Translations under genes and position numbers: made by a program
Assembly (NCBI RefSeq): GCF_000487995.2
Contig: NZ_CP097562.1
Span: forward strand, 1,857,001-1,921,000
Source: Mucispirillum schaedleri ASF457
GTDB taxonomy: Bacteria > Chrysiogenota > Deferribacteres > Deferribacterales > Mucispirillaceae
Length of the DNA stretch: 64,000 bases
Reading direction: 5' to 3'
The notes under the pieces: model-generated
Seen by the model: only the letters and a program-made list of their open reading frames with translations
The model's database searches: none
What the model was told of the DNA's origin: nothing
Shown here: positions 1 through 64,000 of the stretch, in pieces
Layout: every line of letters starts with the position of its first letter
How positions within the stretch are numbered: position 1 is the stretch's first letter

Positions 1-665
1 CCAAGACCAATAGAACGCATACCAGCCTGAGCAGCTTTTTCTGGAGTTTCAAGCCTGTATAAATAATCTGCTTTTGGACCAGTCGGGTGAAATGCAGGAT
101 ATAAGTTTTCAATATAAGTTTCCTGAAACATTGTAAGCCCGTCCGCTCCTGCATTATGCAGCTCTTCATACTGTTCAAAAGTAAGAGACGGAACTTCTAT
201 TGAAATAAATGGAAAATATTCTGTGCATAGTTTTACAGACTGCAAAAGCATATCAAAAGAAAACTTTTTCATATTATCCCCGGTTACAAGAATAATATTT
301 TTTATACCAGATGAGGCAACTATTTCAGCTTCTTTTTTTATACTATCTAGTGATAATGCAACCCGCGGTATACTGTTTTTACGGTTAAAACCACAGTATA
401 TACAGCTGTTTGTGCAGAAGTTTGAAAGATATATTGGTGCATATATCCTGATAGTTTTACCAAATCGCTGTAAAGTAATATTGTGGGAAATTTCTGCCAT
501 TTCTTCTAAATAACTTTCTGATTTTGGGCTTAAAAGATATGCTAAATCTTTCTCTGTAAGTTTTTCTTTATAAAGAGCATTTTTTATATATTTTTCATCA
601 GCATTATATATTAAATCTTTTACATATTCATACGAGTATTTTTTAATAACTTCATAAAAACTCAT
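1..665 (-). CDS. thiH: ThiH, 2-iminoacetate synthase (C-terminus cut by window edge)
   Basis: Radical SAM tyrosine lyase that makes dehydroglycine (2-iminoacetate) for the thiazole ring of thiamine; it works with ThiG in the cytoplasm. The reverse strand is open from the ATG at 665 to the window edge, about 221 codons. The CX3CX2C iron-sulfur motif is present (CTNSCIYC, near residue 95, coded around 380-415), followed by the expected GFNR. The family is about 370 residues, so the C-terminal third lies outside the window. The ATG overlaps the last base of the thiG stop (TAATG), which indicates translational coupling in a thiG-thiH operon. The motif, the neighbour and the order all agree. Confidence 0.93.
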   Translation of the reverse strand, partial: MSFYEVIKKYSYEYVKDLIYNADEKYIKNALYKEKLTEKDLAYLLSPKSESYLEEMAEISHNITLQRFGKTIRIYAPIYLSNFCTNSCIYCGFNRKNSIPRVALSLDSIKKEAEIVASSGIKNIILVTGDNMKKFSFDMLLQSVKLCTEYFPFISIEVPSLTFEQYEELHNAGADGLTMFQETYIENLYPAFHPTGPKADYLYRLETPEKAAQAGMRSIGL

Positions 666-1441
666 TATAATATATCCTTTAATAATCCTTTAACAGGGCT
701 TGATGGATTTGCATAGTTAGAAACAGGGGCGGGGCATGCACTAACAGCAAGGCAGGCAGCCTGCACAGCATATTTAAAGGCTTCTGCCATTTTTACAGGG
801 TCAGCAGCAGCTGCTATTGCAGTATTTACAAGAACAGCATCAGCACCTAATTCTATTGCTTCTGCAGCATGGCTGGGAAGACCAAGACCAGCATCTATGA
901 CAACTGGAACAGACGCATTTTCTATAATTATTTTTACCATTTCTATAGTTTTTATTCCTTTATTTGTTCCAATAGGGGCAGCAAGCGGCATAACTGTAAC
1001 ACATCCTGCTTCTTCTAAATGTTTTGCTAAAACTGGGTCTGCATTGATATAAGGCATAACATTAAATCCATCTTTTACAAGTATTTCTGCAGCCTTTAAA
1101 GTTTCTACTGGGTCTGGCAGCAGATGATATGGGTCTGGTGTTACTTCTAATTTTATCCATGGCTCGCATCCTGCTGCACGGGCAAGTCGTGCAAGACGCA
1201 CTGCTTCTTCTGCATTAGATGCACCGGAAGTGTTTGGTAAAAGCAGATATTTATTTTTATCAATATGGTTTAATATATCATCATTATCGTCATTAATATC
1301 AACACGCCTTAGTGCAACAGTTACAATTTCAGCTTCTGAAGCATTTAATGCCTGCTCCATTATAACAGATGACTGGAATTTGCCAGTTCCAACCATAAGC
1401 CTGCTTTTAAACTGTCTGCCAGCTATTTTTAAATTATTCAT
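665..1441 (-). CDS. thiG: ThiG, thiazole synthase
   Basis: Condenses deoxyxylulose phosphate, dehydroglycine and ThiS thiocarboxylate into the thiazole phosphate of thiamine. It has 258 residues, the normal family length, with the Schiff-base lysine in [10 protein letters not shown] (Lys97) and the phosphate-binding glycine-rich segment [19 protein letters not shown] ribosome site lies just ahead of the ATG. It is coupled to thiH by a one-base stop/start overlap. Upstream, only 60 bases separate the start from an IS3-family element, so any former upstream genes (often thiS or thiF) or a distant promoter are no longer adjacent. The 60-base leader has TATAAT-like sequence but no convincing -35. 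Confidence 0.95.
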
Positions 1442-1524
1442 AATATCCTCAATAAAACATAATCAATCAATTATAATTTAATACATCTATAATAAATTGT
1501 CTGAACTTACCCAAAAATTTTGAA

Positions 1525-2325
1525 CTAAGCCACTAAATAAATTTCTTTTTCCTGTAAAGGTGTAAGTCCATTAGCTTTTATTCTGTAATTATTATAGAAA
1601 TCAATATATTTTTCAAGTTCATATTTAAACTGTTCTATATTTTTGAATTTGTTAATATAAACCAATTCACATTTTAAAGTAGCAAAGAAACTTTCCATAA
1701 CAGCATTATCATAGCAGTTGCCACGCCTTGACATACTCTGCTCTATATTATTTTCCTTTAATAACTTTCTAAATTGATTAGCCTGATATAATATACCCTG
1801 GTCTGAATGTATCATTAACCCTGTTGTATCTTTTGTTTTATCTATTGCCTGTTTTAAATTATCTATTACCATTTCTTCATTATTATATTTGCTTACACTG
1901 TATGCTGTTATTTCTCTGTTATACAAATCCATTATTGCTGATAAATACACCTTTTCATTATTAATTTTTATCTCTGCCACATCTGTTACCCATTTTAAAC
2001 ATGGTCTCTCACTTGTAAAGGCTCTGTTTAATTTATTGCTGCATATATGACTTACTCTGCCTTGTTTATACCTTTTCTTAACCCTGATTAGTGATGAAAT
2101 TTTTAGTTCTTTCATCAATTTATACACTGTCTTCCTGTCATAAGTATAACCCAGTTTCTCTAATACCTTTGATATTCTTGGATAACCATAAGTCTTGTTA
2201 GATTTTTCATATATTTCTAATATAGATGTCTTGACTTCTGCATATTTATCTAATGCAGCAGGCTTTTTAACATTATAATAGTAAGTGCTTCTTTTCATAT
2301 TACTCACAGACAACAGGATATCCAA
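1525..2325 (-). CDS. IS3-family transposase OrfB (DDE integrase)
   Basis: Catalytic part of the IS transposase. Residues 1-100 carry the HTH_21-like region (YGYPRIS), then an rve integrase core with the DDE residues visible in WVTDVAEI, MIHSDQG and AVMESFFATLK. The frame is open upstream of the nominal TTG start: in the -1 frame relative to orfA it reads EKAQIITALRLYYSLDILL, as expected for an OrfAB fusion made by frameshifting. A GAAAAAG slip site lies near 2361-2367, just before the orfA stop at 2352. The main product is therefore probably the fused transposase rather than free OrfB. Confidence 0.93.
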   Translation of the reverse strand: MDILLSVSNMKRSTYYYNVKKPAALDKYAEVKTSILEIYEKSNKTYGYPRISKVLEKLGYTYDRKTVYKLMKELKISSLIRVKKRYKQGRVSHICSNKLNRAFTSERPCLKWVTDVAEIKINNEKVYLSAIMDLYNREITAYSVSKYNNEEMVIDNLKQAIDKTKDTTGLMIHSDQGILYQANQFRKLLKENNIEQSMSRRGNCYDNAVMESFFATLKCELVYINKFKNIEQFKYELEKYIDFYNNYRIKANGLTPLQEKEIYLVA

Positions 2326-2351
2326 ACTGTAATACAGCCTTAATGCAGTTA

Positions 2352-2915
2352 TTATTTGTGCTTTTTCTGTTGAACTCTCTGTTCCTTTGACTGCATTAAG
2401 GCTTCCAGCTTTTTTAAATATGCATTCTCCGCTGACTTGTAATAAAGCTCTTTTTCAAGCTCTGATATTCTCTCTTTTAATTGTCTTACTTCTTCACTAT
2501 CATCTGATTTAGTGAGTTTAATATCAGTAGAGTTTGAGTGTTTACTCTTTTTACTGTTCGGGATATTCTTATCTGACATATTATCTCCAATAAACTTACT
2601 GCAAAACTTATTCCAGTCATATATTACTGATGCTGATGGTATATTAAAATATAGTGCTGTCTGCTCATAACTTAAATTATTTGATGCCTTATAAGTTAAC
2701 ACATTTAATTTAAAATCTCTACTATATTCATTGCGGGTAAAGCTATGATGTAAACTTGATTCGCCTGAATGCTTATATCTGTTATAGATATTACATATTA
2801 CTCCTTTATGAATTTTACAGCATCTTGATAATTCACTGGCACTCATTATACCGCTTTCTAAGACTGTTACTATAAACTTCTTAAACTCATAGCTGTATTT
2901 TCTTGCCATATACAC
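2352..2915 (-). CDS. IS3-family transposase OrfA (HTH protein)
   Basis: DNA-binding regulator half of the IS transposase, 187 residues. It has two predicted helix-turn-helix units (about residues 5-50 and 65-110) and a C-terminal coiled coil or leucine zipper (EEVRQLKERISELEKELY). This layout is that of IS150-group OrfA proteins. It ends in the codons AAA AAG CAC AAA TAA, and the AAAAAG run is where a -1 slip into orfB would occur. A second in-frame ATG (residue 3) has similar spacing to the weak ribosome site, so the exact start is uncertain. Confidence 0.9.
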   Translation of the reverse strand: MYMARKYSYEFKKFIVTVLESGIMSASELSRCCKIHKGVICNIYNRYKHSGESSLHHSFTRNEYSRDFKLNVLTYKASNNLSYEQTALYFNIPSASVIYDWNKFCSKFIGDNMSDKNIPNSKKSKHSNSTDIKLTKSDDSEEVRQLKERISELEKELYYKSAENAYLKKLEALMQSKEQRVQQKKHK

Positions 2916-2950
2916 TCCTTATATGGCTCGTCCAACTTTTTTGGGTAAGT

Positions 2951-4384
2951 TCAATTTGTAAACTGAGTTAAATCTGATAATTTTGTGTCTTTTGTTGCCG
3001 GACCGCTGTCTCTTACATTTACAGTAGTAACTCCAGAAATAAGTAAACCTGCTGTTGGGGTAGTTACTCCTGCCTGTTCTTCTCTAAACTCTACTGTTAA
3101 GCTGCCATAATCTACAACACCTGTTTTTGGGTCCATTGTAGCTATATGGTATTTTACTTCATTATAGTCAATTTTTTCATCACCATTATCTGCTTTAACT
3201 AAACTGCCTGCTGCAGAAAATGTTAATACTGGTCCGTTATCTATCTGTAATGAGCCAGAGCCACTTGCTGCCCCATTAAATGCTGTAGAATTTGCATCAA
3301 ATATTGATACTATTTTATCTCCCGGCTGTATTGTTGAACCAGCACCCGGAAATCTTAATGTCATTTGTGCACTTGCACCACCTGCTGGAACATCACCAAG
3401 GTTTAAAGTAACTATTGCTGTATCACTAGCTGTAGCTGTTGCTTCTACCCATGCACTCATTTTACCAGTTTTACTATCCATATAACGATAGCGATATGTA
3501 AAACCAGCACTTACTGTGCCATTTGTAGTATCTACAATTTCCATTTCATAATAGCCAGACATTATGTTGTCACCATTTGTAAATGTAGCTGATGATACTC
3601 TCCAGTTAGACTGAGTGCCTGCTGCACCATGATAAGTCTGCATAGCAGATAATGTATGAGCAGCGTTTGATGCGTCATCAATTGTATCTGTCTGACCTTT
3701 CACAGTTATTGACATACCAGCAGTATTTGTAACAGGTATATTGTTTGGCTCTCTTACACTTGTAACAGATGCTGAAGCTGGGTTTGCATTAGTTACTTCT
3801 GATACTAATACACCTTCTTTTACCTGCATAATTTGTGATTTATATACATTATTTTGTCCCGGCTGCACTGATGAATCTACTTTATAGTTACCTTCTGCAA
3901 CTTCTGGACCTTTAATTACTGCACCTAAATATTTTTCTGTGGAGCTCCATAAAGCGGTGCCGCTTCCGTCAAGCAGTTTTTTAGTATTAAATTCTGATGT
4001 TTGAGAAATACGGTTTATTTCATCTTTTAACTGGTCTACTTCTAACTGTAACATTTCTCTGTCGTTAGTTGTATAAGTGCCATTACCTGCCTGAACTGCA
4101 AGTTCACGCATACGCTGAAGCATAGAAGTAACAGATGCCATTGCACCTTCAGCAGTTTGCAGGTAAGAAATACCGTCTTGAGCATTCATACTTGCTCTTT
4201 TCATACCGCTGATTTGACCGCGTAATTTTTCTGATATTGCCAGTCCTGAAGCGTCATCTGCTGCTGTATTTATTCTTAATCCTGAGGATAATCTTTGTAA
4301 TGATTTCGTTTGTGCATTATTTGCAATGTTTAAATATTTCTGTGCACCTAAGCTGGTCACATTATTATAAATTGATAAAGCCAT
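2951..4384 (-). pseudogene. fliC: Flagellin, C-terminally truncated at the IS element
   Basis: Residues 1-150 are a classic flagellin D0/D1 region (MALSIYNNVTSLGAQ, NKTLQRLSSG-like LQRLSSGLRINTAADDASG, ELAVQAGNGTYT). After this comes a long variable central domain of Ser/Thr/Gly-rich beta character. The frame then runs to the first base of the IS, whose terminal TGA is the stop codon. The C-terminal D1/D0 helices (about 90-100 residues) needed for export and polymerisation are absent, and the 60 bases beyond the IS do not encode them. The intact flagellin would have been close to 570 residues. A strong GGAGG site (near 4390) precedes the ATG. The product should not build a filament; another flagellin gene elsewhere is likely if the cell is motile. 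Confidence 0.88.
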
Positions 4385-4714
4385 GTCATACCTCCGTGTA
4401 AGTGCTTTACTGCGGGGCTTCCTTGCCCGAAATTCCTGTTGTAACTCTTTTTAATTTAAAATTTGTCCTTGCATTTTGGTCGGTTATGATTTCTTGGATT
4501 TTTAAGAAATCTTATAAATCGCTTTTCTCATAATGTCTTCTCCTTGGTCTTATGACCAGTTTGTCGACATACGATTTAAAAGATTAGTGATTTTTCGTCA
4601 TGCCGACCTGATTGTTTCAGTATCTTCTTTTTATAAGGAAGCTTCTCTTAAGTCTGCTGATGCCTTTGGAGGTCAAAAGCGACCTGTTTGTTAGAGTAAG
4701 CTCCTTCATAAGCT
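4385..4714 (-). promoter_or_regulatory. Long flagellin mRNA leader with hairpins
   Basis: If the sigma28-like promoter at 4715-4742 is used, the flagellin message has a leader of about 320 bases. It contains small hairpins, for example TGGTC-ATAA-GACCA (4545-4558), an AGGTC/GACCT pair near 4670-4685, and GGGC-AAGGAA-GCCC about 4416-4429. The first hairpin is directly followed by AAGGAGA and a nine-codon reading frame (4531-4502, MRKAIYKIS). The role is unknown; an RNA-level control of flagellin translation is a guess. No gene of ordinary length lies here. Confidence 0.4.
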
Positions 4715-4742
4715 ATATCGTCAAATAGATTATAAAACTTTA
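4715..4742 (-). promoter_or_regulatory. Sigma28-like flagellar promoter
   Basis: On the reverse strand TAAAGTTT (4742-4735) is followed after 12 bases by GACGATAT (4722-4715). The enterobacterial sigma28 (FliA) consensus is TAAAGTTT, 11 bases, GCCGATAA, so the match is close but for one spacer base and two -10 bases. Its position upstream of a flagellin gene supports it. Confidence 0.55.
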
Positions 4743-4901
4743 GAAAAAATTTAATATTTTTTAAATTTCTTCTTTTTATTCTTTTTCTAATGCTTTCTTA
4801 TAGATATTATCGGCATAATAAAAAATATCTTTATATAAAACTATCATTTTTCTAGAATATTTTTTTTATATATAGTATATAGATATATTATGAGGTGATA
4901 T

Positions 4902-6272
4902 ATGCTTACTGTTATTATACTTGCAGCTGGTAAAGGCACTAGAATGAAATCAGAAAATCCAAAAGTTTTATTTAGTGCTGCCGGCAAACCTATGATAGAT
5001 TATTCAATAGATTTAAGCAGACAGTTAAACCCAGAAAGAATTGTTGTTGTAACTGGTGCCGGTGCTGAAAAAGTAAGAGAACATTTACAAAATTCATCAG
5101 TTGAATTTGCCACTCAAAAAGAGCAGCACGGCACAGCTGATGCAGTAATGGCAGCTATTGATTTTATTTCTGATAAAGGCAAAACATTAATTTTATGCGG
5201 CGATATGCCTTTGATGAAATATGATACTTTAAATAATTTCATAAATACTGTAAAACAGGATATAGCTTTTATAAGTGTAAAAATGAAAAACCCAAAAGGA
5301 TATGGCAGAATTGTCCGCTCATCAAACGGCTCTGTTTTAAAAATAGTTGAAGAAAAAGATGCCAATGACAATGAAAAGAAAATAAATGAAGTAAATACTG
5401 GTGTTTATTTATGCTCATCTACTGAATTAAAAAAACGGCTTATGAATATAAATAATAATAATGCTCAAAATGAATATTATTTAACAGATATTGTTAATGG
5501 CGGTGCAGAAGCATTTTTAGCAGATAATGAAATGGAGTTTTTAGGTGTTAATGACAGAGTGCAGTTAAGCTTTGCTTCAAAAATACTCTGGAAAGAACGA
5601 GCAGAATCTTATATGAAAGATGGCGTTTCTATTATAGACCCATCATCAGTATATATTGATTTAGATGTTATCATCGGCAAAGATACTATGATATATCCAA
5701 ATGTATTTATAGAAAACGGCTCTCGTATAGAAAAAAATGTTATTATTCGTTCAGGATGCAGGCTTAACAAAGCTGTTATAGAAGAAAATGTTGAAATTAA
5801 AGATAATTCATTAATAGAAGATTCTTTTGTAGGTGCATTTTCATCAGTCGGACCTATGGCTCATCTTCGCCCCGGCTCTCATTTAGCAGGTGAAAATAAA
5901 ATAGGCAATTTTGTTGAACTTAAAAAAGCCACTATGGGTAAAGGCTCAAAAGCAAGCCATTTAACTTATTTAGGTGATTCAGAGTTAGGCGAAAATGTAA
6001 ATATTGGCTGCGGCACGATTACATGCAATTATGATGGCTTTAATAAATATAAAACTATCATAGGTAATAATGTCTTTGTTGGCAGTGATACTCAGTTTGT
6101 AGCACCTGTTACTGTTGGAGATAATGTATTAATCGCAGCAGGCAGCACTATCACAAAAGATATTAATACAAATGATTTAGCAATAGCCAGAACACAGCAG
6201 TTAAACATTGAAAATAAAGGCAAAGAAATAATGGAAATAAATAAAGCCAAAAAAAATAGTAAAGGTAAATAA
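4902..6272 (+). CDS. glmU: GlmU, bifunctional UDP-GlcNAc pyrophosphorylase / GlcN-1-P acetyltransferase
   Basis: Makes UDP-N-acetylglucosamine for peptidoglycan and LPS in the cytoplasm. It has 456 residues, the usual length. The N-terminal uridyltransferase domain has the LAAGKGTRM loop (residues 7-15), and GTADAV and NEYYLTD follow. The C-terminal half is a left-handed beta helix of hexapeptide repeats with the acetyltransferase signatures RPGSHLAG, GNFVELKK and GCGTITCNYDG. A GAGGTG site sits 6 bases ahead of the ATG, and AT-rich TATAGTATAT-like sequence precedes it. The ClC gene starts 3 bases after the stop, so the two are probably cotranscribed. Confidence 0.97.
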   Translation: MLTVIILAAGKGTRMKSENPKVLFSAAGKPMIDYSIDLSRQLNPERIVVVTGAGAEKVREHLQNSSVEFATQKEQHGTADAVMAAIDFISDKGKTLILCGDMPLMKYDTLNNFINTVKQDIAFISVKMKNPKGYGRIVRSSNGSVLKIVEEKDANDNEKKINEVNTGVYLCSSTELKKRLMNINNNNAQNEYYLTDIVNGGAEAFLADNEMEFLGVNDRVQLSFASKILWKERAESYMKDGVSIIDPSSVYIDLDVIIGKDTMIYPNVFIENGSRIEKNVIIRSGCRLNKAVIEENVEIKDNSLIEDSFVGAFSSVGPMAHLRPGSHLAGENKIGNFVELKKATMGKGSKASHLTYLGDSELGENVNIGCGTITCNYDGFNKYKTIIGNNVFVGSDTQFVAPVTVGDNVLIAAGSTITKDINTNDLAIARTQQLNIENKGKEIMEINKAKKNSKGK

Positions 6273-6275
6273 ACC

Positions 6276-8030
6276 TTGAAAATAAGAAGTTATTTCAGCT
6301 TAAAATTCAGCAGCCTGATTACAAAATATGAAGATGTTGTGATAATTGCTGTAGCTGTTGCAATAGGTATGGCAGCAGGTGTTGGAAATATAATATTTAG
6401 AACACTTATTCATTTTCTGCAGAAAAATCTATACAGTGTTGAAAGTGAAGTTATGCTTTATAATCTGCAGGATACTGCTAAATGGAAACTGATATTAATT
6501 CCAGCATTAGGCGGCTTGGCTGTTGGGCTCATTACTACACTTTTTAAATCGAATGTTCATTCTGTGGCTGATGTTATAAAATCAATATCGCTGCATAGAA
6601 CATTATCTCCCGTAACTGCTGTGCTGAAAACTATAACTTCTGCTATAACTCTTGGCACAGGCGGTTCAGCTGGCAGAGAAGGTCCTATTGTGATGATTGG
6701 TGCCTCTCTTGGCTCTGCTGTTGGTCAGTTTTTCAAATTTTCTCACACAAGAATAAGCAGTGCAACTGCATGCGGAGCAGCCGGTGGTATTGCTGCCACA
6801 TTTAATGCACCTATGGGTGGAGCAATGTTTGCAGCAGAAGTGCTGCTTGGAAAATATGGTGTTAGAACATTCAGCCCGCTGATTATTTCTGCTGTCACTG
6901 CCACAGTTATAAGCCGTGCTTATTTTGGCGATGAAATAACTATTCAATCCCCAGATTATGTTTTAAAAAGTGCAGCAGAACTGCCCCTTTATGCCATTAT
7001 GGGTATATTTATTGCATTAATAAGTGTGTTTTTTATAAGATTTTTCTATAAAGTTAGTGATGCTTTTGCATTTCTGCCTCTTCCAAAATGGCTGAAACCT
7101 GCCATAGGCGGACTTTTAATGGGCATACTTGGTGCATTCTGCATAAATATTATGGGTGTAGGTTATGGCACTATTATTGAAATCCTGCAGAATAAAATAC
7201 CATGGTATATATTAATAGTATTCGTATTTTTAAAAATTGTAGCAACATCCCTTACACTAGGCTCTGGCGGTTCAGGTGGTCAGCTTGTGCCAAGCCTTTT
7301 TATAGGGGCAGCAGCTGGCGGCTTTTTTGGCGGACTTATGCAGTATATTTTTCCAAGCATTGCAGGCAACCCTGAAACATATGCACTTGTTGGCATGGGT
7401 GCTATGCTTGCAGCCGTTATTCGTGCACCTATTACATCTATATTAATACTTTTTGAAATAACTCAAAGTTATCATATTGTGCTTCCTGTAATGATTACAT
7501 GTATTATAGCTAATATGATTTCTGCCAGCATTGAAAAGGATAGTATTTTTACATGGACTTTAACCCGTGCAGGCTTTAATATTAACCATGGTATAGACAA
7601 AAGCATACTTGAATCAGTAAAAGTAAAAGATATTATGCTTACAGATATTATTGCATTTAATGATAACACATCTATTCTTGATATAAAAAAATCTATTGAA
7701 AAAAAACCACATGCTTATTTTCCTGTTGTAAATGATGAAGGATACTTAACAGGTGTTATATCCTTAAATGATTTAAAGGAAGAGATTTTCAGCGGAAAAA
7801 ATTTGGAAACTACATTAGCAAAAGACTTTGGTGCAAGACGGAATATAATCACAGTATCACCTGAGGAAACTCTGGAACAGGCAATGAGAGATTTTGGTAT
7901 TAAAGAAGTTGGCGACCTGCCTGTTGTAGAAATAGAAGAAAAAGGTATGAAACTTGTAGGACTTTTAAGAAGAAGCGATATTATTATTGCTTATAATAAA
8001 AAAGTTGTAGATTTTGAGCCTGATAAATAA
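6276..8030 (+). CDS. ClC-type chloride channel or Cl-/H+ antiporter with CBS pair
   Basis: Inner-membrane ClC protein, 584 residues. The N-terminal 430 residues are hydrophobic helices with the anion-path motifs GTGGSAGREGP (gating glutamate Glu135), FNAPMGGAMFAAE (the glutamate position associated with proton coupling in antiporters) and GSGGSGGQLVPSLFIGAA. Residues about 445-575 form two CBS domains, a cytoplasmic adenine-nucleotide sensing pair. The start is TTG, with AAAGG about 10 bases upstream; no ATG fits the family start better. Presence of both glutamates favours exchange over channel activity, but this is family inference. Confidence 0.93.
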   Translation: MKIRSYFSLKFSSLITKYEDVVIIAVAVAIGMAAGVGNIIFRTLIHFLQKNLYSVESEVMLYNLQDTAKWKLILIPALGGLAVGLITTLFKSNVHSVADVIKSISLHRTLSPVTAVLKTITSAITLGTGGSAGREGPIVMIGASLGSAVGQFFKFSHTRISSATACGAAGGIAATFNAPMGGAMFAAEVLLGKYGVRTFSPLIISAVTATVISRAYFGDEITIQSPDYVLKSAAELPLYAIMGIFIALISVFFIRFFYKVSDAFAFLPLPKWLKPAIGGLLMGILGAFCINIMGVGYGTIIEILQNKIPWYILIVFVFLKIVATSLTLGSGGSGGQLVPSLFIGAAAGGFFGGLMQYIFPSIAGNPETYALVGMGAMLAAVIRAPITSILILFEITQSYHIVLPVMITCIIANMISASIEKDSIFTWTLTRAGFNINHGIDKSILESVKVKDIMLTDIIAFNDNTSILDIKKSIEKKPHAYFPVVNDEGYLTGVISLNDLKEEIFSGKNLETTLAKDFGARRNIITVSPEETLEQAMRDFGIKEVGDLPVVEIEEKGMKLVGLLRRSDIIIAYNKKVVDFEPDK

Positions 8031-8041
8031 GGAGGCATAAT

Positions 8042-10195
8042 ATTCTTAATATTGATGAAGCATTAAATGAAAGGCAGGCAGAAGCTGTAAAAACTACGGA
8101 AGGACCCGTTTTAGTGCTTGCTGGTGCTGGCACTGGCAAAACAAGAGTTATTACTTACCGCATAGCCCATTTGATTGTTAATAAAGAAGTATCAGCTGGA
8201 AATATTTTAGCTGTTACTTTTACTAATAAAGCAGCAGGCGAAATGAAAAGCAGACTGCATGAATTAATAGGCGGACTTGCAAATGGTGTATGGATGGGAA
8301 CATTTCACTCAATATGTTTAGGTATACTTCGTAATGAAACAGAATATGCAGGACTTCCAAAATCCTTTTCTATTGTAGACCAGGAAGACAGGCTTGCAAT
8401 CATCAGGCAGATTATAAAATCACTGAATATTGACCCTAAACAGTTCAGCCCAAAATCTTATCTGCAAGCTATAAGTTCATATAAAAATACAGAAAATTAT
8501 GTGAAAAATGAGCCAATAGAAGAAACATTTCATCTGCTTAAAACTGTTTATGAAACATACAAACGAGAGTTAGAGCTGCAAAGGCTTGTAGATTTTGATG
8601 ATATGATAGCTCTCTGTGTCCGCATTTTTGCAAACTATCCTGATATACTGAAAAAATATCAAGATATTTATAAATATATATTAGTTGATGAATATCAGGA
8701 TACTAATGCTGTGCAGTTCAGGCTTTTATATATGCTTGCAGGTATAAGCGGCAATTTATGTGTTGTTGGAGATGATGACCAGTCAATATATGGCTGGCGT
8801 GGAGCAGAAGTCCGCAATATATTAGAGTTTGATAAAGTTTTTGAAAATGTAAAAGAAATTAAGTTAGAGGGAAATTACAGAAGCGGCAAAAGTATATTAT
8901 CTATTGCAAACAGATTAATAGAAAATAACACATACCGCAGGGGTAAAACATTAGAAGCAAGTGCAGATAAACAATCAGAAGTTAAAAAATATGAATTTTA
9001 TAATGATTTAGAAGAAGCCAGTTTTACAGCAAAAACTATACTTGATAAACATGATGATGGTATAAGCTATGATGATATGGCTATACTTTACAGAACAAAT
9101 GCTCAGTCATTAAATTTTGAAAGAGCATTAAAAATGGCAAATATTCCGCACAAGGTAATAGGCAACATTGGTTTTTATCAAAGAAGAGAAGTTAAAGATA
9201 TTTTAGCTTATTTAAAATTTTCTGATAACCCAAAAGATGAGCAGGCATTTTTTAGAAGTATATCTGTGCCAAAAAGGGGTATAGGCAACTCTACTAATGA
9301 TAAAATAATATCTTATGCAGAAGAAAATGATATTACTATACTTGAAACACTGGAAACAGACTTAAAATTTCTTTCAAAAAGCAGAGCAGCTGTTGACAGA
9401 TATATTCAGCTTATACATGATATTATAAAATGCGAAAGCATTAGAGATAAAATAGAACTTATACTTAATACTATAAAATATAAAGAGTATCTGCAAAGTT
9501 TAGGCGAAGAGCCAGATATAATAGATAGAAAAATGGAAAATATTGATGAGCTTATTTCAGATGCTGTGCGTTTTGAAGAACAAAACGGCTCATCACTTTC
9601 TGACTTTTTAGCTAGTGCTGCCCTTGTTTCTTCTAACGATGAAGAAGATATTGAAGGGTCTGTTAAATTAATGACTATGCATGCTGCCAAAGGGCTTGAA
9701 TTTAAACTTGTTTTTTTAACAGGTCTTGAAGAAGGTCTTTTCCCACTTGGTAATGAAGATGGTGAAGCAAATATTGAAGAAGAAAGAAGACTTTGTTATG
9801 TGGGTGTTACTCGTGCTATGGAAACCCTTTATATAACAAGAGCAAGAAGCAGAATTCGCGGGGGCAGGCATAATCAGTCTCCAGAATCTAGATTTTTAAG
9901 CGAATTACAGTTTGGCAGGTCTTTTAAATTTAATAAAGGCTCAACAAATAATACATTTAAAAACAGGTCTGGAAATTATGCAGATTATATTAAAAATTCT
10001 TCCAATTATGAAAAGAAAGAGTATAATGATGACAATACTGCATCTTTTAAAGCATCATCAAAAGTATATCACTCAGTTTTTGGGGAAGGAACAGTGCTTT
10101 TCAGTGAAGGAAGCGGAGAAAATGAAAAAGTAACTGTTCATTTTAAAAAAGAAGGTGTTAAAAAAATAATTGCAAATTTTTTAGAAAAAGCATAA
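8042..10195 (+). CDS. pcrA: UvrD/PcrA-type DNA helicase with probable ATT start
   Basis: Superfamily 1 3'-5' helicase for repair and replication restart. Motifs seen: Q motif LNERQAEAV, Walker A GAGTGKT, Ia TFTNKAA, DEYQDTN (II), GDDDQSIYGWRGA (III), NYRSG (IV), TMHAAKGLEF (V) and VGVTRA (VI). A C-terminal Tudor-like tail follows (VYHSVFGEGTVL). The only canonical in-frame start is GTG at 8114, which lies after the Q motif and immediately before Walker A. The frame stays open upstream to an ATT at 8042, with a perfect GGAGG at 8031-8035 and a 6-base spacer. Starting there gives 717 residues beginning (M)LNIDEALNERQ, the normal family N-terminus. The gene lies 11 bases after clcA. Confidence 0.9.
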   Translation: MLNIDEALNERQAEAVKTTEGPVLVLAGAGTGKTRVITYRIAHLIVNKEVSAGNILAVTFTNKAAGEMKSRLHELIGGLANGVWMGTFHSICLGILRNETEYAGLPKSFSIVDQEDRLAIIRQIIKSLNIDPKQFSPKSYLQAISSYKNTENYVKNEPIEETFHLLKTVYETYKRELELQRLVDFDDMIALCVRIFANYPDILKKYQDIYKYILVDEYQDTNAVQFRLLYMLAGISGNLCVVGDDDQSIYGWRGAEVRNILEFDKVFENVKEIKLEGNYRSGKSILSIANRLIENNTYRRGKTLEASADKQSEVKKYEFYNDLEEASFTAKTILDKHDDGISYDDMAILYRTNAQSLNFERALKMANIPHKVIGNIGFYQRREVKDILAYLKFSDNPKDEQAFFRSISVPKRGIGNSTNDKIISYAEENDITILETLETDLKFLSKSRAAVDRYIQLIHDIIKCESIRDKIELILNTIKYKEYLQSLGEEPDIIDRKMENIDELISDAVRFEEQNGSSLSDFLASAALVSSNDEEDIEGSVKLMTMHAAKGLEFKLVFLTGLEEGLFPLGNEDGEANIEEERRLCYVGVTRAMETLYITRARSRIRGGRHNQSPESRFLSELQFGRSFKFNKGSTNNTFKNRSGNYADYIKNSSNYEKKEYNDDNTASFKASSKVYHSVFGEGTVLFSEGSGENEKVTVHFKKEGVKKIIANFLEKA

Positions 10196-10331
10196 TTACA
10201 TATAGATTTATTTAAAGCAGAAAAACTTATATTGCAGGTTTATATTTTTTATTAAATAACCTAAGAATATATAATAAAATTATATTATAAATTTTTGTAA
10301 CAGATAAAATAAATAAAAAATGGAGGATATT

Positions 10332-10736
10332 ATGTTACTAAACAAAATTAATCACATAGGCGTAGCAGTGAAATCAATAGAAGCTGCTCTTCCTTTTTAC
10401 AAAGCAATGGGTGCAGATATTAACCATATTGAAGAAGTTCCAAGCCAGAAAGTAAAAACTGCTTTTATTAAAGTTGGTGAAACTACTATTGAGCTTGTAG
10501 AAGCTACTTCTCCAGAAAGCCCTATTGCTAAATACCTTGAAAAAAATAGAGAAGGCTTACATCATATTTGCTTTGAAGTAGATGATGTGGCAGCCTGCCT
10601 TGCAGAGCTTAAAAAAGCAGAAGTTCCGCTTATTGATAATGAGCCAAAAGTTGGTGCACATAATATGCTTGTAGCATTTGTTCACCCAAAAGGCAATAAT
10701 GGTGTATTAACTGAACTTGCACAGTATCAAAAATAA
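10332..10736 (+). CDS. mce: Methylmalonyl-CoA epimerase
   Basis: Interconverts (R)- and (S)-methylmalonyl-CoA in the propionate/succinate route. It is a glyoxalase/VOC-fold protein of 134 residues with paired beta-alpha-beta-beta-beta units. Putative metal ligands are His in INHIGVAV, His in GLHHICFEV and Glu in VLTELAQY. The start chosen is ATG 10332, with GGAGG 5 bases upstream at 10322-10326; the ATG at 10320 contains that ribosome site and is rejected. The gene stands alone with its own terminator and 120 AT-rich bases upstream. No mutase gene is in the window. Confidence 0.92.
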   Translation: MLLNKINHIGVAVKSIEAALPFYKAMGADINHIEEVPSQKVKTAFIKVGETTIELVEATSPESPIAKYLEKNREGLHHICFEVDDVAACLAELKKAEVPLIDNEPKVGAHNMLVAFVHPKGNNGVLTELAQYQK

Positions 10737-10745
10737 TGATAATTA

Positions 10746-10785
10746 AAAAGCGGTAGAAATTATCATTTTTACCGCTTTAATTATT
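10746..10785 (+). terminator. Rho-independent terminator after mce
   Basis: The stem AAAGCGGTA (10747-10755) pairs with TACCGCTTT (10770-10778) across a 14-base loop, with an AT-rich run after it. It lies 10 bases behind the mce stop. Confidence 0.75.
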
Positions 10786-11112
10786 TTAATATTCTTCTAA
10801 ACAACTCTTAATTTATTATACAACACTACTGCTGTTATTATGATTATAAGTATAAAACAACTTATTCACAATAATAACTATTACAATTATGTCTTACTGA
10901 GCTTGATTTTTAAGCGAAGTATCTAAAATATACAAACTGCAATAATAATAAAAATAGTATGTATAGTTATTGAAAATTATACTATATAGATTTTTCGCCT
11001 TTAAAATCAGGTTCAAAATAACTGCAATATAAAATTTTTGGATAAGTTCAGACTATACCATAGCCATTATAAGCAGAGAATAAATTGAAATGATATAATT
11101 TTATGACACTAT
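10786..11112. repeat. Gene-free stretch with one copy of the dispersed inverted-arm repeat
   Basis: The left arm begins at 10891 (GTCTTACTGAGC, then GCGAAGTATCT) and the right arm ends near 11022 (AGATTTTTCGC, then GGTTCAAAATAAC). They are separated by about 65 AT-rich bases of the same core as at 21199-21667. Immediately after, 11031-11050 (AAAATTTTTGGATAAGTTCA) matches the IS end of 1502-2953 with one mismatch. No coding sequence is evident. Confidence 0.75.
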
Positions 11113-12843
11113 CTATTTATTCTCAAATGCTTTATTTATTGTTTCAAGCATTTGGTTTCTGCTTTCTTCTATGCTTGAAGTAATTTCTTTTTTATATTCT
11201 TCTCTGTTTACTGTTTCTTCTAATTTTAAAAGCCCTTTATCTATAGCAATTCCTGCGGCAGTTCCAATGGCTGCACCGCCTGCTGGAGAAGTAAAAACTG
11301 ATGAAACAATACCAGCAGCAACTCCGGCAGCTGCACTTACTGTCTTTCCTGCCGCCGCTTTTGCTGCTGCTTTTGCAGCTGTTTTAAATCCAGTTTTTGC
11401 GGCAACTTTGCCTGCTATTGTGCCAACTATTGCACCAGCTGCTAAACCGCCTCCAGTTGAAGCTATTACTCTCTTTTTTAAATCAATAAGTGGCTGAATT
11501 TCTGCCAGACTGTATATATTTTCTACATTAATATTTGTTTGAACTGAATAAACAGCATTTTTCTCTGTTATTTTATTCTTATCTAGTATTTTATTTATAT
11601 CATTTTGCAGTTTTGCAATATTCATATCTGCTGCATTAAAGTTAAGATTAGCTGAAATATTATCCATAAGATTTTCTTTTAATTTATCTGCCATATATTC
11701 TTCAATAGAGCCTGTTATTAGTTTAAAAAGTCTGCTGTATTCTGCTGATAAACTGTAATACCAGTCCAGATATTTATCAGTATTTAAAAGTATCTCATCA
11801 TACATTTTATTTACTTCTTTTATCATGTCATCTTTTGCAGCACCGTATGCAATATCTGATGCAATCTGTATCTCATTTAATGTGCCTGCTTTATACATTA
11901 TGCCATTTATAACTTCTACTGCAACAGTATTTGCCTTAACAGTATTTTCTACAATTTCCTGTTTTGCAGCAGCAATATATGTAACAGCTGCAAAAACAGA
12001 TGGATATATAAATACTGCAAGCAGAGTAATAATAAATGATGCAATAAATTTATTAATTTTAGTTGTTTCGTCATTTTTAACTGGCATAAACACTTTTGCA
12101 AGATTTTCTTTTTTTATAAAGAAAAAACTTATAAAGCTGATTATACCATAAAAAAGAAATCCACCGCCGCTTAATACTATTAAAAGCATACCAACAAACC
12201 AAAGGGGAGCAGATTTCACCACTTCTGCATCAAGTATTGTATTTGTTATAGTATCAAAAAAATTTAAGAAGCTGCCTGTCATATATGCGGCATAGTTATA
12301 CTGTAAAGATATTAAATCATTATCTAAAAATGGGATATGTATATTAATATCTTTTAAGCTGTATGAAAGAACAGGGAAAATCACAGCTGTAAAAAAAGCT
12401 GTTAAAATATATACAAGGCTTTCAATTTTATATGGTGCAAACTTGTTATTATATATTGCAAGAATTATTTTTGTGCTTAAAAACCTTGAAAGCAAAAGCA
12501 GCGGGAAAATAATAAGCAGGCATAAAAACTCCATACTTGAAAATAAATATATTCTTACTGGTATAATAAAAGCAAGTATTAATGCAGTTATAATTATAAT
12601 AATATATCCAAAAGTTTTACCAGAAAGAAGTTTATAAAATTTTTTACTTTCTTCATATTCTATTAACTTTATTTCTTTTTTCAGGCTGAAACGAGCAGCA
12701 TTATTTAATACTATTGGCACAGCAATAATTAATACACTTAAAGCATATATAACCATACCAAAAAGGTTAATAAATACTGAAACTAAGTATAAAGTAATAA
12801 AACCTGTTAAAAACTTTAAAAATAGTAAACTTATCTTTTTCAT
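11113..12843 (-). CDS. Polytopic membrane protein of unknown function
   Basis: I do not recognise this 576-residue protein. Residues 1-275 hold about seven hydrophobic segments (for example FGYIIIIITALILAFII and LWFVGMLLIVLSGGGFLFYG). Residues about 290-440 are soluble and charged, and the region may be a sensor or periplasmic part. Residues about 450-540 are a remarkable Gly/Ala-rich hydrophobic stretch (GGGLAAGAIVGTIAGK, AAAKAAAGKTVSAAAG, GGAAIGTAAGIAIDKG), followed by a charged coiled C-terminus. Glycine-zipper stretches like these occur in pore-forming or membrane-inserting proteins, but function here is unknown. The gene stands alone on the minus strand with a weak ribosome site. Confidence 0.75.
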   Translation of the reverse strand: MKKISLLFLKFLTGFITLYLVSVFINLFGMVIYALSVLIIAVPIVLNNAARFSLKKEIKLIEYEESKKFYKLLSGKTFGYIIIIITALILAFIIPVRIYLFSSMEFLCLLIIFPLLLLSRFLSTKIILAIYNNKFAPYKIESLVYILTAFFTAVIFPVLSYSLKDINIHIPFLDNDLISLQYNYAAYMTGSFLNFFDTITNTILDAEVVKSAPLWFVGMLLIVLSGGGFLFYGIISFISFFFIKKENLAKVFMPVKNDETTKINKFIASFIITLLAVFIYPSVFAAVTYIAAAKQEIVENTVKANTVAVEVINGIMYKAGTLNEIQIASDIAYGAAKDDMIKEVNKMYDEILLNTDKYLDWYYSLSAEYSRLFKLITGSIEEYMADKLKENLMDNISANLNFNAADMNIAKLQNDINKILDKNKITEKNAVYSVQTNINVENIYSLAEIQPLIDLKKRVIASTGGGLAAGAIVGTIAGKVAAKTGFKTAAKAAAKAAAGKTVSAAAGVAAGIVSSVFTSPAGGAAIGTAAGIAIDKGLLKLEETVNREEYKKEITSSIEESRNQMLETINKAFENK

Positions 12844-13183
12844 AAATATAATGTAATAAAGATGAATAAATATGTCTAGTCTAATTTGTTATTGATATTT
12901 TAAATATGTTATGCAGTAAGTTGTGTTTTTTTATGAGACGGGAGCAGGAAATAATAAGCATGCAGTTATAAATATGGGCTTATCCAAAAATTTTGTTTTA
13001 AGTCATTCTAAGCCTGAATTTATAAGGCGAAAAATCTAAATTATCTTTTCTTACTTATCAATCATGCACAGTGTGATATTATTTCAATTTAAAAAAGGGG
13101 ATTTTTTGTATATTAAATATATTTCTATTGCTTTTTTTCCAGTGAATAAATATTATATATTAAATATTTTAATGGAGTATATT
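12844..13183. repeat. Gene-free stretch with a half repeat arm and an IS-end-like fragment
   Basis: 12979-12995 (CTTATCCAAAAATTTTG) matches the IS left end with one mismatch. It is followed at 13002-13036 by a single repeat arm (GTCATTCTAAGCCTG, then GGCGAAAAATCT). The bases 13064-13183 can be read as an N-terminal extension of cysK, but its composition and the ribosome site at 13174 argue against coding. The cysK promoter presumably lies here. Confidence 0.6.
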
Positions 13184-14098
13184 ATGAAAACAGCAGAAAA
13201 TATGTTAGAATTAATAGGCAATACCCCTATTGTGAAAATCAATAAATTAAACAATACTGATGCATTTATATATGCAAAACTGGAATCATTTAATCCGTTT
13301 TCCAGTGTAAAAGACAGGGTTGGGCTTGCTATGATAGAGCAGGCAGAGCATGACGGATTATTAAAAAAAGGTGGTGTTATTGTTGAGCCAACAAGTGGAA
13401 ATACGGGTATTGGTCTTGCTGGTGCTGCCGCAATAAAAGGCTACCGATTAATACTTACTATGCCAGAAACTATGAGTATAGAAAGGCGTAAACTTCTTAA
13501 AGCATTTGGTGCAGAAATAGTGTTAACAGAGGGCAGTAAAGGTATGAGCGGAGCTGTTGCAAGAGCAGAAGAACTTGTAAAAGAAATAGATGGTGCATTT
13601 ATGCCGCAGCAGTTTAAAAACAAGGCTAACAGCAGTATTCATAAAGCATCTACTGCAAAAGAGTTATATAATGATATGGATGGAAAAATTGATATTTTTA
13701 TTTCAGCAGTAGGCACAGGCGGCACAATTACTGGAGTTGGTGAATATTTAAAGGAAAAAAACAGTAATATAAAGGTTATTGCAGTTGAGCCATCGTCATC
13801 GCCTGTTTTATCTGGCGGCAAAGCAGGACCACATAAAATACAAGGCATAGGTGCAGGTTTTGTGCCTGATGTATTAAATACTGAAATATATGATGAAGTA
13901 GTGCAGGTTACAGATGATGAAGCATATAATATGGCAATAGATTTGGCAAAAAAAGAAAGTATTTTAGCTGGAATATCATCAGGTGCGGTAGTGGCAGCAG
14001 CTTTAAAAGTAGCAGCAAGGAAAGAAAATGCAGGTAAAAATATTGCTGTTTTATTAGCAGATACTGGTGAAAGGTATCTTTCTGTTTTAGCAGAATAG
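13184..14098 (+). CDS. cysK: Cysteine synthase A (O-acetylserine sulfhydrylase)
   Basis: PLP enzyme making cysteine from O-acetylserine and sulfide. It is 304 residues from ATG 13184, the usual family length, and GGAG lies 6 bases upstream. Seen: PLP lysine Lys43 in SSVKDRVG, the substrate loop TSGNTGIGLA, the phosphate cradle GTGGTITG and C-terminal GISSGA. An upstream in-frame ATG at 13064 would add 40 residues (MHSVILFQF...) that no family member has, so it is rejected. The C-terminus ends soon after GERYLS as in CysK rather than CysM. rnr follows after 15 bases and is probably cotranscribed. Confidence 0.95.
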   Translation: MKTAENMLELIGNTPIVKINKLNNTDAFIYAKLESFNPFSSVKDRVGLAMIEQAEHDGLLKKGGVIVEPTSGNTGIGLAGAAAIKGYRLILTMPETMSIERRKLLKAFGAEIVLTEGSKGMSGAVARAEELVKEIDGAFMPQQFKNKANSSIHKASTAKELYNDMDGKIDIFISAVGTGGTITGVGEYLKEKNSNIKVIAVEPSSSPVLSGGKAGPHKIQGIGAGFVPDVLNTEIYDEVVQVTDDEAYNMAIDLAKKESILAGISSGAVVAAALKVAARKENAGKNIAVLLADTGERYLSVLAE

Positions 14099-14113
14099 TT
14101 TAAGGATATTATT

Positions 14114-16237
14114 TTGGATAATAAATTACGAAGAAAAGCATTAAGTATATTAGTAAAATTTCCAAGTATTTCTTCTTATGAACTTGCAGGTATTTTATGT
14201 ATTGATGAAAGACAGGCTCGCAAACTTATTAAAAATCTGCCACAGGATATTATTGAAGAAAATATAAGAAAAATAAAACAAGAAAAGAAAGAAGAAAAGC
14301 AGGAAGATAAAGCAGATAAAAAAAGCCAGATTGGAGCAACACTTAAAGGCTCTGTCTCTATACATAAAGATGGATATGGTTTTTTTGTACCTGATGATAA
14401 AAATATAGAAGATGCTTTTATTCATCCTAAAAAGTTGAAAGGTGCAAGCCATAATGATGTATGCCTTGCTCGTATTGGTATATATAAAGGCAGGCGTGAA
14501 GCAGAAGTTATGCAGATAATAGAGCGTGGTATAGAGCAGGTAGTGGGAGTAGTTGAAAAATACAGAAATAACTATCGCATAATACCTTTTTCTAGAAACT
14601 TTCAAGGCCATATTATAATCAAAAACAGCAGTAAAGAATTATGTAATGATGATGTTGTAATCTGCAAAATAGAAAAATATCCATCGCAGAATAATTTTGC
14701 AGCTGGCAGAATAATAGAAAAAATAGGCACTTTAAGCGATAAAGATATAGATAATAAAATAGTAATGTATAAGTATGCTTTGTCTCATGAATTTCCTGAA
14801 AAAGTAATGCAGGAATGTGAGAGCATTGAAAACGGCACATTTAAAATCAGTAAGAAAAACCTTACTGATTTTAGAGAGCTTTATACTGTTACAATAGACG
14901 GGATGAGTGCAAGAGATTTTGATGATGCAATAAGTATATCTAAAAAAGGTCTAAATTATGAGCTTTATGTGCATATTGCTGATGTTTCAAGATATGTAGA
15001 GCGTGGAAGTTATTTAAATAAAGAAGCTGTAGCAAGGGGCACAAGTGTATATTTTCCAGAGTTTGCAATACCTATGCTTCCAGAAGTGCTTTCAAATGGT
15101 GTATGCAGCCTTGTGCCGCATGAAGACAGATATACTGTTACATGCAGAATGGTTTTTGATAAATCAGGCAATAAAAAAGAAGCTGAGTTTTACCGCTCTG
15201 TAATCAATTCTAACCACAGGCTTACATATAACTATGTTAATGATATATTTGATAATATGGCAGAAAGCGAAGATAAAGAACTTTTGCCTTTTCTGAATAC
15301 AGCTAAAGAATTGACTAATATACTGCTTGTAAAACGGGAAAAAGATGGTGTTATTGATTTTGATTTACCAGAAGCTGAATTTTTCTTTGATAGTAAAGGC
15401 GAAATTATAGATATTAAGCCAAGAGAGAGGGGCTATGCAGAAAGGCTTATAGAATGTTTTATGATTGCAGCAAACGAATCTGCAGCAGAATATTTTGACA
15501 AGCATGATTTAAAAGGCATATACAGAGTGCACGGAGAGCCAGATGTTAAAAAAATAGATGACTGGATAGAAATGGCAAGAAATTTTGGCTTAAAAGTGCC
15601 TCCTGTTGAATACCCAGTTACACCAGAAACTGTATCAGAATTAAGTAAAATCGCATCATCGTCAAAGCATGCAGACCTTTTAGGCTCTTTGCTTATCCGC
15701 AGCATGATGCGTGCAGAATATACAACAGAAAATCAGGGACATTTTGGACTTGCTTCCACTGCTTATACACATTTTACAAGCCCTATTAGACGCTATCCTG
15801 ATTTATTAGTCCACAGGGCATTACTTTCTGGGCTTAAGTTGGGAAGCATAAGTGAGCCGCTTGAAGAATTAAAAGAGCTTGCTGCCCACTGCTCAAAAAG
15901 AGAAAGGCTTGCTCAAGATGCAGAGCATGATATAAGTGTTTTTAAAAAACTGGAATATATTTCAAGCCATTATGATGATGTGTTTACTGGCTATATTAAT
16001 AGAATTACAGGAAACGGCATATTTATATATATAGAAAAACTTATGATGACAGGATATATTGATTATTCATATATTGATTTTGATATTTTTTATAAATATG
16101 GAGAATCAGCCATAGGGGACAAAAGCGGTGAAAGATACAGAGTGGGGGATAAAATAAGAGTAGTTCCTTACAAGCTTGATATTTATTCTTTGCAGGCAGA
16201 TTTTACAATATACAGAAAAAAAGTCAGAAAAAAGTAA
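14114..16237 (+). CDS. rnr: Ribonuclease R
   Basis: Processive 3'-5' exoribonuclease that degrades structured RNA. The 707 residues hold an N-terminal winged HTH, cold-shock domains with GYGFFVPDD, the RNB catalytic domain with the metal-binding DFDDAIS motif, the AYTHFTSPIRRYPDL signature and a C-terminal S1 domain (FTGYINRITGNGIFI). The C-terminus stops soon after S1, without the long basic tail of E. coli RNase R. The start is TTG 14114, with AAGGA at 14102-14106, spacing 7. Confidence 0.95.
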   Translation: MDNKLRRKALSILVKFPSISSYELAGILCIDERQARKLIKNLPQDIIEENIRKIKQEKKEEKQEDKADKKSQIGATLKGSVSIHKDGYGFFVPDDKNIEDAFIHPKKLKGASHNDVCLARIGIYKGRREAEVMQIIERGIEQVVGVVEKYRNNYRIIPFSRNFQGHIIIKNSSKELCNDDVVICKIEKYPSQNNFAAGRIIEKIGTLSDKDIDNKIVMYKYALSHEFPEKVMQECESIENGTFKISKKNLTDFRELYTVTIDGMSARDFDDAISISKKGLNYELYVHIADVSRYVERGSYLNKEAVARGTSVYFPEFAIPMLPEVLSNGVCSLVPHEDRYTVTCRMVFDKSGNKKEAEFYRSVINSNHRLTYNYVNDIFDNMAESEDKELLPFLNTAKELTNILLVKREKDGVIDFDLPEAEFFFDSKGEIIDIKPRERGYAERLIECFMIAANESAAEYFDKHDLKGIYRVHGEPDVKKIDDWIEMARNFGLKVPPVEYPVTPETVSELSKIASSSKHADLLGSLLIRSMMRAEYTTENQGHFGLASTAYTHFTSPIRRYPDLLVHRALLSGLKLGSISEPLEELKELAAHCSKRERLAQDAEHDISVFKKLEYISSHYDDVFTGYINRITGNGIFIYIEKLMMTGYIDYSYIDFDIFYKYGESAIGDKSGERYRVGDKIRVVPYKLDIYSLQADFTIYRKKVRKK

Positions 16238-16296
16238 TAAAGCTAAAAAATATAACTGAATTATCCCTGCTTTATTATAATAGTTTTTCATAATGA

Positions 16297-16332
16297 GTCA
16301 TTTTGAGCCTGATTTTTAAAGGCGAAAAATCT
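16297..16332. repeat. Single arm of the dispersed repeat after rnr
   Basis: GTCATTTTGAGCCTG followed by GGCGAAAAATCT, about 60 bases downstream of rnr in a 275-base gap. No pairing arm is evident nearby, so it is a solo arm. Confidence 0.65.
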
Positions 16333-16512
16333 AAATTATTTATATTGCAATAGTGTATAATAGATTTTAAATTAAATGCTCTTTTATATACTTCGTTTAA
16401 AAGCTTAGTTTGACATATAAGTTCATATCTTGCTATAATTTTATTATTTTAATAATAAAAAATAGGGATAATGTAGAAAACATAAGATTTTGAAATCAAA
16501 TAAATATAAATT

Positions 16513-18147
16513 CTATCTTATTTCAAACCTTTCATCTGCATTTACTTCAAATATAGGAATCATAATTTCATCAGCATCTTCTAAATCTTCTATTTTTTTG
16601 CCTTCAGCTATTATGCTGTTAATAGAAAAACTCATACTGATAAATTTATTATAAATTATATCTCTTTTTTCTGTATCTTCATAACTGTCAAATATTTCCC
16701 ATACAGCTCTGTATATTCTGCTGTAATCTGCAAACTGAGTATAGTTAATAGATAAAGGCTCTTCTTCATCCTGCATATAAATAATTATACTTTCAGGAAA
16801 AGCAATACCATCATACAGATTAGCTGCAAATATTTCAGGAATAAATATTAAAGCTTCAATACATAATGTAAAATCATGAACCATATCATCAAGTTCGTTT
16901 ATAAGATAAAAGAAAGCGTCTTCTATATCTTCATAGTCTTCTTCATCAAATGGTTTTAGGTCATAAATAACATCGCATATTTTTTTCAGGTTGTTTTTTA
17001 ACTCTATATATCCTTCTTTGTTTTCATATTTATAAGGCAGCCTTGTGTCTTCATGCTGTGTAAGTATTATATACTGCCTGATAGTATAAAAACTGTCTTT
17101 GGTATTAAGTGAATTATCAATATAGTCGCCTATTATATTGCTAAGTTCATTGATATAAATATCATCAATACAGCATTCACTGATAATATTGCCTGCAAAT
17201 TTTGCAGCATATATTTTTATACAGACAGATTTTTGGTTGCCAAGATATTTATGCAGTATGTTTTCTATCTGATTCCAGAAAATTAAATCATCCAGCCTGT
17301 CAGACTGCATTTCATCTCTTGCAACAAGAAGTGGATTGTAATATACATTCCAGTTATGATAGTGGCTGTTAAATTCAGAAGAATATGTAAATTTTGCAGG
17401 ATTATTTGATAAGATATTTTTTACTGTTTGCAGTAAAGAAGCAGTAAAAGTGCCAACAGCAATAAAAACAGCTTCATATAAATTTTCACCAGCTCCAAAA
17501 GTTAATTCTTTTATGCTGTTATCAAACACAGGGCAAGTAATATTCCATTCTATTTCTATTTTTTCATTATCAAAATCAATAATTAAAGGTCTGATAACAA
17601 GCATCCATTCAGGAATATATATACTGTTATCTGTAACAAAATCTTCCTGAGGCAGACTTCTATGCAGCAGATTAAAAAGAATGAAATTAAGAGTGTCTTC
17701 TTTAGATGCCTTTTTTCCAGTGCCAAACTTATCTTTTATTTTTTTAGCTTTTAAAATATCTTCACATTCGCCTATGAAATATCCAATATTAAAGTCACGC
17801 CATTTTACAGCACTTTCTTTTGTTTTTGGTATAAGTTCAACTGCTTTTTTGAAATGTATTAATGCTTCTTCTTCCTTATCTGCATAAAAATATGCAAAAC
17901 CAGTGCGATAATGCCAAAGTGGGTCATTTTCTCCCATATCTTTTACAGAAAGTAAAAGAGAAAGCCCTTTATTTATATAATCATTGTCATTATTTGCCAT
18001 AACAGGCATATTGCAGTATGCTCTTGCTAAAAGGCATGTAAGTTCATAATCATGCACTTCATTAGTCTTTTCAAGAAAACTTATAATTTCTGCATGTCTT
18101 TCTTCAGCATGCAGCTTTTCAATTTGTTTTAAAATAGTTTTTTTCAT
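16513..18147 (-). CDS. TPR-containing protein of unknown function (paralogue 1)
   Basis: A 544-residue soluble protein with no signal peptide. Residues about 1-125 form TPR-like helix pairs (LLARAYCN, WHYRTGFAYFYADKEEEALIHFKKAVEL). The remaining 400 residues are acidic and unrecognised, with repeated Asp/Glu-rich stretches. It is the second gene of a pair: the upstream neighbour stops 4 bases before this ATG and has the same N-terminal plan, including an insert with consecutive Asn/Asp before the second TPR. This suggests duplication. Function unknown; proteins of this layout are sometimes cytoplasmic adaptors. Confidence 0.7.
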   Translation of the reverse strand: MKKTILKQIEKLHAEERHAEIISFLEKTNEVHDYELTCLLARAYCNMPVMANNDNDYINKGLSLLLSVKDMGENDPLWHYRTGFAYFYADKEEEALIHFKKAVELIPKTKESAVKWRDFNIGYFIGECEDILKAKKIKDKFGTGKKASKEDTLNFILFNLLHRSLPQEDFVTDNSIYIPEWMLVIRPLIIDFDNEKIEIEWNITCPVFDNSIKELTFGAGENLYEAVFIAVGTFTASLLQTVKNILSNNPAKFTYSSEFNSHYHNWNVYYNPLLVARDEMQSDRLDDLIFWNQIENILHKYLGNQKSVCIKIYAAKFAGNIISECCIDDIYINELSNIIGDYIDNSLNTKDSFYTIRQYIILTQHEDTRLPYKYENKEGYIELKNNLKKICDVIYDLKPFDEEDYEDIEDAFFYLINELDDMVHDFTLCIEALIFIPEIFAANLYDGIAFPESIIIYMQDEEEPLSINYTQFADYSRIYRAVWEIFDSYEDTEKRDIIYNKFISMSFSINSIIAEGKKIEDLEDADEIMIPIFEVNADERFEIR

Positions 18148-18151
18148 AGAG

Positions 18152-18850
18152 CTATTTGCAGTGCTCCATAAAATCTTTGTTAATTATACATACAAACTTA
18201 TTAATAGCATCAGCAATACCATTTTCATAGGTATTTGCATCTCCGTCTATATGGTATGTCTGATAGTAGTTATCAGGATACATTATTTTAAAAAAGAGTG
18301 TTGCACCGCTTCTATGAAGATGATTTATTTCAATTTGTAATTTAATATCATATTTTGGAAAAAAGACTTCAATATTATTATCTTTTATATTGCTTATAGA
18401 TATTTTATCGTCTTTTGAAGCTTCTTTTAAAGTAATAAAAATAACTGCTAATGCTCTTTCATATAAATATTCTTTGCAGCTGTCTATAAAATACTGCATA
18501 TTTATTAATTCTTTAAATTCTTTATCTTTTTTAAAAATTCTTGCTATTTTATCAAAATATTCAATAGCATATTCTTCCTTATTGATTGTAAAATAAATTT
18601 TACCAATTAGATAAAGCCATTTTAAATCACACTCTCCCTGGTCAGCTATTTTTTTAAGTATTTTTAGTGCATGATGCTGGTTATCATCATCGTTGCCTTC
18701 AAGATTATAACTATAAGATAGTGCAAGAAGGTAAAGAAGATTATAAGTTTGCTGTTCTTCTGGAAGTGACTGTATTAGTGAAATAATCTGGCTATATTCT
18801 CCAATATTATAAAGAGTTTCTGCTTTTGTAAGTAATTCTTCTTGTGTCAT
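18152..18850 (-). CDS. TPR-containing protein of unknown function (paralogue 2)
   Basis: 232 residues. Residues 5-115 are TPR-like (LLYLLALSYSYN, LKWLYLIGKIYFTINKEEYAIEYFDKIARI). The rest resembles the start of the non-TPR part of its downstream paralogue (KFVCIINKDF in place of AVGTFTASL). It is less than half as long as its partner, so it is either a short family member or a C-terminally reduced duplicate. It is cotranscribed with the next gene (4-base gap). The ribosome site is weak (AGG 9 bases upstream). No enzymatic motif seen. Confidence 0.68.
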   Translation of the reverse strand: MTQEELLTKAETLYNIGEYSQIISLIQSLPEEQQTYNLLYLLALSYSYNLEGNDDDNQHHALKILKKIADQGECDLKWLYLIGKIYFTINKEEYAIEYFDKIARIFKKDKEFKELINMQYFIDSCKEYLYERALAVIFITLKEASKDDKISISNIKDNNIEVFFPKYDIKLQIEINHLHRSGATLFFKIMYPDNYYQTYHIDGDANTYENGIADAINKFVCIINKDFMEHCK

Positions 18851-18942
18851 AAATAAACCTGATAAAATTTTTATATTTTAGTGATTATAGCGAGTATTAA
18901 GAAAAATGCAATAGTTGATTAATTGTTTTAAACTTTTTCTTT

Positions 18943-18973
18943 CCTGCCTGCATATTTTTTGTATGCAGGCAGG
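18943..18973. other. Perfect 12-bp intergenic hairpin
   Basis: CCTGCCTGCATA (18943-18954) pairs exactly with TATGCAGGCAGG (18962-18973) over a 7-base loop. It lies 37 bases behind the chemoreceptor stop. On the chemoreceptor strand it is followed by A-rich rather than T-rich sequence, so it is not a standard intrinsic terminator, though it could stabilise the 3' end of that message. Confidence 0.7.
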
Positions 18974-19009
18974 AAAATATATATATACTTTAAATTTAAA
19001 ATTTTAATA

Positions 19010-21022
19010 TTAAACTTTAAACTGACCTACAAGTATTTTTAAAGCTTCTGTTCTTTCCTGCAGGTGGTCAACAGTAATAGAAATTTCATTTACAGCCGCA
19101 TTACTTTCTTCAATACCACTTGCAATAACCTGTGTTTTATCATTAACATTTTGCACTGTCTGGTGCTGAATATTAAAGCCTTCCATTAATTGATAAGTAG
19201 TATTAGCCACATTGCTTACACCATTAACTACTTTAGAAAAAGATGTTGTAGTTGTTTCTATTACTTCTACACCATTTGTAACACTGATAGATGCTGAAGA
19301 CATTTCCTGAGAAGCGCGTTCTGATTCGTTTTGCAATGTAGAGATAATATTTTCTATTTCACTTGTAGCTTTAGTAGTTCTTTCTGCTAATTTTCTAACT
19401 TCATCAGCAACCACTGCAAACCCCCTGCCTGCTTCTCCCGCTCTTGCAGCTTCTATTGCAGCATTAAGAGCTAAAAGGTTAGTCTGGTCTGCAATATCAT
19501 TAATAACTGTTAATATTTCTCCAATCTGTGAGGAGCTTTCTAAAAGTTTATTAATAGTATCTGATAAATGTGTAGTTTTTGTATTAATATCAAGCATAGT
19601 ATTTTTAATTTCACCTAATGAGTTCTGCCCCTGTGTAGTGGATTCCGCAGTGGTATTAATAACCTGCAGTGCAGAATTTAATTCATTAGTAGCATCCTGA
19701 GACTGGTTTGTAATGTCATTCATATCTACTACAATACTGTTTACCTGCTCAGTTTGAGAGTTAAATGTAGCAGAAAGCTCTTCAATAGTTGCAGCAAGCT
19801 GACTGTTGCCTGAAGCAACTTCATTGGTAGAGTTTCTTACTTCAGTAACAATTTCCTGCACATTAATAATAAAATTATTGAAACTTTTTGCTAAATCAGA
19901 AAGCTCATCATTATTAATTGTTTGCAATCTTATAGTTAAATCTCTATCACCGCTTGTTAAGTCTCTTGAAGCAGCAACAAAAGAATGTAAAGGTTTTATT
20001 ATAGATGTATAGGTAATAAGAATTGCTGCAGCAATAACTGCTACTGTAATAAGCAGTATTGTAATAATAACATAAATAGCTGAAGTTAAAGAAGTCTCTG
20101 CATAAGCAGTTTTTTCTTGTATAATAGTATTAATAGAATTTGAAGTTTGCTGAGAAATACCTAAAAAAAGGTTTGTGGCGTCAACTCTTTGTTTATTAAC
20201 TGAAGCTCGTGATTCATAAGCTGCTACTATTTCTTTATATATTTTCTCGTTTTTTGCTATATTATCAAGCATTTTATCAATTATATTAAGAGAAGCTCTT
20301 TGCACAATATTATTTTTTATAGTTACCAGTTCATTATTTACTTCTACCATTAATTTCTGTATCTTTGCAAGCTCTTCAACATTTCCTGTATATCTTACAG
20401 TTTGAAATATTTCATATACAAGTGCAGTATCTACTGAAATAGTTGCAATGCGAGAATAGTTTTCAAAATATCTAAGAGTTACTTCACTGTTATCAATATT
20501 ATTTTTAATTACATTTGTAATGGTTTTTCTTAAATTTTCAGATTCTGTTAAAAATTCATCTACAGCCTTAATAAATTCCTTTTCTTTAGGCACTATATTA
20601 TTACGAACTTCAACTTGATGTGTTGCAGCAGTAAGATATGTATTAACTGCTTCTTTATATTCAGGAAAAATAGCTGTTATTTCTGGCACAATAGAGGCTT
20701 TATATTTGTCTGCAAGAAGTGTTTCCAGTTTATTTAAGTTATCTTCTGCATCAGTTTTTAATTGTTTTAAATTGTCATATTTATCTTGTGAAGGGCTTAA
20801 TACATAGTCTCTAAAAGATATACGAATCTCTGCTATTTTACTGTTTAGGGAATTATCATATTGATATAAGTCTAAATATACATTACTAATATCTTGAGCA
20901 ACTTTTCTGCCATTCTTAATGGCAACAAAAGAATAAATACCCATAACAAAAGCAGCTATGGTTATTACAGACAATATAGCTAATATTTTTGCTGTAATGG
21001 TAATCCTAAGTTTAGAACGCAT
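19010..21022 (-). CDS. Methyl-accepting chemotaxis protein
   Basis: Transmembrane chemoreceptor of 670 residues. TM1 covers about 8-32 and is followed by a mainly helical periplasmic sensor of about 275 residues (four-helix-bundle type). TM2 is near 313-338 (IIKPLHSFV leads into HAMP), and the cytoplasmic signalling region follows. The tip motif is nearly canonical: [18 protein letters not shown], then [18 protein letters not shown]. Ligand is unknown. An AAGGAG site lies ahead of the ATG. No CheW-binding pentapeptide tether for CheR is seen at the C-terminus. It stands alone, without other che genes in the window. Confidence 0.94.
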
Positions 21023-21198
21023 AAAATACTCTCCTTAACATGCTGAAAAAAGTGACAAAAAAGAAAAAATATTAATATCTTTTTTATACACATAAAAATA
21101 TGCAAAATATATTACATTATTATATCTTATCTTAATAATATGTCAAGAAAATAAATTTGCAGGATAAGTTATTTAAAGTTTTATTTATCCTTTTTCGT

Positions 21199-21667
21199 GT
21201 TATACTGAGCCTAAAAGGCGAAGTATTTAAAATATACAAACTACAATAATCATAAAATATAGTATGTATAGTTATTGAAACTCATACCATATAGATTTTT
21301 CTCTTTGCTCAAAATGACAATGTGTGAATTATTATAATAACTGTTATAGTTATGTCATACTGAGCCTGATAAGGCGAAGTATCTAAAATATACAAACTAC
21401 AATAATCATAGAATATAGTATGTATAGTTATTTTAAACTCATACCATATAGATTTTTCGCTTTGCTCAAAATGATAATATGTGAATTATTATAATAGCTG
21501 TTATAGTTATGTCATACTGAGCCTGATAAGGCGAAGTATCTAAAATATACAAACTACAATAATCATAAAATATAGTATGTATAGTTATTTTAAACTCATA
21601 CCATATAGATTTTTCGCTTTGCTCAAAATGACAATGTGTGAATTATTATAACAGCTGTTACAATTAT
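21199..21667. repeat. Three tandem 155-157 bp units of the dispersed inverted-arm repeat
   Basis: Units start at 21199, 21354 and 21511 and are nearly identical. Each has a left arm (GTCATACTGAGC ... GGCGAAGTATCT), a 65-base AT-rich core containing TATAGTATGTATAG, a right arm (AGATTTTTCGCTTTGCTC ... AAAATGAC) that is an imperfect inverted copy of the left, and about 30 bases of linker. A fourth, diverged left arm starts at 21668. The stretch lies in an 890-base gene-free region (21023-21914) between the divergent chemoreceptor and modE-like genes. Confidence 0.9.
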
Positions 21668-21842
21668 ATCATCCTGAGCTTTTAAGCATATCCTTTGATT
21701 TGGTCGTAAAGAATACTTTTTTGGTTACCAAAAAAGATAATTTAAATATATTATACACTGCTGCAATATATATAATCTATATTTTTTGTCTTTAGAAATC
21801 AGGCTCAAAATGACTGATACACAAAATTTTTGGGTAAATTCA
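21668..21842. repeat. Diverged fourth repeat copy ending in an IS-end-like sequence
   Basis: The left arm at 21668 (ATCATCCTGAGC) and the right arm at 21789-21814 (TTTAGAAATCAGGCTC, then AAAATGAC) surround unrelated AT-rich sequence. 21822-21842 reads CAAAATTTTTGGGTAAATTC plus A, which matches the reverse complement of the IS left end with one mismatch. Confidence 0.65.
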
Positions 21843-21914
21843 ATCATTTCTATAATGTATTACATATTTACTTTATAAAAATTATATATTATAAACAGTT
21901 TTAAGGACTTATCT

Positions 21915-22703
21915 ATGAAAAATAATAATCGTAAAATTGACGGCAGATTTTGGCTTACAAATAATGGTGAATATTTTGCAGGCAGAGGTCGTATAGAGCT
22001 TTTAAAACATATTAAAGAAACAGGCTCTATTGCTCGTGCTGCAAAAGTTATGAAAATGAGTTACAAAGCAGCATGGGACAGTGTTGATGCTATGAATAAA
22101 ATGACTGGTCAGACTCTTGTGATTAGAACAAGCGGCGGCAGAGATGGAGGCGGAAGTAAAATTACAGATGCAGGTTTAGAATTTATTGAAAGATATGATA
22201 AATATACAGAAACTTTTGAAAAAGTGCTTTCTATTATTGATAATAATCCTGATATTGAAAGTTTTGTTAACAGCTTTGATATAAAATCATCTGCTGATAA
22301 TTCTTTTAATGGTAAAGTATTAAGTATTAATGAGGGTGCAGTATATTCAATAGTAGAGATAGACGGCTTATCTTTTAAAATATATGCTTCTATATCAAAG
22401 AGCAGTATAGAGCGAATGGGGCTTTTAAATGGTGATACTGTTACTGCATTAATTAATTCTAACCAGCTTGTTTTATCTATTGATGAAAGCATACAGTTAA
22501 GCTGCAGAAATAAGTTTACAGGAAAAGTTAATTCTGTTAAAAAAGGTGCAGTAAACAGTGAAGTCTTTATTAATTTAGATAACAGTAATAAGTTATGTGT
22601 TATGGTAACTAATGAAAGTATAGACAGTATGAATATTACTTATGGAAGCAGAGTATCAGCTTTTTGTAAAGCATCATCTGTTTTAATAGTAAAACGAGTA
22701 TAA
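21915..22703 (+). CDS. modE: ModE-like molybdate-responsive transcription regulator
   Basis: 262 residues. The N-terminal winged HTH (residues 15-115) has the ModE/LysR-like pattern (GSIARAAKVMKMSYKAAWDSVDAMN) and the glycine-rich wing TSGGRDGGGSKITDAG. The C-terminal half carries two Mop/TOBE domains (NGKVLSINEGAVYSIVEI and TGKVNSVKKGAVNSEVFI), the molybdate-binding dimer unit. Known ModE represses molybdate uptake genes and activates molybdoenzyme genes; none are next to it here, so targets are elsewhere. AAGGA lies 8 bases before the ATG. lpxR starts one base after the stop. Confidence 0.92.
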   Translation: MKNNNRKIDGRFWLTNNGEYFAGRGRIELLKHIKETGSIARAAKVMKMSYKAAWDSVDAMNKMTGQTLVIRTSGGRDGGGSKITDAGLEFIERYDKYTETFEKVLSIIDNNPDIESFVNSFDIKSSADNSFNGKVLSINEGAVYSIVEIDGLSFKIYASISKSSIERMGLLNGDTVTALINSNQLVLSIDESIQLSCRNKFTGKVNSVKKGAVNSEVFINLDNSNKLCVMVTNESIDSMNITYGSRVSAFCKASSVLIVKRV

Positions 22704-22704
22704 A

Positions 22705-23736
22705 GTGAAAAAATATATTATTTTGTTTTTTTGCATTTTTTTATCACTGCAAAGCTTATCGTATGCTGAAATATCTATAGATAATAATGATGCTGAATAT
22801 TTAAAGCCATATAAAAAGCATAAAGTTGTGCTGCTGTCTGATAATGATGCTTATGTGGATATATACAGTGATAAATATTATTCAGCTGCACACAGAATAT
22901 CATATATTTCTCCAGAGTGGAATTTCCATGGTGAAGATAATGAAAGCAAGGCATCATGGCTTGGCAAAATATCAGTTTATCCTAAAAATAATGTAACAAG
23001 TTATTTTGTAAGTATTTCTCAGGAAATATATACTCCAGATGATAAATCAGAAAATGTAAGCCCATTAGACCATCCTTATGCAGGCGGACTTTATTTATCT
23101 ATTGGTGTAAACCAAAGACGAGATATATCTTTTGAGCGTATATGGCTGGATATTGGGGTAGTTGGTAAATATTCTTTTGCACAAAATGTTCAGAATGGCA
23201 TTCATACATCAGTGAATACTGACCATAATTCAGTTCTTCCATGGAGTAATCAGGTAGGTGACGAATTTATTATGAATCTGCATTACAGCTGGACAGGAAA
23301 GCTGCGTGTAATTAATACAAATATCATCAGTGCCCATCTGCTTCCATCTGCTGCCATATCATTAGGGAATGGCTCCACATTTCTTGACTTAAATATGCGT
23401 TTAAAAATAGGTCATAATTTAGATGCTTCTTTTGGCACTCCAAAAATGAATTTTGGTCAGGATTTTAACGGTGTTATAAGTGATGATTTTTCTATTTATG
23501 TGTATGGCGGCATAGGATACCGTTTCACATTAAGAAATATATACATTCAAGGTAACACTTGGGAAGACCCTTTCAGACAGGATTTAGACCCATTTGTTAA
23601 TTATTTTGAAGGCGGGCTGGCTTTAGCTTATAAAGGTTTTGAACTTTCATACAGCGTAACTTATAAAAGCAGGGAATATATAGGCCAGCCTTTAAACCAT
23701 ACTTTTGGCTCAATAATGATTAGCTTTGCAATATAG
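22705..23736 (+). CDS. lpxR: LpxR-family outer-membrane lipid A deacylase
   Basis: The family removes the 3'-acyloxyacyl group of lipid A, an outer-membrane reaction that weakens TLR4 signalling. 343 residues with signal peptide MKKYIILFFCIFLSLQSLSYA and a 12-strand barrel. The LpxR landmarks are an Asn-Asp pair (LLSDNDAYVD), YYSAAHRISY, HPYAGGLYLS and a later His in NGIHTS. Its last codons (ATT AGC TTT GCA ATA TAG) form half of a 22-bp sequence repeated at 25558-25579. GTG start, one base after the modE stop, suggests coupling. Activity of the divergent copy is inferred. Confidence 0.85.
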   Translation: MKKYIILFFCIFLSLQSLSYAEISIDNNDAEYLKPYKKHKVVLLSDNDAYVDIYSDKYYSAAHRISYISPEWNFHGEDNESKASWLGKISVYPKNNVTSYFVSISQEIYTPDDKSENVSPLDHPYAGGLYLSIGVNQRRDISFERIWLDIGVVGKYSFAQNVQNGIHTSVNTDHNSVLPWSNQVGDEFIMNLHYSWTGKLRVINTNIISAHLLPSAAISLGNGSTFLDLNMRLKIGHNLDASFGTPKMNFGQDFNGVISDDFSIYVYGGIGYRFTLRNIYIQGNTWEDPFRQDLDPFVNYFEGGLALAYKGFELSYSVTYKSREYIGQPLNHTFGSIMISFAI

Positions 23737-23823
23737 CTATTCATTGTAGATGATAATATTTATATTGCATATAATTGCTAATTATAATAGCATACTTTAT
23801 ATATTATTAATAGAGAGCAGATA

Positions 23824-24807
23824 ATGACTTTTATAGATTTTTGTGCTGGTATTGGTGGAGGAAGACTAGGATTAGAGTTAAATGGTCTTCAGTGTATAGG
23901 ATACAGCGAAATAGATAAAGAAGCAGTTAAAACATATAAAAAGTTGCATGATGCTGAAAATGAAATAAATTTTGGCGATATAACAAAAATTAACCCTGCT
24001 TTACTCCCTGATTTTGATTTACTAATAGCAGGATTTCCTTGTCAAACATTTAGTATTGTTGGAAAGAGAGAAGGGCTAAAAAATGACAAAGAAGGACAGA
24101 TAATATATTATTTAGCTGAAATACTAAGAATAAAACAACCTCAATATTTTATTTTAGAAAATGTTAAAGGTCTTGTAAATCATAATGGTGGTAAAACTTT
24201 TCAAGAAGTTTTAAAGCTACTGGAATATGCAGGATATAATGTTTATTTTGATGTTATTAATTCTATAAATTTTTTGCCACAGAGTAGAGAACGAATATAT
24301 TTTATAGGTATAAAACATAGTGCTAGAATAAAATATTCTTATTCTGAATTAAACAATATGTTGTTTAGTAATATTAGTAGTAAAACAGAATATAGTTTAA
24401 AAACATTTTTAAATCCTACAGAAGAAAATTTATTTGCAGAAGTATCTGCTTCTTATAAAACTTTTTTAAAATATCTAAATAATAAGTATAATAAGGGTAA
24501 ATTTTGTATAAATGAACTTCTACGAAAAGACTATTTAATTATTGATATAAGGCAAAGTGATTTAAGATTATATGAAAATAGAGTTCCAACTTTGAGACGC
24601 AATAGACAAGGTATATTATATGTATATAAAAATCAATTTTATACATTGGGTGCTTTAGATGCATTAAGGTTGCAGGGATTTGATAAAATAAAAAATTTGG
24701 AAAATAAAATAATAGGTCTAAAAAAGCAAGATATTTTAAAACAGTGTGGTAATGCTATGAGTGTAAATGTTATTGAAAATTTAGCTTTTAATTTGTTGAG
24801 GATATGA
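23824..24807 (+). CDS. DNA (cytosine-5) methyltransferase of a type II R-M system
   Basis: Self-protection methylase, 327 residues, HhaI-like. Motif I FCAGIGGGRLGL, motif IV GFPCQTFS with catalytic Cys73, motif VI ENVKGL, motif VIII QSRERIYFIG, and motifs IX-X (RRNRQGILY; QCGNAMSVNVI). The target-recognition region (about 190-260) is short. The partner endonuclease follows by 2 bases and looks like HinP1I, whose site is GCGC, so this enzyme probably makes 5-methylcytosine in GCGC. The specificity is inferred from the partner. Promoter sequence in the 83 bases after the direct repeat is AT-rich but not decisive. Confidence 0.93.
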   Translation: MTFIDFCAGIGGGRLGLELNGLQCIGYSEIDKEAVKTYKKLHDAENEINFGDITKINPALLPDFDLLIAGFPCQTFSIVGKREGLKNDKEGQIIYYLAEILRIKQPQYFILENVKGLVNHNGGKTFQEVLKLLEYAGYNVYFDVINSINFLPQSRERIYFIGIKHSARIKYSYSELNNMLFSNISSKTEYSLKTFLNPTEENLFAEVSASYKTFLKYLNNKYNKGKFCINELLRKDYLIIDIRQSDLRLYENRVPTLRRNRQGILYVYKNQFYTLGALDALRLQGFDKIKNLENKIIGLKKQDILKQCGNAMSVNVIENLAFNLLRI

Positions 24808-24809
24808 AA

Positions 24810-25562
24810 ATGAATTCAATTGAATTAGGCTCAAAAACTGCAAAAGATGGATTTAATAATGAATATTTTGTTGTAAGTATTTTCAATGATTGGAAAAATA
24901 ATGAGCTTGCTAAAAATTGGTTGAAAGCTATGGGATACAAAATAGATGAAATTGAAGAAGTTAATGCATATAAAATAAAGGGCAGTTTTAAAGCTGATGT
25001 TCAAGTTGTAATTCTTATTCAAGTAAAACTTCAACAAATACAGGATATTCAAAATATACAAGTAAAATTGGTATCTAATGCTAACGGATATAATCAAATA
25101 GATAAACGATGGCTTAAATCATATAAAGAGTTATGGACTATACCAGATAATGTATATACTACTTTACAGTATTTTACTGGTGAAATGGAACCTAAAATAG
25201 ATAATCCAAAAGATGCAAGGCGTATGTTTTTTTATGAATTTGATGATTTAGAGCAAAAAAATATTTTAAATTTTTTTCATGAAAATCAGCCATTGATTGT
25301 AAGTGATATTATAAAAGGTAGAGGTAAATTTGCAAGTGAATGGTTTTTAGTGATTTTAAGAAAAAAAGAAAAAAGTGAAGTTAAATGGATATTAAAGCCA
25401 ATAAATGAAGTAATTAATTTTTACAGTGGTAATGTAGAATTTAGTCCGCAGGGTAGTTTAAAAATTGGAAAAATAACTATGCAGAGAAAAGGTGGTGATG
25501 GAGGAAGAGATACAGCAAAAATGCTCCAATTTAAAATTAACCCGTGCGAATTATTTTATTAG
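24810..25562 (+). CDS. HinP1I-like type II restriction endonuclease (predicted GCGC site)
   Basis: 250 residues, close to HinP1I (247). The start MNSIELGSKTAKDGF, the core NIQVKLVSN ... QIDKRWL, the FTGE segment and the tail MLQFKINPCELF resemble HinP1I as I recall it. The PD-(D/E)XK-type residues fall at Asp63, Gln84 and Lys86, against Asp62, Gln81 and Lys83 in HinP1I. ATG 24810 is chosen because GAGGAT lies 6-7 bases upstream and HinP1I begins there; ATG 24804 has no spacer. The gene follows the methylase closely, so translation is coupled. The stop falls inside the second direct repeat. HinP1I cuts G^CGC; cleavage here is predicted. Confidence 0.9.
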   Translation: MNSIELGSKTAKDGFNNEYFVVSIFNDWKNNELAKNWLKAMGYKIDEIEEVNAYKIKGSFKADVQVVILIQVKLQQIQDIQNIQVKLVSNANGYNQIDKRWLKSYKELWTIPDNVYTTLQYFTGEMEPKIDNPKDARRMFFYEFDDLEQKNILNFFHENQPLIVSDIIKGRGKFASEWFLVILRKKEKSEVKWILKPINEVINFYSGNVEFSPQGSLKIGKITMQRKGGDGGRDTAKMLQFKINPCELFY

Positions 25563-25575
25563 CTTTGCAATATAG

Positions 25576-27183
25576 CTATGAATGGTTTATAATAAGCACA
25601 TCATCATTTTCAATAACAGTATTGCCCCGTGGTATAATAACAGTATTATTTCTTTGTATCATCACTATAAGCATATTTTCCTCTGCTTTTAATTCTGCAA
25701 CTTTTTTGCCTATAAGTCCACTTGTTTCATCAATATGTTTTTCAGATATTTTAACACCTTCTATATTATCGCCAGCTTTTGCACAAAGTATTAAAATATC
25801 ATCAGTTTTAAGGACAGTAGAGCCTTTTGGCACTATTTTTTTTAAGCCTCTTTGCAGCATAGCAATAATAGTATCAGGCGGCAGTGTAATATCTTTTACT
25901 GCCTTTTCATTCCAAGGGTGTCCTTCAGATATGGAGCTTCTAATAAACTTAACAGGCACTTCATCTGAATAGTCGGTAAATGTTTTCATAACATCTTCAC
26001 TGTTATCTATCATATTCAGCTTTTTAGCAGCATAAGGGATAAGTGAGCCTTGAAAAAGGATAGAAAAAAGAACTATTAAAAATACAATATTAAGTATATC
26101 ATTACCTGCATATTCTGTATTTGAAGCAAGTCCGTTTTTTGCCATTATCGCAAATACAATAGATGCAGCCCCCCTAAGTCCTGAAAAAGCAACAAGAGAC
26201 TGCTGGTTAAAACTTGCTTTAAGTGGAGTAAGCAGTGCAAAAACAGATGCAGGTCTTGCGATAAATGTTAAAAATAAAGCAATAATTAAGGCAGGCAGTA
26301 TATATTTTGGAAACTGTGACGGAAATGATAAAAGCCCAAGCAGGAAGAAAAGCAGCATCTGCATAAGGTCTGTTACACCATCAAAGAAATATACAAGTGG
26401 TTTTTTATCATTAAATTTAGTATTGCCAAGCACAATGCCTACAATATAAGCACTTAAAAAACCATTGCCGCCAATAAAGGCAGGCAGAGAATATGAAAGC
26501 AGTGCAACTGCTACAACAAAAATCATTCTCATTCCGCCTGAAGAAAAATGATATTTTTGGATAACTTTCACTGCTCCATACGATATTGCAGCACCAGCAG
26601 CAATGCCATAAACAACCTGAGCAAAAAGCATATATACAAAAGAGCCTGCATTAAAATCGCCAGTAATCATAGTGATAAGTATAATAGTAAGCATATAGGC
26701 AGCAGGGTCGTTACTTCCGCTTTCAAGCTCTAATAATGGGGCAGTGCCTTCTTTTAAGTTCAATCTTTTTGAGCGAAGTATGGAAAAAACAGAGGCAGCA
26801 TCTGTTGAGCTGATAACTGAGCCAAGTAGAAAGCTGACAAGAATTGACATACCTATTACATAATGGCAGAAAAGCCCAATAAGTGCAGCAGTCATCACAA
26901 CACCAAGTGTTGAAAGTATTGCAGCTTTTGCCACCACAGGTTTTGCTGTCGCCCATTTTGTGCCAAAACCGCCATAAAATATAATAAAAATAAGAGCGAT
27001 TGTTGCAATCTGCTCCATAATAACATAATTATCAAAAGGAATTTTAAAAATACCATCAGAGCCAAAAAGCATACCAAGAATTATAAATGCCAGCAGCATA
27101 GGCATACCAAGTCTGCTGGATACTTTTGTAAGCATAATACATAATATTAAAACAAATGATAAAATTAAAAGTGTTGATGTCAT
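25576..27183 (-). CDS. CPA1-family K+/H+ (or Na+/H+) antiporter with RCK_C domains
   Basis: Inner-membrane cation/proton exchanger of 535 residues. About 12-13 helices fill residues 1-395, with the family-typical GSVISSTDAASVFSIL segment (Asp of the ion site), LELESGSNDPAAYM and FSGLRGAASIVFA. The C-terminus has two TrkA_C/RCK_C units (about 405-465 and 475-535), as in NhaP2/CvrA K+/H+ antiporters. Its stop codon is inside the R-M-flanking 22-bp repeat; the coding region is intact. An AAGGTATATT site precedes the ATG. Ion preference is inference from domain layout. Confidence 0.9.
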   Translation of the reverse strand: MTSTLLILSFVLILCIMLTKVSSRLGMPMLLAFIILGMLFGSDGIFKIPFDNYVIMEQIATIALIFIIFYGGFGTKWATAKPVVAKAAILSTLGVVMTAALIGLFCHYVIGMSILVSFLLGSVISSTDAASVFSILRSKRLNLKEGTAPLLELESGSNDPAAYMLTIILITMITGDFNAGSFVYMLFAQVVYGIAAGAAISYGAVKVIQKYHFSSGGMRMIFVVAVALLSYSLPAFIGGNGFLSAYIVGIVLGNTKFNDKKPLVYFFDGVTDLMQMLLFFLLGLLSFPSQFPKYILPALIIALFLTFIARPASVFALLTPLKASFNQQSLVAFSGLRGAASIVFAIMAKNGLASNTEYAGNDILNIVFLIVLFSILFQGSLIPYAAKKLNMIDNSEDVMKTFTDYSDEVPVKFIRSSISEGHPWNEKAVKDITLPPDTIIAMLQRGLKKIVPKGSTVLKTDDILILCAKAGDNIEGVKISEKHIDETSGLIGKKVAELKAEENMLIVMIQRNNTVIIPRGNTVIENDDVLIINHS

Positions 27184-27196
27184 AATATACCTTATT

Positions 27197-27640
27197 TTAT
27201 AGATTTTTCATAAGTCTTATCATATTTTTTAAAATAATTCCATTATCAATAACTGGAAACTCATAATTTTTTACAAAAAAATCTTTTATTGTTTTATTAT
27301 ATTTATATCCTAATTTTTCATAATATTTTACAAGATGTTCTGTAGTGCCTATTTCTATACATTTATATCCGCAAAGCAGAGCCTGATTTTCTGCCATAGA
27401 AATAAGTGATTTGCCAATAGATTTGTTTTGATATTTTTCTAATACTGCCAGATTAATAATTTCAGCAGTATTTTTATGAAAGATTAAAAGGCATTCTCCA
27501 GCAAGCTCTGCATTATAGAACGCACCAAATAATATTCCGCAGGACAAATATTTATCAACTAACTTTTTAGAAGGGTCAGCATCAAGCAGCAGATGATAAG
27601 GTATTTCCATTTCATGCGGGTATTGTTTAATTATAAGCAT
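27197..27640 (-). CDS. GNAT-family N-acetyltransferase
   Basis: 147 residues. The acetyl-CoA motif A is NLAVLEKYQNKSIGKSLISM (V, Q/RxxGxG/A-like), and the C-terminal part has the usual YEKLGYK. Substrate unknown. It lies 13 bases from the antiporter start and 7 bases behind the NYN-domain gene, so it is likely part of one operon with 28442-30331. No clear ribosome site precedes the ATG. Confidence 0.82.
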   Translation of the reverse strand: MLIIKQYPHEMEIPYHLLLDADPSKKLVDKYLSCGILFGAFYNAELAGECLLIFHKNTAEIINLAVLEKYQNKSIGKSLISMAENQALLCGYKCIEIGTTEHLVKYYEKLGYKYNKTIKDFFVKNYEFPVIDNGIILKNMIRLMKNL

Positions 27641-27647
27641 TATTCAT

Positions 27648-28445
27648 CTACAAGCTGTTTTTTATTCTCTTATCTTTGATATAAATCTGTTTAATATTTG
27701 GTGCTCTTTCATCTTTTCTTTCATCTATTTCAAAAAGCTGTATAGATTTTACCAAATCTTTAAGTTTTGCATATCCATAGTTACGGGCATCAAATTCTGG
27801 TGACTGTTTTGTAATATGCTGTCCAACTTCGCCTAAAAAAGCCCAGCCGTTTTCATCCATTGATGCAATTACAGCAGAACGAAGCAGATTTACAAGGCGG
27901 GTATCCATTTTAAGCTCGTTTGTAGTTTTTCTTTTTACATGCTGCTGTTTTTTATCTTTATCATTATTTTCACTGTCTGTTTCGTCATCTAATTCCTGCA
28001 GGATTTCTGTATATATAAATTTATCACATGCACTGATAAAAGGCTGTGGAGTTTTCTGCTCTCCAAATCCGTAAACATTTAATCCACCTTCTCGTATGCG
28101 GGAAGCAAGGCGTGTAAAATCGCTGTCGCTTGATACTATACAAAAGCCGTCAAATTTGCTGCTGTATAGTAAATCCATAGCATCAATAATCATGGCACTG
28201 TCTGTTGAGTTTTTTCCTTTTGTATAGCCAAACTGCTGCACTGGCTGCAAAGCATGTTCTAAAAGAATATCTTTCCAGCCTTTTAGATTAGGGCTTGTCC
28301 AGTCGCCATATATTCTTTTAACATGGGCAGTGCCGTATTTTGCAATTTCTGCCATAAGTCCGTATATTATACTTGGAGATGCATTATCTGCATCTATTAA
28401 AACAACTAATTTCTGCTGTGAGTTATTAATATCTTTTGTCATCAT
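27648..28445 (-). CDS. NYN (LabA/DUF88-like) nuclease-fold protein with OST-HTH/LOTUS domain
   Basis: 265 residues. Residues 10-155 form a NYN/PIN-like nuclease with the acidic positions in VVLIDADNAS, STDSAMIIDAMDLL and IVSSDSDFTRLA. After an acidic linker, residues 185-262 form an OST-HTH (LOTUS) domain, an RNA-binding fold (RNYGYAKLKDLVKS). RNA cleavage or binding is predicted for the family; its substrate is unknown. The ATG overlaps the stop of the upstream cNMP/CBS/DUF294 gene by four bases (ATGA), so the pair is translationally coupled. Confidence 0.9.
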   Translation of the reverse strand: MMTKDINNSQQKLVVLIDADNASPSIIYGLMAEIAKYGTAHVKRIYGDWTSPNLKGWKDILLEHALQPVQQFGYTKGKNSTDSAMIIDAMDLLYSSKFDGFCIVSSDSDFTRLASRIREGGLNVYGFGEQKTPQPFISACDKFIYTEILQELDDETDSENNDKDKKQQHVKRKTTNELKMDTRLVNLLRSAVIASMDENGWAFLGEVGQHITKQSPEFDARNYGYAKLKDLVKSIQLFEIDERKDERAPNIKQIYIKDKRIKNSL

Positions 28446-30331
28446 ATTTCATTTAAAAATTTCACACCATAGCTTGTATATATTGTTGCAAACTGCAGTG
28501 CTCGTTTTAGTTTCTCCTGATAAAATAGTGATAATGAAGCAGGTGAAATGTAACTTGTTACTTTCTGGTTATTTACTGACTGATTTACCTGCTCATTTAT
28601 TAAAGTTTCTGTAATAGTATCAAAAGCAATAATTGCCTGAGTAGCAAGTTCTTCTGATATAATTTTTTTTCTTTCTAAATGTTCTATGCGTTCTATTGTT
28701 CCCATATCTGTAATACCTGCATAGATTGCTAAAAGCCTTGTAATATTTACTATATAAGAAAGAGCTTGTGTTTTTAAGTTAAACATTCCTTCATATTCAC
28801 CATCTTTTTCCACAATAAAACTGCCAAACTGGGAAACTGGTATTTTAATTGCAGGATACTGTTTAACTAGTGCAGAAAGAATAGCAGGTCTGTCGGCTGC
28901 TTTTCTTAATATATAGTTTCTAATAGACCATGCAAGTTTAATATCCCCTTCAAGGGCAGCAATATCAATAAGCATTGCAAAAGCATATTTTTTATCAGAC
29001 TTATTGCTTTTTGATGCCCAGCCATCTATTTCTTCTATCCATTTAGAATATTTAAGCACCATATTTATAGTCATCACATCATCATTACTGTTATGTGGAT
29101 AATAGCCTATGTTAACAAGATTTTCATGGTATTTAGCTGCAAATTCTATAAATATTTTTTCTGCTTCTTCTGGCACATCATCTGCTAAAATGAAAGCATT
29201 GTTTATCTGTGGACGCAAATCCATTTCACGCCTTGCACCTGCTCCTAAAAGCAGATAGCAGTATGAATAATCAGTTAATTTAAAGTTTTTTTCAGTCTTA
29301 AAAGCATCACTTGTAAGCTGGAATGCTTTTTTATGTATAGCTCTGTGTATAGATGACAGTGCAGTTAATTCTTCCCGTGATACTCTTGATGATGTAGCAA
29401 GAGTTTTTGCAGCTCTGTATATTTGAGTAAAGACTATTTTCAATTCTTCAAATTTAGTCATATTATCAATATGGGTGCAGTATAGATGAGAGTTTTCAAA
29501 AAGCATTGTAGAAATATTATGTATAGAAACAATGCCTGCAGGTTTTGAATTCTGCATAACTACACCATGTGTTTTGCCTGCTATTTGAAGCTCATTAAGA
29601 GCTTCTACAATAGGAAATTCAGGCGGGAATGTTACAGGCTCTAAATCCATATAGTTCTCCACATCCTGATTATTAATATTATTTTCTAAATCTACTAAAA
29701 ATTTTCTAGTAAGGTCAGTTGATGTAACAAGACCTTTTACTATCTGCTTTCTGTTTACAACTAAAAGGCTGCTTATTTTATGCTCTTTCATAAGGTTTGC
29801 TGCTTTTACAACAGATTTGCCTGTTTGTATAGTTATAACAGGGGAGCTCATAACACCAGATACTGTCTGATAAATAGACTGCATTAAAAAAGTGTTTGAT
29901 GAATTTTCAAGATGAGTAAGCCTTACTTGAATATCTTTAATCAGTTTTGTTCTAAAATCATCAGAAAGCTCCATAAGCCTGTATATACAAAGCTCATGAA
30001 CAAATAATAAATCGCAGTCAGCCTGAGCAACAGCATTCATAGTATACATTGTTTTGCCTAGAAATGTAGAAAGTCCAACAGGACAGTTACTGCATGATAT
30101 ATTTATTGATGAATTAGGATTTGAAAGTGATATTTCACCATTAAGCAGAAAATATATACCTTTATGATACCGTTCACCTTTTCTAAAAACAAGTTCTCCT
30201 GTAAGAATATGTATTTCTGCAAATCTTGTAATAGCTGATTTAATATCTTCACTTGAAAGATTTTCAAAAAGATGCTGTGTTTTTAGCTTTTCAATAATAG
30301 TATTTGATAGTGTCATTGATTCTTCAATCAT
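28442..30331 (-). CDS. cNMP-binding / CBS-pair / DUF294 putative nucleotidyltransferase
   Basis: 629 residues. An N-terminal cyclic-nucleotide-binding-like domain (about 15-130; LFENLSSEDIKSA, LVFRKGERYHKG) is followed by two CBS domains (about 160-290). A DUF294 nucleotidyltransferase-like region (about 320-460) and the DUF294 C-terminal domain complete it. The NTase signature is unusual: where the family has GSxGRxEQTLxTDQDNA, this reads GAGARREMDLRPQINNA, with both metal-binding Asp replaced (Gln and Asn). It is probably a sensor with an inactive NTase. It is upstream in the same operon as the NYN gene. AGGTGA precedes the ATG. Confidence 0.88.
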   Translation of the reverse strand: MIEESMTLSNTIIEKLKTQHLFENLSSEDIKSAITRFAEIHILTGELVFRKGERYHKGIYFLLNGEISLSNPNSSINISCSNCPVGLSTFLGKTMYTMNAVAQADCDLLFVHELCIYRLMELSDDFRTKLIKDIQVRLTHLENSSNTFLMQSIYQTVSGVMSSPVITIQTGKSVVKAANLMKEHKISSLLVVNRKQIVKGLVTSTDLTRKFLVDLENNINNQDVENYMDLEPVTFPPEFPIVEALNELQIAGKTHGVVMQNSKPAGIVSIHNISTMLFENSHLYCTHIDNMTKFEELKIVFTQIYRAAKTLATSSRVSREELTALSSIHRAIHKKAFQLTSDAFKTEKNFKLTDYSYCYLLLGAGARREMDLRPQINNAFILADDVPEEAEKIFIEFAAKYHENLVNIGYYPHNSNDDVMTINMVLKYSKWIEEIDGWASKSNKSDKKYAFAMLIDIAALEGDIKLAWSIRNYILRKAADRPAILSALVKQYPAIKIPVSQFGSFIVEKDGEYEGMFNLKTQALSYIVNITRLLAIYAGITDMGTIERIEHLERKKIISEELATQAIIAFDTITETLINEQVNQSVNNQKVTSYISPASLSLFYQEKLKRALQFATIYTSYGVKFLNEI

Positions 30332-30713
30332 ATTTCACCTGCTGCATATAAAAATACAGTTTTATACTGTAAATATAAAATAATAACATAGTTATATTAT
30401 AACTAACTCTAATGTAGTAGACCATATATACAGTAAAAAAGCAATAGAAATATGACTTATATATTTTATATTTATAGCATTCTAATAAAATGACGGATTT
30501 ATTTTTTTGCTTTTTTTAATGTTCTATACATTAGCAGCAGCCAGCTCTTTTAATATCCGTTATTAATTTTCAAAAACAATAATATTAGCAATTTTCTATA
30601 TTAATTGTGTGTAAAATTGTGATTTCATTTAAGTTGTTATATTTTTGCCTTGTTTTATTTTTAAAAAATATATAATATCTGCTAGATTATATTATAGTAT
30701 TAAGGTGAAAGTC
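30332..30713. other. Intergenic region between divergent genes
   Basis: About 380 AT-rich bases between the divergent DUF294 and DUF815 genes. Promoters for both must lie here; TATAGT just ahead of the AAGGTG site is a possible -10. I see no repeat, RNA gene or coding remnant. Confidence 0.4.
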
Positions 30714-31448
30714 TTGTTAAACAGTGCAGCATACAGATATATAAATGGTGTTTTAGAAGAAGCTGTTGTAGAAAGTGATATAAGTTTAGATGAACTTTTA
30801 GCAGTAACTGATAATGTTTGCCTTGCTGATAAAAATATAGCTTCATTTGTATCAGGTGGTCCATGCTTAAATATGCTTTTATGGGGTGAAAAGGGCAGTG
30901 GCAAATCTACTCTTTTAAGGCTGCTTGCTTTAAAATATGCTTCATCTGGACTTGTTACTATTGAGTTTATTGATGAAACTTCTGGTGCAGTTTATGGTCT
31001 TTATAAAATAATAAGGGAAAACAGTGATAAAAAATTTCTTTTATTTTTTGATGATATATCATTTAAAGATGATGATACATCATACAGACGGTTTAAATCA
31101 GCTATTGAGGGCGGCTTAGAATCAAAACCTGCAAATGTTATATTTGCAGCCACATCTAATAAACGGCAGATTGTTTCTGTATCATCATCAGATACTGGAG
31201 ATATTTATGACAGAGATGAGGCATCAGAGCAGACTTCTTTGCAGGCAAGGTTTGGCTTGTCTATAGGATTTTATTCTCTTAATAAAAATGATTATTTAGA
31301 AATTGTAAAAATGTATTTACAAAAATACAATATAAGTATGATTGATGGGTGGGAGAAAATGGCAGAAAGCTATGCAATAGACAGGGGCGGTAGAAGTGGA
31401 CGCCTTGCAAAGCAGTTTGCTGCCTATTTATATCTCACTATACAATAA
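30714..31448 (+). CDS. DUF815-type AAA+ ATPase
   Basis: ATPase with P-loop GEKGSGKST, Walker B LLFFDDISF, sensor NVIFAATSNKR and an arginine-rich C-terminal lid (DRGGRSGRLAKQFAAYL). The family is conserved and uncharacterised. TTG 30714 is chosen (244 residues), with AAGGTG at 30702-30707 and a 6-base spacer; GTG 30705 overlaps the ribosome site, and an upstream frame (from 30645) gives residues without family likeness. Cytoplasmic. The next small gene starts 9 bases after the stop. Confidence 0.83.
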   Translation: MLNSAAYRYINGVLEEAVVESDISLDELLAVTDNVCLADKNIASFVSGGPCLNMLLWGEKGSGKSTLLRLLALKYASSGLVTIEFIDETSGAVYGLYKIIRENSDKKFLLFFDDISFKDDDTSYRRFKSAIEGGLESKPANVIFAATSNKRQIVSVSSSDTGDIYDRDEASEQTSLQARFGLSIGFYSLNKNDYLEIVKMYLQKYNISMIDGWEKMAESYAIDRGGRSGRLAKQFAAYLYLTIQ

Positions 31449-31457
31449 GGGGGAAAA

Positions 31458-31685
31458 ATGTATATTGAAATCAATTTATCTATTGAGAAATCTGGTGGGG
31501 AAGAAAACCTTCCAAAAGTGATTAATGCTGTTTCAGAAGCTGTAAAAGAAAAGTTTCCAGAAGCAGAAGTTATTGTCCGCAAAGGTTTTTTTAAAACTAT
31601 TGATGGTGTATATTCTGATGATTTATATGCAGAAGGAGAAGTCAGGCAGCTTATAAACACTGTTAGAGAAAGAGTTTTAAATTAA
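31458..31685 (+). CDS. Small DinI-like protein
   Basis: 75 residues with a beta-alpha-beta-beta-alpha pattern (MYIEINLSIEK; ALTERNATING helix around 18-33; AEVIVRKG; DLYAEGEVRQLINTVRERV). Length and pattern resemble the DinI/YgiM-type fold, in which DinI modulates RecA. Similarity in sequence is weak, so DinI-like is tentative and no SOS box is seen. A strong GGGGG site precedes the ATG. Between an AAA+ ATPase and an outer-membrane protein in one strand run; the relation is unclear. Confidence 0.55.
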   Translation: MYIEINLSIEKSGGEENLPKVINAVSEAVKEKFPEAEVIVRKGFFKTIDGVYSDDLYAEGEVRQLINTVRERVLN

Positions 31686-31687
31686 AA

Positions 31688-32908
31688 ATGCGTCTATTGT
31701 TATCTTTTGTTACATTATTAATGCTTGCTGTAAACATTTATGCAGATGATAATATGACTGCATTTGATGAAGCAGTATATGATAATGTAACAAATGATAC
31801 TGAAAAATCAAAAACGAACATTAAGCCAAAACTTGTTCCTGATAGATTAATTAATGATAAAAATACTTTTATGAAAGATTTTGGATTTCCAGCAAGAGAA
31901 GAATTTAAAATCAATCAAAATCTTGATGCAGCAGGAAAAGATGTTTATAAAGATGTAGAACTTTCTATGAAAAACAGATGGTCTAAAACAAATATCTGGG
32001 GCAGGGACTTTTTATATATAGAGGGTATGTTGTCAGGTGGAGTTTATGGCTTTAATATGTTTTCAATAAAACCTGCAAATGCTTCTCAAAAAGAATATGT
32101 TATACCTTATGGTGCTTTGTCATTAAAATTATTCAGCGGCACAGTCTTTTCGCCAGAATTAACCATAAAAGATTCAAAATTTATATTTTCAGAAAATGGT
32201 GCATCTATTGATGAGCAGGAAGATAACTATAATTATTATTACTTAAAACTTCCACTTGGTTTTTATATTCCTTTTTTTGGCTGGAAATCAGAGATGTATA
32301 TAGACGGCAGTTATTCAAGCCTTAATAATAATTTTTCAGTGAAAAGCAGCTTAATGGTGGAAAATAGTATATTAGAAAGCGGCAGTAGTTTTCATTTATC
32401 ATCATCTTACTGGAATGTCCGACTTTATTTAGATACCCCTGTGGTTTTAAAGCCATCTATTACAGAATATGCTTATTTTGGCTTATATTATGAAGAAATA
32501 AGAAGTGCAAGAACAGCTTTGCCCGGAAACGATTATATTAATGGAAATACTCTTTTAGTAAATTATACTTCTCGTTCAGGTGGTATTTTTTATGAAATGA
32601 GACAGGATTTATATAAAGGCTTAATGTTTGGTATTAATGTATATGCTGGCATTGGAGATATTGAAACAAGTAGAAAATATAATGTAACTTATGGCAATAC
32701 TGAAGGTCTTGTGGCTTATAAAGCAGAAATAACCCTTGGTTATCAGCATATTTTTAAGCAGCAGGGAGTAGGTGTTGCTTTTGATGCGGGTGTAAGCTAT
32801 GCAGGGTTTGTGGAGTTTTTTTATGGTAAAAAAGATGGTCCATACAGTTTGACACTTGACGGTGATTTAAGATATTTTGCTGAGATTAGGTTTTTATTTG
32901 GTTATTAA
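31688..32908 (+). CDS. Outer-membrane beta-barrel protein of unknown function
   Basis: 406 residues with signal peptide (MRLLLSFVTLLMLAVNIYADD). Residues about 80-406 alternate aromatic and polar residues in the manner of a barrel and end in the C-terminal strand RFLFGY, with the final aromatic needed for barrel assembly. An Asp/Asn-rich linker follows the signal. No recognised family; porin or adhesin-like function is possible. The ATG lies 2 bases after the stop of the preceding small gene, so they are cotranscribed. Confidence 0.78.
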   Translation: MRLLLSFVTLLMLAVNIYADDNMTAFDEAVYDNVTNDTEKSKTNIKPKLVPDRLINDKNTFMKDFGFPAREEFKINQNLDAAGKDVYKDVELSMKNRWSKTNIWGRDFLYIEGMLSGGVYGFNMFSIKPANASQKEYVIPYGALSLKLFSGTVFSPELTIKDSKFIFSENGASIDEQEDNYNYYYLKLPLGFYIPFFGWKSEMYIDGSYSSLNNNFSVKSSLMVENSILESGSSFHLSSSYWNVRLYLDTPVVLKPSITEYAYFGLYYEEIRSARTALPGNDYINGNTLLVNYTSRSGGIFYEMRQDLYKGLMFGINVYAGIGDIETSRKYNVTYGNTEGLVAYKAEITLGYQHIFKQQGVGVAFDAGVSYAGFVEFFYGKKDGPYSLTLDGDLRYFAEIRFLFGY

Positions 32909-33241
32909 TCAGCCTTATTTTAACTTTATATTAGATTATTTACTTTATTTATAATGATAAATAGTTTTAAATAATATCTTAATAATTTCGCAATATTTGT
33001 TACTGAGAATAAGTATATATGCAATAAAATATATAACTATTTCGCCGCTGATAAACTCATAATGTTCTGAATCTTTTAGGATGCTATTTTATATAGTCAA
33101 ATCTAAAAATAATTGTAAAAATTGAAGCAGAAGCATATAGATTTTACAATATTTTTCTTTTCTTTATTTCAGTATTGCAAAAATATTTATTATAATATAA
33201 AATGTTCTGTTATATTATAAATCTTTATACAAGGGTTGTAT
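32909..33241. other. Intergenic region before pheS
   Basis: 333 AT-rich bases. I see no repeat arm, RNA gene or coding remnant. The promoter of pheST is expected here, but no element stands out, and there is no short leader peptide of consecutive Phe codons that would mark attenuation. Confidence 0.35.
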
Positions 33242-34261
33242 ATGAATAATGATGAATTAAAAAAAGCTTCAGAATTTGAGGAAGAAATTGAAAAAAGTTC
33301 TTCTCTTGATGAGTTAAACAGTATCCGTATTAAATATATGGGAAAAAAAGGAATGATAAGCCTTTTAAATAAAGTATTAGGCACTCTTTCAAATGAAGAA
33401 CGCCCAAAAATGGGTGAAGCTATCCAAAATTTAAGAAATAATTTTGAAACAAAATTTACTGAAAAAGCAAATACTATTAAAAAAGCACTGAAAGATGCGG
33501 CTTTATCTCAAAAATATATAGATGTTACTTTAAGTCCTTATCCTTTTAATAAAGGCTCACTACATCCTGTTAAAAAAATATATGATGAAATAGTTGATGT
33601 ATTTACTGCTGCAGGTTATTCTGTGGCACAAGGACCTGAAATAGAAGATGATTTCCATAACTTTGAAGCATTAAATCTGCCTAAAAGTCATCCGGCAAGA
33701 GATATGCAGGATACTTTTTATATAGACGAAAATAATATTGTGCTTAGAACACACACTTCTCCTGTGCAGGTGCGTGTAATGGAAAGCCAGAAACCACCTG
33801 TAAAAATTATTGCTCCGGGCACAGTTTACAGGTGCGATTACGACCAGACACATTCTCCAATGTTTCATCAAATAGAAGGGCTTGTAGTTGATAAAGGTAT
33901 CACTATGGCAGACTTAAAAGGCACATTAAAGCTTTTTATTTCCCGTATATTTGGTGATGATTTAGATGTTCGTCTTCGTCCAAGTTTTTTCCCATTTACA
34001 GAGCCGTCTGCAGAAGTTGATATGGGCTGTGTTCATTGCAGAGGCAAAGGCTGCAGAATGTGTAAAGGCACTGGCTGGATAGAAATAGCAGGCTGCGGTA
34101 TGGTAAACCCTGCAGTATTTAAACATGTGGGTATTGACCCAGAAGTATACAGCGGCTTTGCTTTTGGTATGGGTATTGAGCGTATTGCACTGCTGAAATA
34201 TGGAATTGATGATATACGCTTGTTTTATGAAAACTCTCTTAAATTTTTAAAACAATTTTAG
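33242..34261 (+). CDS. pheS: Phenylalanyl-tRNA synthetase alpha subunit
   Basis: Catalytic subunit of the alpha2beta2 enzyme that charges tRNA-Phe. 339 residues: N-terminal coiled-coil, then class II core with motif 1 GPEIEDDFHNFEALN, motif 2 PGTVYRCDYDQTHSPMFHQ and motif 3 GFAFGMGIERIALLKYGI. GTGWIEIAGCGMV is intact, as is the cysteine-rich CVHCRGKGCRMC segment. ATG 33242 has AAGGG 6 bases upstream; TTG 33236 is rejected. pheT starts 8 bases after the stop. Confidence 0.97.
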   Translation: MNNDELKKASEFEEEIEKSSSLDELNSIRIKYMGKKGMISLLNKVLGTLSNEERPKMGEAIQNLRNNFETKFTEKANTIKKALKDAALSQKYIDVTLSPYPFNKGSLHPVKKIYDEIVDVFTAAGYSVAQGPEIEDDFHNFEALNLPKSHPARDMQDTFYIDENNIVLRTHTSPVQVRVMESQKPPVKIIAPGTVYRCDYDQTHSPMFHQIEGLVVDKGITMADLKGTLKLFISRIFGDDLDVRLRPSFFPFTEPSAEVDMGCVHCRGKGCRMCKGTGWIEIAGCGMVNPAVFKHVGIDPEVYSGFAFGMGIERIALLKYGIDDIRLFYENSLKFLKQF

Positions 34262-34269
34262 GTGTTAAT

Positions 34270-36669
34270 ATGAATGTTAGTATAAACTGGTTAAAAGAAT
34301 ATATTGATTTAAATGATAAATCCGTTAAAGAAATAGCTGATGGGTTAACATTAGCAGGTTTAGAAGCTGAAGGCTTTTATGAGATTTCTGCCCTTTCAAA
34401 TGTGGTAACTGCAAAAGTAATTAAGTTAGAAAAACATCCAAATGCTGATAAATTAAGGATATGTATAGTAACAGACGGAAAAGAAAATTATCAGGTTGTA
34501 TGCGGTGCTCCAAATGTGGCAGCAGGGCAGATTGTGCCGTTTGCAAAAATTGGTGCTGTGCTTGGTGATATAAAAATAAAGGAAGCAAAACTTCGCGGAG
34601 TAGATTCTTTTGGTATGATTTGCTCTGAAAGAGAGCTTGGCTTAACTGATGAACATAATGGTATTATGGTGCTGCCTGAAGATACACCACTTGGGGCAGA
34701 TATTAACAGTATTGCAGGCACAGGCGATACTATTGTAGAGTTTAATGCTACTCCAAACAGACCAGACTGGCTTTCTGTTATAGGTATTGCAAGGGAAGCT
34801 GCAGCAGTATTTCAAAGACCTTTAAAACTGCCTGAATGCAGCACAGCAGAAAGCAGTGAAAATGTTTATGATTTAATAAGAGTAGATATTGAAGAAAAAG
34901 AAAAATGTCCAATATATTTTGCCCGTATAATAAAAGGTGTTAAAATTGCACCATCTCCATTATGGATGCAGGCAAAATTAAGAGCAGCAGGTGTTAGACC
35001 TATTAACAATATAGTAGATGTTACAAACTATATATTAATGGAATGGGGACAGCCGCTGCATGCTTTTGATATAAGAAATATTGATAAAAGCATTATTGTT
35101 AGAAATGCTTTTGATAATGAAAAAATCACAGCTCTTGATGGCAAAGAATATACATTAAATAAAGATATGCTTGTAATTGCAGATATTTCCAAACCATTAG
35201 CCATTGCAGGTATTATGGGTGGCGAATATACATCAGTTATGAGTGATACAGACACTGTTGTATTAGAATGTGCTTATTTTGAGCCGTCAGTTGTCCGCAA
35301 AACAAGTAAAAAACTTGGTCTGACTTCAGATTCATCATACAGATATGAGCGTGGTATAGATTATGGTGCTACTGAAAAATTAGCAGACTATGCAGCAAAC
35401 TTAATTGCAGAAATCTGCGGCGGTAAAGTATTAAAAGGAAAAGTCGGCTCAAATAATCTAAAAATAGAAGAAAGAAATGTTACTTCATCATGCAGCAGAA
35501 TAAATAAACTTTTAGGCTCTAATTATAATATAGAAGATATGAAAAATATTTTAAACAGCCTTTCTATAAAAACAGAAACAGATGGCGATAAATTAATATC
35601 TCATATCCCTACATTCAGAAATGATGTTGCTTTAGAATGTGATATTGCAGAAGAAGTTGCAAGAATTATGGGCTATGATAAAATAAGCTGCACTATGCCT
35701 AAAATGGATAATGAAATAGATATTCAAAGCCCAAAAGTCAGATACAGCAGAACAGCAAGAAATGTTTTAGAAAATTTAGGCTATAATGAAGTATTAAACT
35801 TTTCATTTTCAGGTGCAGAATATTTATCTATTTTTGATACTAATGAAGAACATTTTGTAAAACTTTTGAACCCTATTTCTCAGGATATGGCATGGATGAG
35901 AACATATATTTTCCCATCTATTATTAAAAATATGCAGACAAATAAAAATATGGGTTATTCAAGCATTAAACTTTTTGAGCTTTCAAATGTATATATATCA
36001 AACGGCAAGTCAAATCTGGCTCAGGAAAAGCTGCATTTATCACTTGGTGTTATGGGCAGCTATTATGATGATACATGGATAAATATGCCAAAACTTGATA
36101 CTTTTTACTACTTAAAAGGTGCTCTTGATAATGTGCTTTGCAAGTTTGATATGGCAGCAGAATATATAAGATTAGAAGACTGCCATTTTCTTCATCCCGG
36201 AAAATCTGCTTCTGTACTTATAAATGGCAAATATGCAGGCTTTATTGGTGCATTACACCCTGATATATTAGAAAAACTTGATATAAAAAATGACTGTTAT
36301 GTGGCAGAAATTGATTTTTCTTTATTAATTGATGAAGCATATAATAAAAATGAAGCTTCAAAATCAAGTATGCGTTATACTAAATTTTCAAGATATCCAT
36401 CTATCCAGAGAGATTTAGCATTAATTGTAAAAAGCAGAGTGAGTGCAGCTGATTTAATAAATACAGTAAAATCAATAAGCCCTATAATTACAGATACAGT
36501 TGTGTTTGATGTATTTGAAGGCAAACCTATAAATTTTGGATATAAAAGTATAGCCATCCGCATAACTTTTACTGATATTGAAAAAACATTAAGAGATGAT
36601 GATATTAATCCGATAATAGATAATATCTTAAAAGCCCTTGAAAAAGAACATGGGGCAGTTCTCAGGTAG
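34270..36669 (+). CDS. pheT: Phenylalanyl-tRNA synthetase beta subunit
   Basis: 799 residues, usual length. Domain order: B1, tRNA-binding OB fold (residues 40-150; VVTAKVIKLEKHPNADKL, FGMICSERELGL), B3/B4 editing region (GVRPINNIVDVTNYILMEWG, PLHAFD), B5, class II-like fold and C-terminal ferredoxin-like anticodon-binding domain (YTKFSRYPSIQRDLALIVK). The editing segment looks complete. Cotranscribed with pheS. Confidence 0.97.
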   Translation: MNVSINWLKEYIDLNDKSVKEIADGLTLAGLEAEGFYEISALSNVVTAKVIKLEKHPNADKLRICIVTDGKENYQVVCGAPNVAAGQIVPFAKIGAVLGDIKIKEAKLRGVDSFGMICSERELGLTDEHNGIMVLPEDTPLGADINSIAGTGDTIVEFNATPNRPDWLSVIGIAREAAAVFQRPLKLPECSTAESSENVYDLIRVDIEEKEKCPIYFARIIKGVKIAPSPLWMQAKLRAAGVRPINNIVDVTNYILMEWGQPLHAFDIRNIDKSIIVRNAFDNEKITALDGKEYTLNKDMLVIADISKPLAIAGIMGGEYTSVMSDTDTVVLECAYFEPSVVRKTSKKLGLTSDSSYRYERGIDYGATEKLADYAANLIAEICGGKVLKGKVGSNNLKIEERNVTSSCSRINKLLGSNYNIEDMKNILNSLSIKTETDGDKLISHIPTFRNDVALECDIAEEVARIMGYDKISCTMPKMDNEIDIQSPKVRYSRTARNVLENLGYNEVLNFSFSGAEYLSIFDTNEEHFVKLLNPISQDMAWMRTYIFPSIIKNMQTNKNMGYSSIKLFELSNVYISNGKSNLAQEKLHLSLGVMGSYYDDTWINMPKLDTFYYLKGALDNVLCKFDMAAEYIRLEDCHFLHPGKSASVLINGKYAGFIGALHPDILEKLDIKNDCYVAEIDFSLLIDEAYNKNEASKSSMRYTKFSRYPSIQRDLALIVKSRVSAADLINTVKSISPIITDTVVFDVFEGKPINFGYKSIAIRITFTDIEKTLRDDDINPIIDNILKALEKEHGAVLR

Positions 36670-36869
36670 CAGCATGATACCTGACTAAGTTTTTTATTGT
36701 GTTTGTTTAATACTAATTATTTTTACATATAAAAAATAGAAATGATTATAAAAAGTCTGCATAATTATTGTATTTTTATATAATTTATGCAGTATATGTT
36801 ATTAACTGCTTGAAAGTTTAAAAAAATTATGGTTAAAATAATTTTTTAAGCATACTTGTCGGAGCGATT

Positions 36870-38405
36870 ATGAATAAAAAAATAATCTTACTTGTTACTA
36901 TAATATTAATGTTATTTACCTGCACAGTTTATGCAGTTGAACCTTATTTAAATACACAGCTTTTAGAATCAGCATCTGTTGGAGATGCAGATGCAGTGCG
37001 TGACGCACTATATAATGGTGCTGATGTTGATGCAAGAGACAGGCTTGGAAACACTTCCCTTATTCTTGCAGCAGACGGCGGTTATCAGGAAGTAGTAAGA
37101 ATGCTTATTGCATATAAGGCATCAGTAAATGCAGTAAATAAGTTTGGTTATACTCCACTGATGTCTGCTGTTACTAATTCCCACAGATATATTGCATCTC
37201 TGCTTATAAAAGCAGGTGCAGACCCAAAACTTCCTAATAAATATGGCACTACTCCAGAAATGTATATTAAAGCTCAGGGTTTTTTTACAATGAATGAATA
37301 TATCAGCGATGAAAAACCTGTTATTACTTCCCGCATAGACGACAGACCAGCAAGACGAGGCACTATGGCAGCAATTCACAGTGCTCCATGGAGAGAAGAA
37401 TTTAATCAGCTTATATCTCTTGGCAAAACAAATGAAGCTGCTGAGCTTTTAGTCGGCTATGCTAATACAAAAAATCCTGAAGCATGCTATCTTTTAGGCA
37501 CATTATTTTTATCAAAAGGCAATACTGAACAGGGTATTTTCTGGGTTAAGCAGGCTGCTGCCCTTGGAGATTCTATGATGAAATACCGTGCTGCAAAATC
37601 TATTATAGATAATGGTGCAGGAATTGGTATGAAAGAAGCAGTAGCAATGCTTAAAGAAGCTATTGCAGAGGGTAATAATTTTGCTAAAACTGAATATGCG
37701 AAAGCACTGCTTTTTGGCAATGGAGTTCCAAAAGATAATGCTAATGCTTATGCTTTATTTAAAGATGCAGCTTCTTATGATTTACCTGAAGCAGTATACT
37801 ATACTGGTATGCTTGAATATACTGGCAGAGGCACTGTAAAAGATGAAACAAAAGGCTCTGCTAAAATTCAAATGGCAGCAGATATGGGGTTTTATGAAGC
37901 AGAACAGTTTATTGATAAATTAAATGCTCAAAAACATATAAATCTATTAGTTAATTCAAAAGTAGGCGATAGAGCAACAGTGAAAGCATATCTTATTTCT
38001 ATGGGTGCACCTATTAATATAGATAACCCAGAATGTGATGTTTATAAAATAGGCAGTGCATGGAATGATGCTTATAAAATATCAACTGTTAAAATGTGCT
38101 ATCCGGGGGACGGCACAGTAGAAGCTAAATTTATACTAGGTGAAGCAATAGATAATATTGAATTTACATACTTAAAAGGATTATATCCATCGGCTGAATT
38201 CAGTATGCCTTCAATGTATGATAATACGCCTGTTCAAGTAAACAAAGAGAAGATAAATGCTTATGATTTAGATATTGCAGGTGATAATAACTCTCTTGAT
38301 AATATAAGCATATATGACAATACACAGGATAATATTACAGGTAATAAAGAGAATATAGATTTTTCTAAACCTGTATCTTCTGATATTAAAAACAGTAATA
38401 ACTAG
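36870..38405 (+). CDS. Exported ankyrin-repeat and Sel1-repeat protein
   Basis: 511 residues with a signal peptide (MNKKIILLVTIILMLFTCTVYA). Three ankyrin repeats fill about 28-135 (GDADAVRDALYNGADVDARD, GNTSLILAADGGYQEVVRMLI, YGTTPEMY). Four or so Sel1-like repeats fill about 205-340 (ACYLLGTLFLSKGN, AKTEYAKALLFGNGVPKDNANAY). The C-terminal third has Asn/Asp-rich low-complexity sequence. Such repeats bind proteins; a periplasmic role is suggested. The next gene starts 5 bases after the stop, with the same exported repeat-protein theme. Confidence 0.85.
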   Translation: MNKKIILLVTIILMLFTCTVYAVEPYLNTQLLESASVGDADAVRDALYNGADVDARDRLGNTSLILAADGGYQEVVRMLIAYKASVNAVNKFGYTPLMSAVTNSHRYIASLLIKAGADPKLPNKYGTTPEMYIKAQGFFTMNEYISDEKPVITSRIDDRPARRGTMAAIHSAPWREEFNQLISLGKTNEAAELLVGYANTKNPEACYLLGTLFLSKGNTEQGIFWVKQAAALGDSMMKYRAAKSIIDNGAGIGMKEAVAMLKEAIAEGNNFAKTEYAKALLFGNGVPKDNANAYALFKDAASYDLPEAVYYTGMLEYTGRGTVKDETKGSAKIQMAADMGFYEAEQFIDKLNAQKHINLLVNSKVGDRATVKAYLISMGAPINIDNPECDVYKIGSAWNDAYKISTVKMCYPGDGTVEAKFILGEAIDNIEFTYLKGLYPSAEFSMPSMYDNTPVQVNKEKINAYDLDIAGDNNSLDNISIYDNTQDNITGNKENIDFSKPVSSDIKNSNN

Positions 38406-38410
38406 GCAGC

Positions 38411-39703
38411 ATGAAAAAACATATATTAATTTTATTTATATTATTAATCCCATTACAAATTTTTGGAGCTGATTTAGAAAGCACTGTTAGAGATGCTTTT
38501 GAGCTATACTCTGTTAATAACTTTGCTGAGGCTGCCCCTATGTTTGAAGAAGCATATTATATGGCAAAGAAAAATACTCCAAAAGATATATCAAGCAGAT
38601 TTCGCACTTCCTTATATACAGGTCTTTGTTACAGAGGTATGAATGAATATCAGCAGGCAGCAGCTTGGTTTGCTGTCAGTCTTGCACTGGCTGAAAAAGT
38701 AAATGATTTATATGATATTCCTACACTTATTGCTTATATTGCAGAAGCAGAAAGAATGGCGGGTAATGTAAAACAGGCAGAAGAATATTATGCAAAGGCA
38801 CTGCTTTATGCAGATTTAACGGATAAAGACAAGGCAGTATTATATTATGGAATGGCTGAAAGCAGGCGTATTAATGAAAACTATTCAGGTTCAAAAGAAA
38901 GCTGTGATGAAGCACTAAAATATGCAGGTAATTTAAAACTGTATAAAATATTGTCTTCATGTGATATAATATATGGAGAATATTATAGAGTTAATAAAGA
39001 CTATGCAAAGGCAATGTATTATTTTACAAGGGCTCATGATACATCTCGTGCAAAAAAGTATGCAGATATTTTAGTGCCAGCATTAAATGGAATGGGGCTT
39101 ACATCAGAAGCTCTACACCGCTCTGATGCAGCACGGGAATATTTTGAGCAGGCTTTTTTTGCAGCAGTAGAAAATGGTGCAGTAGATAATACTGATATAA
39201 TATATAAAAAAATAATAGACTATATGCCTGAAAAAGGCAGTTTTAAATATCAGGGAGATAAAGCCTTAGAGCTTGCATCATTAGATTTTTTAGATGATGA
39301 AACATCACTTCTTTTATACAGTCTTTCTGCACTTTATTACAGAAATGGTGGAAGATATGAAGAATTATATCCTGCTGCAGAAACAGGTTATAATCTGGCA
39401 GTTAATCTTTCAGAGCAGAATCAGGCTGCAGAATTTTTATATGATATGGCACTTTCTCTTTTTAAATCAGAAGAGTATGAAGAATGTGCTGCAAGAAGTG
39501 AAGAAGCTGTGTCTCGCTTAAAATCTACAGATAGAAAACATCTTCTTAAAGATGCATATTTAGTCAGGTCAGAATGTTTATATAACTTAGGACTTTACAG
39601 ACAGTCTTATGAGATGGCAGAACATGCACTAAATTATGCAAAACTTGCAGAACATGATAAAATTAATGCAAGAATTGCAGAAATTAAAGAAAAATTAATA
39701 TAG
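38411..39703 (+). CDS. Exported TPR protein
   Basis: 430 residues with signal peptide (MKKHILILFILLIPLQIFGAD). About eight to nine TPR units fill the remainder (FRTSLYTGLCYRGMNEYQQA, EEYYAKALLYADLTDKDKAVLYYG, EYYRVNKDYAKAMYYFTRA). No enzymatic domain. It forms a two-gene operon with the upstream ankyrin/Sel1 protein, and both may act together in the periplasm. Partner unknown. Confidence 0.85.
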   Translation: MKKHILILFILLIPLQIFGADLESTVRDAFELYSVNNFAEAAPMFEEAYYMAKKNTPKDISSRFRTSLYTGLCYRGMNEYQQAAAWFAVSLALAEKVNDLYDIPTLIAYIAEAERMAGNVKQAEEYYAKALLYADLTDKDKAVLYYGMAESRRINENYSGSKESCDEALKYAGNLKLYKILSSCDIIYGEYYRVNKDYAKAMYYFTRAHDTSRAKKYADILVPALNGMGLTSEALHRSDAAREYFEQAFFAAVENGAVDNTDIIYKKIIDYMPEKGSFKYQGDKALELASLDFLDDETSLLLYSLSALYYRNGGRYEELYPAAETGYNLAVNLSEQNQAAEFLYDMALSLFKSEEYEECAARSEEAVSRLKSTDRKHLLKDAYLVRSECLYNLGLYRQSYEMAEHALNYAKLAEHDKINARIAEIKEKLI

Positions 39704-40176
39704 AAGAATTGAAATAATAATATACTGTTGCAAAAAAGCAATAATATATGGTTATATAAAGTTTTAATAGCATGTAATGTTTGAAAGTGTGTTAATAAGT
39801 AACAAAAGAAATCTTTAATATTTATTATGAATACAGCAAGATAATTTAAAGTAAATGCGGTATTACTGAGCCTAAAAGGTGAAGTATCTAAAAAAAGAAT
39901 GTCAATGCTGAGCTTGATGTTTAAGCGAAGTATCTAAAAACAATAGATAGTTTAAATATATTATACATTACTGTCATATCAATCATTTAAATTTTTCGCC
40001 TTTAAAAATCAGGCTCAAAATGACATAATTGTAATATTTTTATTTATTCATAGTTACAGCAATACAATGTCTATTCTGAGCGTAGTGAAAAATCATAATA
40101 TATCTTTTATTTTCAAATTCATTATATATTTATTTTTAGTAATAAATATTACGAAATTAATTTGAGTATCAAATAT
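39704..40176. repeat. Gene-free stretch with several dispersed repeat arms
   Basis: Left arms start at about 39868 (TATTACTGAGCC, then GAAGTATCT) and 39901 (GTCAATGCTGAGC, then GCGAAGTATCT). A right arm ends near 40024 (TTTTTCGCC, then AGGCTCAAAATGAC), and a further arm lies at about 40069-40094 (GTCTATTCTGAGCG, then GTGAAAAATC). No gene seen. The nested first two left arms suggest one copy inserted next to another. Confidence 0.7.
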
Positions 40177-40851
40177 TTATACCCCTGCAATTTTAGCTGT
40201 AACTTTTCCTAATATAGTAATTGTTTCATCCTGCATTTCTGCAGCAGAATATATTTGTGTTTCATAATTTTTATTATCAGAAATAACTTTTAAATTGCCG
40301 TCTTTATCTTTATCAAGTCTTTTTACTCTAAGTCCATTAATATTATCTTTTATTACATATACACCATTTAAAGAAATAGAAAAATTTTTGTCTATTACAA
40401 CTAAATCATTATCGTTCAAAGTAGGTGCCATACTGTCTCCATTTACTTTAACAATTAAAGCATTTTCCGGAGCAATACCTTTGGAATGTAGAAAAGATAA
40501 AGGAATAGGGAAAGACAATATCTGACCGTCACTGTCCCATTCAAGCCCGTGACCTGCAGAAACCCCAATATCTCTATAAAAGCTGATATATGCAATATCG
40601 CTTCCTGTAATAATTTCTGCACTGTTGCATGAAGTCTTTTTTAATTCCTGTATAAATCTATCCATAGGCTCATTATAATATGCTGCAATTTTTTGAATAG
40701 TTTCAATATTAAGGCTTTTGATTTCTCTCAATATAAACCGTGTTATTGTGCTTGTATTAACACAGCCTACCTTTGCAATGGTATTGGCACTTATATTTTT
40801 TTCTTTCATAAAATTATTAAGATTTTGTGCAATATTATCATTGATACCCAT
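40177..40851 (-). CDS. LexA/CI-like repressor with S24 peptidase domain
   Basis: 224 residues from ATG 40851 (GGGGAA 5 bases upstream; ATG 40863 gives four more residues). The N-terminal HTH (residues 6-60) resembles phage repressors. The C-terminal S24 domain has Ser140 in NGDSMAPTL and Lys177 in GLRVKRL, 37 apart as in E. coli LexA, and a candidate Ala-Gly cleavage bond in VSAGHG. It should be a self-cleaving, damage-responsive repressor. No LexA-type operator repeat was identified in the divergent gap. A small HTH gene is divergent at 41066. Confidence 0.9.
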   Translation of the reverse strand: MGINDNIAQNLNNFMKEKNISANTIAKVGCVNTSTITRFILREIKSLNIETIQKIAAYYNEPMDRFIQELKKTSCNSAEIITGSDIAYISFYRDIGVSAGHGLEWDSDGQILSFPIPLSFLHSKGIAPENALIVKVNGDSMAPTLNDNDLVVIDKNFSISLNGVYVIKDNINGLRVKRLDKDKDGNLKVISDNKNYETQIYSAAEMQDETITILGKVTAKIAGV

Positions 40852-41065
40852 ATATTTCCCCATAAATTAAATTTTAAGCAAAAAAATGCTTGACTTTGTT
40901 GTTAATAAGCAATATATATAATTATAGTTACTTTTAAAGAAAAAATCAAGATAAATTTTGTGTGTTTTAGCAATATTATATTGCTGCAAGAAATATATTA
41001 TAAGCAGTATATGAGCTGAAAATACATATAAAAATAATATTATAATACATTTTGGGGGGAATTAT

Positions 41066-41305
41066 ATGTATGAGAGTTTTGTGGATGAAATAATGAATAC
41101 TATTCCACAGTTTAAGCAAATGCTTACCGTAGACTATATTGCAAGAAAAATTGATTTAAGCGATAGAACAGTCCGCAGATATATTGAAAATGGTAAGCTT
41201 GAAGCATTAAATTTCAGTCATGAAGGCAGGTCAGTTTACAGAGTGCCGCGAACTGCATTCAGGCGGTTTTTAGAAACATATTACACCATGAGCGACTGCT
41301 TATAA
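41066..41305 (+). CDS. Small excisionase/MerR-like HTH protein
   Basis: 79 residues with a winged HTH of the helix-turn-helix_17 (excisionase-like) type: LTVDYIARKIDLSDRTVRRY, then ENGKLEALNF and YRVPRTAFRRFLE. DNA-binding only, with no effector domain. Six G bases and a GGGGGAA ribosome site precede the ATG. It faces away from the S24 repressor, an arrangement used by phage and plasmid switches, but no integrase is near. Confidence 0.78.
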   Translation: MYESFVDEIMNTIPQFKQMLTVDYIARKIDLSDRTVRRYIENGKLEALNFSHEGRSVYRVPRTAFRRFLETYYTMSDCL

Positions 41306-41436
41306 ATTTAAATTAAACTGGGCTTGTAATGTTATCAAGTTCAGTTTTTTTATTGATTTTTAAGCTATTCATTATAGACAATCAAATAAAATTTATGTAT
41401 ATTTAAACAAATAATAATGATTTGTAGAGGTGTTTT

Positions 41437-42486
41437 ATGAAGTTTATAAGCGATATTGTATCTTATTTGCAAAGCCATATTTATTTCAATAATACTCTTT
41501 TTAACTATATTGTTGCAGTATTGATTTTTATATCTATAGTTTTTGCAATCACATTATTTATTAAATTTGTCATTAAAAAAATTCCAATAGAGCAAAGCAT
41601 ATCTAATGTTTTTTTTGCATCAGTTATAGAAATATTTCGCAAGCGTCTTATATATATTTCCTATGCTGTAGCTGTTTATGCTGCTCTTACATATTTGACG
41701 ATACCTGAAAAGGTAACACAGATTATACATAATGCTGTAATGGTATATATATCTATAATAGTTGTGCTTGCAATAACAGATATATTAAAAAACATAAATA
41801 CAGAAAGCCTTGCAAAAACAGGTGTAAATAAAATACCAGCAGGTATTCTTACATTATTAAAAACTCTTATTTGGATTGCAGCCCTGCTTTTTATATTCTC
41901 AAATTTAGGTTATAATGTATCAACATTTGTTACTGGTCTTGGTATTGGTGGTATAGCAGTTGCCCTTGCCGCTCAAAATATACTGGGTGATTTATTTAAC
42001 TATATCGTTATTATTTTTGATAAACCTTTTGTAAAGGGCGATTTAATTCAGTTTAATTCATTTTCTGGCAGGGTGGAATATATTGGTATTAAAAGCACAA
42101 GGATAAGGGGCTCTAATGGGGAGATGTTATCTGTTTCTAATACTGACCTTACAAAAAGTGTTATACAAAACTTTGAAATGGCTTTAAAACGAAGAAATGT
42201 ATCTATTATCGGAGTAGAATACGAAACAAATATTGAGCTTGTGCATAAAATGCCAGAACTTTTAGAGCAGGCAGTCAAATCAGTTGACAATGTAGAATTT
42301 GCACGGGTGCATTTATCTTCCTTTAATACATCAAGTATTGATTTTGAACTTGTATATTATGTATTATCAAATGACTATGTAGAATATACAAAAGGTGTGC
42401 AGGCAGTTAATTTTGCAATACTTGATATTTTTGGGAAAGAAGGTGTAAATTTTGCATATCCAGCACAAAGAATGATAAGCAAATAA
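41437..42486 (+). CDS. MscS-family mechanosensitive channel
   Basis: 349 residues. Four or so hydrophobic segments lie in residues 20-185 (LFNYIVAVLIFISIVFAITLFI; VYISIIVVLAITDIL). The pore helix and MscS signature are GLGIGGIAVALAAQNILGDLFNY, then the upper beta domain FVKGDLIQFNSFSGRVEYIGIKSTRIRG. An osmotic safety valve in the inner membrane is the family role. Ribosome site AGAGGTG. Alone in its run. Confidence 0.92.
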   Translation: MKFISDIVSYLQSHIYFNNTLFNYIVAVLIFISIVFAITLFIKFVIKKIPIEQSISNVFFASVIEIFRKRLIYISYAVAVYAALTYLTIPEKVTQIIHNAVMVYISIIVVLAITDILKNINTESLAKTGVNKIPAGILTLLKTLIWIAALLFIFSNLGYNVSTFVTGLGIGGIAVALAAQNILGDLFNYIVIIFDKPFVKGDLIQFNSFSGRVEYIGIKSTRIRGSNGEMLSVSNTDLTKSVIQNFEMALKRRNVSIIGVEYETNIELVHKMPELLEQAVKSVDNVEFARVHLSSFNTSSIDFELVYYVLSNDYVEYTKGVQAVNFAILDIFGKEGVNFAYPAQRMISK

Positions 42487-42562
42487 TAATATTTGCTTGA
42501 CGATTTATTTATATTGTTTTAGTTTATCGGCAGAGTTATATTAAAAATTTAAGAATGAGCCA

Positions 42563-42925
42563 TCGCACAGGCTGAAAGCAACAGCCGAATTTATTTCCGC
42601 AGCAGTGTGGTTTTAAAAATTCATGGAAGAATTTTTAAATAAAAGTTTAAAGGCTCAGGATGAGCCGTCGCATAGCGCGAACGGTTTTTGTGAGGACTGC
42701 CGATTTCCTGAGCGAGTAGTGAAGAATAAGAAATCGCACAGGCTGAAAGCAACAGCCGAATTTATTTCCGCAGCAGCGTGGTTTTAAAAATTCATGGAAG
42801 AATTTTTAAATAAAAGTTTAAAGGCTCAGGATGAGCCGTCGCATAGCGTAAGCAGCAAGGAATTTATTTCCGCAGCAGCGTGGTTTTAAAAATTCATGGA
42901 AGAATTTTTAAATAAAAGTTTAAAG
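42563..42925 (+). repeat. Structured tandem repeats before dnaX (family 2, group A)
   Basis: A unit of about 114 bases appears at 42563 and 42734 (period 171), with a 65-base part copy at 42861-42925 that runs into the dnaX ribosome site. Each unit has hairpins GGCTG/CAGCC, AAAAATTC-ATGGAA-GAATTTTT and GGCTCA-GGA-TGAGCC. The first two units are joined by a segment with CGATTTC/GAAATCG arms around CGAGTAG. The family recurs, diverged, at 45549-45963. No coding sequence is evident in the 446-base gap 42487-42932. Confidence 0.88.
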
Positions 42926-42932
42926 AGGTTTT

Positions 42933-44632
42933 ATGTCATATTTAGCACTTGCCCGTAAGTATAGACCACAAACATTTTCAGAAGTATTATCTCAGGATTT
43001 TATCACTTCTACTCTGCAGAATGCTATTAATATGGGCAGAGTTACACATGCATATCTTTTTACAGGTCCAAGAGGTGTGGGCAAAACATCTACAGCCCGT
43101 ATTTTTGCAAAAGCATTAAACTGTCAAAATCCAGTAAATGCAGCTCCCTGTGGCGAATGTGATAACTGTCTTGAAATTACAGGCGGCACATCTCTTGATG
43201 TGATAGAAATAGATGGTGCATCAAACAGAGGGGTGGAAGAAATCCGCTCTTTAAGGGAAGCCGTAAAATTTGTGCCTGTAAAAAGCAAATATAAAGTGAT
43301 AATAGTAGATGAAGTGCATATGTTGACTGAGCAGGCTTTTAATGCTCTTTTAAAAACATTAGAGGAACCACCTGAATATGTCATATTTATATTTGCTACA
43401 ACTGACCAGCATAAAATACCTGTAACTATACTTTCCAGATGCCAAAGATATGAGTTTAAAAAAATCTCTTATGAAGAAATGAACTCTAATCTGAAAAATA
43501 TACTTGTAAAAGAAAATATAGAGTATGAAGAAGATGCATTAAATTATATTATCCGCAATTCTGATGGCTGTATGAGAGATGCTCTTTCACTGTTGGACCA
43601 GATAATAGCTTATGGTGGTGGAAAAATAACATTAGAAGATACAGCATATCTTTTAGGCATAACAGATTCATATTTATCTAATGATATTTTTAGTGCAATA
43701 TTAAAAGAAGAAGCTGAAAAACTTGCTGATTTAGTAAGTATGGCAGATGAAAAAGGCATAGATTATAAATATATGACAGAGTGCCTTATTGAGCATTGCA
43801 GAAATATGATGATTTACAGCATATCTAATAAACTGCCAAGCAGGGATTTTACAAGCAGAGAAGAGGAATATTATTTATTACTAAAAGAATATGGGGAAAA
43901 AGCTAAGCTTTACAGCTTGTTTCAAATACTTACAAAGCTTATAAATGATTTAAAATATTCTGATTTTGCAAGATATGTTTTTGAATTTGCAGTTATAAAG
44001 GCAGCAAATATATCATCTCTTATCAATTTATTAGATGGAGAAAGTCATGCTGCTGCACCTGTAAAAAAAGAAGTATCTGCACCAGTTAAAGCAAGTGAAA
44101 ATGCAGATAGACCAGTAAAACAGGAAACTATATCTCAGGAAAAATCAGCTGATAATGAGCCTGCCCCTGTTCTTAAAGGTAGTAATGAGGGTATATGGAC
44201 AAGGATATTAAATATAGCTTCATCAAAAAATCCTATGATATATGCTATGCTGCAGCATGCAAGGCTTATAGAAGATACAGCTGAACATTTATCTATCAGT
44301 TTTCCACTAGAGCGTAAGTTTCAGTATAATCAGTTAAAGTCTGGCAACTCAAAAGATATATTTGAAAATATTGTTTTTATGGTAAGTGAAAAACATACTA
44401 AAATAGATATTGAGCTTGACAGCAGCATAGAAAACAGTAAAAAAAAAGCTCTGATTTAAAAGACAGTAACAGTATGCAAGCAAGTGTGGAAACACCTTTA
44501 AAAAGAGTGCAGTCAAATAAAATAGAAAGTTTTGCCATGCAGAAAATGAAAGAAGAAGTAAAAGATAATCTATTTTTAAAAAAGGCAGAAAAAGAGTTAG
44601 GCTGCCAGATAATTAATATAGAAAAGAATTAA
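42933..44632 (+). CDS. dnaX: DNA polymerase III tau/gamma subunit; -1 frame needed for the C-terminus
   Basis: Clamp-loader ATPase. Walker A GPRGVGKTSTA, zinc cluster CGECDNC, DEVHMLTEQAFNALLKTLEEPP and SRC motif (LSRCQRYEF) are intact. The zero frame stops at 44459 after 508 residues. It passes an A9 run (44439-44447) followed by GC twelve bases before that stop. In the -1 frame, reading continues from AGC at 44447 through 61 residues to a stop at 44632, with DnaX-like charged tail (KEEVKDNLFLKKAEKELG). A slip on the A9 run would give about 566 residues. The zero-frame form would be the shorter product. The coordinates cover both frames. Confidence 0.9.
44439..44448 (+). promoter_or_regulatory. 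A9G slippery run in dnaX
   Basis: Nine A then G, read AAA AAA AAA GCT in the zero frame. Runs like this slip at transcription or translation; an A9 run in Thermus dnaX and A AAA AAG in E. coli dnaX are known examples. Here the -1 frame stays open for 61 codons. Confidence 0.75.
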
Positions 44633-44656
44633 TATAAATAATATGAGGTGAATATT

Positions 44657-44965
44657 ATGAATATGCAGCAGATTATGCGTCAGGCACAAAAAATGCAGAA
44701 GAAAATGGAAGAAGCTCAAGCAGAAGCAGCTGCTCAAGTTGTAGAAGCAAGTGCTGGCGGTGGTATGGTCTCTGTTAAAGTAAATGGCAAACAGGAACTT
44801 TTAGAAGTAGTGATAGAAAAAGATGTTGTAAATCCAGATGATGTGGAAATGCTGCAGGATTTAATTGTAGCAGCGGTTAATGAAGGTATGAAAAAAGCAC
44901 AGCTGCTTATGCAGGATAAACTTCAAGGCATTACTGGCGGTTTAAATATTCCGGGAATGTTTTAA
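44657..44965 (+). CDS. ybaB: YbaB/EbfC-family nucleoid-associated protein
   Basis: 102 residues. N-terminal coiled coil with Met/Gln-rich MQQIMRQAQKMQKKMEEAQ, then AQVVEASAGGGMVSVKVNG and DVEMLQDLIVAAVNEGMKKAQ. Small dimeric DNA-binding protein; it is found between dnaX and recR in many bacteria, as here. ATG 44657 has GAGGTG 6 bases upstream; the GTG 44648 overlaps that site. It lies 24 bases behind the -1 frame stop of dnaX. Confidence 0.95.
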   Translation: MNMQQIMRQAQKMQKKMEEAQAEAAAQVVEASAGGGMVSVKVNGKQELLEVVIEKDVVNPDDVEMLQDLIVAAVNEGMKKAQLLMQDKLQGITGGLNIPGMF

Positions 44966-44983
44966 TAAAGGGATAATATTTTA

Positions 44984-45583
44984 ATGCAGAATATCCAAGT
45001 TTTTGATGACTGTGTTCATGAGCTTTCAAGACTTCCGGGAGTTGGCAGGAAAACGGCTGTCCGCCTTGCACTGCATATATTAAAAATCAAGCCTGAACAG
45101 GCATATAAACTTTCTGATGCAATTAAAAAGCTGAAAGATAATATTAAATTTTGCAAAGAGTGTGGTTCTATTGCAGAAGGTGATGTATGTAAAGTATGCA
45201 GTGACAGCCACAGAAATAAAGAAATAATATGTATAGTTGAAGAAGCAAAAGATGTTTTCTTTATTGAAAATACTGGCAGATTTAACGGGCTTTATCATGT
45301 ATTAGGCGGTAAAATATCACCCCTTGATGGTATAGGTCCATCAGATTTAAGTTTTAATAAATTAATAGAAAGAGTAGAAAAACTTTATATAAAAGAAGTT
45401 ATTATAGCCACAAATCCAGATGCAGATGGTGAAACAACTGCATCATACATAGGAAAAATACTTCAAAATGTATCTAACCTGAAAGTTACAAAACTTGCAA
45501 GCGGTATTCCTATTGGTTCTCATTTAGAATATGCTGATGAAATCACTGTTTTAAGAGCCTTGGAGAATAGAGTAAACTTATAA
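44984..45583 (+). CDS. recR: RecR recombination mediator
   Basis: Works with RecO to load RecA at gaps. 199 residues: HhH (LPGVGRKTAVRLALHIL), Cys4 zinc finger (CKECGSIAEGDVCKVC) and Toprim domain (IICIVEEAKDVFFIE; IIATNPDADGETTASYI), plus the Walker B-like C-terminus. AAGGGA upstream. The last eleven codons recur, in the same order, at 45760-45792 in a tandem copy of the 208-bp region, leaving the gene itself intact. Confidence 0.96.
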   Translation: MQNIQVFDDCVHELSRLPGVGRKTAVRLALHILKIKPEQAYKLSDAIKKLKDNIKFCKECGSIAEGDVCKVCSDSHRNKEIICIVEEAKDVFFIENTGRFNGLYHVLGGKISPLDGIGPSDLSFNKLIERVEKLYIKEVIIATNPDADGETTASYIGKILQNVSNLKVTKLASGIPIGSHLEYADEITVLRALENRVNL

Positions 45584-45963
45584 AGAGACAGGCTTAGGAT
45601 AAGCCTGCTTTAGTAAGCAGGCATACGGATTTATTCCGTGCCTGCGTGATTTCAAAATTTCATGGACGAGTGATTTTTACGAGAGATGCCTTTTCCCGCC
45701 CGAGTAGGAAGGAAAAAGAAAAGCATCTTTAGAAATTTTGAATAAAAATTTAATGATTTTAAGAGCTTTGGAGAACAGAGTAAATTTATAAAGAGACAGG
45801 CTTAGGATAAGCCTGCTTTAGTAAGCAGGCATACGGATTTATTCCGTGCCTGCGTGATTTCAAAATTTCATGGATGAGTGATTTTTACAAGAGATGCCTT
45901 TTCCTGCCAGAGTAGGAAGGAAAAAGAAAAGCAGCTTTAGAAATTTTGAATAAAAATTTGATA
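45549..45963 (+). repeat. Tandem duplication of recR tail plus structured repeat (family 2, group B)
   Basis: Two copies (45549-45756 and 45757-45963, period 208) with only scattered differences. Each has the last codons of recR (LRALENRVNL and stop), hairpin AGGCTTA-GGA-TAAGCCT, hairpin GCCTGC/GCAGGC, ACGGA/TCCGT and a long hairpin with GATGC...GCATC arms around CGAGTAG or AGAGTAG. The unit is homologous to the units before dnaX (shared GCGTG, TTCATGG, GAGTAG blocks), with paired changes in the stems. Confidence 0.88.
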
Positions 45964-45983
45964 ATATCAGGAAATTTAATATA

Positions 45984-46676
45984 ATGAATAGTATATGGAA
46001 AAGTGAAAATAATATAAAAATTAATCAAAAAAATAAATATAATGGAATAGATTTACTTGATAATTTAAAAGAAAACAGTGTGAAAGTATTTTTTTTTGAC
46101 CCGCAGTATAGGGGGATTTTAAATAAACTTTCTTATGGTAATGAGGGTGTAAGCCGTGGCAGAGCTAGAAGCAGTCTTCCACAAATGAGTGAAGTTCTAA
46201 TTTATGAATTTATATCTAAAATAGAAAAAGTGCTTATGCCCAGCGGTTATTTATTTTTATGGGTAGACAAATTCCATCTAGTAGAAGGGGTTTCTTCTTG
46301 GTTTGGTAATATTTCCACACTTTCACTTGTAGATATGATTACATGGAATAAAGAGAAAATGGGTATGGGATATAGAACAAGAAGGCAGGCAGAATATTTA
46401 GTAGTGATTCAAAAAGAGCCTAAAAAGGCAAAGTCTACATGGACTATTCATAATATACCTGATATTTGGTCTGAAAAGGTAGAGAAAAGACACCCACATT
46501 CTAAGCCAATAAACCTGCAAAAAAAATTAATTGAGGCGACAACCTGTGAAGGTGACATTGTATGCGACCCTGCAAGCGGAGGATATTCAGTATTAGAGTG
46601 TTGTATAGATTTGAATAGGACTTTTATTGGCTGTGATTTAGTTTTTGGAGAAGATAATTATATCGTGACGAGATAA
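45984..46676 (+). CDS. DNA amino-methyltransferase (N6-adenine or N4-cytosine), probably orphan
   Basis: 230 residues, beta-type order: catalytic motif IV is DPQY at residues 39-42 (usual DPPY), and the AdoMet motif is CDPASGGYSVLE near residue 192 close to the C-terminus. The middle has WVDKFHLVEG and TWNKEKMGMG. Its specificity is unknown. A decayed endonuclease frame follows at 46669-47049, so this was probably part of an R-M pair and now acts alone. ATG with CAGGAAA upstream, 20 bases after the tandem repeats. Confidence 0.88.
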   Translation: MNSIWKSENNIKINQKNKYNGIDLLDNLKENSVKVFFFDPQYRGILNKLSYGNEGVSRGRARSSLPQMSEVLIYEFISKIEKVLMPSGYLFLWVDKFHLVEGVSSWFGNISTLSLVDMITWNKEKMGMGYRTRRQAEYLVVIQKEPKKAKSTWTIHNIPDIWSEKVEKRHPHSKPINLQKKLIEATTCEGDIVCDPASGGYSVLECCIDLNRTFIGCDLVFGEDNYIVTR

Positions 46677-47049
46677 AAAACACAGAATTTGTAAGATTGT
46701 TGAATTAAAAGACGGAGATACTTTTGATACAAAAAAAGCAGCAGGAGAAAAAGAACATTTAATAACATTTTCAAAAGAGTTTGGGAGTAAAATTCCTTTT
46801 AGAACAGAAATATATATTTGTTTTTTTAACCAAAATGATATTAATGCAATAAAGACTGGTTTAAAAAATACTTTTAAAAAAGAAGAAATTTTAACAGGCA
46901 GGGCATTTTGTGATATACTTCATATAGATTATGATAGTATAATTAAATCACGCTTAGAAGATGCAGAAGATAATTTTAATTATTTTATAGAAGAACTTAT
47001 AAAAATAGAGCAGGTAAAAAGCAAAATATTAAGTTTATTAGATAAATAA
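46669..47049 (+). pseudogene. Restriction endonuclease remnant lacking an N-terminus
   Basis: In the +1 frame relative to the methylase, 126 codons are open from 46669 to a stop at 47049 with no ATG, GTG or TTG start. The translation includes IVELKDGDTFDTKKAAGE, a PD-(D/E)XK-type ELK active-site strand, then EIYICFFNQNDINA and DYDSIIKSRLED. The upstream part, including the first catalytic Asp, is missing or out of frame. It is most likely the C-terminal end of the endonuclease partner of the methylase. I have a vague likeness to TdeIII/MjaII-type enzymes, which I cannot confirm. A single-base or segment deletion at 46666-46676 may have joined the two. Confidence 0.7.
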
Positions 47050-47110
47050 TTACTTATATATACTTTATTAAACAATAAGTAGCAGTGATGTATTTTTAAC
47101 AGGAGATTAT

Positions 47111-48673
47111 ATGTCTAAAGAAATACTCATAAATTCGGGAATACGGGAAGTGCGTGCTGCTGTATTAACAGGCGGTAATGTATCAGAAATTTTTATAGAA
47201 AGAGCAAATAAAAAAAGTGCAGCAGGTAATATATATAAAGGCAAGGTAGTAAAAGTGCTGCCCGGAATGCAGTCTGCCTTTGTAGAAATTGGTCTGCAGC
47301 GGGCTGCTTTTTTGCATATTGCAGATATTTATACAGGCAGCAGTGATGATATAAGCTATGAAGAAAATATTCAAGATGATGACAGCGAAGAAAGTGAAAA
47401 CTATGATAAAGAAAACAATGAAACAAGAGTAAATGAAGAAATACATTCAGAGCAGCACTATGCACCTATTGCAGAAATATTAACAGAAGGGCAGGAAATA
47501 ATTGTGCAGGTAGCAAAAGATGCAATCGCTGCAAAAGGTGCAAGGCTAACTACTCATCTTACAATTCCAGGCAGATACCTTGTTTTAATGCCCGGTTATG
47601 AGCATATTGGTGTATCAAGAAAAATAGAAAATGAAACAGAAAGAGAACGGTTAAAAGATATATTGATTAAACTCCGTCCAGAAGGTATGGGGCTTATTGC
47701 AAGAACAGTAAGTGATGGTTTAAGTTTAGAAGAATTAGCGGCAGATTTAGAATATATAAAAGGTGTATGGGCGGGAGTAGAAGCAGTTACTCACTCATCT
47801 ACTGCACCATTTCTTTTATATGAAGACCACAATTTAATATATAAAATTCTTCGTGATGTGGTAACCGCTGATACCAGTAGAATATTAATAGATAATAAAG
47901 CGGATTATGAAAAAATGCAGGAGTTTTTTATTAACCATTTATCTAATCTTGATTTAAAAATAGAGTATTATCAAGGAGATGAGCCGCTTTTTGATTTGTA
48001 TAATGTGGAAATAGAAGTTAACAGGCTTCTTGATAAAAAGGTATGGCTTCGCTCAGGCGGCTCTATTGTTATAGACCAGGCGGAAGCATTAACAGTGATA
48101 GATGTAAATACTGGTAAATATGTAGGTCGTCATAATTTTGATGATACTATTTTAAAAACAAATTTAGAAGCATCAAAAGAAATAGCACACCAGCTGAAAA
48201 TGAGAAATATTGGTGGCATTATTATTGTAGATTTTATAGATATGGAAAGACTTGAAGACAGGGAAAAAGTTCTTACCACTTTGGAGCAGTATTTAAAAGA
48301 AGACAGAGCAAAAACATCAGTTGTTAATATATCACCATTAGGACTTGTGGAAATTACAAGAAAAAGAGTGAGGGACAGTGTAACAAGAATAATCAGTGAG
48401 CCTTGCCCATACTGCGAAGGCAGGGGAGTGATTAAATCAAAAATCACAGTATGCTATGAAATAATGCGTCAGCTTACTCAGCTGGCAGCTCATCATAAAG
48501 GTGCAAATATATTAATAGAAGCTAATGTTGATGTGGCAAACTTAATATTAGAGCATGAAAGAGAATCTATTGATAATATGGAAAATCAGTATGGAGTGCA
48601 TATAGAAATACAGCAAAATAACAGTGGAATTTTTGAAAGGTATAAGTTAAAAATAACAGGTTATAAACATTAG
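47111..48673 (+). CDS. rng: Ribonuclease G (RNase E/G family)
   Basis: 520 residues. S1-like domain with INIGKV-like NIYKGKVVKVLPGMQSAFVE and a long acidic insert (residues about 80-115, many Glu/Asp), catalytic VIDVNTGKYVGR and IIIVDFIDM with metal Asp, RKRVRDS, and the zinc link CPYCEGRG. Endonuclease for 16S rRNA 5'-end maturation and mRNA decay. It lacks the long RNase E C-terminal scaffold. AGGAG precedes the ATG by 5 bases. Confidence 0.95.
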   Translation: MSKEILINSGIREVRAAVLTGGNVSEIFIERANKKSAAGNIYKGKVVKVLPGMQSAFVEIGLQRAAFLHIADIYTGSSDDISYEENIQDDDSEESENYDKENNETRVNEEIHSEQHYAPIAEILTEGQEIIVQVAKDAIAAKGARLTTHLTIPGRYLVLMPGYEHIGVSRKIENETERERLKDILIKLRPEGMGLIARTVSDGLSLEELAADLEYIKGVWAGVEAVTHSSTAPFLLYEDHNLIYKILRDVVTADTSRILIDNKADYEKMQEFFINHLSNLDLKIEYYQGDEPLFDLYNVEIEVNRLLDKKVWLRSGGSIVIDQAEALTVIDVNTGKYVGRHNFDDTILKTNLEASKEIAHQLKMRNIGGIIIVDFIDMERLEDREKVLTTLEQYLKEDRAKTSVVNISPLGLVEITRKRVRDSVTRIISEPCPYCEGRGVIKSKITVCYEIMRQLTQLAAHHKGANILIEANVDVANLILEHERESIDNMENQYGVHIEIQQNNSGIFERYKLKITGYKH

Positions 48674-48715
48674 ATATGTTGAATGCTTTGCAGATATAAA
48701 TATACTGCATTTATG

Positions 48716-48800
48716 TCATACTGAGCCTTAAAGGCGAAGTATCTATAAATGTATGCGGATAAGATTTTTTGCTTTATTTAGAATAAACATCTTGTAATAT
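48716..48800. repeat. Copy of the dispersed inverted-arm repeat with short core
   Basis: Left arm GTCATACTGAGCC ... GGCGAAGTATCT at 48716-48745. A degraded right arm (AGATTTTTTGCTTT) follows near 48770. The core is much shorter than elsewhere. It lies between rng and rlmE. Confidence 0.7.
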
Positions 48801-48929
48801 ATACTTGTGTTTTAATTGCTTAAAATGTTATATATTTAAGAAAAAGTATGCTGTAAAGATATGATAAAATATAATTTTTGTATTGTAAAATAAGTTTTAC
48901 TAATAAATTAATAAAAGCAGGATAATTTA

Positions 48930-49523
48930 ATGGCAGTATATAACAGAAAAGACAGTTATTATAAGAAAGCAAAGCAGGAAGGTTATAAATCTCGTGCAGC
49001 TTATAAATTAAAAGAGTTGAATACTAAATATAAGATTATTAAAAATGGGTATAAAGTTCTGGACTGTGGTGCAGCTCCTGGCGGCTGGAGTCAGGTAGCT
49101 TTGGAAATAGTGAGTGATAAAGGTTTTGTTGTTGGTGTTGATTTAAACCCGATTACTGGTATAAATAACAAGAATTTTATAAGTATTGCAGGTGATTTTA
49201 CAACTGATGAAATATTAAATCAGGTGCTTAATGTATGTCCGTTATATGATGCTGTAATTTCTGATATTGCACCACATACAATAGGAATTAGAGATGCAGA
49301 CCATACTAACTCTTTAGAATTAGTAGAAAAAGTATATGATTTTACAATAAAAACATTAAAAAAAGGCGGCTCATTTTTATTTAAACTTTTTGAAGGTGAA
49401 GGCAGAAAAGGCTTAGTAGAAAGGCTTAAAAAAGATTTTAAAGATGTCCGAATAATCAAGCCTGATGCAACAAGGCAGGGCTCTATGGAAATATATATTG
49501 CAGCTTTAAACAAAGTAAATTAA
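48930..49523 (+). CDS. rlmE: RlmE/FtsJ, 23S rRNA 2'-O-methyltransferase
   Basis: 197 residues. N-terminal KDSYYKKAKQEGYKSRAAYKL, AdoMet motif LDCGAAPGGWSQVA, VISDIAPHTIG and FLFKLFEGEG give the K-D-K-E methyltransferase set. It methylates the U in the A loop of 23S rRNA during 50S assembly. Alone by its promoter; the next gene starts 17 bases after the stop. Confidence 0.95.
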   Translation: MAVYNRKDSYYKKAKQEGYKSRAAYKLKELNTKYKIIKNGYKVLDCGAAPGGWSQVALEIVSDKGFVVGVDLNPITGINNKNFISIAGDFTTDEILNQVLNVCPLYDAVISDIAPHTIGIRDADHTNSLELVEKVYDFTIKTLKKGGSFLFKLFEGEGRKGLVERLKKDFKDVRIIKPDATRQGSMEIYIAALNKVN

Positions 49524-49540
49524 TGATATGGAGAATTAGT

Positions 49541-50248
49541 ATGTTAGATAAAGGTGAATTAGAAGATTTATTAGTAAAATTAAGGCTTGGCACTATCTCA
49601 ATAGAAAGTGCTGTCAGTGAAATAGAGCAGAATTTTTATTCAGTAGATGATAATGATAATTTAACCGTATGGCAGAAAGTTGGCTGTCCTTTTGATGAGA
49701 TGACAGAATGCAGCGGCAAAGATGCTCATTATATAGAAATGCTTATTCAGCAGCTGCATAAAAAATATCATAATTTCATATTAACTAATGTTGATGAAAA
49801 TATAATGAGAGAGCTTGCTCCAAAGTTTAATAAATGTATTTTTTTATATGATGCCGGTATAATTACATATATAGAAAAAGAGAGGGAAATAAAATATGAT
49901 AAACCAGTTGCGGTTATTACTTCTCTATCTGTTGATGATAAAATAATAAAAGAGCTGGAAGCAATGTTTAATATTTTAGGTATACCTGTTGAAATATGCA
50001 GTATATCAGAATATGAAACAGTTTCTATGCAGGTTGTAAAAAATTATATTTCAAAAGCAAAAGTTGTAATTGCTGCATACGATAATGATATAAGGCTTAC
50101 ATCAATTATATCAAACATAACCAAAAAACCAGTAATACTGCTTAGCAAAAATAAAAATTCTACAAGATATATGCTTTCAAATGGTGCTTTGCTTGCAAAA
50201 CCGGGAAGTGCAGTATCAGCAGCTATGGCAGTAGCAAGAATTATTTGA
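49541..50248 (+). CDS. LarB-like (PurE-fold) protein, divergent
   Basis: 235 residues from ATG 49541 (GGAGA 6 bases upstream; ATG 49523 overlaps rlmE and lacks a site). The N-terminus resembles LarB (LLVKLRLGTISIESAVSEIEQ), and the C-terminal half alternates beta-alpha like AIR-carboxylase folds (KPVAVITSL; KVVIAAYDND; KPVILLSKN). LarB carboxylates the nicotinic-acid ring in nickel-pincer cofactor synthesis. The glycine-rich, cysteine-bearing end typical of that enzyme is absent, so activity is doubtful. No larC or larE here. Confidence 0.5.
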   Translation: MLDKGELEDLLVKLRLGTISIESAVSEIEQNFYSVDDNDNLTVWQKVGCPFDEMTECSGKDAHYIEMLIQQLHKKYHNFILTNVDENIMRELAPKFNKCIFLYDAGIITYIEKEREIKYDKPVAVITSLSVDDKIIKELEAMFNILGIPVEICSISEYETVSMQVVKNYISKAKVVIAAYDNDIRLTSIISNITKKPVILLSKNKNSTRYMLSNGALLAKPGSAVSAAMAVARII

Positions 50249-50358
50249 TAAATTAAAGTGATTAATTTTTATAATACAAACAATTATAAAATAAGTGCTG
50301 TATTTGTAAATGTATTTTACTGTCTTAAAAAAATCAAAATTAATAAAATAGGTGTTTT

Positions 50359-51300
50359 ATGAAAAACAAGTTAATTTCTGCATTAATTCCTGCTTATAAT
50401 GAAGAAGAATGTTTGCATGAGCTTTATAAAAGAGTAACTGCTGTTTTATCAAAGCTTGAAAATTATGATTATGAAATACTTATAATAAATGATGGCTCAA
50501 AAGATAAAACATTAGAAATATTGCAGGAACTGCACGATAAAGACAACCATATTCAGTATGTAAATCTTGCAAGAAATTATGGGAAAGAAATAGCAATGGC
50601 AGCAGGTTTTGATTATGTAAAAGGCGATGTGGTGGTTATTTTAGATGCTGATTTACAAGACCCGCCAGAATTAATACCAGATATGATTTCTTATTATGAA
50701 GCAGGTTATGATGATATATATGGCAGAAGAAAATCAAGAAAAGGTGAGACATGGTTAAAAAAAACTACGGCAAAACTTTTTTATAAACTTCTGCAAAAAT
50801 CTACAAGAGTGGATATTTTAAAAGATACTGGTGATTTCAGGCTTTTAAGTCGCAGGGCAGTGGAAGCATTAAAGAAGTATAAAGAGCAGAGAAGATATAC
50901 AAAAGGTTTTTTTGCTTTAATTGGCTTTAAAAAGAAAGAATTTTTATATGATAGAGATTCGCGGGTTGCAGGGCAGAGCAAATGGAATTATTTTAATCTT
51001 TTTAACCTTGCAATAGAAGGGATTACATCATTTTCTAACTTCCCTTTGCGTTTAAGCTCATTTTTAGGCATTATTGTTGCAGCTTTTGGGTTTATTTATA
51101 TTGTATTTTTAGTTTTAAAAACTTTGATTTTTGGTGAGCCAGTTCGTGGCTATCCAACATTATTATCAGTAATAATATTTTTAGGTGGTATTCAGCTTTT
51201 ATCACTTGGTGTAATTGGTGAATATTTGGGAAGAATTTTTGATGAAGTAAAAAACAGACCACTTTATTTTGTAGAAAAATACAGCGGTGATGAAGAATAA
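50359..51300 (+). CDS. gtrB: GtrB-like membrane glycosyltransferase, family 2
   Basis: 313 residues. Family 2 domain with DxD at AILDADLQDPPELI and NDGSKD, then ARNYGKEIAMAAGFDYVKG. Two C-terminal TM helices (about 232-255 and 265-290; LRLSSFLGIIVAAFGFIYIVF). Transfers a sugar from UDP-sugar to undecaprenyl phosphate at the inner membrane. It is followed directly by a GtrA-type flippase and a polytopic protein, the gtrBA(C) order. Confidence 0.92.
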   Translation: MKNKLISALIPAYNEEECLHELYKRVTAVLSKLENYDYEILIINDGSKDKTLEILQELHDKDNHIQYVNLARNYGKEIAMAAGFDYVKGDVVVILDADLQDPPELIPDMISYYEAGYDDIYGRRKSRKGETWLKKTTAKLFYKLLQKSTRVDILKDTGDFRLLSRRAVEALKKYKEQRRYTKGFFALIGFKKKEFLYDRDSRVAGQSKWNYFNLFNLAIEGITSFSNFPLRLSSFLGIIVAAFGFIYIVFLVLKTLIFGEPVRGYPTLLSVIIFLGGIQLLSLGVIGEYLGRIFDEVKNRPLYFVEKYSGDEE

Positions 51301-51720
51301 ATGCAGTTTTTAAAAATATTTTATGATAAAACATTTTTAAAATTTATAATAGTAGGTGTGATAAATACCATAGTTGGAGCAGGTGTAATGTTTGCATTAT
51401 ATAATATTTTTCACTTCTCTTACTGGGTATCATCTATTATGAATTATGTTACAGGCAGCATTGTAAGTTTTTTCTTAAATAAATATTTCACATTTAAAAG
51501 CAGCTCTTTTTCTTTTAAAGAAGTTATTTATTTTATAATAAATATTGCTGTATGTTTGTTTATTGCTTACTCGCTTGCAAAACCATTTGCTGTGTATTTA
51601 TTAAGTGGATATTCAGTCAGTGTGCAGGAAAATACAGCCATGTTTACAGGTATGGTAATATTTACAGGTTTAAATTATTTATCACAGAGGTTTATTGTAT
51701 TTAGTAAAATACAGCTGTAA
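51301..51720 (+). CDS. gtrA: GtrA-family membrane flippase
   Basis: 139 residues with four TM helices (FIIVGVINTIVGAGVMFAL; YVTGSIVSFFLNKYFTFKSS; VIYFIINIAVCLFIAYSL; TAMFTGMVIFTGLNYLSQRF). Matches the GtrA/DPMS flippase type, which moves the undecaprenyl-linked sugar outward. The ATG follows the gtrB stop directly (TAA ATG). Operon with the two next genes. Confidence 0.9.
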   Translation: MQFLKIFYDKTFLKFIIVGVINTIVGAGVMFALYNIFHFSYWVSSIMNYVTGSIVSFFLNKYFTFKSSSFSFKEVIYFIINIAVCLFIAYSLAKPFAVYLLSGYSVSVQENTAMFTGMVIFTGLNYLSQRFIVFSKIQL

Positions 51721-51762
51721 AAGTGATTTTTTATATATTTGCAATGCTTCAGGGGAACAAAT

Positions 51763-53151
51763 ATGTATAGCTTTTTTAAAAAGTATATTGATTTATTTAC
51801 AGGCAGGCAGTATTTAGCCTATGGTTTTCTTTTTCTGTTATGTTTTTTAATCATGACAGGGCAGAATTTCAGGCTGGTGCCTGGAAATGATGATATTGTT
51901 CATACTATACTTATAGATAAATACGGCAGTGCATTAAATTTTATGATAGAGCAGTATAAAGTATGGAACAGCCGTTATTTTACATCTCTTATAATGGCAT
52001 ATATTATGGATAAAAATGTATGGCTTTGGAGAATATTGAATACATTTGCATTATTTTTACTATTTGTTTATTCTGCAAATATAATAAAAGCATTATATCG
52101 TTTAGATATTCAAAAATATATAATAGTTTTATATGGCATATTTGCTTCATTTGCTCTTTTATCATCAGGTATATGGAGATGGAGCATCACATGGGCTACA
52201 GGTTCGTTTAATTATTTATGGCCTGATTCTGCTCTTGCAATATCTTTTTATTATTTATTAAATTCTATGCTTAATAAAGAAAAAATCAAATTATTTCAGT
52301 GTGTAGTTTTAATTCCTGTTGTCCTTTTTGCATGTAATACAGAGCAGACTGCTTTAATATGTATTACAATGTATAGTATTGTAATATTATATTATATATT
52401 AAAAGAAAAATATTTTGATAAATATATATTAATATTATACTTATTTATTACTGCTTCTACATTAATTGTTTTTTTGGCTCCATCTGTTCCTTTAAGATAT
52501 GCAGCAGAAGTTAAAACATGGTATCCTATGTTTAATGATATATCATTAATCAAAAAGGCAGTATATGGCTATGCTTACACTGTGATATATGGCTTTTTAT
52601 TATATAATTATATGAATACTATTTTATTATCTGCATTATTATTTATTATATTAAAAAAACAGTATAATAATATAATATTGAATATTATCAGCTTACTGCC
52701 ATTATTGTATTCTTTACTGCATTATATTATAATTCAATCTAAATGGGTATTTTTTCGTTTATTTTATAATGTAAATGCTTTTTCTAAAAGTATAATTTTA
52801 AATAATTATAATGAGCCATTTATATCTGTGATAACAGGCACTTTGATGATTTTAATTATTATATACTGTATATTTAAAATTAAATGGCAAAGTATGGAAA
52901 TAAAATATTTAACTCTGTTGTTTTTATCAGCAGGGTTAATGTCTGCATTTATATTAAGTTTTTCACCAACAATATATGCTTCTGGAGAGAGAATATGGCT
53001 TATACCATATACTATGTATATTTTATCCATCGCTGCGGTATTTATGGAATTATTGCGTTATATAGATATAAGCTCAAAAAAATTTATTTTTATTTTTTCT
53101 TTATATTTTATTGCAGGGTTAGTTGATTTATTTGGCAAGGTATATAGATAA
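51763..53151 (+). CDS. Polytopic glycan-modification protein (DUF6056/GtrC-like)
   Basis: 462 residues from ATG 51763 (AGGGGAA 5 bases upstream; the ATG at 51739 lies before this site). About 10 to 11 hydrophobic segments fill the protein, with a conserved-looking periplasmic loop (GNDDIVHTILIDKYGSALNF). In gtr operons the third gene transfers the sugar to O antigen and is type-specific, and the layout here is that of a GT-C fold. Specificity is unknown. Confidence 0.72.
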   Translation: MYSFFKKYIDLFTGRQYLAYGFLFLLCFLIMTGQNFRLVPGNDDIVHTILIDKYGSALNFMIEQYKVWNSRYFTSLIMAYIMDKNVWLWRILNTFALFLLFVYSANIIKALYRLDIQKYIIVLYGIFASFALLSSGIWRWSITWATGSFNYLWPDSALAISFYYLLNSMLNKEKIKLFQCVVLIPVVLFACNTEQTALICITMYSIVILYYILKEKYFDKYILILYLFITASTLIVFLAPSVPLRYAAEVKTWYPMFNDISLIKKAVYGYAYTVIYGFLLYNYMNTILLSALLFIILKKQYNNIILNIISLLPLLYSLLHYIIIQSKWVFFRLFYNVNAFSKSIILNNYNEPFISVITGTLMILIIIYCIFKIKWQSMEIKYLTLLFLSAGLMSAFILSFSPTIYASGERIWLIPYTMYILSIAAVFMELLRYIDISSKKFIFIFSLYFIAGLVDLFGKVYR

Positions 53152-53981
53152 TGTCATTTGTAATAATTATCCCCACATATAATGCTGAAAAGGCAGGTAT
53201 AGAAATGCTTTTAAAATCAATTAAAGAGCAGAGCATTTATCCTGAAAAAATATGTATTATAGATTCATCATCTACTGACTGCACTGTGGAAATATGCAGA
53301 AAATACGGCTGTGAAATTACTATAATAGAAAAGAGCAGCTTTAATCATGGCTTAACAAGGCAGCTGGGGATAGATAATAATAAAAATTATGATTATGCAG
53401 TATTTATGACACAGGATATTCGTTTAAAAGATACGAATACATTAAAAACACTGCTTTCATCGTTTAATCAGGAAAATACTGCTGCTGCTTACGGCAGGCA
53501 GTTAACAGATGAAACATCATCATTTATAGAAAAAATCAGCAGAAGTTTTAATTATCCGCCATATTCTATTATAAAATCAAAAAATGATATTGAAAAATAT
53601 GGCATTTCTACGGCATTTTGTTCAGACAGCTTTGCTGCATATAAAATATCAGATTTGCTTGCTGCTGGCGGTTTTCCAAAAACTGATTTTGCAGAAGATA
53701 TGCTTGCAGCTGCACAAATCATACTATCTGGTAAGTTAGTTTATTATAATGCAGAAGCTGAAGTATTTCACAGCCACCCATATTCTATAAAAAGTGAGTA
53801 TGCAAGGGGCAAAGCAATAGGCAGAATGCATAAAGAAAATAAATGGCTTATTGATACTTTTGGCAGAGCAGAAAATAAAGGGAAAGAGCTTTTACACTCT
53901 CTTTCTTTTCACAAAAAAATATTATACATATTACAGGCTCTTCCAAAACTTATAGGATATAAAACAGGCAGATTATTTTGA
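53151..53981 (+). CDS. Family 2 glycosyltransferase, rhamnosyltransferase-like
   Basis: 276 residues. Nucleotide site IIPTYNA ... IDSSSTD, the acid motif in VFMTQDIRLKD (usual DxD is DI here), and the GGFPKTDFAEDMLAA segment. It resembles the WbbL/rhamnosyltransferase branch. No membrane helix. The ATG overlaps the preceding stop (TAATG), so it belongs to the gtr operon. It adds a further sugar to the glycan; identity unknown. Confidence 0.82.
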   Translation: MSFVIIIPTYNAEKAGIEMLLKSIKEQSIYPEKICIIDSSSTDCTVEICRKYGCEITIIEKSSFNHGLTRQLGIDNNKNYDYAVFMTQDIRLKDTNTLKTLLSSFNQENTAAAYGRQLTDETSSFIEKISRSFNYPPYSIIKSKNDIEKYGISTAFCSDSFAAYKISDLLAAGGFPKTDFAEDMLAAAQIILSGKLVYYNAEAEVFHSHPYSIKSEYARGKAIGRMHKENKWLIDTFGRAENKGKELLHSLSFHKKILYILQALPKLIGYKTGRLF

Positions 53982-54263
53982 CAGTATATATTTTTCTCAA
54001 ATATTAATAATAAATCTTCTATTTTAATCCATTACATAATAGTTTAATTTATAATATTTTTTTAAGCTTATATTTTAAATATTTTTATATTTTCAGCCGA
54101 TTATTTTATGTTATCAATTTTATCTCAATAAAAATAAGGTTAGATAATCTGTATAAATATAATATTAACATAATCATTATAAATGTCTAGTTTTGAAATA
54201 TTTTTATTGTTACAGATATTTATAGTAAAAATATAAAGTAATTTACTATGTTTTTAAGTATTA
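53982..54263. other. Intergenic region between gtr operon and lipoprotein gene
   Basis: About 280 AT-rich bases without repeat arm or coding frame. The first lipoprotein's upstream control region follows it. Confidence 0.35.
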
Positions 54264-54271
54264 GGGGGGGG
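54264..54271 (+). repeat. G8 homopolymer upstream of the first Ig-like lipoprotein
   Basis: Eight G, rare in such AT-rich DNA, nine bases ahead of a consensus -35 hexamer. Length change by slippage would move upstream sequence relative to the promoter. Confidence 0.85.
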
Positions 54272-54279
54272 AAATTGTG

Positions 54280-54310
54280 TTGACAACTAATAAGATAGCT
54301 ATTATCTTAT
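54280..54310 (+). promoter_or_regulatory. Promoter with overlapping inverted repeat
   Basis: TTGACA (54280-54285), 17 bases, then TATCTT (54303-54308, four of six consensus). The perfect inverted repeat ATAAGATA-GCTAT-TATCTTAT (54290-54310) covers the spacer and the -10, the location of a repressor operator. AAGGAG precedes the gene start at 54354. Confidence 0.65.
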
Positions 54311-54353
54311 AAAATCAGTTATGATGTTTTAAAATTTAAAAGGAGTTTTTACT

Positions 54354-57300
54354 ATGAAAAGAGGTATTGTTTTTATTTTTTTATTACTTTTTGTTTCCTC
54401 TTTTATTTTTTCATGCTCAAGTAGTAGTGAAAACAAAAGTTCTGGCGGCATCAGGCATATTTATGAAGAGTCTGAAAAAAATGCAGCAGAAGTTACCGGT
54501 ATTAAAATTGCAGGTAACTACATTGAACTTGCAAAAGAGAATGGGGGGGGGACACCTTTGCATTACAATATAGGTGCATCCGCTCAACCAAGCAGTGCAA
54601 AGAATAAAGCTCTGCTTTATACTTCCAGCGACCCTGAATTAGCTGAAGTATCAGATGATGGTATTGTTACCATTAAAGATTTAGGCACATTTTCCATAAC
54701 TATTCAATCTGCATCCAGAGAAGATATTTGGCAGAAAGTGGATTTTTATGTTAGGGAAAATATTAGAACGGATTTAGATATTGTAAATAATCCTTTATCT
54801 TTTTTTGGTTCATATTCAATTAGTCAGTATGGTATAAACAAAAGCCCTGATACTAATGTGGGTGGCAGTTTTTCCATTAATGCAGATAAAAAATCTATCA
54901 ATAATCAGTTATCTGCATCTCTGCTGTTTAACGGCTTGGATATTCCTATTGATTTAAGTATTGAAGATGTAGCAGGTATGTCTTATGATGAAACTGCAAA
55001 AGCTGTTTTCAGCTATTTAGATGGTAAAATTAAAGACAGTAAAACAGTTATTATTCGTTTAAAAGCAGAAGAACATAGTAAGTTAGTTGAAAATCATATT
55101 GTTAAAGATGGTGATATTCTTTATCTTACTATTAAAAAAGAATACGATTTAGTTACAGGTCAAAGTCATGTTGATACTCATCCCGTTCAGGTTACTAAAA
55201 TTGAAGTAGAAGATGAGCATAGAATGGACAGGCGGACAGATACTTATAAAATGCTTGCCCCTGTTATATATCCTGTTAATGCCAGCAACAAAGCAGTAGT
55301 ATATTCAACAAGTGATGAGCAGACAGTTAAAGTTTCACCAACAGGTGTTATTACTCCCTTAAAAGAAGGAGCTGCGGAAATTACTGTAACATCAGTATCA
55401 GATAGAGAAGTAACAAGCACAACAAAAGTTCATATTACAGACAGCACAGTAAGAGTTAATGAGATAGTATTTGATAATATTGATAATCAAATATATATAG
55501 GACATCCTGTTACTGTAAATGCAGCAGCACTTCCTGAAAATGCAACATATAGAGATATTACTTATTATTCTAAAAATCCTTCTGTTGCAACTGTTAATAG
55601 TGCAACAGGTGTAGTTATTCCAAGACACAAAGGCACTGTTGAGATTGCTGCTGTTTCAGATAAAGGCAGTTTTGAAGAATCAGTAATATTAAATGTGGGG
55701 GTATATCAACCATCAGAGCCAGTGAAAGCTATTGTTAATATACCATCTAAACTTGATATTTCTCTTGAATCAGACAGAAAGATAGAACTTAATGGTAAAG
55801 CTGTGCCAACTTATGCAGATAATGTTACACTATTATACAAGGCTGATGAAAGTGGCTGTGTATCTGTAGATGAAAATGGGATTGTAACACCATTAAAAGA
55901 GGGCACTGGTATTGTAACAGTATATTCTGCGAAATATCCTGAAATTAAAAAGGATGTAATAATTGCAGTAAGAGAAAAAGAAGAAAAAGTATATGTTACA
56001 GAAATAAATGTAAATCAAGCACCATCTACTCTATATATTGGTCATACACACCATACTTTTATTCCAGAGATTATACCTGCTGATGCTAATATTGATAATG
56101 AACTAACAGTAAGTGCAGATGATAATAGTATAGTTAAGATTGAGAAAATAGGAAGTGAATATAAAGTTGAGCCATTAAGGGAAGGCTCTGTTATTATAAC
56201 TTTTCAAACAGCTAATGGGGTTACTAATGAAGTTTCATTAAATGTAGGAAAAGTTATGAATGTAAAAGGATACTATGCTATTGATAGAGTAGAATATACT
56301 CTGGCAGATAAAACTGAAATATTTACTCCACAAAAAGATAACCTGCAGGGTGAATTTGCAATTAATTTATTAGAAGATAAATATTTAGTGCAGGGCAGGT
56401 TGCAGTATACTCCAGCAAATCCATTTATTTCTTATACTTTTAATAACTGGCGTTATATTTATGAAAATAGAGAAATCATGCTTGATACAGATGATAAATA
56501 TTATAATCAAACTAAGGAAATGTTATCAGCACAAAATATTAAAGTAACAAGTGCAAATACAATAGAATATACATATACTCAGGATAGTTTTAAAGCAGTT
56601 ATTCATTTAACAAAAGTAAATGATGAAGTAAAAGAAATACTTGACAGGACAATGTATATGACACCTGTTGATATGGCAAAAGACCCGCATAGTGCAGAAG
56701 GTTATTATGAAATGACATGGTTTTATGGCAATTCCTTTAATACTGCAATGTTAGAAAGGTATCCTGCGATATATTCTACTTCTAAAAGTGAAATGCCACA
56801 GTCAAGCAGTATTGGGACAAAATACCATAAAGAATGTCCTGATAAAACAGCTTGGTATGACTGGTCTGCCTGCTATGGTGGCGGTGGTGGAGAAAATAGT
56901 TCTGTAACTTACTATAAAGGTGCATTTACTGTAAAAGTTGACGGCACAGCTGATGAAGCACAAGTCAGCTCTATAATGAAAGTCCAAACACAAGGTCATC
57001 AAAACTATAATCTTCAATCTTGGGCTAAATATATGCATGGTTCTTTTAACCCGCTTACAATATACCAAAATCAAGCCCACAGTGGAAATATTGTTAATAA
57101 TTCTTTAAAAGCGACCATTAAAACTTATAAGTCAAACGAAGGCTCAAAAGATGCGGCAATAGCTTATACTTGGCAGAATGATAATATAATGCAGTATGAA
57201 GTATTCTTTAATCTTAATTTTGAATACAGATTTATGTATCGTGCAAAAAAAGTAAGCGACAGGTATATTGATTTGCCAACTGATAAATTTGTAAATGGCG

Positions 57301-57392
57301 ATGTCAGTGATAGAACACCGCCAGAAGTGCCAGACCTTGCTCAAATTGTGCCAGTAGAAGATTTTAAAGGTCTAGTAACAGCTATTGAGTAG
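54354..57392 (+). CDS. Large lipoprotein with bacterial Ig-like (BIG2) repeats; contains a G9 tract
   Basis: 1012 residues. Lipoprotein signal (FVSSFIFSCSSSSENK), then GGIRHIYE. About five BIG2-type Ig units between 45 and 640 (LAPVIYPVNASNKAVVYSTS; VTPLKEGAAEITV; GVVIPRHKGTVEIAAVS). The remaining 370 residues are unrecognised with aromatic-rich segments. Residues around 64-66 are GGG, coded by a run of nine G (54543-54551). A change of one base would truncate the protein within about 10 residues in the other frame (54573). It is probably on the outer membrane surface. The current copy is in the ON frame. Confidence 0.88.
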   Translation: MKRGIVFIFLLLFVSSFIFSCSSSSENKSSGGIRHIYEESEKNAAEVTGIKIAGNYIELAKENGGGTPLHYNIGASAQPSSAKNKALLYTSSDPELAEVSDDGIVTIKDLGTFSITIQSASREDIWQKVDFYVRENIRTDLDIVNNPLSFFGSYSISQYGINKSPDTNVGGSFSINADKKSINNQLSASLLFNGLDIPIDLSIEDVAGMSYDETAKAVFSYLDGKIKDSKTVIIRLKAEEHSKLVENHIVKDGDILYLTIKKEYDLVTGQSHVDTHPVQVTKIEVEDEHRMDRRTDTYKMLAPVIYPVNASNKAVVYSTSDEQTVKVSPTGVITPLKEGAAEITVTSVSDREVTSTTKVHITDSTVRVNEIVFDNIDNQIYIGHPVTVNAAALPENATYRDITYYSKNPSVATVNSATGVVIPRHKGTVEIAAVSDKGSFEESVILNVGVYQPSEPVKAIVNIPSKLDISLESDRKIELNGKAVPTYADNVTLLYKADESGCVSVDENGIVTPLKEGTGIVTVYSAKYPEIKKDVIIAVREKEEKVYVTEINVNQAPSTLYIGHTHHTFIPEIIPADANIDNELTVSADDNSIVKIEKIGSEYKVEPLREGSVIITFQTANGVTNEVSLNVGKVMNVKGYYAIDRVEYTLADKTEIFTPQKDNLQGEFAINLLEDKYLVQGRLQYTPANPFISYTFNNWRYIYENREIMLDTDDKYYNQTKEMLSAQNIKVTSANTIEYTYTQDSFKAVIHLTKVNDEVKEILDRTMYMTPVDMAKDPHSAEGYYEMTWFYGNSFNTAMLERYPAIYSTSKSEMPQSSSIGTKYHKECPDKTAWYDWSACYGGGGGENSSVTYYKGAFTVKVDGTADEAQVSSIMKVQTQGHQNYNLQSWAKYMHGSFNPLTIYQNQAHSGNIVNNSLKATIKTYKSNEGSKDAAIAYTWQNDNIMQYEVFFNLNFEYRFMYRAKKVSDRYIDLPTDKFVNGDVSDRTPPEVPDLAQIVPVEDFKGLVTAIE
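54543..54551 (+). repeat. G9 homopolymer inside the lipoprotein coding sequence
   Basis: Nine consecutive G after AAT (codons GGG GGG GGG), 190 bases into the gene. Slipped-strand change by one base shifts frame and leads to early stop, giving on/off expression. Confidence 0.88.
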
Positions 57393-57449
57393 CTTATAAT
57401 ATTTCAGCCTGCTTAAAAATTATGCAGGCAGTGAAAAAAGAGTGATAAT

Positions 57450-60278
57450 ATGAAAAAATATAAAATATATAGTAAATTATTGCTTATCTTTGTTGTTATT
57501 GCAGGTATTTTTGGCTGCACAACATCAGAAGATAAGAGCGGTGGTGGTGTTCAGGTAATATACCACACTGCTGAGACAAAACCACAGATATCTGTTTATT
57601 CTAAATATATACCTGTAAATATTGGTAAAAAACAAAATATCAGTATAAATGCTTCTGTTATTCCAGAAGCAGAAGCATCATCTGCACTTATTTATTCAAG
57701 CAGTAATAATGCTGTTGCTGCTGTTTCTAATGACGGCACAGTTACTGTTAATAAAGCTGGTATAGCTGTGATAAATATTGCCCTTGAAAAAGATAAATCT
57801 GTTAATAATCAGGTGATTATTAATGCATTCAATAAAACAGCTGATGTGGAAAATAGTCCAGCAGTTATGGCAGTTGCAGTTGATGAAACATATCTTAAAA
57901 TCAAAAAAGGAAAAGGGCTTGCCATATTTCCAAGTGTTCGTCCGGGTAATGCAGTAAATAAAGAGCTGGCATATCTTTCTACTAATGCTAATGTGGCAGA
58001 AGTTAAAGACGGCTTTATAAAGGCAAAAAATTACGGCAGTGCGGGAATAATAATTTATTCTAAATCAAACCCTGAAAAATATGCTTTTATAAATGTGGAT
58101 GTAGTAAATGAAGAAAGCAGTAACAGCGGCTCAGGCAGCTTTACAGCACCAGATGGCACTGCTCCAATTGATTTAAATAAAGACCCTATGTCATTGATTG
58201 CGAAATATCAAATCCTTGATTATTCAATAAATGGCGATAAAGCAAAAACAGCAGATTCAGCAAGCAGCCTGCGTGTAAATGTTAATTTAGATGGTCTTGG
58301 TGCAGGTATTGTAAAAATATTAATGTATATTAATTTAAATGGTAGGGAAGCCCGCCTTATTCAAAAGAAAAATATAAGTAATTATGGCAGTATTCCTGAT
58401 ATTTTTACATCTCTTGGTGCAAAAATAACAGGCGACTATACTATGGAGTTTACTCTTGACCCTGTTAATTATACAGAGCTTGCAAGACAGGGTATAGTAA
58501 ATAAAGGCGATACTCTTGTATTAAATATTGGTAAAATTCAGGCATTTGCACCTGCCGGTGGTTTGGGAAGCGATATTATTTTTGATGAAAAATCTGTGCC
58601 TGTTGAAGGTGAAAATACAGATGACAGCAATACAGAAACACCTGAAACACCAGAAGATAATAATAAACCAGATGAAATACAGGTAAAAAGCATTAAATTT
58701 GATTTAGAAGAGTTCAGCCCTGTTGCAGTTAATGAAACAATACAGATTAATGCAGAAATCTATCCTGATAATGCAGCTAATAAAACTCTTGTATGGAAAA
58801 GCTCTAATGAAAGTGTTGCAACAGTAAATAAAAATGGGCTTGTTACAATACATAAAAATGGCTCATCTGTAATAACTGCACAATCTTCAAATGGGATAAA
58901 AGCAGAAATGCAAATTGTGCCTGCAGCAGCAGTTTATAGTTTTAATCTTAACAGTGATAAGATAGAATTAACAATGAATATAGATGCAGAAGCAAATATA
59001 TCATATCAAGTTTATCCTGAAATATTAAATAATTCAAATCATAATGCAGAATATTTTGCTGATGATACTAATATAGTATCAGTTGATAATACAGGTAAAA
59101 TAACTGCTTTATCAGCGGGTGAAACATTTATCCGTGTAACCATTAATGATATTGTAAGAGAATGCCATATTATAGTGAAGCCTGAGCCTGAAAATGTTAT
59201 CACAGTAGAACAAATTGTATTACCATCTGGCAGTGAAGGCAGATATGAATTATCATTAGGCTCATTTACTTTGGAAACTAACATTATTCCTGAAAATGCT
59301 TCTAATAAAAGGCTGAAATATCAGTCATCAAATCCACAAGTTGCAGAGATAAATGCAGCTGGCATCGTAACATTAAAAAATACAGGTGAAACAAATATTA
59401 CAATTACATCTTCTAGTAATCCTGATATTAATGCAGTATATAAAGTTATTGTAGAAACACTGCCAAAAAATGTAGTATTTGAAAGATTTGATTACGGGGT
59501 TGCAGTTGGTGAGACTTCTAAAATTATTCCAGTATATGAAGGCAGTCCGTCTAACACTAATACAGTATTTAAAATATTAGATAATCACAGCATTGCAGAA
59601 GTAAATGAAAAAACAGGTGCAGTAACTGGGTTATCTTCTGGCACAGCTTTATTAGAAGCGGTTACAGAAAATGGTAAAAAAGCAACAACGATTATTACAG
59701 TCTATACACCTGTTGTAAAAGGTAATGTGCATTCATTGCAGGGAACATACCAGATAATAGATTTTAGCCAGTATAACGGCACTCTTAATGTTGGAACAAA
59801 TGATTATGGTGGTGTGGAACGCATGATAGGGGAGATGACTATTGAAGTTAATGGCAATAATGTAAAAATAAAAAGTAAAATCCAAATGGACAGCAGTGCA
59901 ATGAATAATTTTGGTGGTATTTTAGGACAAGGTAAAGAAGAAGCAAGAAAAGGTCAGTTTCAATATACTGAATACACTGAAGCTGCATATAATGCTTCAG
60001 GGTTTGGGACAGCAGGCAAAACAAGTGCAAAAGTTACTCATGACAATGATATGTTAAAATTATATCAAGAATGGAAAGAAATGAATATTGCAACAGTGCA
60101 GGTAAATACTTGGATTAAGAAAAAATCTGATACTATTAAAGACTTGAAAAAAGATTATTTCCATTGGAGTAAAAATGGTGCAAATTATGATGCACCAGCA
60201 AATGCAGTGGCTCATCACCCAGCTGTAAAAGCTCCAGAAAAAGAGCCATATTATACTTATGGTTTAATTACAAAATAA
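57450..60278 (+). CDS. Second large Ig-like lipoprotein (paralogue)
   Basis: 942 residues. Lipoprotein signal (VIAGIFGCTTSEDK) followed by SGGGVQVIYHTAE, matching the same position SGGIRHIYEESE of its neighbour. Several Ig-like BIG2 units (AEIYPDNAANKTLVWKSSNESVATV; ASNKRLKYQSSNPQVAEI) and a C-terminal domain of another type. It has no poly-G. The two genes are a tandem pair separated by 57 bases with a CCTGC/GCAGG hairpin and no T run, so they may be cotranscribed. Surface or adhesin-like role is inference. Confidence 0.85.
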   Translation: MKKYKIYSKLLLIFVVIAGIFGCTTSEDKSGGGVQVIYHTAETKPQISVYSKYIPVNIGKKQNISINASVIPEAEASSALIYSSSNNAVAAVSNDGTVTVNKAGIAVINIALEKDKSVNNQVIINAFNKTADVENSPAVMAVAVDETYLKIKKGKGLAIFPSVRPGNAVNKELAYLSTNANVAEVKDGFIKAKNYGSAGIIIYSKSNPEKYAFINVDVVNEESSNSGSGSFTAPDGTAPIDLNKDPMSLIAKYQILDYSINGDKAKTADSASSLRVNVNLDGLGAGIVKILMYINLNGREARLIQKKNISNYGSIPDIFTSLGAKITGDYTMEFTLDPVNYTELARQGIVNKGDTLVLNIGKIQAFAPAGGLGSDIIFDEKSVPVEGENTDDSNTETPETPEDNNKPDEIQVKSIKFDLEEFSPVAVNETIQINAEIYPDNAANKTLVWKSSNESVATVNKNGLVTIHKNGSSVITAQSSNGIKAEMQIVPAAAVYSFNLNSDKIELTMNIDAEANISYQVYPEILNNSNHNAEYFADDTNIVSVDNTGKITALSAGETFIRVTINDIVRECHIIVKPEPENVITVEQIVLPSGSEGRYELSLGSFTLETNIIPENASNKRLKYQSSNPQVAEINAAGIVTLKNTGETNITITSSSNPDINAVYKVIVETLPKNVVFERFDYGVAVGETSKIIPVYEGSPSNTNTVFKILDNHSIAEVNEKTGAVTGLSSGTALLEAVTENGKKATTIITVYTPVVKGNVHSLQGTYQIIDFSQYNGTLNVGTNDYGGVERMIGEMTIEVNGNNVKIKSKIQMDSSAMNNFGGILGQGKEEARKGQFQYTEYTEAAYNASGFGTAGKTSAKVTHDNDMLKLYQEWKEMNIATVQVNTWIKKKSDTIKDLKKDYFHWSKNGANYDAPANAVAHHPAVKAPEKEPYYTYGLITK

Positions 60279-60292
60279 CTTTAAATAAAAAG

Positions 60293-60318
60293 TGCGGGCA
60301 TAAAAACCCGCATTTTTT
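60293..60318 (+). terminator. Terminator between convergent genes
   Basis: TGCGGG (60293-60298) pairs with CCCGCA (60307-60312), followed by TTTTTT; A-rich sequence precedes it, so it could act in both directions. It separates the lipoprotein from the prophage end. Confidence 0.82.
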
Positions 60319-60745
60319 ATACATATTCAGGCATAACAGGAAAAATCACATTATCAGGAAAATCAAGCTGTTTTGTAATATCTCTTAAATTCTGCTTATA
60401 CTGTAAAAGTGCAGTGTAGTATTCATTATTTTCTTCTATTACATTAAGATATACCTGTTCTTGATATTTCATAAGCATAATATCTGCCTGCTTTAAAAGT
60501 TCATCTCTTTTACTGCGAATATTTTCTTCCATATTATCATCAATTATTTTATATACTTTTTGTATATGTGTATTCACTTTAATATTATTTTTCTTAATAT
60601 ATTCTTCTACTGCATTATATTCCTGCCTGTATTCATCATTATATGGTATATGGCATGGAATATTGTTTCTTATCACAATATATGAGCCGTCATCTTTTTT
60701 CTCTATTTTACTAATTTCGTTTATAAATAAAGTTTCATCAAACAT
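60317..60745 (-). CDS. Phage tail fibre assembly chaperone-like protein
   Basis: 142 residues. The C-terminal segment RDELLKQADIMLM ... LLQYKQNLRDITKQLDFP matches the phage tail-assembly layout RDxLLxxxD ... YRQALRDI-FP-V-P. The ending FPVMPEYV also fits. Small cytoplasmic protein that helps fold tail fibres, next to the fibre gene. The N-terminal half is not recognised. Confidence 0.72.
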   Translation of the reverse strand: MFDETLFINEISKIEKKDDGSYIVIRNNIPCHIPYNDEYRQEYNAVEEYIKKNNIKVNTHIQKVYKIIDDNMEENIRSKRDELLKQADIMLMKYQEQVYLNVIEENNEYYTALLQYKQNLRDITKQLDFPDNVIFPVMPEYV

Positions 60746-60760
60746 ATTTTATCTCGCTTT

Positions 60761-63352
60761 TTATGAAATTTTTGTAAGTATATAAATAAAATCATACTGG
60801 TTATTAGTATCAAGCATTGTTCCGCCTGCAACAATTCCTGTTCCACCTAATTCAATTCTGCATATTCCTGTGCCTTTTGTATATACAAAAGTAAGTATGT
60901 GCCAAGAACCGCCTGATGGGACATACTGATTTACAGCACTGCTTCCGTAAGAATATCTGTATATAACATCACCTGATTTATAATTACTTCCGTTTGGCTG
61001 TGCTGGTGCAAGACGGTGTGAAATATTTGGTCTGCCTAATGCACCGTGAGTAAGCCCTGTGCCGCCTATTTTTTCAGGTATAGAGCCGTCATTATTACGC
61101 AGCACTTTCCATTCTTCCCACAAGCCGTTACTAAAAACTCTGCCAAAATATTTTAACAAACCATTATTAGAAATACCGGCAGGATAAAACCTTTGCCAGC
61201 CGCGATTATTAGATGTATCTATATATGTTATATACTCTCCAGTTTGAGCACCACCGGGGAAGTTTGTATGGTCAAAGCCAGTTAAATTCATACACATTTT
61301 ATTTTTTATATAAATGCTGTTATCATTTAAATCTGCCTTATTTGGCAGCTGATTTTGAGCAAATGTTCCTAAATTTTTTCTTGCTTCATCTATATTTGAT
61401 GAGCCGGTTCCGCCTTTACTGACTGGCAGTATTCCTGTTATGGCATTATCAGTAAGTGCAATATTATCAAGCTGGGCAAAGGCACCTAAATTTTTGCTTA
61501 AATTGTCTGCATTAATTTTGCCATTACTGTTTATAATTTTAAGCCAGAAAGAAGATGATGATACTGGGTCTTGTGGGTCAGATGAGCTGTTTGCTTTTAT
61601 GCAGTAATAAAGAGCATTATCACTGCCTAAAACAAAAGCACCAATTTTATAGTCTGCTTTTTCATGCCAAAAAACATTATTTCCTGCCATAAGGTTTAGG
61701 GCATTATTTACATTTTCATTTATGCTTTCATCAAGTTCATCTTTACTAAATTTTGTTAAGCTGCCATTTTCTTCTGCTATAATGTTTGTTATATCAGAAT
61801 ATGATGAAGTTAATGATACATTTATTTTATTATCAGATAAATCAATATTTTCTATATTTTCCTGTTTTATAAGTTTTTGCTGCCAGCTGCTCCATATATT
61901 ACTGCTAAACTGGCGAATATAACCTGTATTAAATAAATAATCAGGGCTTATAAACTGATGTATTTTATTATTTTCTTTCTGCACAAGTAAACAGCCTGTT
62001 TCTATATCAGAGCTGTTATTCAGCTGCTTTTCTATTATATATATTCCTGCTGTTGTAATGCTGTTATAATCTTCTATACTGCTGTTGCTGTCTATGTTTG
62101 TGATTTTTATCTGCCTTGTATCAAGGCTGGTGCATTCAATAAGCAAATCATCGCTGTATACTGGATACTGAGAATTATTTTTGCCAGTTCTATATGCAAG
62201 ATAATCTTTTAAAGTTTTGGGATTTACTGCTTTATCTACATCTTCATTTTCTATTATTTCATGTAAGCTTGCAAACATAATGCCAGTAAGTCCGCCATTA
62301 GATGAGCGAATTGCATTTAAGTTATTTTCTTCATCAGCTGTTGAAAATATCATAAAAAAGTAATCTGTTCTTAAAATATTATTCCATGCTCCATAATGGC
62401 ATGGTGTTTTTATCCACCTGATACCGTCAAAGCTTGCAAGAGTAACCCCAGTTGATGAAGCAAGGGTATATACATTTGCTCCGCAGCTTATATCTTTCCA
62501 AGGCTCATTATAATTTAAACTAATTTTCTGCCATACTGGGTTTTTATTAAGTATATCTTTTTCAAGACAGTAAACAAGGCGGGTTTCTCCATCATAAGCA
62601 CATGCTGTAAACCTGCCATTACCATAAGTTAAAGATATCCATGATGATAAAGGCATATTTATTTCATTCCATGTTAAGCCGCCATCTGTGCTGTATATTG
62701 AACGAGTGTTTCCAGATACTCCAACTGCCATTATAATATTTGAAGAAGAAAATGATATTTTTGAAATCTGTATACTGCTGTATTCGCATACTTTTCTCCA
62801 GCTTTTGCAATAATCTTCTGATATATATATTTTGCCAGATACTGTGCCTGCGATAAATTTATTATTGTTATATGTAATACATGAAAAATTATCTTCTGCT
62901 ATTATGCTTTCTTCCCATAAGTTACCATTATCCGTGCTTTTAAAGCATTTGCCAGTATTAGAAAGCAGGATAAATATTCCACTGCCATAAGTTATAGCAG
63001 TTAATTTATTATTTATCTGTTTTTCTTCCCAGTCTGCTCCATAATTATAAGACAAACATATCTTCCCGTCAGCTGCTGCTGCAATAATAGTATTACCGCC
63101 ATAGGCAGAAGATATCCATAATCCTTTTGGCATATATACTGCGTCCCATGGTGCATATTTTATTTCTGCAGCTTTAAGATTTAGTGCATTATGAAGCCAT
63201 GATATATCTATCTGTCCGTTAAAATCAGCAGGTTTTTCAGATAATATATCATTAAGAGAAAGTTTTCCTTTTTCCTGCACATAAACTGGGCTTGTTCTGT
63301 TTTCTGGTGTATTTTTAGACACTTCTACTGAAATATAAGCTGTATTATTCAT
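60761..63352 (-). CDS. Phage tail fibre with BNR/Asp-box repeats
   Basis: 863 residues. Residues 75-360 hold repeated BNR/Asp-box motifs (SYNYGADWE, STDNGNLWEE, SEDYCKSWRK, STDGGLTWNE), which give a beta-propeller seen in sialidases and photosystem factors. Residues 560-700 have phage tail-fibre features (ILPVSKGGTGSSN, ARKNLGTF, KADLND), and the C-terminal part (GGTGLTHGALGRP ... SYGSSAVNQYVP) is receptor-binding-like. It overlaps the upstream gene by eight bases and is followed by the chaperone gene. Host-surface binding is the expected role. Confidence 0.82.
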   Translation of the reverse strand: MNNTAYISVEVSKNTPENRTSPVYVQEKGKLSLNDILSEKPADFNGQIDISWLHNALNLKAAEIKYAPWDAVYMPKGLWISSAYGGNTIIAAAADGKICLSYNYGADWEEKQINNKLTAITYGSGIFILLSNTGKCFKSTDNGNLWEESIIAEDNFSCITYNNNKFIAGTVSGKIYISEDYCKSWRKVCEYSSIQISKISFSSSNIIMAVGVSGNTRSIYSTDGGLTWNEINMPLSSWISLTYGNGRFTACAYDGETRLVYCLEKDILNKNPVWQKISLNYNEPWKDISCGANVYTLASSTGVTLASFDGIRWIKTPCHYGAWNNILRTDYFFMIFSTADEENNLNAIRSSNGGLTGIMFASLHEIIENEDVDKAVNPKTLKDYLAYRTGKNNSQYPVYSDDLLIECTSLDTRQIKITNIDSNSSIEDYNSITTAGIYIIEKQLNNSSDIETGCLLVQKENNKIHQFISPDYLFNTGYIRQFSSNIWSSWQQKLIKQENIENIDLSDNKINVSLTSSYSDITNIIAEENGSLTKFSKDELDESINENVNNALNLMAGNNVFWHEKADYKIGAFVLGSDNALYYCIKANSSSDPQDPVSSSSFWLKIINSNGKINADNLSKNLGAFAQLDNIALTDNAITGILPVSKGGTGSSNIDEARKNLGTFAQNQLPNKADLNDNSIYIKNKMCMNLTGFDHTNFPGGAQTGEYITYIDTSNNRGWQRFYPAGISNNGLLKYFGRVFSNGLWEEWKVLRNNDGSIPEKIGGTGLTHGALGRPNISHRLAPAQPNGSNYKSGDVIYRYSYGSSAVNQYVPSGGSWHILTFVYTKGTGICRIELGGTGIVAGGTMLDTNNQYDFIYILTKIS

Positions 63353-64000
63353 TTACATAACCTTTACTGCTAGATATTTTTGCATAATGAAGTGCAGAAT
63401 AAAGCCCATTTTCCACAGGTATATTTAAAGGACTGCATGCCCATTTTTTGCTTAAATCTGCATATTTTTTACACTCATCTGTTTTAGAAGATACTGCATT
63501 AATATATTTATTATAAATATTATCCATATTTAAGCGGACAGCCATATATTTTGCAGCCACTTTATTTTCTGCCTGCTCCATAAGGTCTGATATATTCACT
63601 TGTGCTTTATTAAAAGAAAACTCAGCTTCTTTTATTTTTGTATCAGTATCTTTCTGAAAAAGTGAAAGAGTTTCTTTATATTTTTTTGTTTCTTCCTGTA
63701 TAGACTTTCTATATTCTTCTGCTTGATTTATAATTTTAATATATTCATTTTTTAAGTTTTCTATTTCCTGCATACTTTTTTTTATTTCTTTAAGCTCATT
63801 TAAAGAGTTTTCTGCTGTTTCATATATATTTATTAAATTCTCTGTTTTCTCTGCTACAATATCTTTTATATCATTTGTAACCATTTCTATATTGTCAGAT
63901 ACTGCCTTTAACTCTTGAATATTAAAAATACTGCCTAAATTAGTGTAGTGACTGCTGTTAAAAAGATGTGCTTTATCATCACTTACTAAGAAAAATGGTG
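63345..64000 (-). CDS. Phage protein with coiled coil (5' part beyond window)
   Basis: The frame is open from the window edge without a start, through VSDDKAHLFNSSHY and the internal ATG at 63884, to the stop at 63345. At least 218 residues are visible. Residues following are heptad-rich coiled coil (ENLINIYETAENSLNELKEI; IKEAEFSFNKAQ), often seen in tail tips or fibre stalks. It overlaps the fibre gene by eight bases, so it belongs to the same tail operon. Function unknown beyond that. Confidence 0.72.
   Translation of the reverse strand, partial: PFFLVSDDKAHLFNSSHYTNLGSIFNIQELKAVSDNIEMVTNDIKDIVAEKTENLINIYETAENSLNELKEIKKSMQEIENLKNEYIKIINQAEEYRKSIQEETKKYKETLSLFQKDTDTKIKEAEFSFNKAQVNISDLMEQAENKVAAKYMAVRLNMDNIYNKYINAVSSKTDECKKYADLSKKWACSPLNIPVENGLYSALHYAKISSSKGYVNE

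What the first reader, a model, noticed from the sequence alone, without database searches (positions are those of the whole stretch)
23719..25579. HinP1I-like R-M pair inserted with a 22-bp target duplication between two convergent stop codons
Seen: an exact 22-bp direct repeat at 23719-23740 and 25558-25579, with bases differing immediately outside. The first copy ends lpxR; the second ends the endonuclease gene and the antiporter (stop 25576-25578). Removing one copy plus the cassette restores a simple convergent pair with no damage. Known: insertion of R-M genes with long target duplications has been described in other bacteria. Inferred: a clean, transposase-free acquisition of 1839 bp.
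Basis: partly seen in the sequence, partly recalled or inferred. Interest (0 to 1): 0.82.

Follow-up and report, generated by a model that had tools for sequence, protein, structure and literature searches.

The report
R-M cassette inserted with target duplication
A two-gene DNA-cutting and DNA-protecting system slipped cleanly into a gut bacterium between the ends of two neighbouring genes, copying a short stretch of the target as it did so; six sister species still carry the empty site, which confirms an insertion type known mainly from Helicobacter in a quite different phylum.

Summary
ATTAGCTTTGCAATATAGCTAT occurs exactly twice in the genome, at 23719-23740 and 25558-25579. Between the copies lie a C5-cytosine methyltransferase (327 aa) and an R.HinP1I-type endonuclease (252 aa). 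The genus is Mucispirillum. Six of nine other species genomes have the same lpxR/antiporter junction with a single copy and no cassette. G002 and G007 carry the same pair at exactly this site. G005 keeps only a deletion remnant there. The pair occurs nowhere else in the genus, so "insertion with target duplication" is confirmed by empty sites.

Refinements: in G002 the duplication is still about 33 bp, so 22 bp is the exact core that survives here. The cassette forms one clade within or beside those of gut Helicobacter/Campylobacter. GCGC, the inferred site, is strongly avoided in carriers (8 seen, 165 expected in G000). Recombination tracts end within about 120 bp of the insertion. The repeats resemble each other more within a genome than between clades, so they were homogenised or the site was filled more than once.

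Two other HinP1I-type pairs sit between long direct repeats: H. cinaedi (59 bp, with an empty-site relative) and an Anaerolineaceae MAG (92 bp). This is a new member of a known kind, "insertion with long target duplication".

The parts
22705..23736 (+). lpxR (outer-membrane lipid A deacylase family), left neighbour; its last 18 nt form the first part of the left repeat copy
   Evidence: ORF; PF09982 E=4e-68
23719..23740 (+). left copy of the target duplication (exact 22 nt; degenerate similarity continues to 23756)
   Evidence: single copy in empty genomes; extent in G002
23741..25557 (+). unique inserted DNA (1817 bp, 26% GC against 34-35% in the flanking genes), absent from G001, G003, G004, G006, G008, G009
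23737..23823 (+). leader of the cassette; TATTGCA and TATAATA motifs keep the same spacing from the lpxR stop in G000, G002 and G007; probable promoter (inferred)
23824..24807 (+). M: C5-cytosine DNA methyltransferase, 327 aa; N-terminal half like M.HhaI
   Evidence: PF00145 E=4.5e-66; HhaI E=6e-35
24804..25562 (+). R: R.HinP1I-type restriction endonuclease, 252 aa (overlaps M by 4 nt; the start matching R.HinP1I is the ATG at 24810); stop codon lies in the right repeat copy
   Evidence: PF11463 E=2e-100; 1ynm E=5e-79
25558..25579 (+). right copy of the target duplication; holds the R stop codon and the antiporter stop codon
25576..27183 (-). potassium/proton antiporter (NhaP2/CvrA type), right neighbour; recombination tracts in relatives end within about 120 bp of its 3' end
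   Evidence: NF003716; tracts

Best explanation
A two-gene Type II R-M unit (M then R, inferred specificity GCGC) entered a Mucispirillum ancestor from a source related to gut Campylobacterota. It integrated without a transposase at the stop-to-stop junction of lpxR and the antiporter, duplicating about 33 bp of target so that both genes stayed intact (empty and filled sites shown; ancestry inferred). Since then the unit has been gained and lost among species at this one place. Most likely this happened by homologous recombination through the conserved flanks, plus occasional recombination between the repeat copies, which both removes the unit cleanly and makes the copies alike (inferred). The physical step that made the duplication is unknown; I favour end-joining of incoming linear DNA into a staggered chromosomal break whose single strands are filled in.
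For: Empty sites with one copy in six species. Filled sites at the same position in G002 and G007, and in G005 a remnant (a deletion runs from the start of lpxR into the 3' end of R). No other copy in the genus. Junction offsets agree in both clades: lpxR stop to TATTGCA 26 nt, R stop to antiporter stop 13 nt. R proteins of the genus form one clade (SH-aLRT 100) inside a clade with Campylobacterota (99). GCGC observed/expected is 0.05, 0.06 and 0.14 in carriers, against 0.30-0.64 in four of the six empty genomes. G007 and G001 share a 98-100% identical tract that begins about 60 bp from the cassette edge while their lpxR genes are about 75% identical; G003/G004 show a foreign antiporter segment beginning about 120 bp from it. 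Similar architecture in H. cinaedi with an empty-site relative and in an Anaerolineaceae MAG. Precedent in H. pylori: PMC10423294, PMC3874152, PMC1643837.
Against: If there was one insertion at the genus root, about five later losses are needed on the species tree, and the 13 non-coding bases of the right copy would have had to be homogenised with lpxR in both clades. Synonymous similarity of the cassette between clades (0.37, 0.27-0.45) is somewhat above that of rpoB+gyrB (0.26, 0.21-0.29), which hints at later transfer. G003 and G008 are empty but avoid GCGC, so avoidance does not track the present state strictly.
Confidence: 0.72

Rival explanations
1. Independent insertions: the cassette entered the same junction separately in the G000/G002 lineage and in the G005/G007 lineage, each time duplicating the local sequence.
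For: Repeat copies match within a genome (G000 18/18, G002 17/18, G007 14/18 over the lpxR-end part) better than between clades (12/18 for G000R against G007R). Presence needs only three changes on the tree. Cassette divergence between clades is slightly low.
Against: Both junctions lie at identical offsets in the two clades, which two end-joining events would not be expected to give. The genus cassettes are one clade. The unusual lpxR end SISI is found only in G007, and its codons match the right copies of both G007 and G005, which fits copying from the right repeat into lpxR instead (inference).
Confidence: 0.2
2. Mobile unit that excises as a circle by recombination between its repeats and re-enters at the same conserved junction by a single crossover in the repeat.
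For: The direct repeats that this needs are present; the site is the only one used; empty and filled alleles alternate among close species.
Against: No circle or excised form has been seen; repeats of 22-33 bp are very short for this; tracts reaching into the flanks point to ordinary allelic recombination.
Confidence: 0.1
3. Insertion by an undetected transposon, integron or phage, since lost.
For: R-M genes often ride on such elements (PMC3874152).
Against: No transposase or integrase beside the pair, no relative in viral contigs or phage records, only Spiroplasma/Mycoplasmopsis replicons among plasmids, and a duplication far longer than usual for IS elements.
Confidence: 0.06
4. Chance repeat or assembly artefact.
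For: AT-rich sequence raises the chance of short repeats.
Against: Chance maximum 14-17 bp; closed genome; the same structure in independently assembled genomes.
Confidence: 0.01

Closest known systems
Insertion with long target duplication of R-M genes in Helicobacter pylori (Nobusato et al. 2000, cited in PMC1643837, PMC3874152 and PMC3031569; Type II systems with 65-395-bp flanking repeats in PMC10423294)
   Same: A Type II R-M unit lies between direct repeats made from the target, with a single copy in genomes without it and no mobile-element genes.
   Different: Shorter repeat (22 bp exact, about 33 bp originally), placed exactly on two abutting stop codons; a different phylum (Deferribacterota); variation between species rather than only between strains; repeat copies appear homogenised.
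HinP1I R-M (R.HinP1I, PDB 1ynm; site G^CGC, from my own knowledge)
   Same: The endonuclease aligns over its full length (E=5e-79), with the D and QxK residues of the known active site in place.
   Different: The S before the catalytic D is A here, there is a short insertion before QxK, and the methyltransferase resembles M.HhaI only in its N-terminal half; specificity was not measured.
HinP1I-type pair upstream of nifU in Helicobacter cinaedi (L052/G040)
   Same: M-R pair of the same clade, flanked by a 59-bp (95%) duplication of the 5' end of nifU; relative G045 has a single copy and no insert.
   Different: The target is a gene start, not two gene ends; relative G044 has a different putative R-M pair at the same duplicated site.

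Membership tests
Insertion with long target duplication (R-M type) | Direct repeats of target sequence on both sides of the insert | tested here: met
Insertion with long target duplication (R-M type) | Related genomes without the insert carry one copy | tested here: met
   six genomes
Insertion with long target duplication (R-M type) | No transposase, integrase or terminal inverted repeats at the ends | tested here: met
   ORFs and Pfam around the insert; no inverted repeat pairing the two ends among the 25 longest shown
Insertion with long target duplication (R-M type) | Long and variable duplication, of the order of 100 bp | tested here: inconclusive
   22 bp exact, about 33 bp in G002: longer than usual for IS elements but shorter than the 65-395 bp of PMC10423294; 59 and 92 bp in two relatives
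HinP1I Type II R-M | Endonuclease of the R.HinP1I family with the D...QxK active site | tested here: met
HinP1I Type II R-M | Adjacent C5 methyltransferase | tested here: met
   M next to R in Campylobacterota loci
HinP1I Type II R-M | Cuts and methylates GCGC | not testable with these tools
   Indirect only: GCGC avoidance

The most novel reading that the evidence does not exclude
HinP1I-type R-M pairs are minimal, transposase-free mobile units. The target duplication they create then serves as a landing and exchange site, so that the same junction is emptied, refilled or loaded with another R-M system (seen as a swap at nifU in the Helicobacter cinaedi group and as alternating states in Mucispirillum), while the repeats convert the ends of host genes, as in the altered LpxR C-terminus of G007.
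Probability: 0.25. Interest if true: 0.72.

Novelty: new member of a known kind. Interest (0 to 1): 0.45.

Why it matters
How small R-M units move without a transposase has been open since the H. pylori comparisons. This locus gives filled, empty and remnant alleles of one cassette across ten species, with both neighbouring genes intact in the filled and empty forms, in a phylum where I found no such report. It ties cassette state to site avoidance and to recombination tracts, and it makes excision and re-entry directly testable.

Tried and rejected
(1) Phage or plasmid vehicle: no relative in viral contigs or phage records, only three mollicute records among plasmids. (2) The 22-mer as a general insertion target: it occurs only here. 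(3) Dating the insertion by synonymous divergence: between-clade values are near saturation and the confidence ranges nearly touch, so vertical descent and later transfer are not separated. (4) G005+G007 as sisters, which would simplify the history: rejected on five genes (AU p=1.7e-6), although the modE tree alone suggests it. (5) Long repeats near other HinP1I-type loci: L048 and L060 lie far from the pair, L060 looks like a terminator hairpin, and L075 has a transposase-like ORF beside the repeat, so none is counted as a clean case. (6) A stem-loop terminator at the junction: none found.

Full report
The window lies in a closed 2.347-Mb genome; the nearest public relatives are Mucispirillum. 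The 22-bp repeat is real, exact and unique in the genome. Allowing three mismatches, it is found in the genus only at this junction, in G000, G002 and G003. Simulated windows give chance repeats of at most 17 bp within 3 kb.

Between the copies are two overlapping genes. M is a C5-cytosine methyltransferase (PF00145). R matches PF11463 (R.HinP1I) over its whole length, and the only solved relative is R.HinP1I. The pair is AT-rich (26% GC, against 34-35% for the neighbours). It keeps a leader with conserved motifs in G000, G002 and G007.

The decisive comparison is with nine other species of the genus. G001, G003, G004, G006, G008 and G009 have lpxR running into the antiporter: in four of them the lpxR TAG directly abuts the antiporter stop, and G008 and G009 use TAA variants. 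They have a single copy of the junction and no cassette. G002 has the pair at the same junction; it is split over two contigs, so its M gene is not fully assembled. G007 has it intact. G005 has lost most of lpxR, all of M and most of R in one deletion but keeps the end of R and the right copy. R occurs nowhere else in these genomes. This confirms an insertion with target duplication. In G002 the copies still match at 30 of 33 positions across both stop codons, so the original duplication was about 33 bp.

Number of events. On a five-gene tree, ((G005,(G007,(G001,G006))),(G009,(G008,((G000,G002),(G003,G004))))), the presence pattern needs at least three changes. The G000+G002 pairing has only moderate support (75/89). 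Three facts favour one original insertion: the genus R proteins form one clade next to Campylobacterota, both junctions sit at identical offsets in both clades, and all carriers use one site. One fact complicates it: the right copy, which is non-coding over 13 nt, resembles the lpxR end of its own genome more than that of the other clade. In G007 the lpxR end reads SISI where eight other genomes have SFAI, and the right copies of G007 and G005 carry that variant. I infer conversion between the copies, here from the right copy into lpxR. Independent insertions remain possible. Synonymous divergence does not settle it.

Recombination around the site. G007 and G001 are 98-100% identical over about 3 kb starting about 60 bp inside the antiporter, while their lpxR genes are about 75% identical; G006 shares the first part of this tract. 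G003 and G004 carry a foreign antiporter segment starting about 120 bp inside. Such tracts would be expected to stop where a filled and an empty allele cease to be homologous. They show that alleles of this region are exchanged between species, the likely route by which the cassette spreads and is lost.

Function. GCGC is strongly avoided in the carriers: observed/expected 0.05 in G000 (8/165), 0.06 in G002 and 0.14 in G007. It is 0.23 in the remnant G005 and 0.30-0.64 in G001, G004, G006 and G009. G003 (0.10) and G008 (0.06, only 17 expected) are empty but avoid it too, which could mean recent loss or another enzyme. This fits an active GCGC system but is indirect. GTAC avoidance in G000 (0.04) agrees with the PabI-type (GTAC) homologue reported in M. 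schaedleri (PMC4615327), which suggests the measure is informative.

Wider pattern. Among 72 HinP1I-type loci scanned, long exact repeats close to both ends were found in few, against 0 of 150 mismatched pairs. In H. cinaedi the pair lies between two 59-bp copies (95%) of the nifU start. Relative G045 has one copy and no insert. G044 has a partly decayed copy and a different two-gene unit: a putative N6-adenine methyltransferase with an NPPF motif and a small putative nuclease. Pfam has no match for either, so this is my reading of motifs. In an Anaerolineaceae MAG the pair lies between 92-bp copies (97%), with no empty site available.

Known background: insertion with long target duplication was described for H. 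pylori R-M genes (Nobusato et al. 2000, as cited in PMC1643837 and PMC3874152). Six H. pylori Type II systems have 65-395-bp flanking repeats with single copies in strains that lack them (PMC10423294). The present case is a new member of that kind.

Noticed in passing
whole window and sampled G000 regions: Extreme avoidance of several 4-bp palindromes: GATC 0 of 123 expected in the window (15/432 in 224 kb), ACGT, GTAC, GGCC and TCGA likewise, with species-specific patterns across the genus.
   Followed up: partly
21228-21640, with further copies near 10909-11005 and 39864-40006: A repeat family: three copies about 157 bp apart just upstream of the ModE-like gene, and single related stretches elsewhere in the window.
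   Followed up: no
L027/L146 (G007), L148 (G001), L147 (G006); G003/G004 antiporter: Sharp recombination tracts across the antiporter gene between species, with one edge next to the R-M insertion site.
   Followed up: partly
L052 4937-6899, L200 1697-3483, L201: The nifU start of the Helicobacter cinaedi group is empty in G045, holds a HinP1I-type pair in G040, and holds a different putative R-M pair in G044, with traces of the same duplication.
   Followed up: partly
L105 48-139 and 1973-2064: 92-bp direct repeats (97%) flank a HinP1I-type pair in an Anaerolineaceae MAG.
   Followed up: partly
L029 about 1890-2050: G005 has a deletion joining the start of lpxR to the 3' end of R, removing methyltransferase and endonuclease together.
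   Followed up: yes
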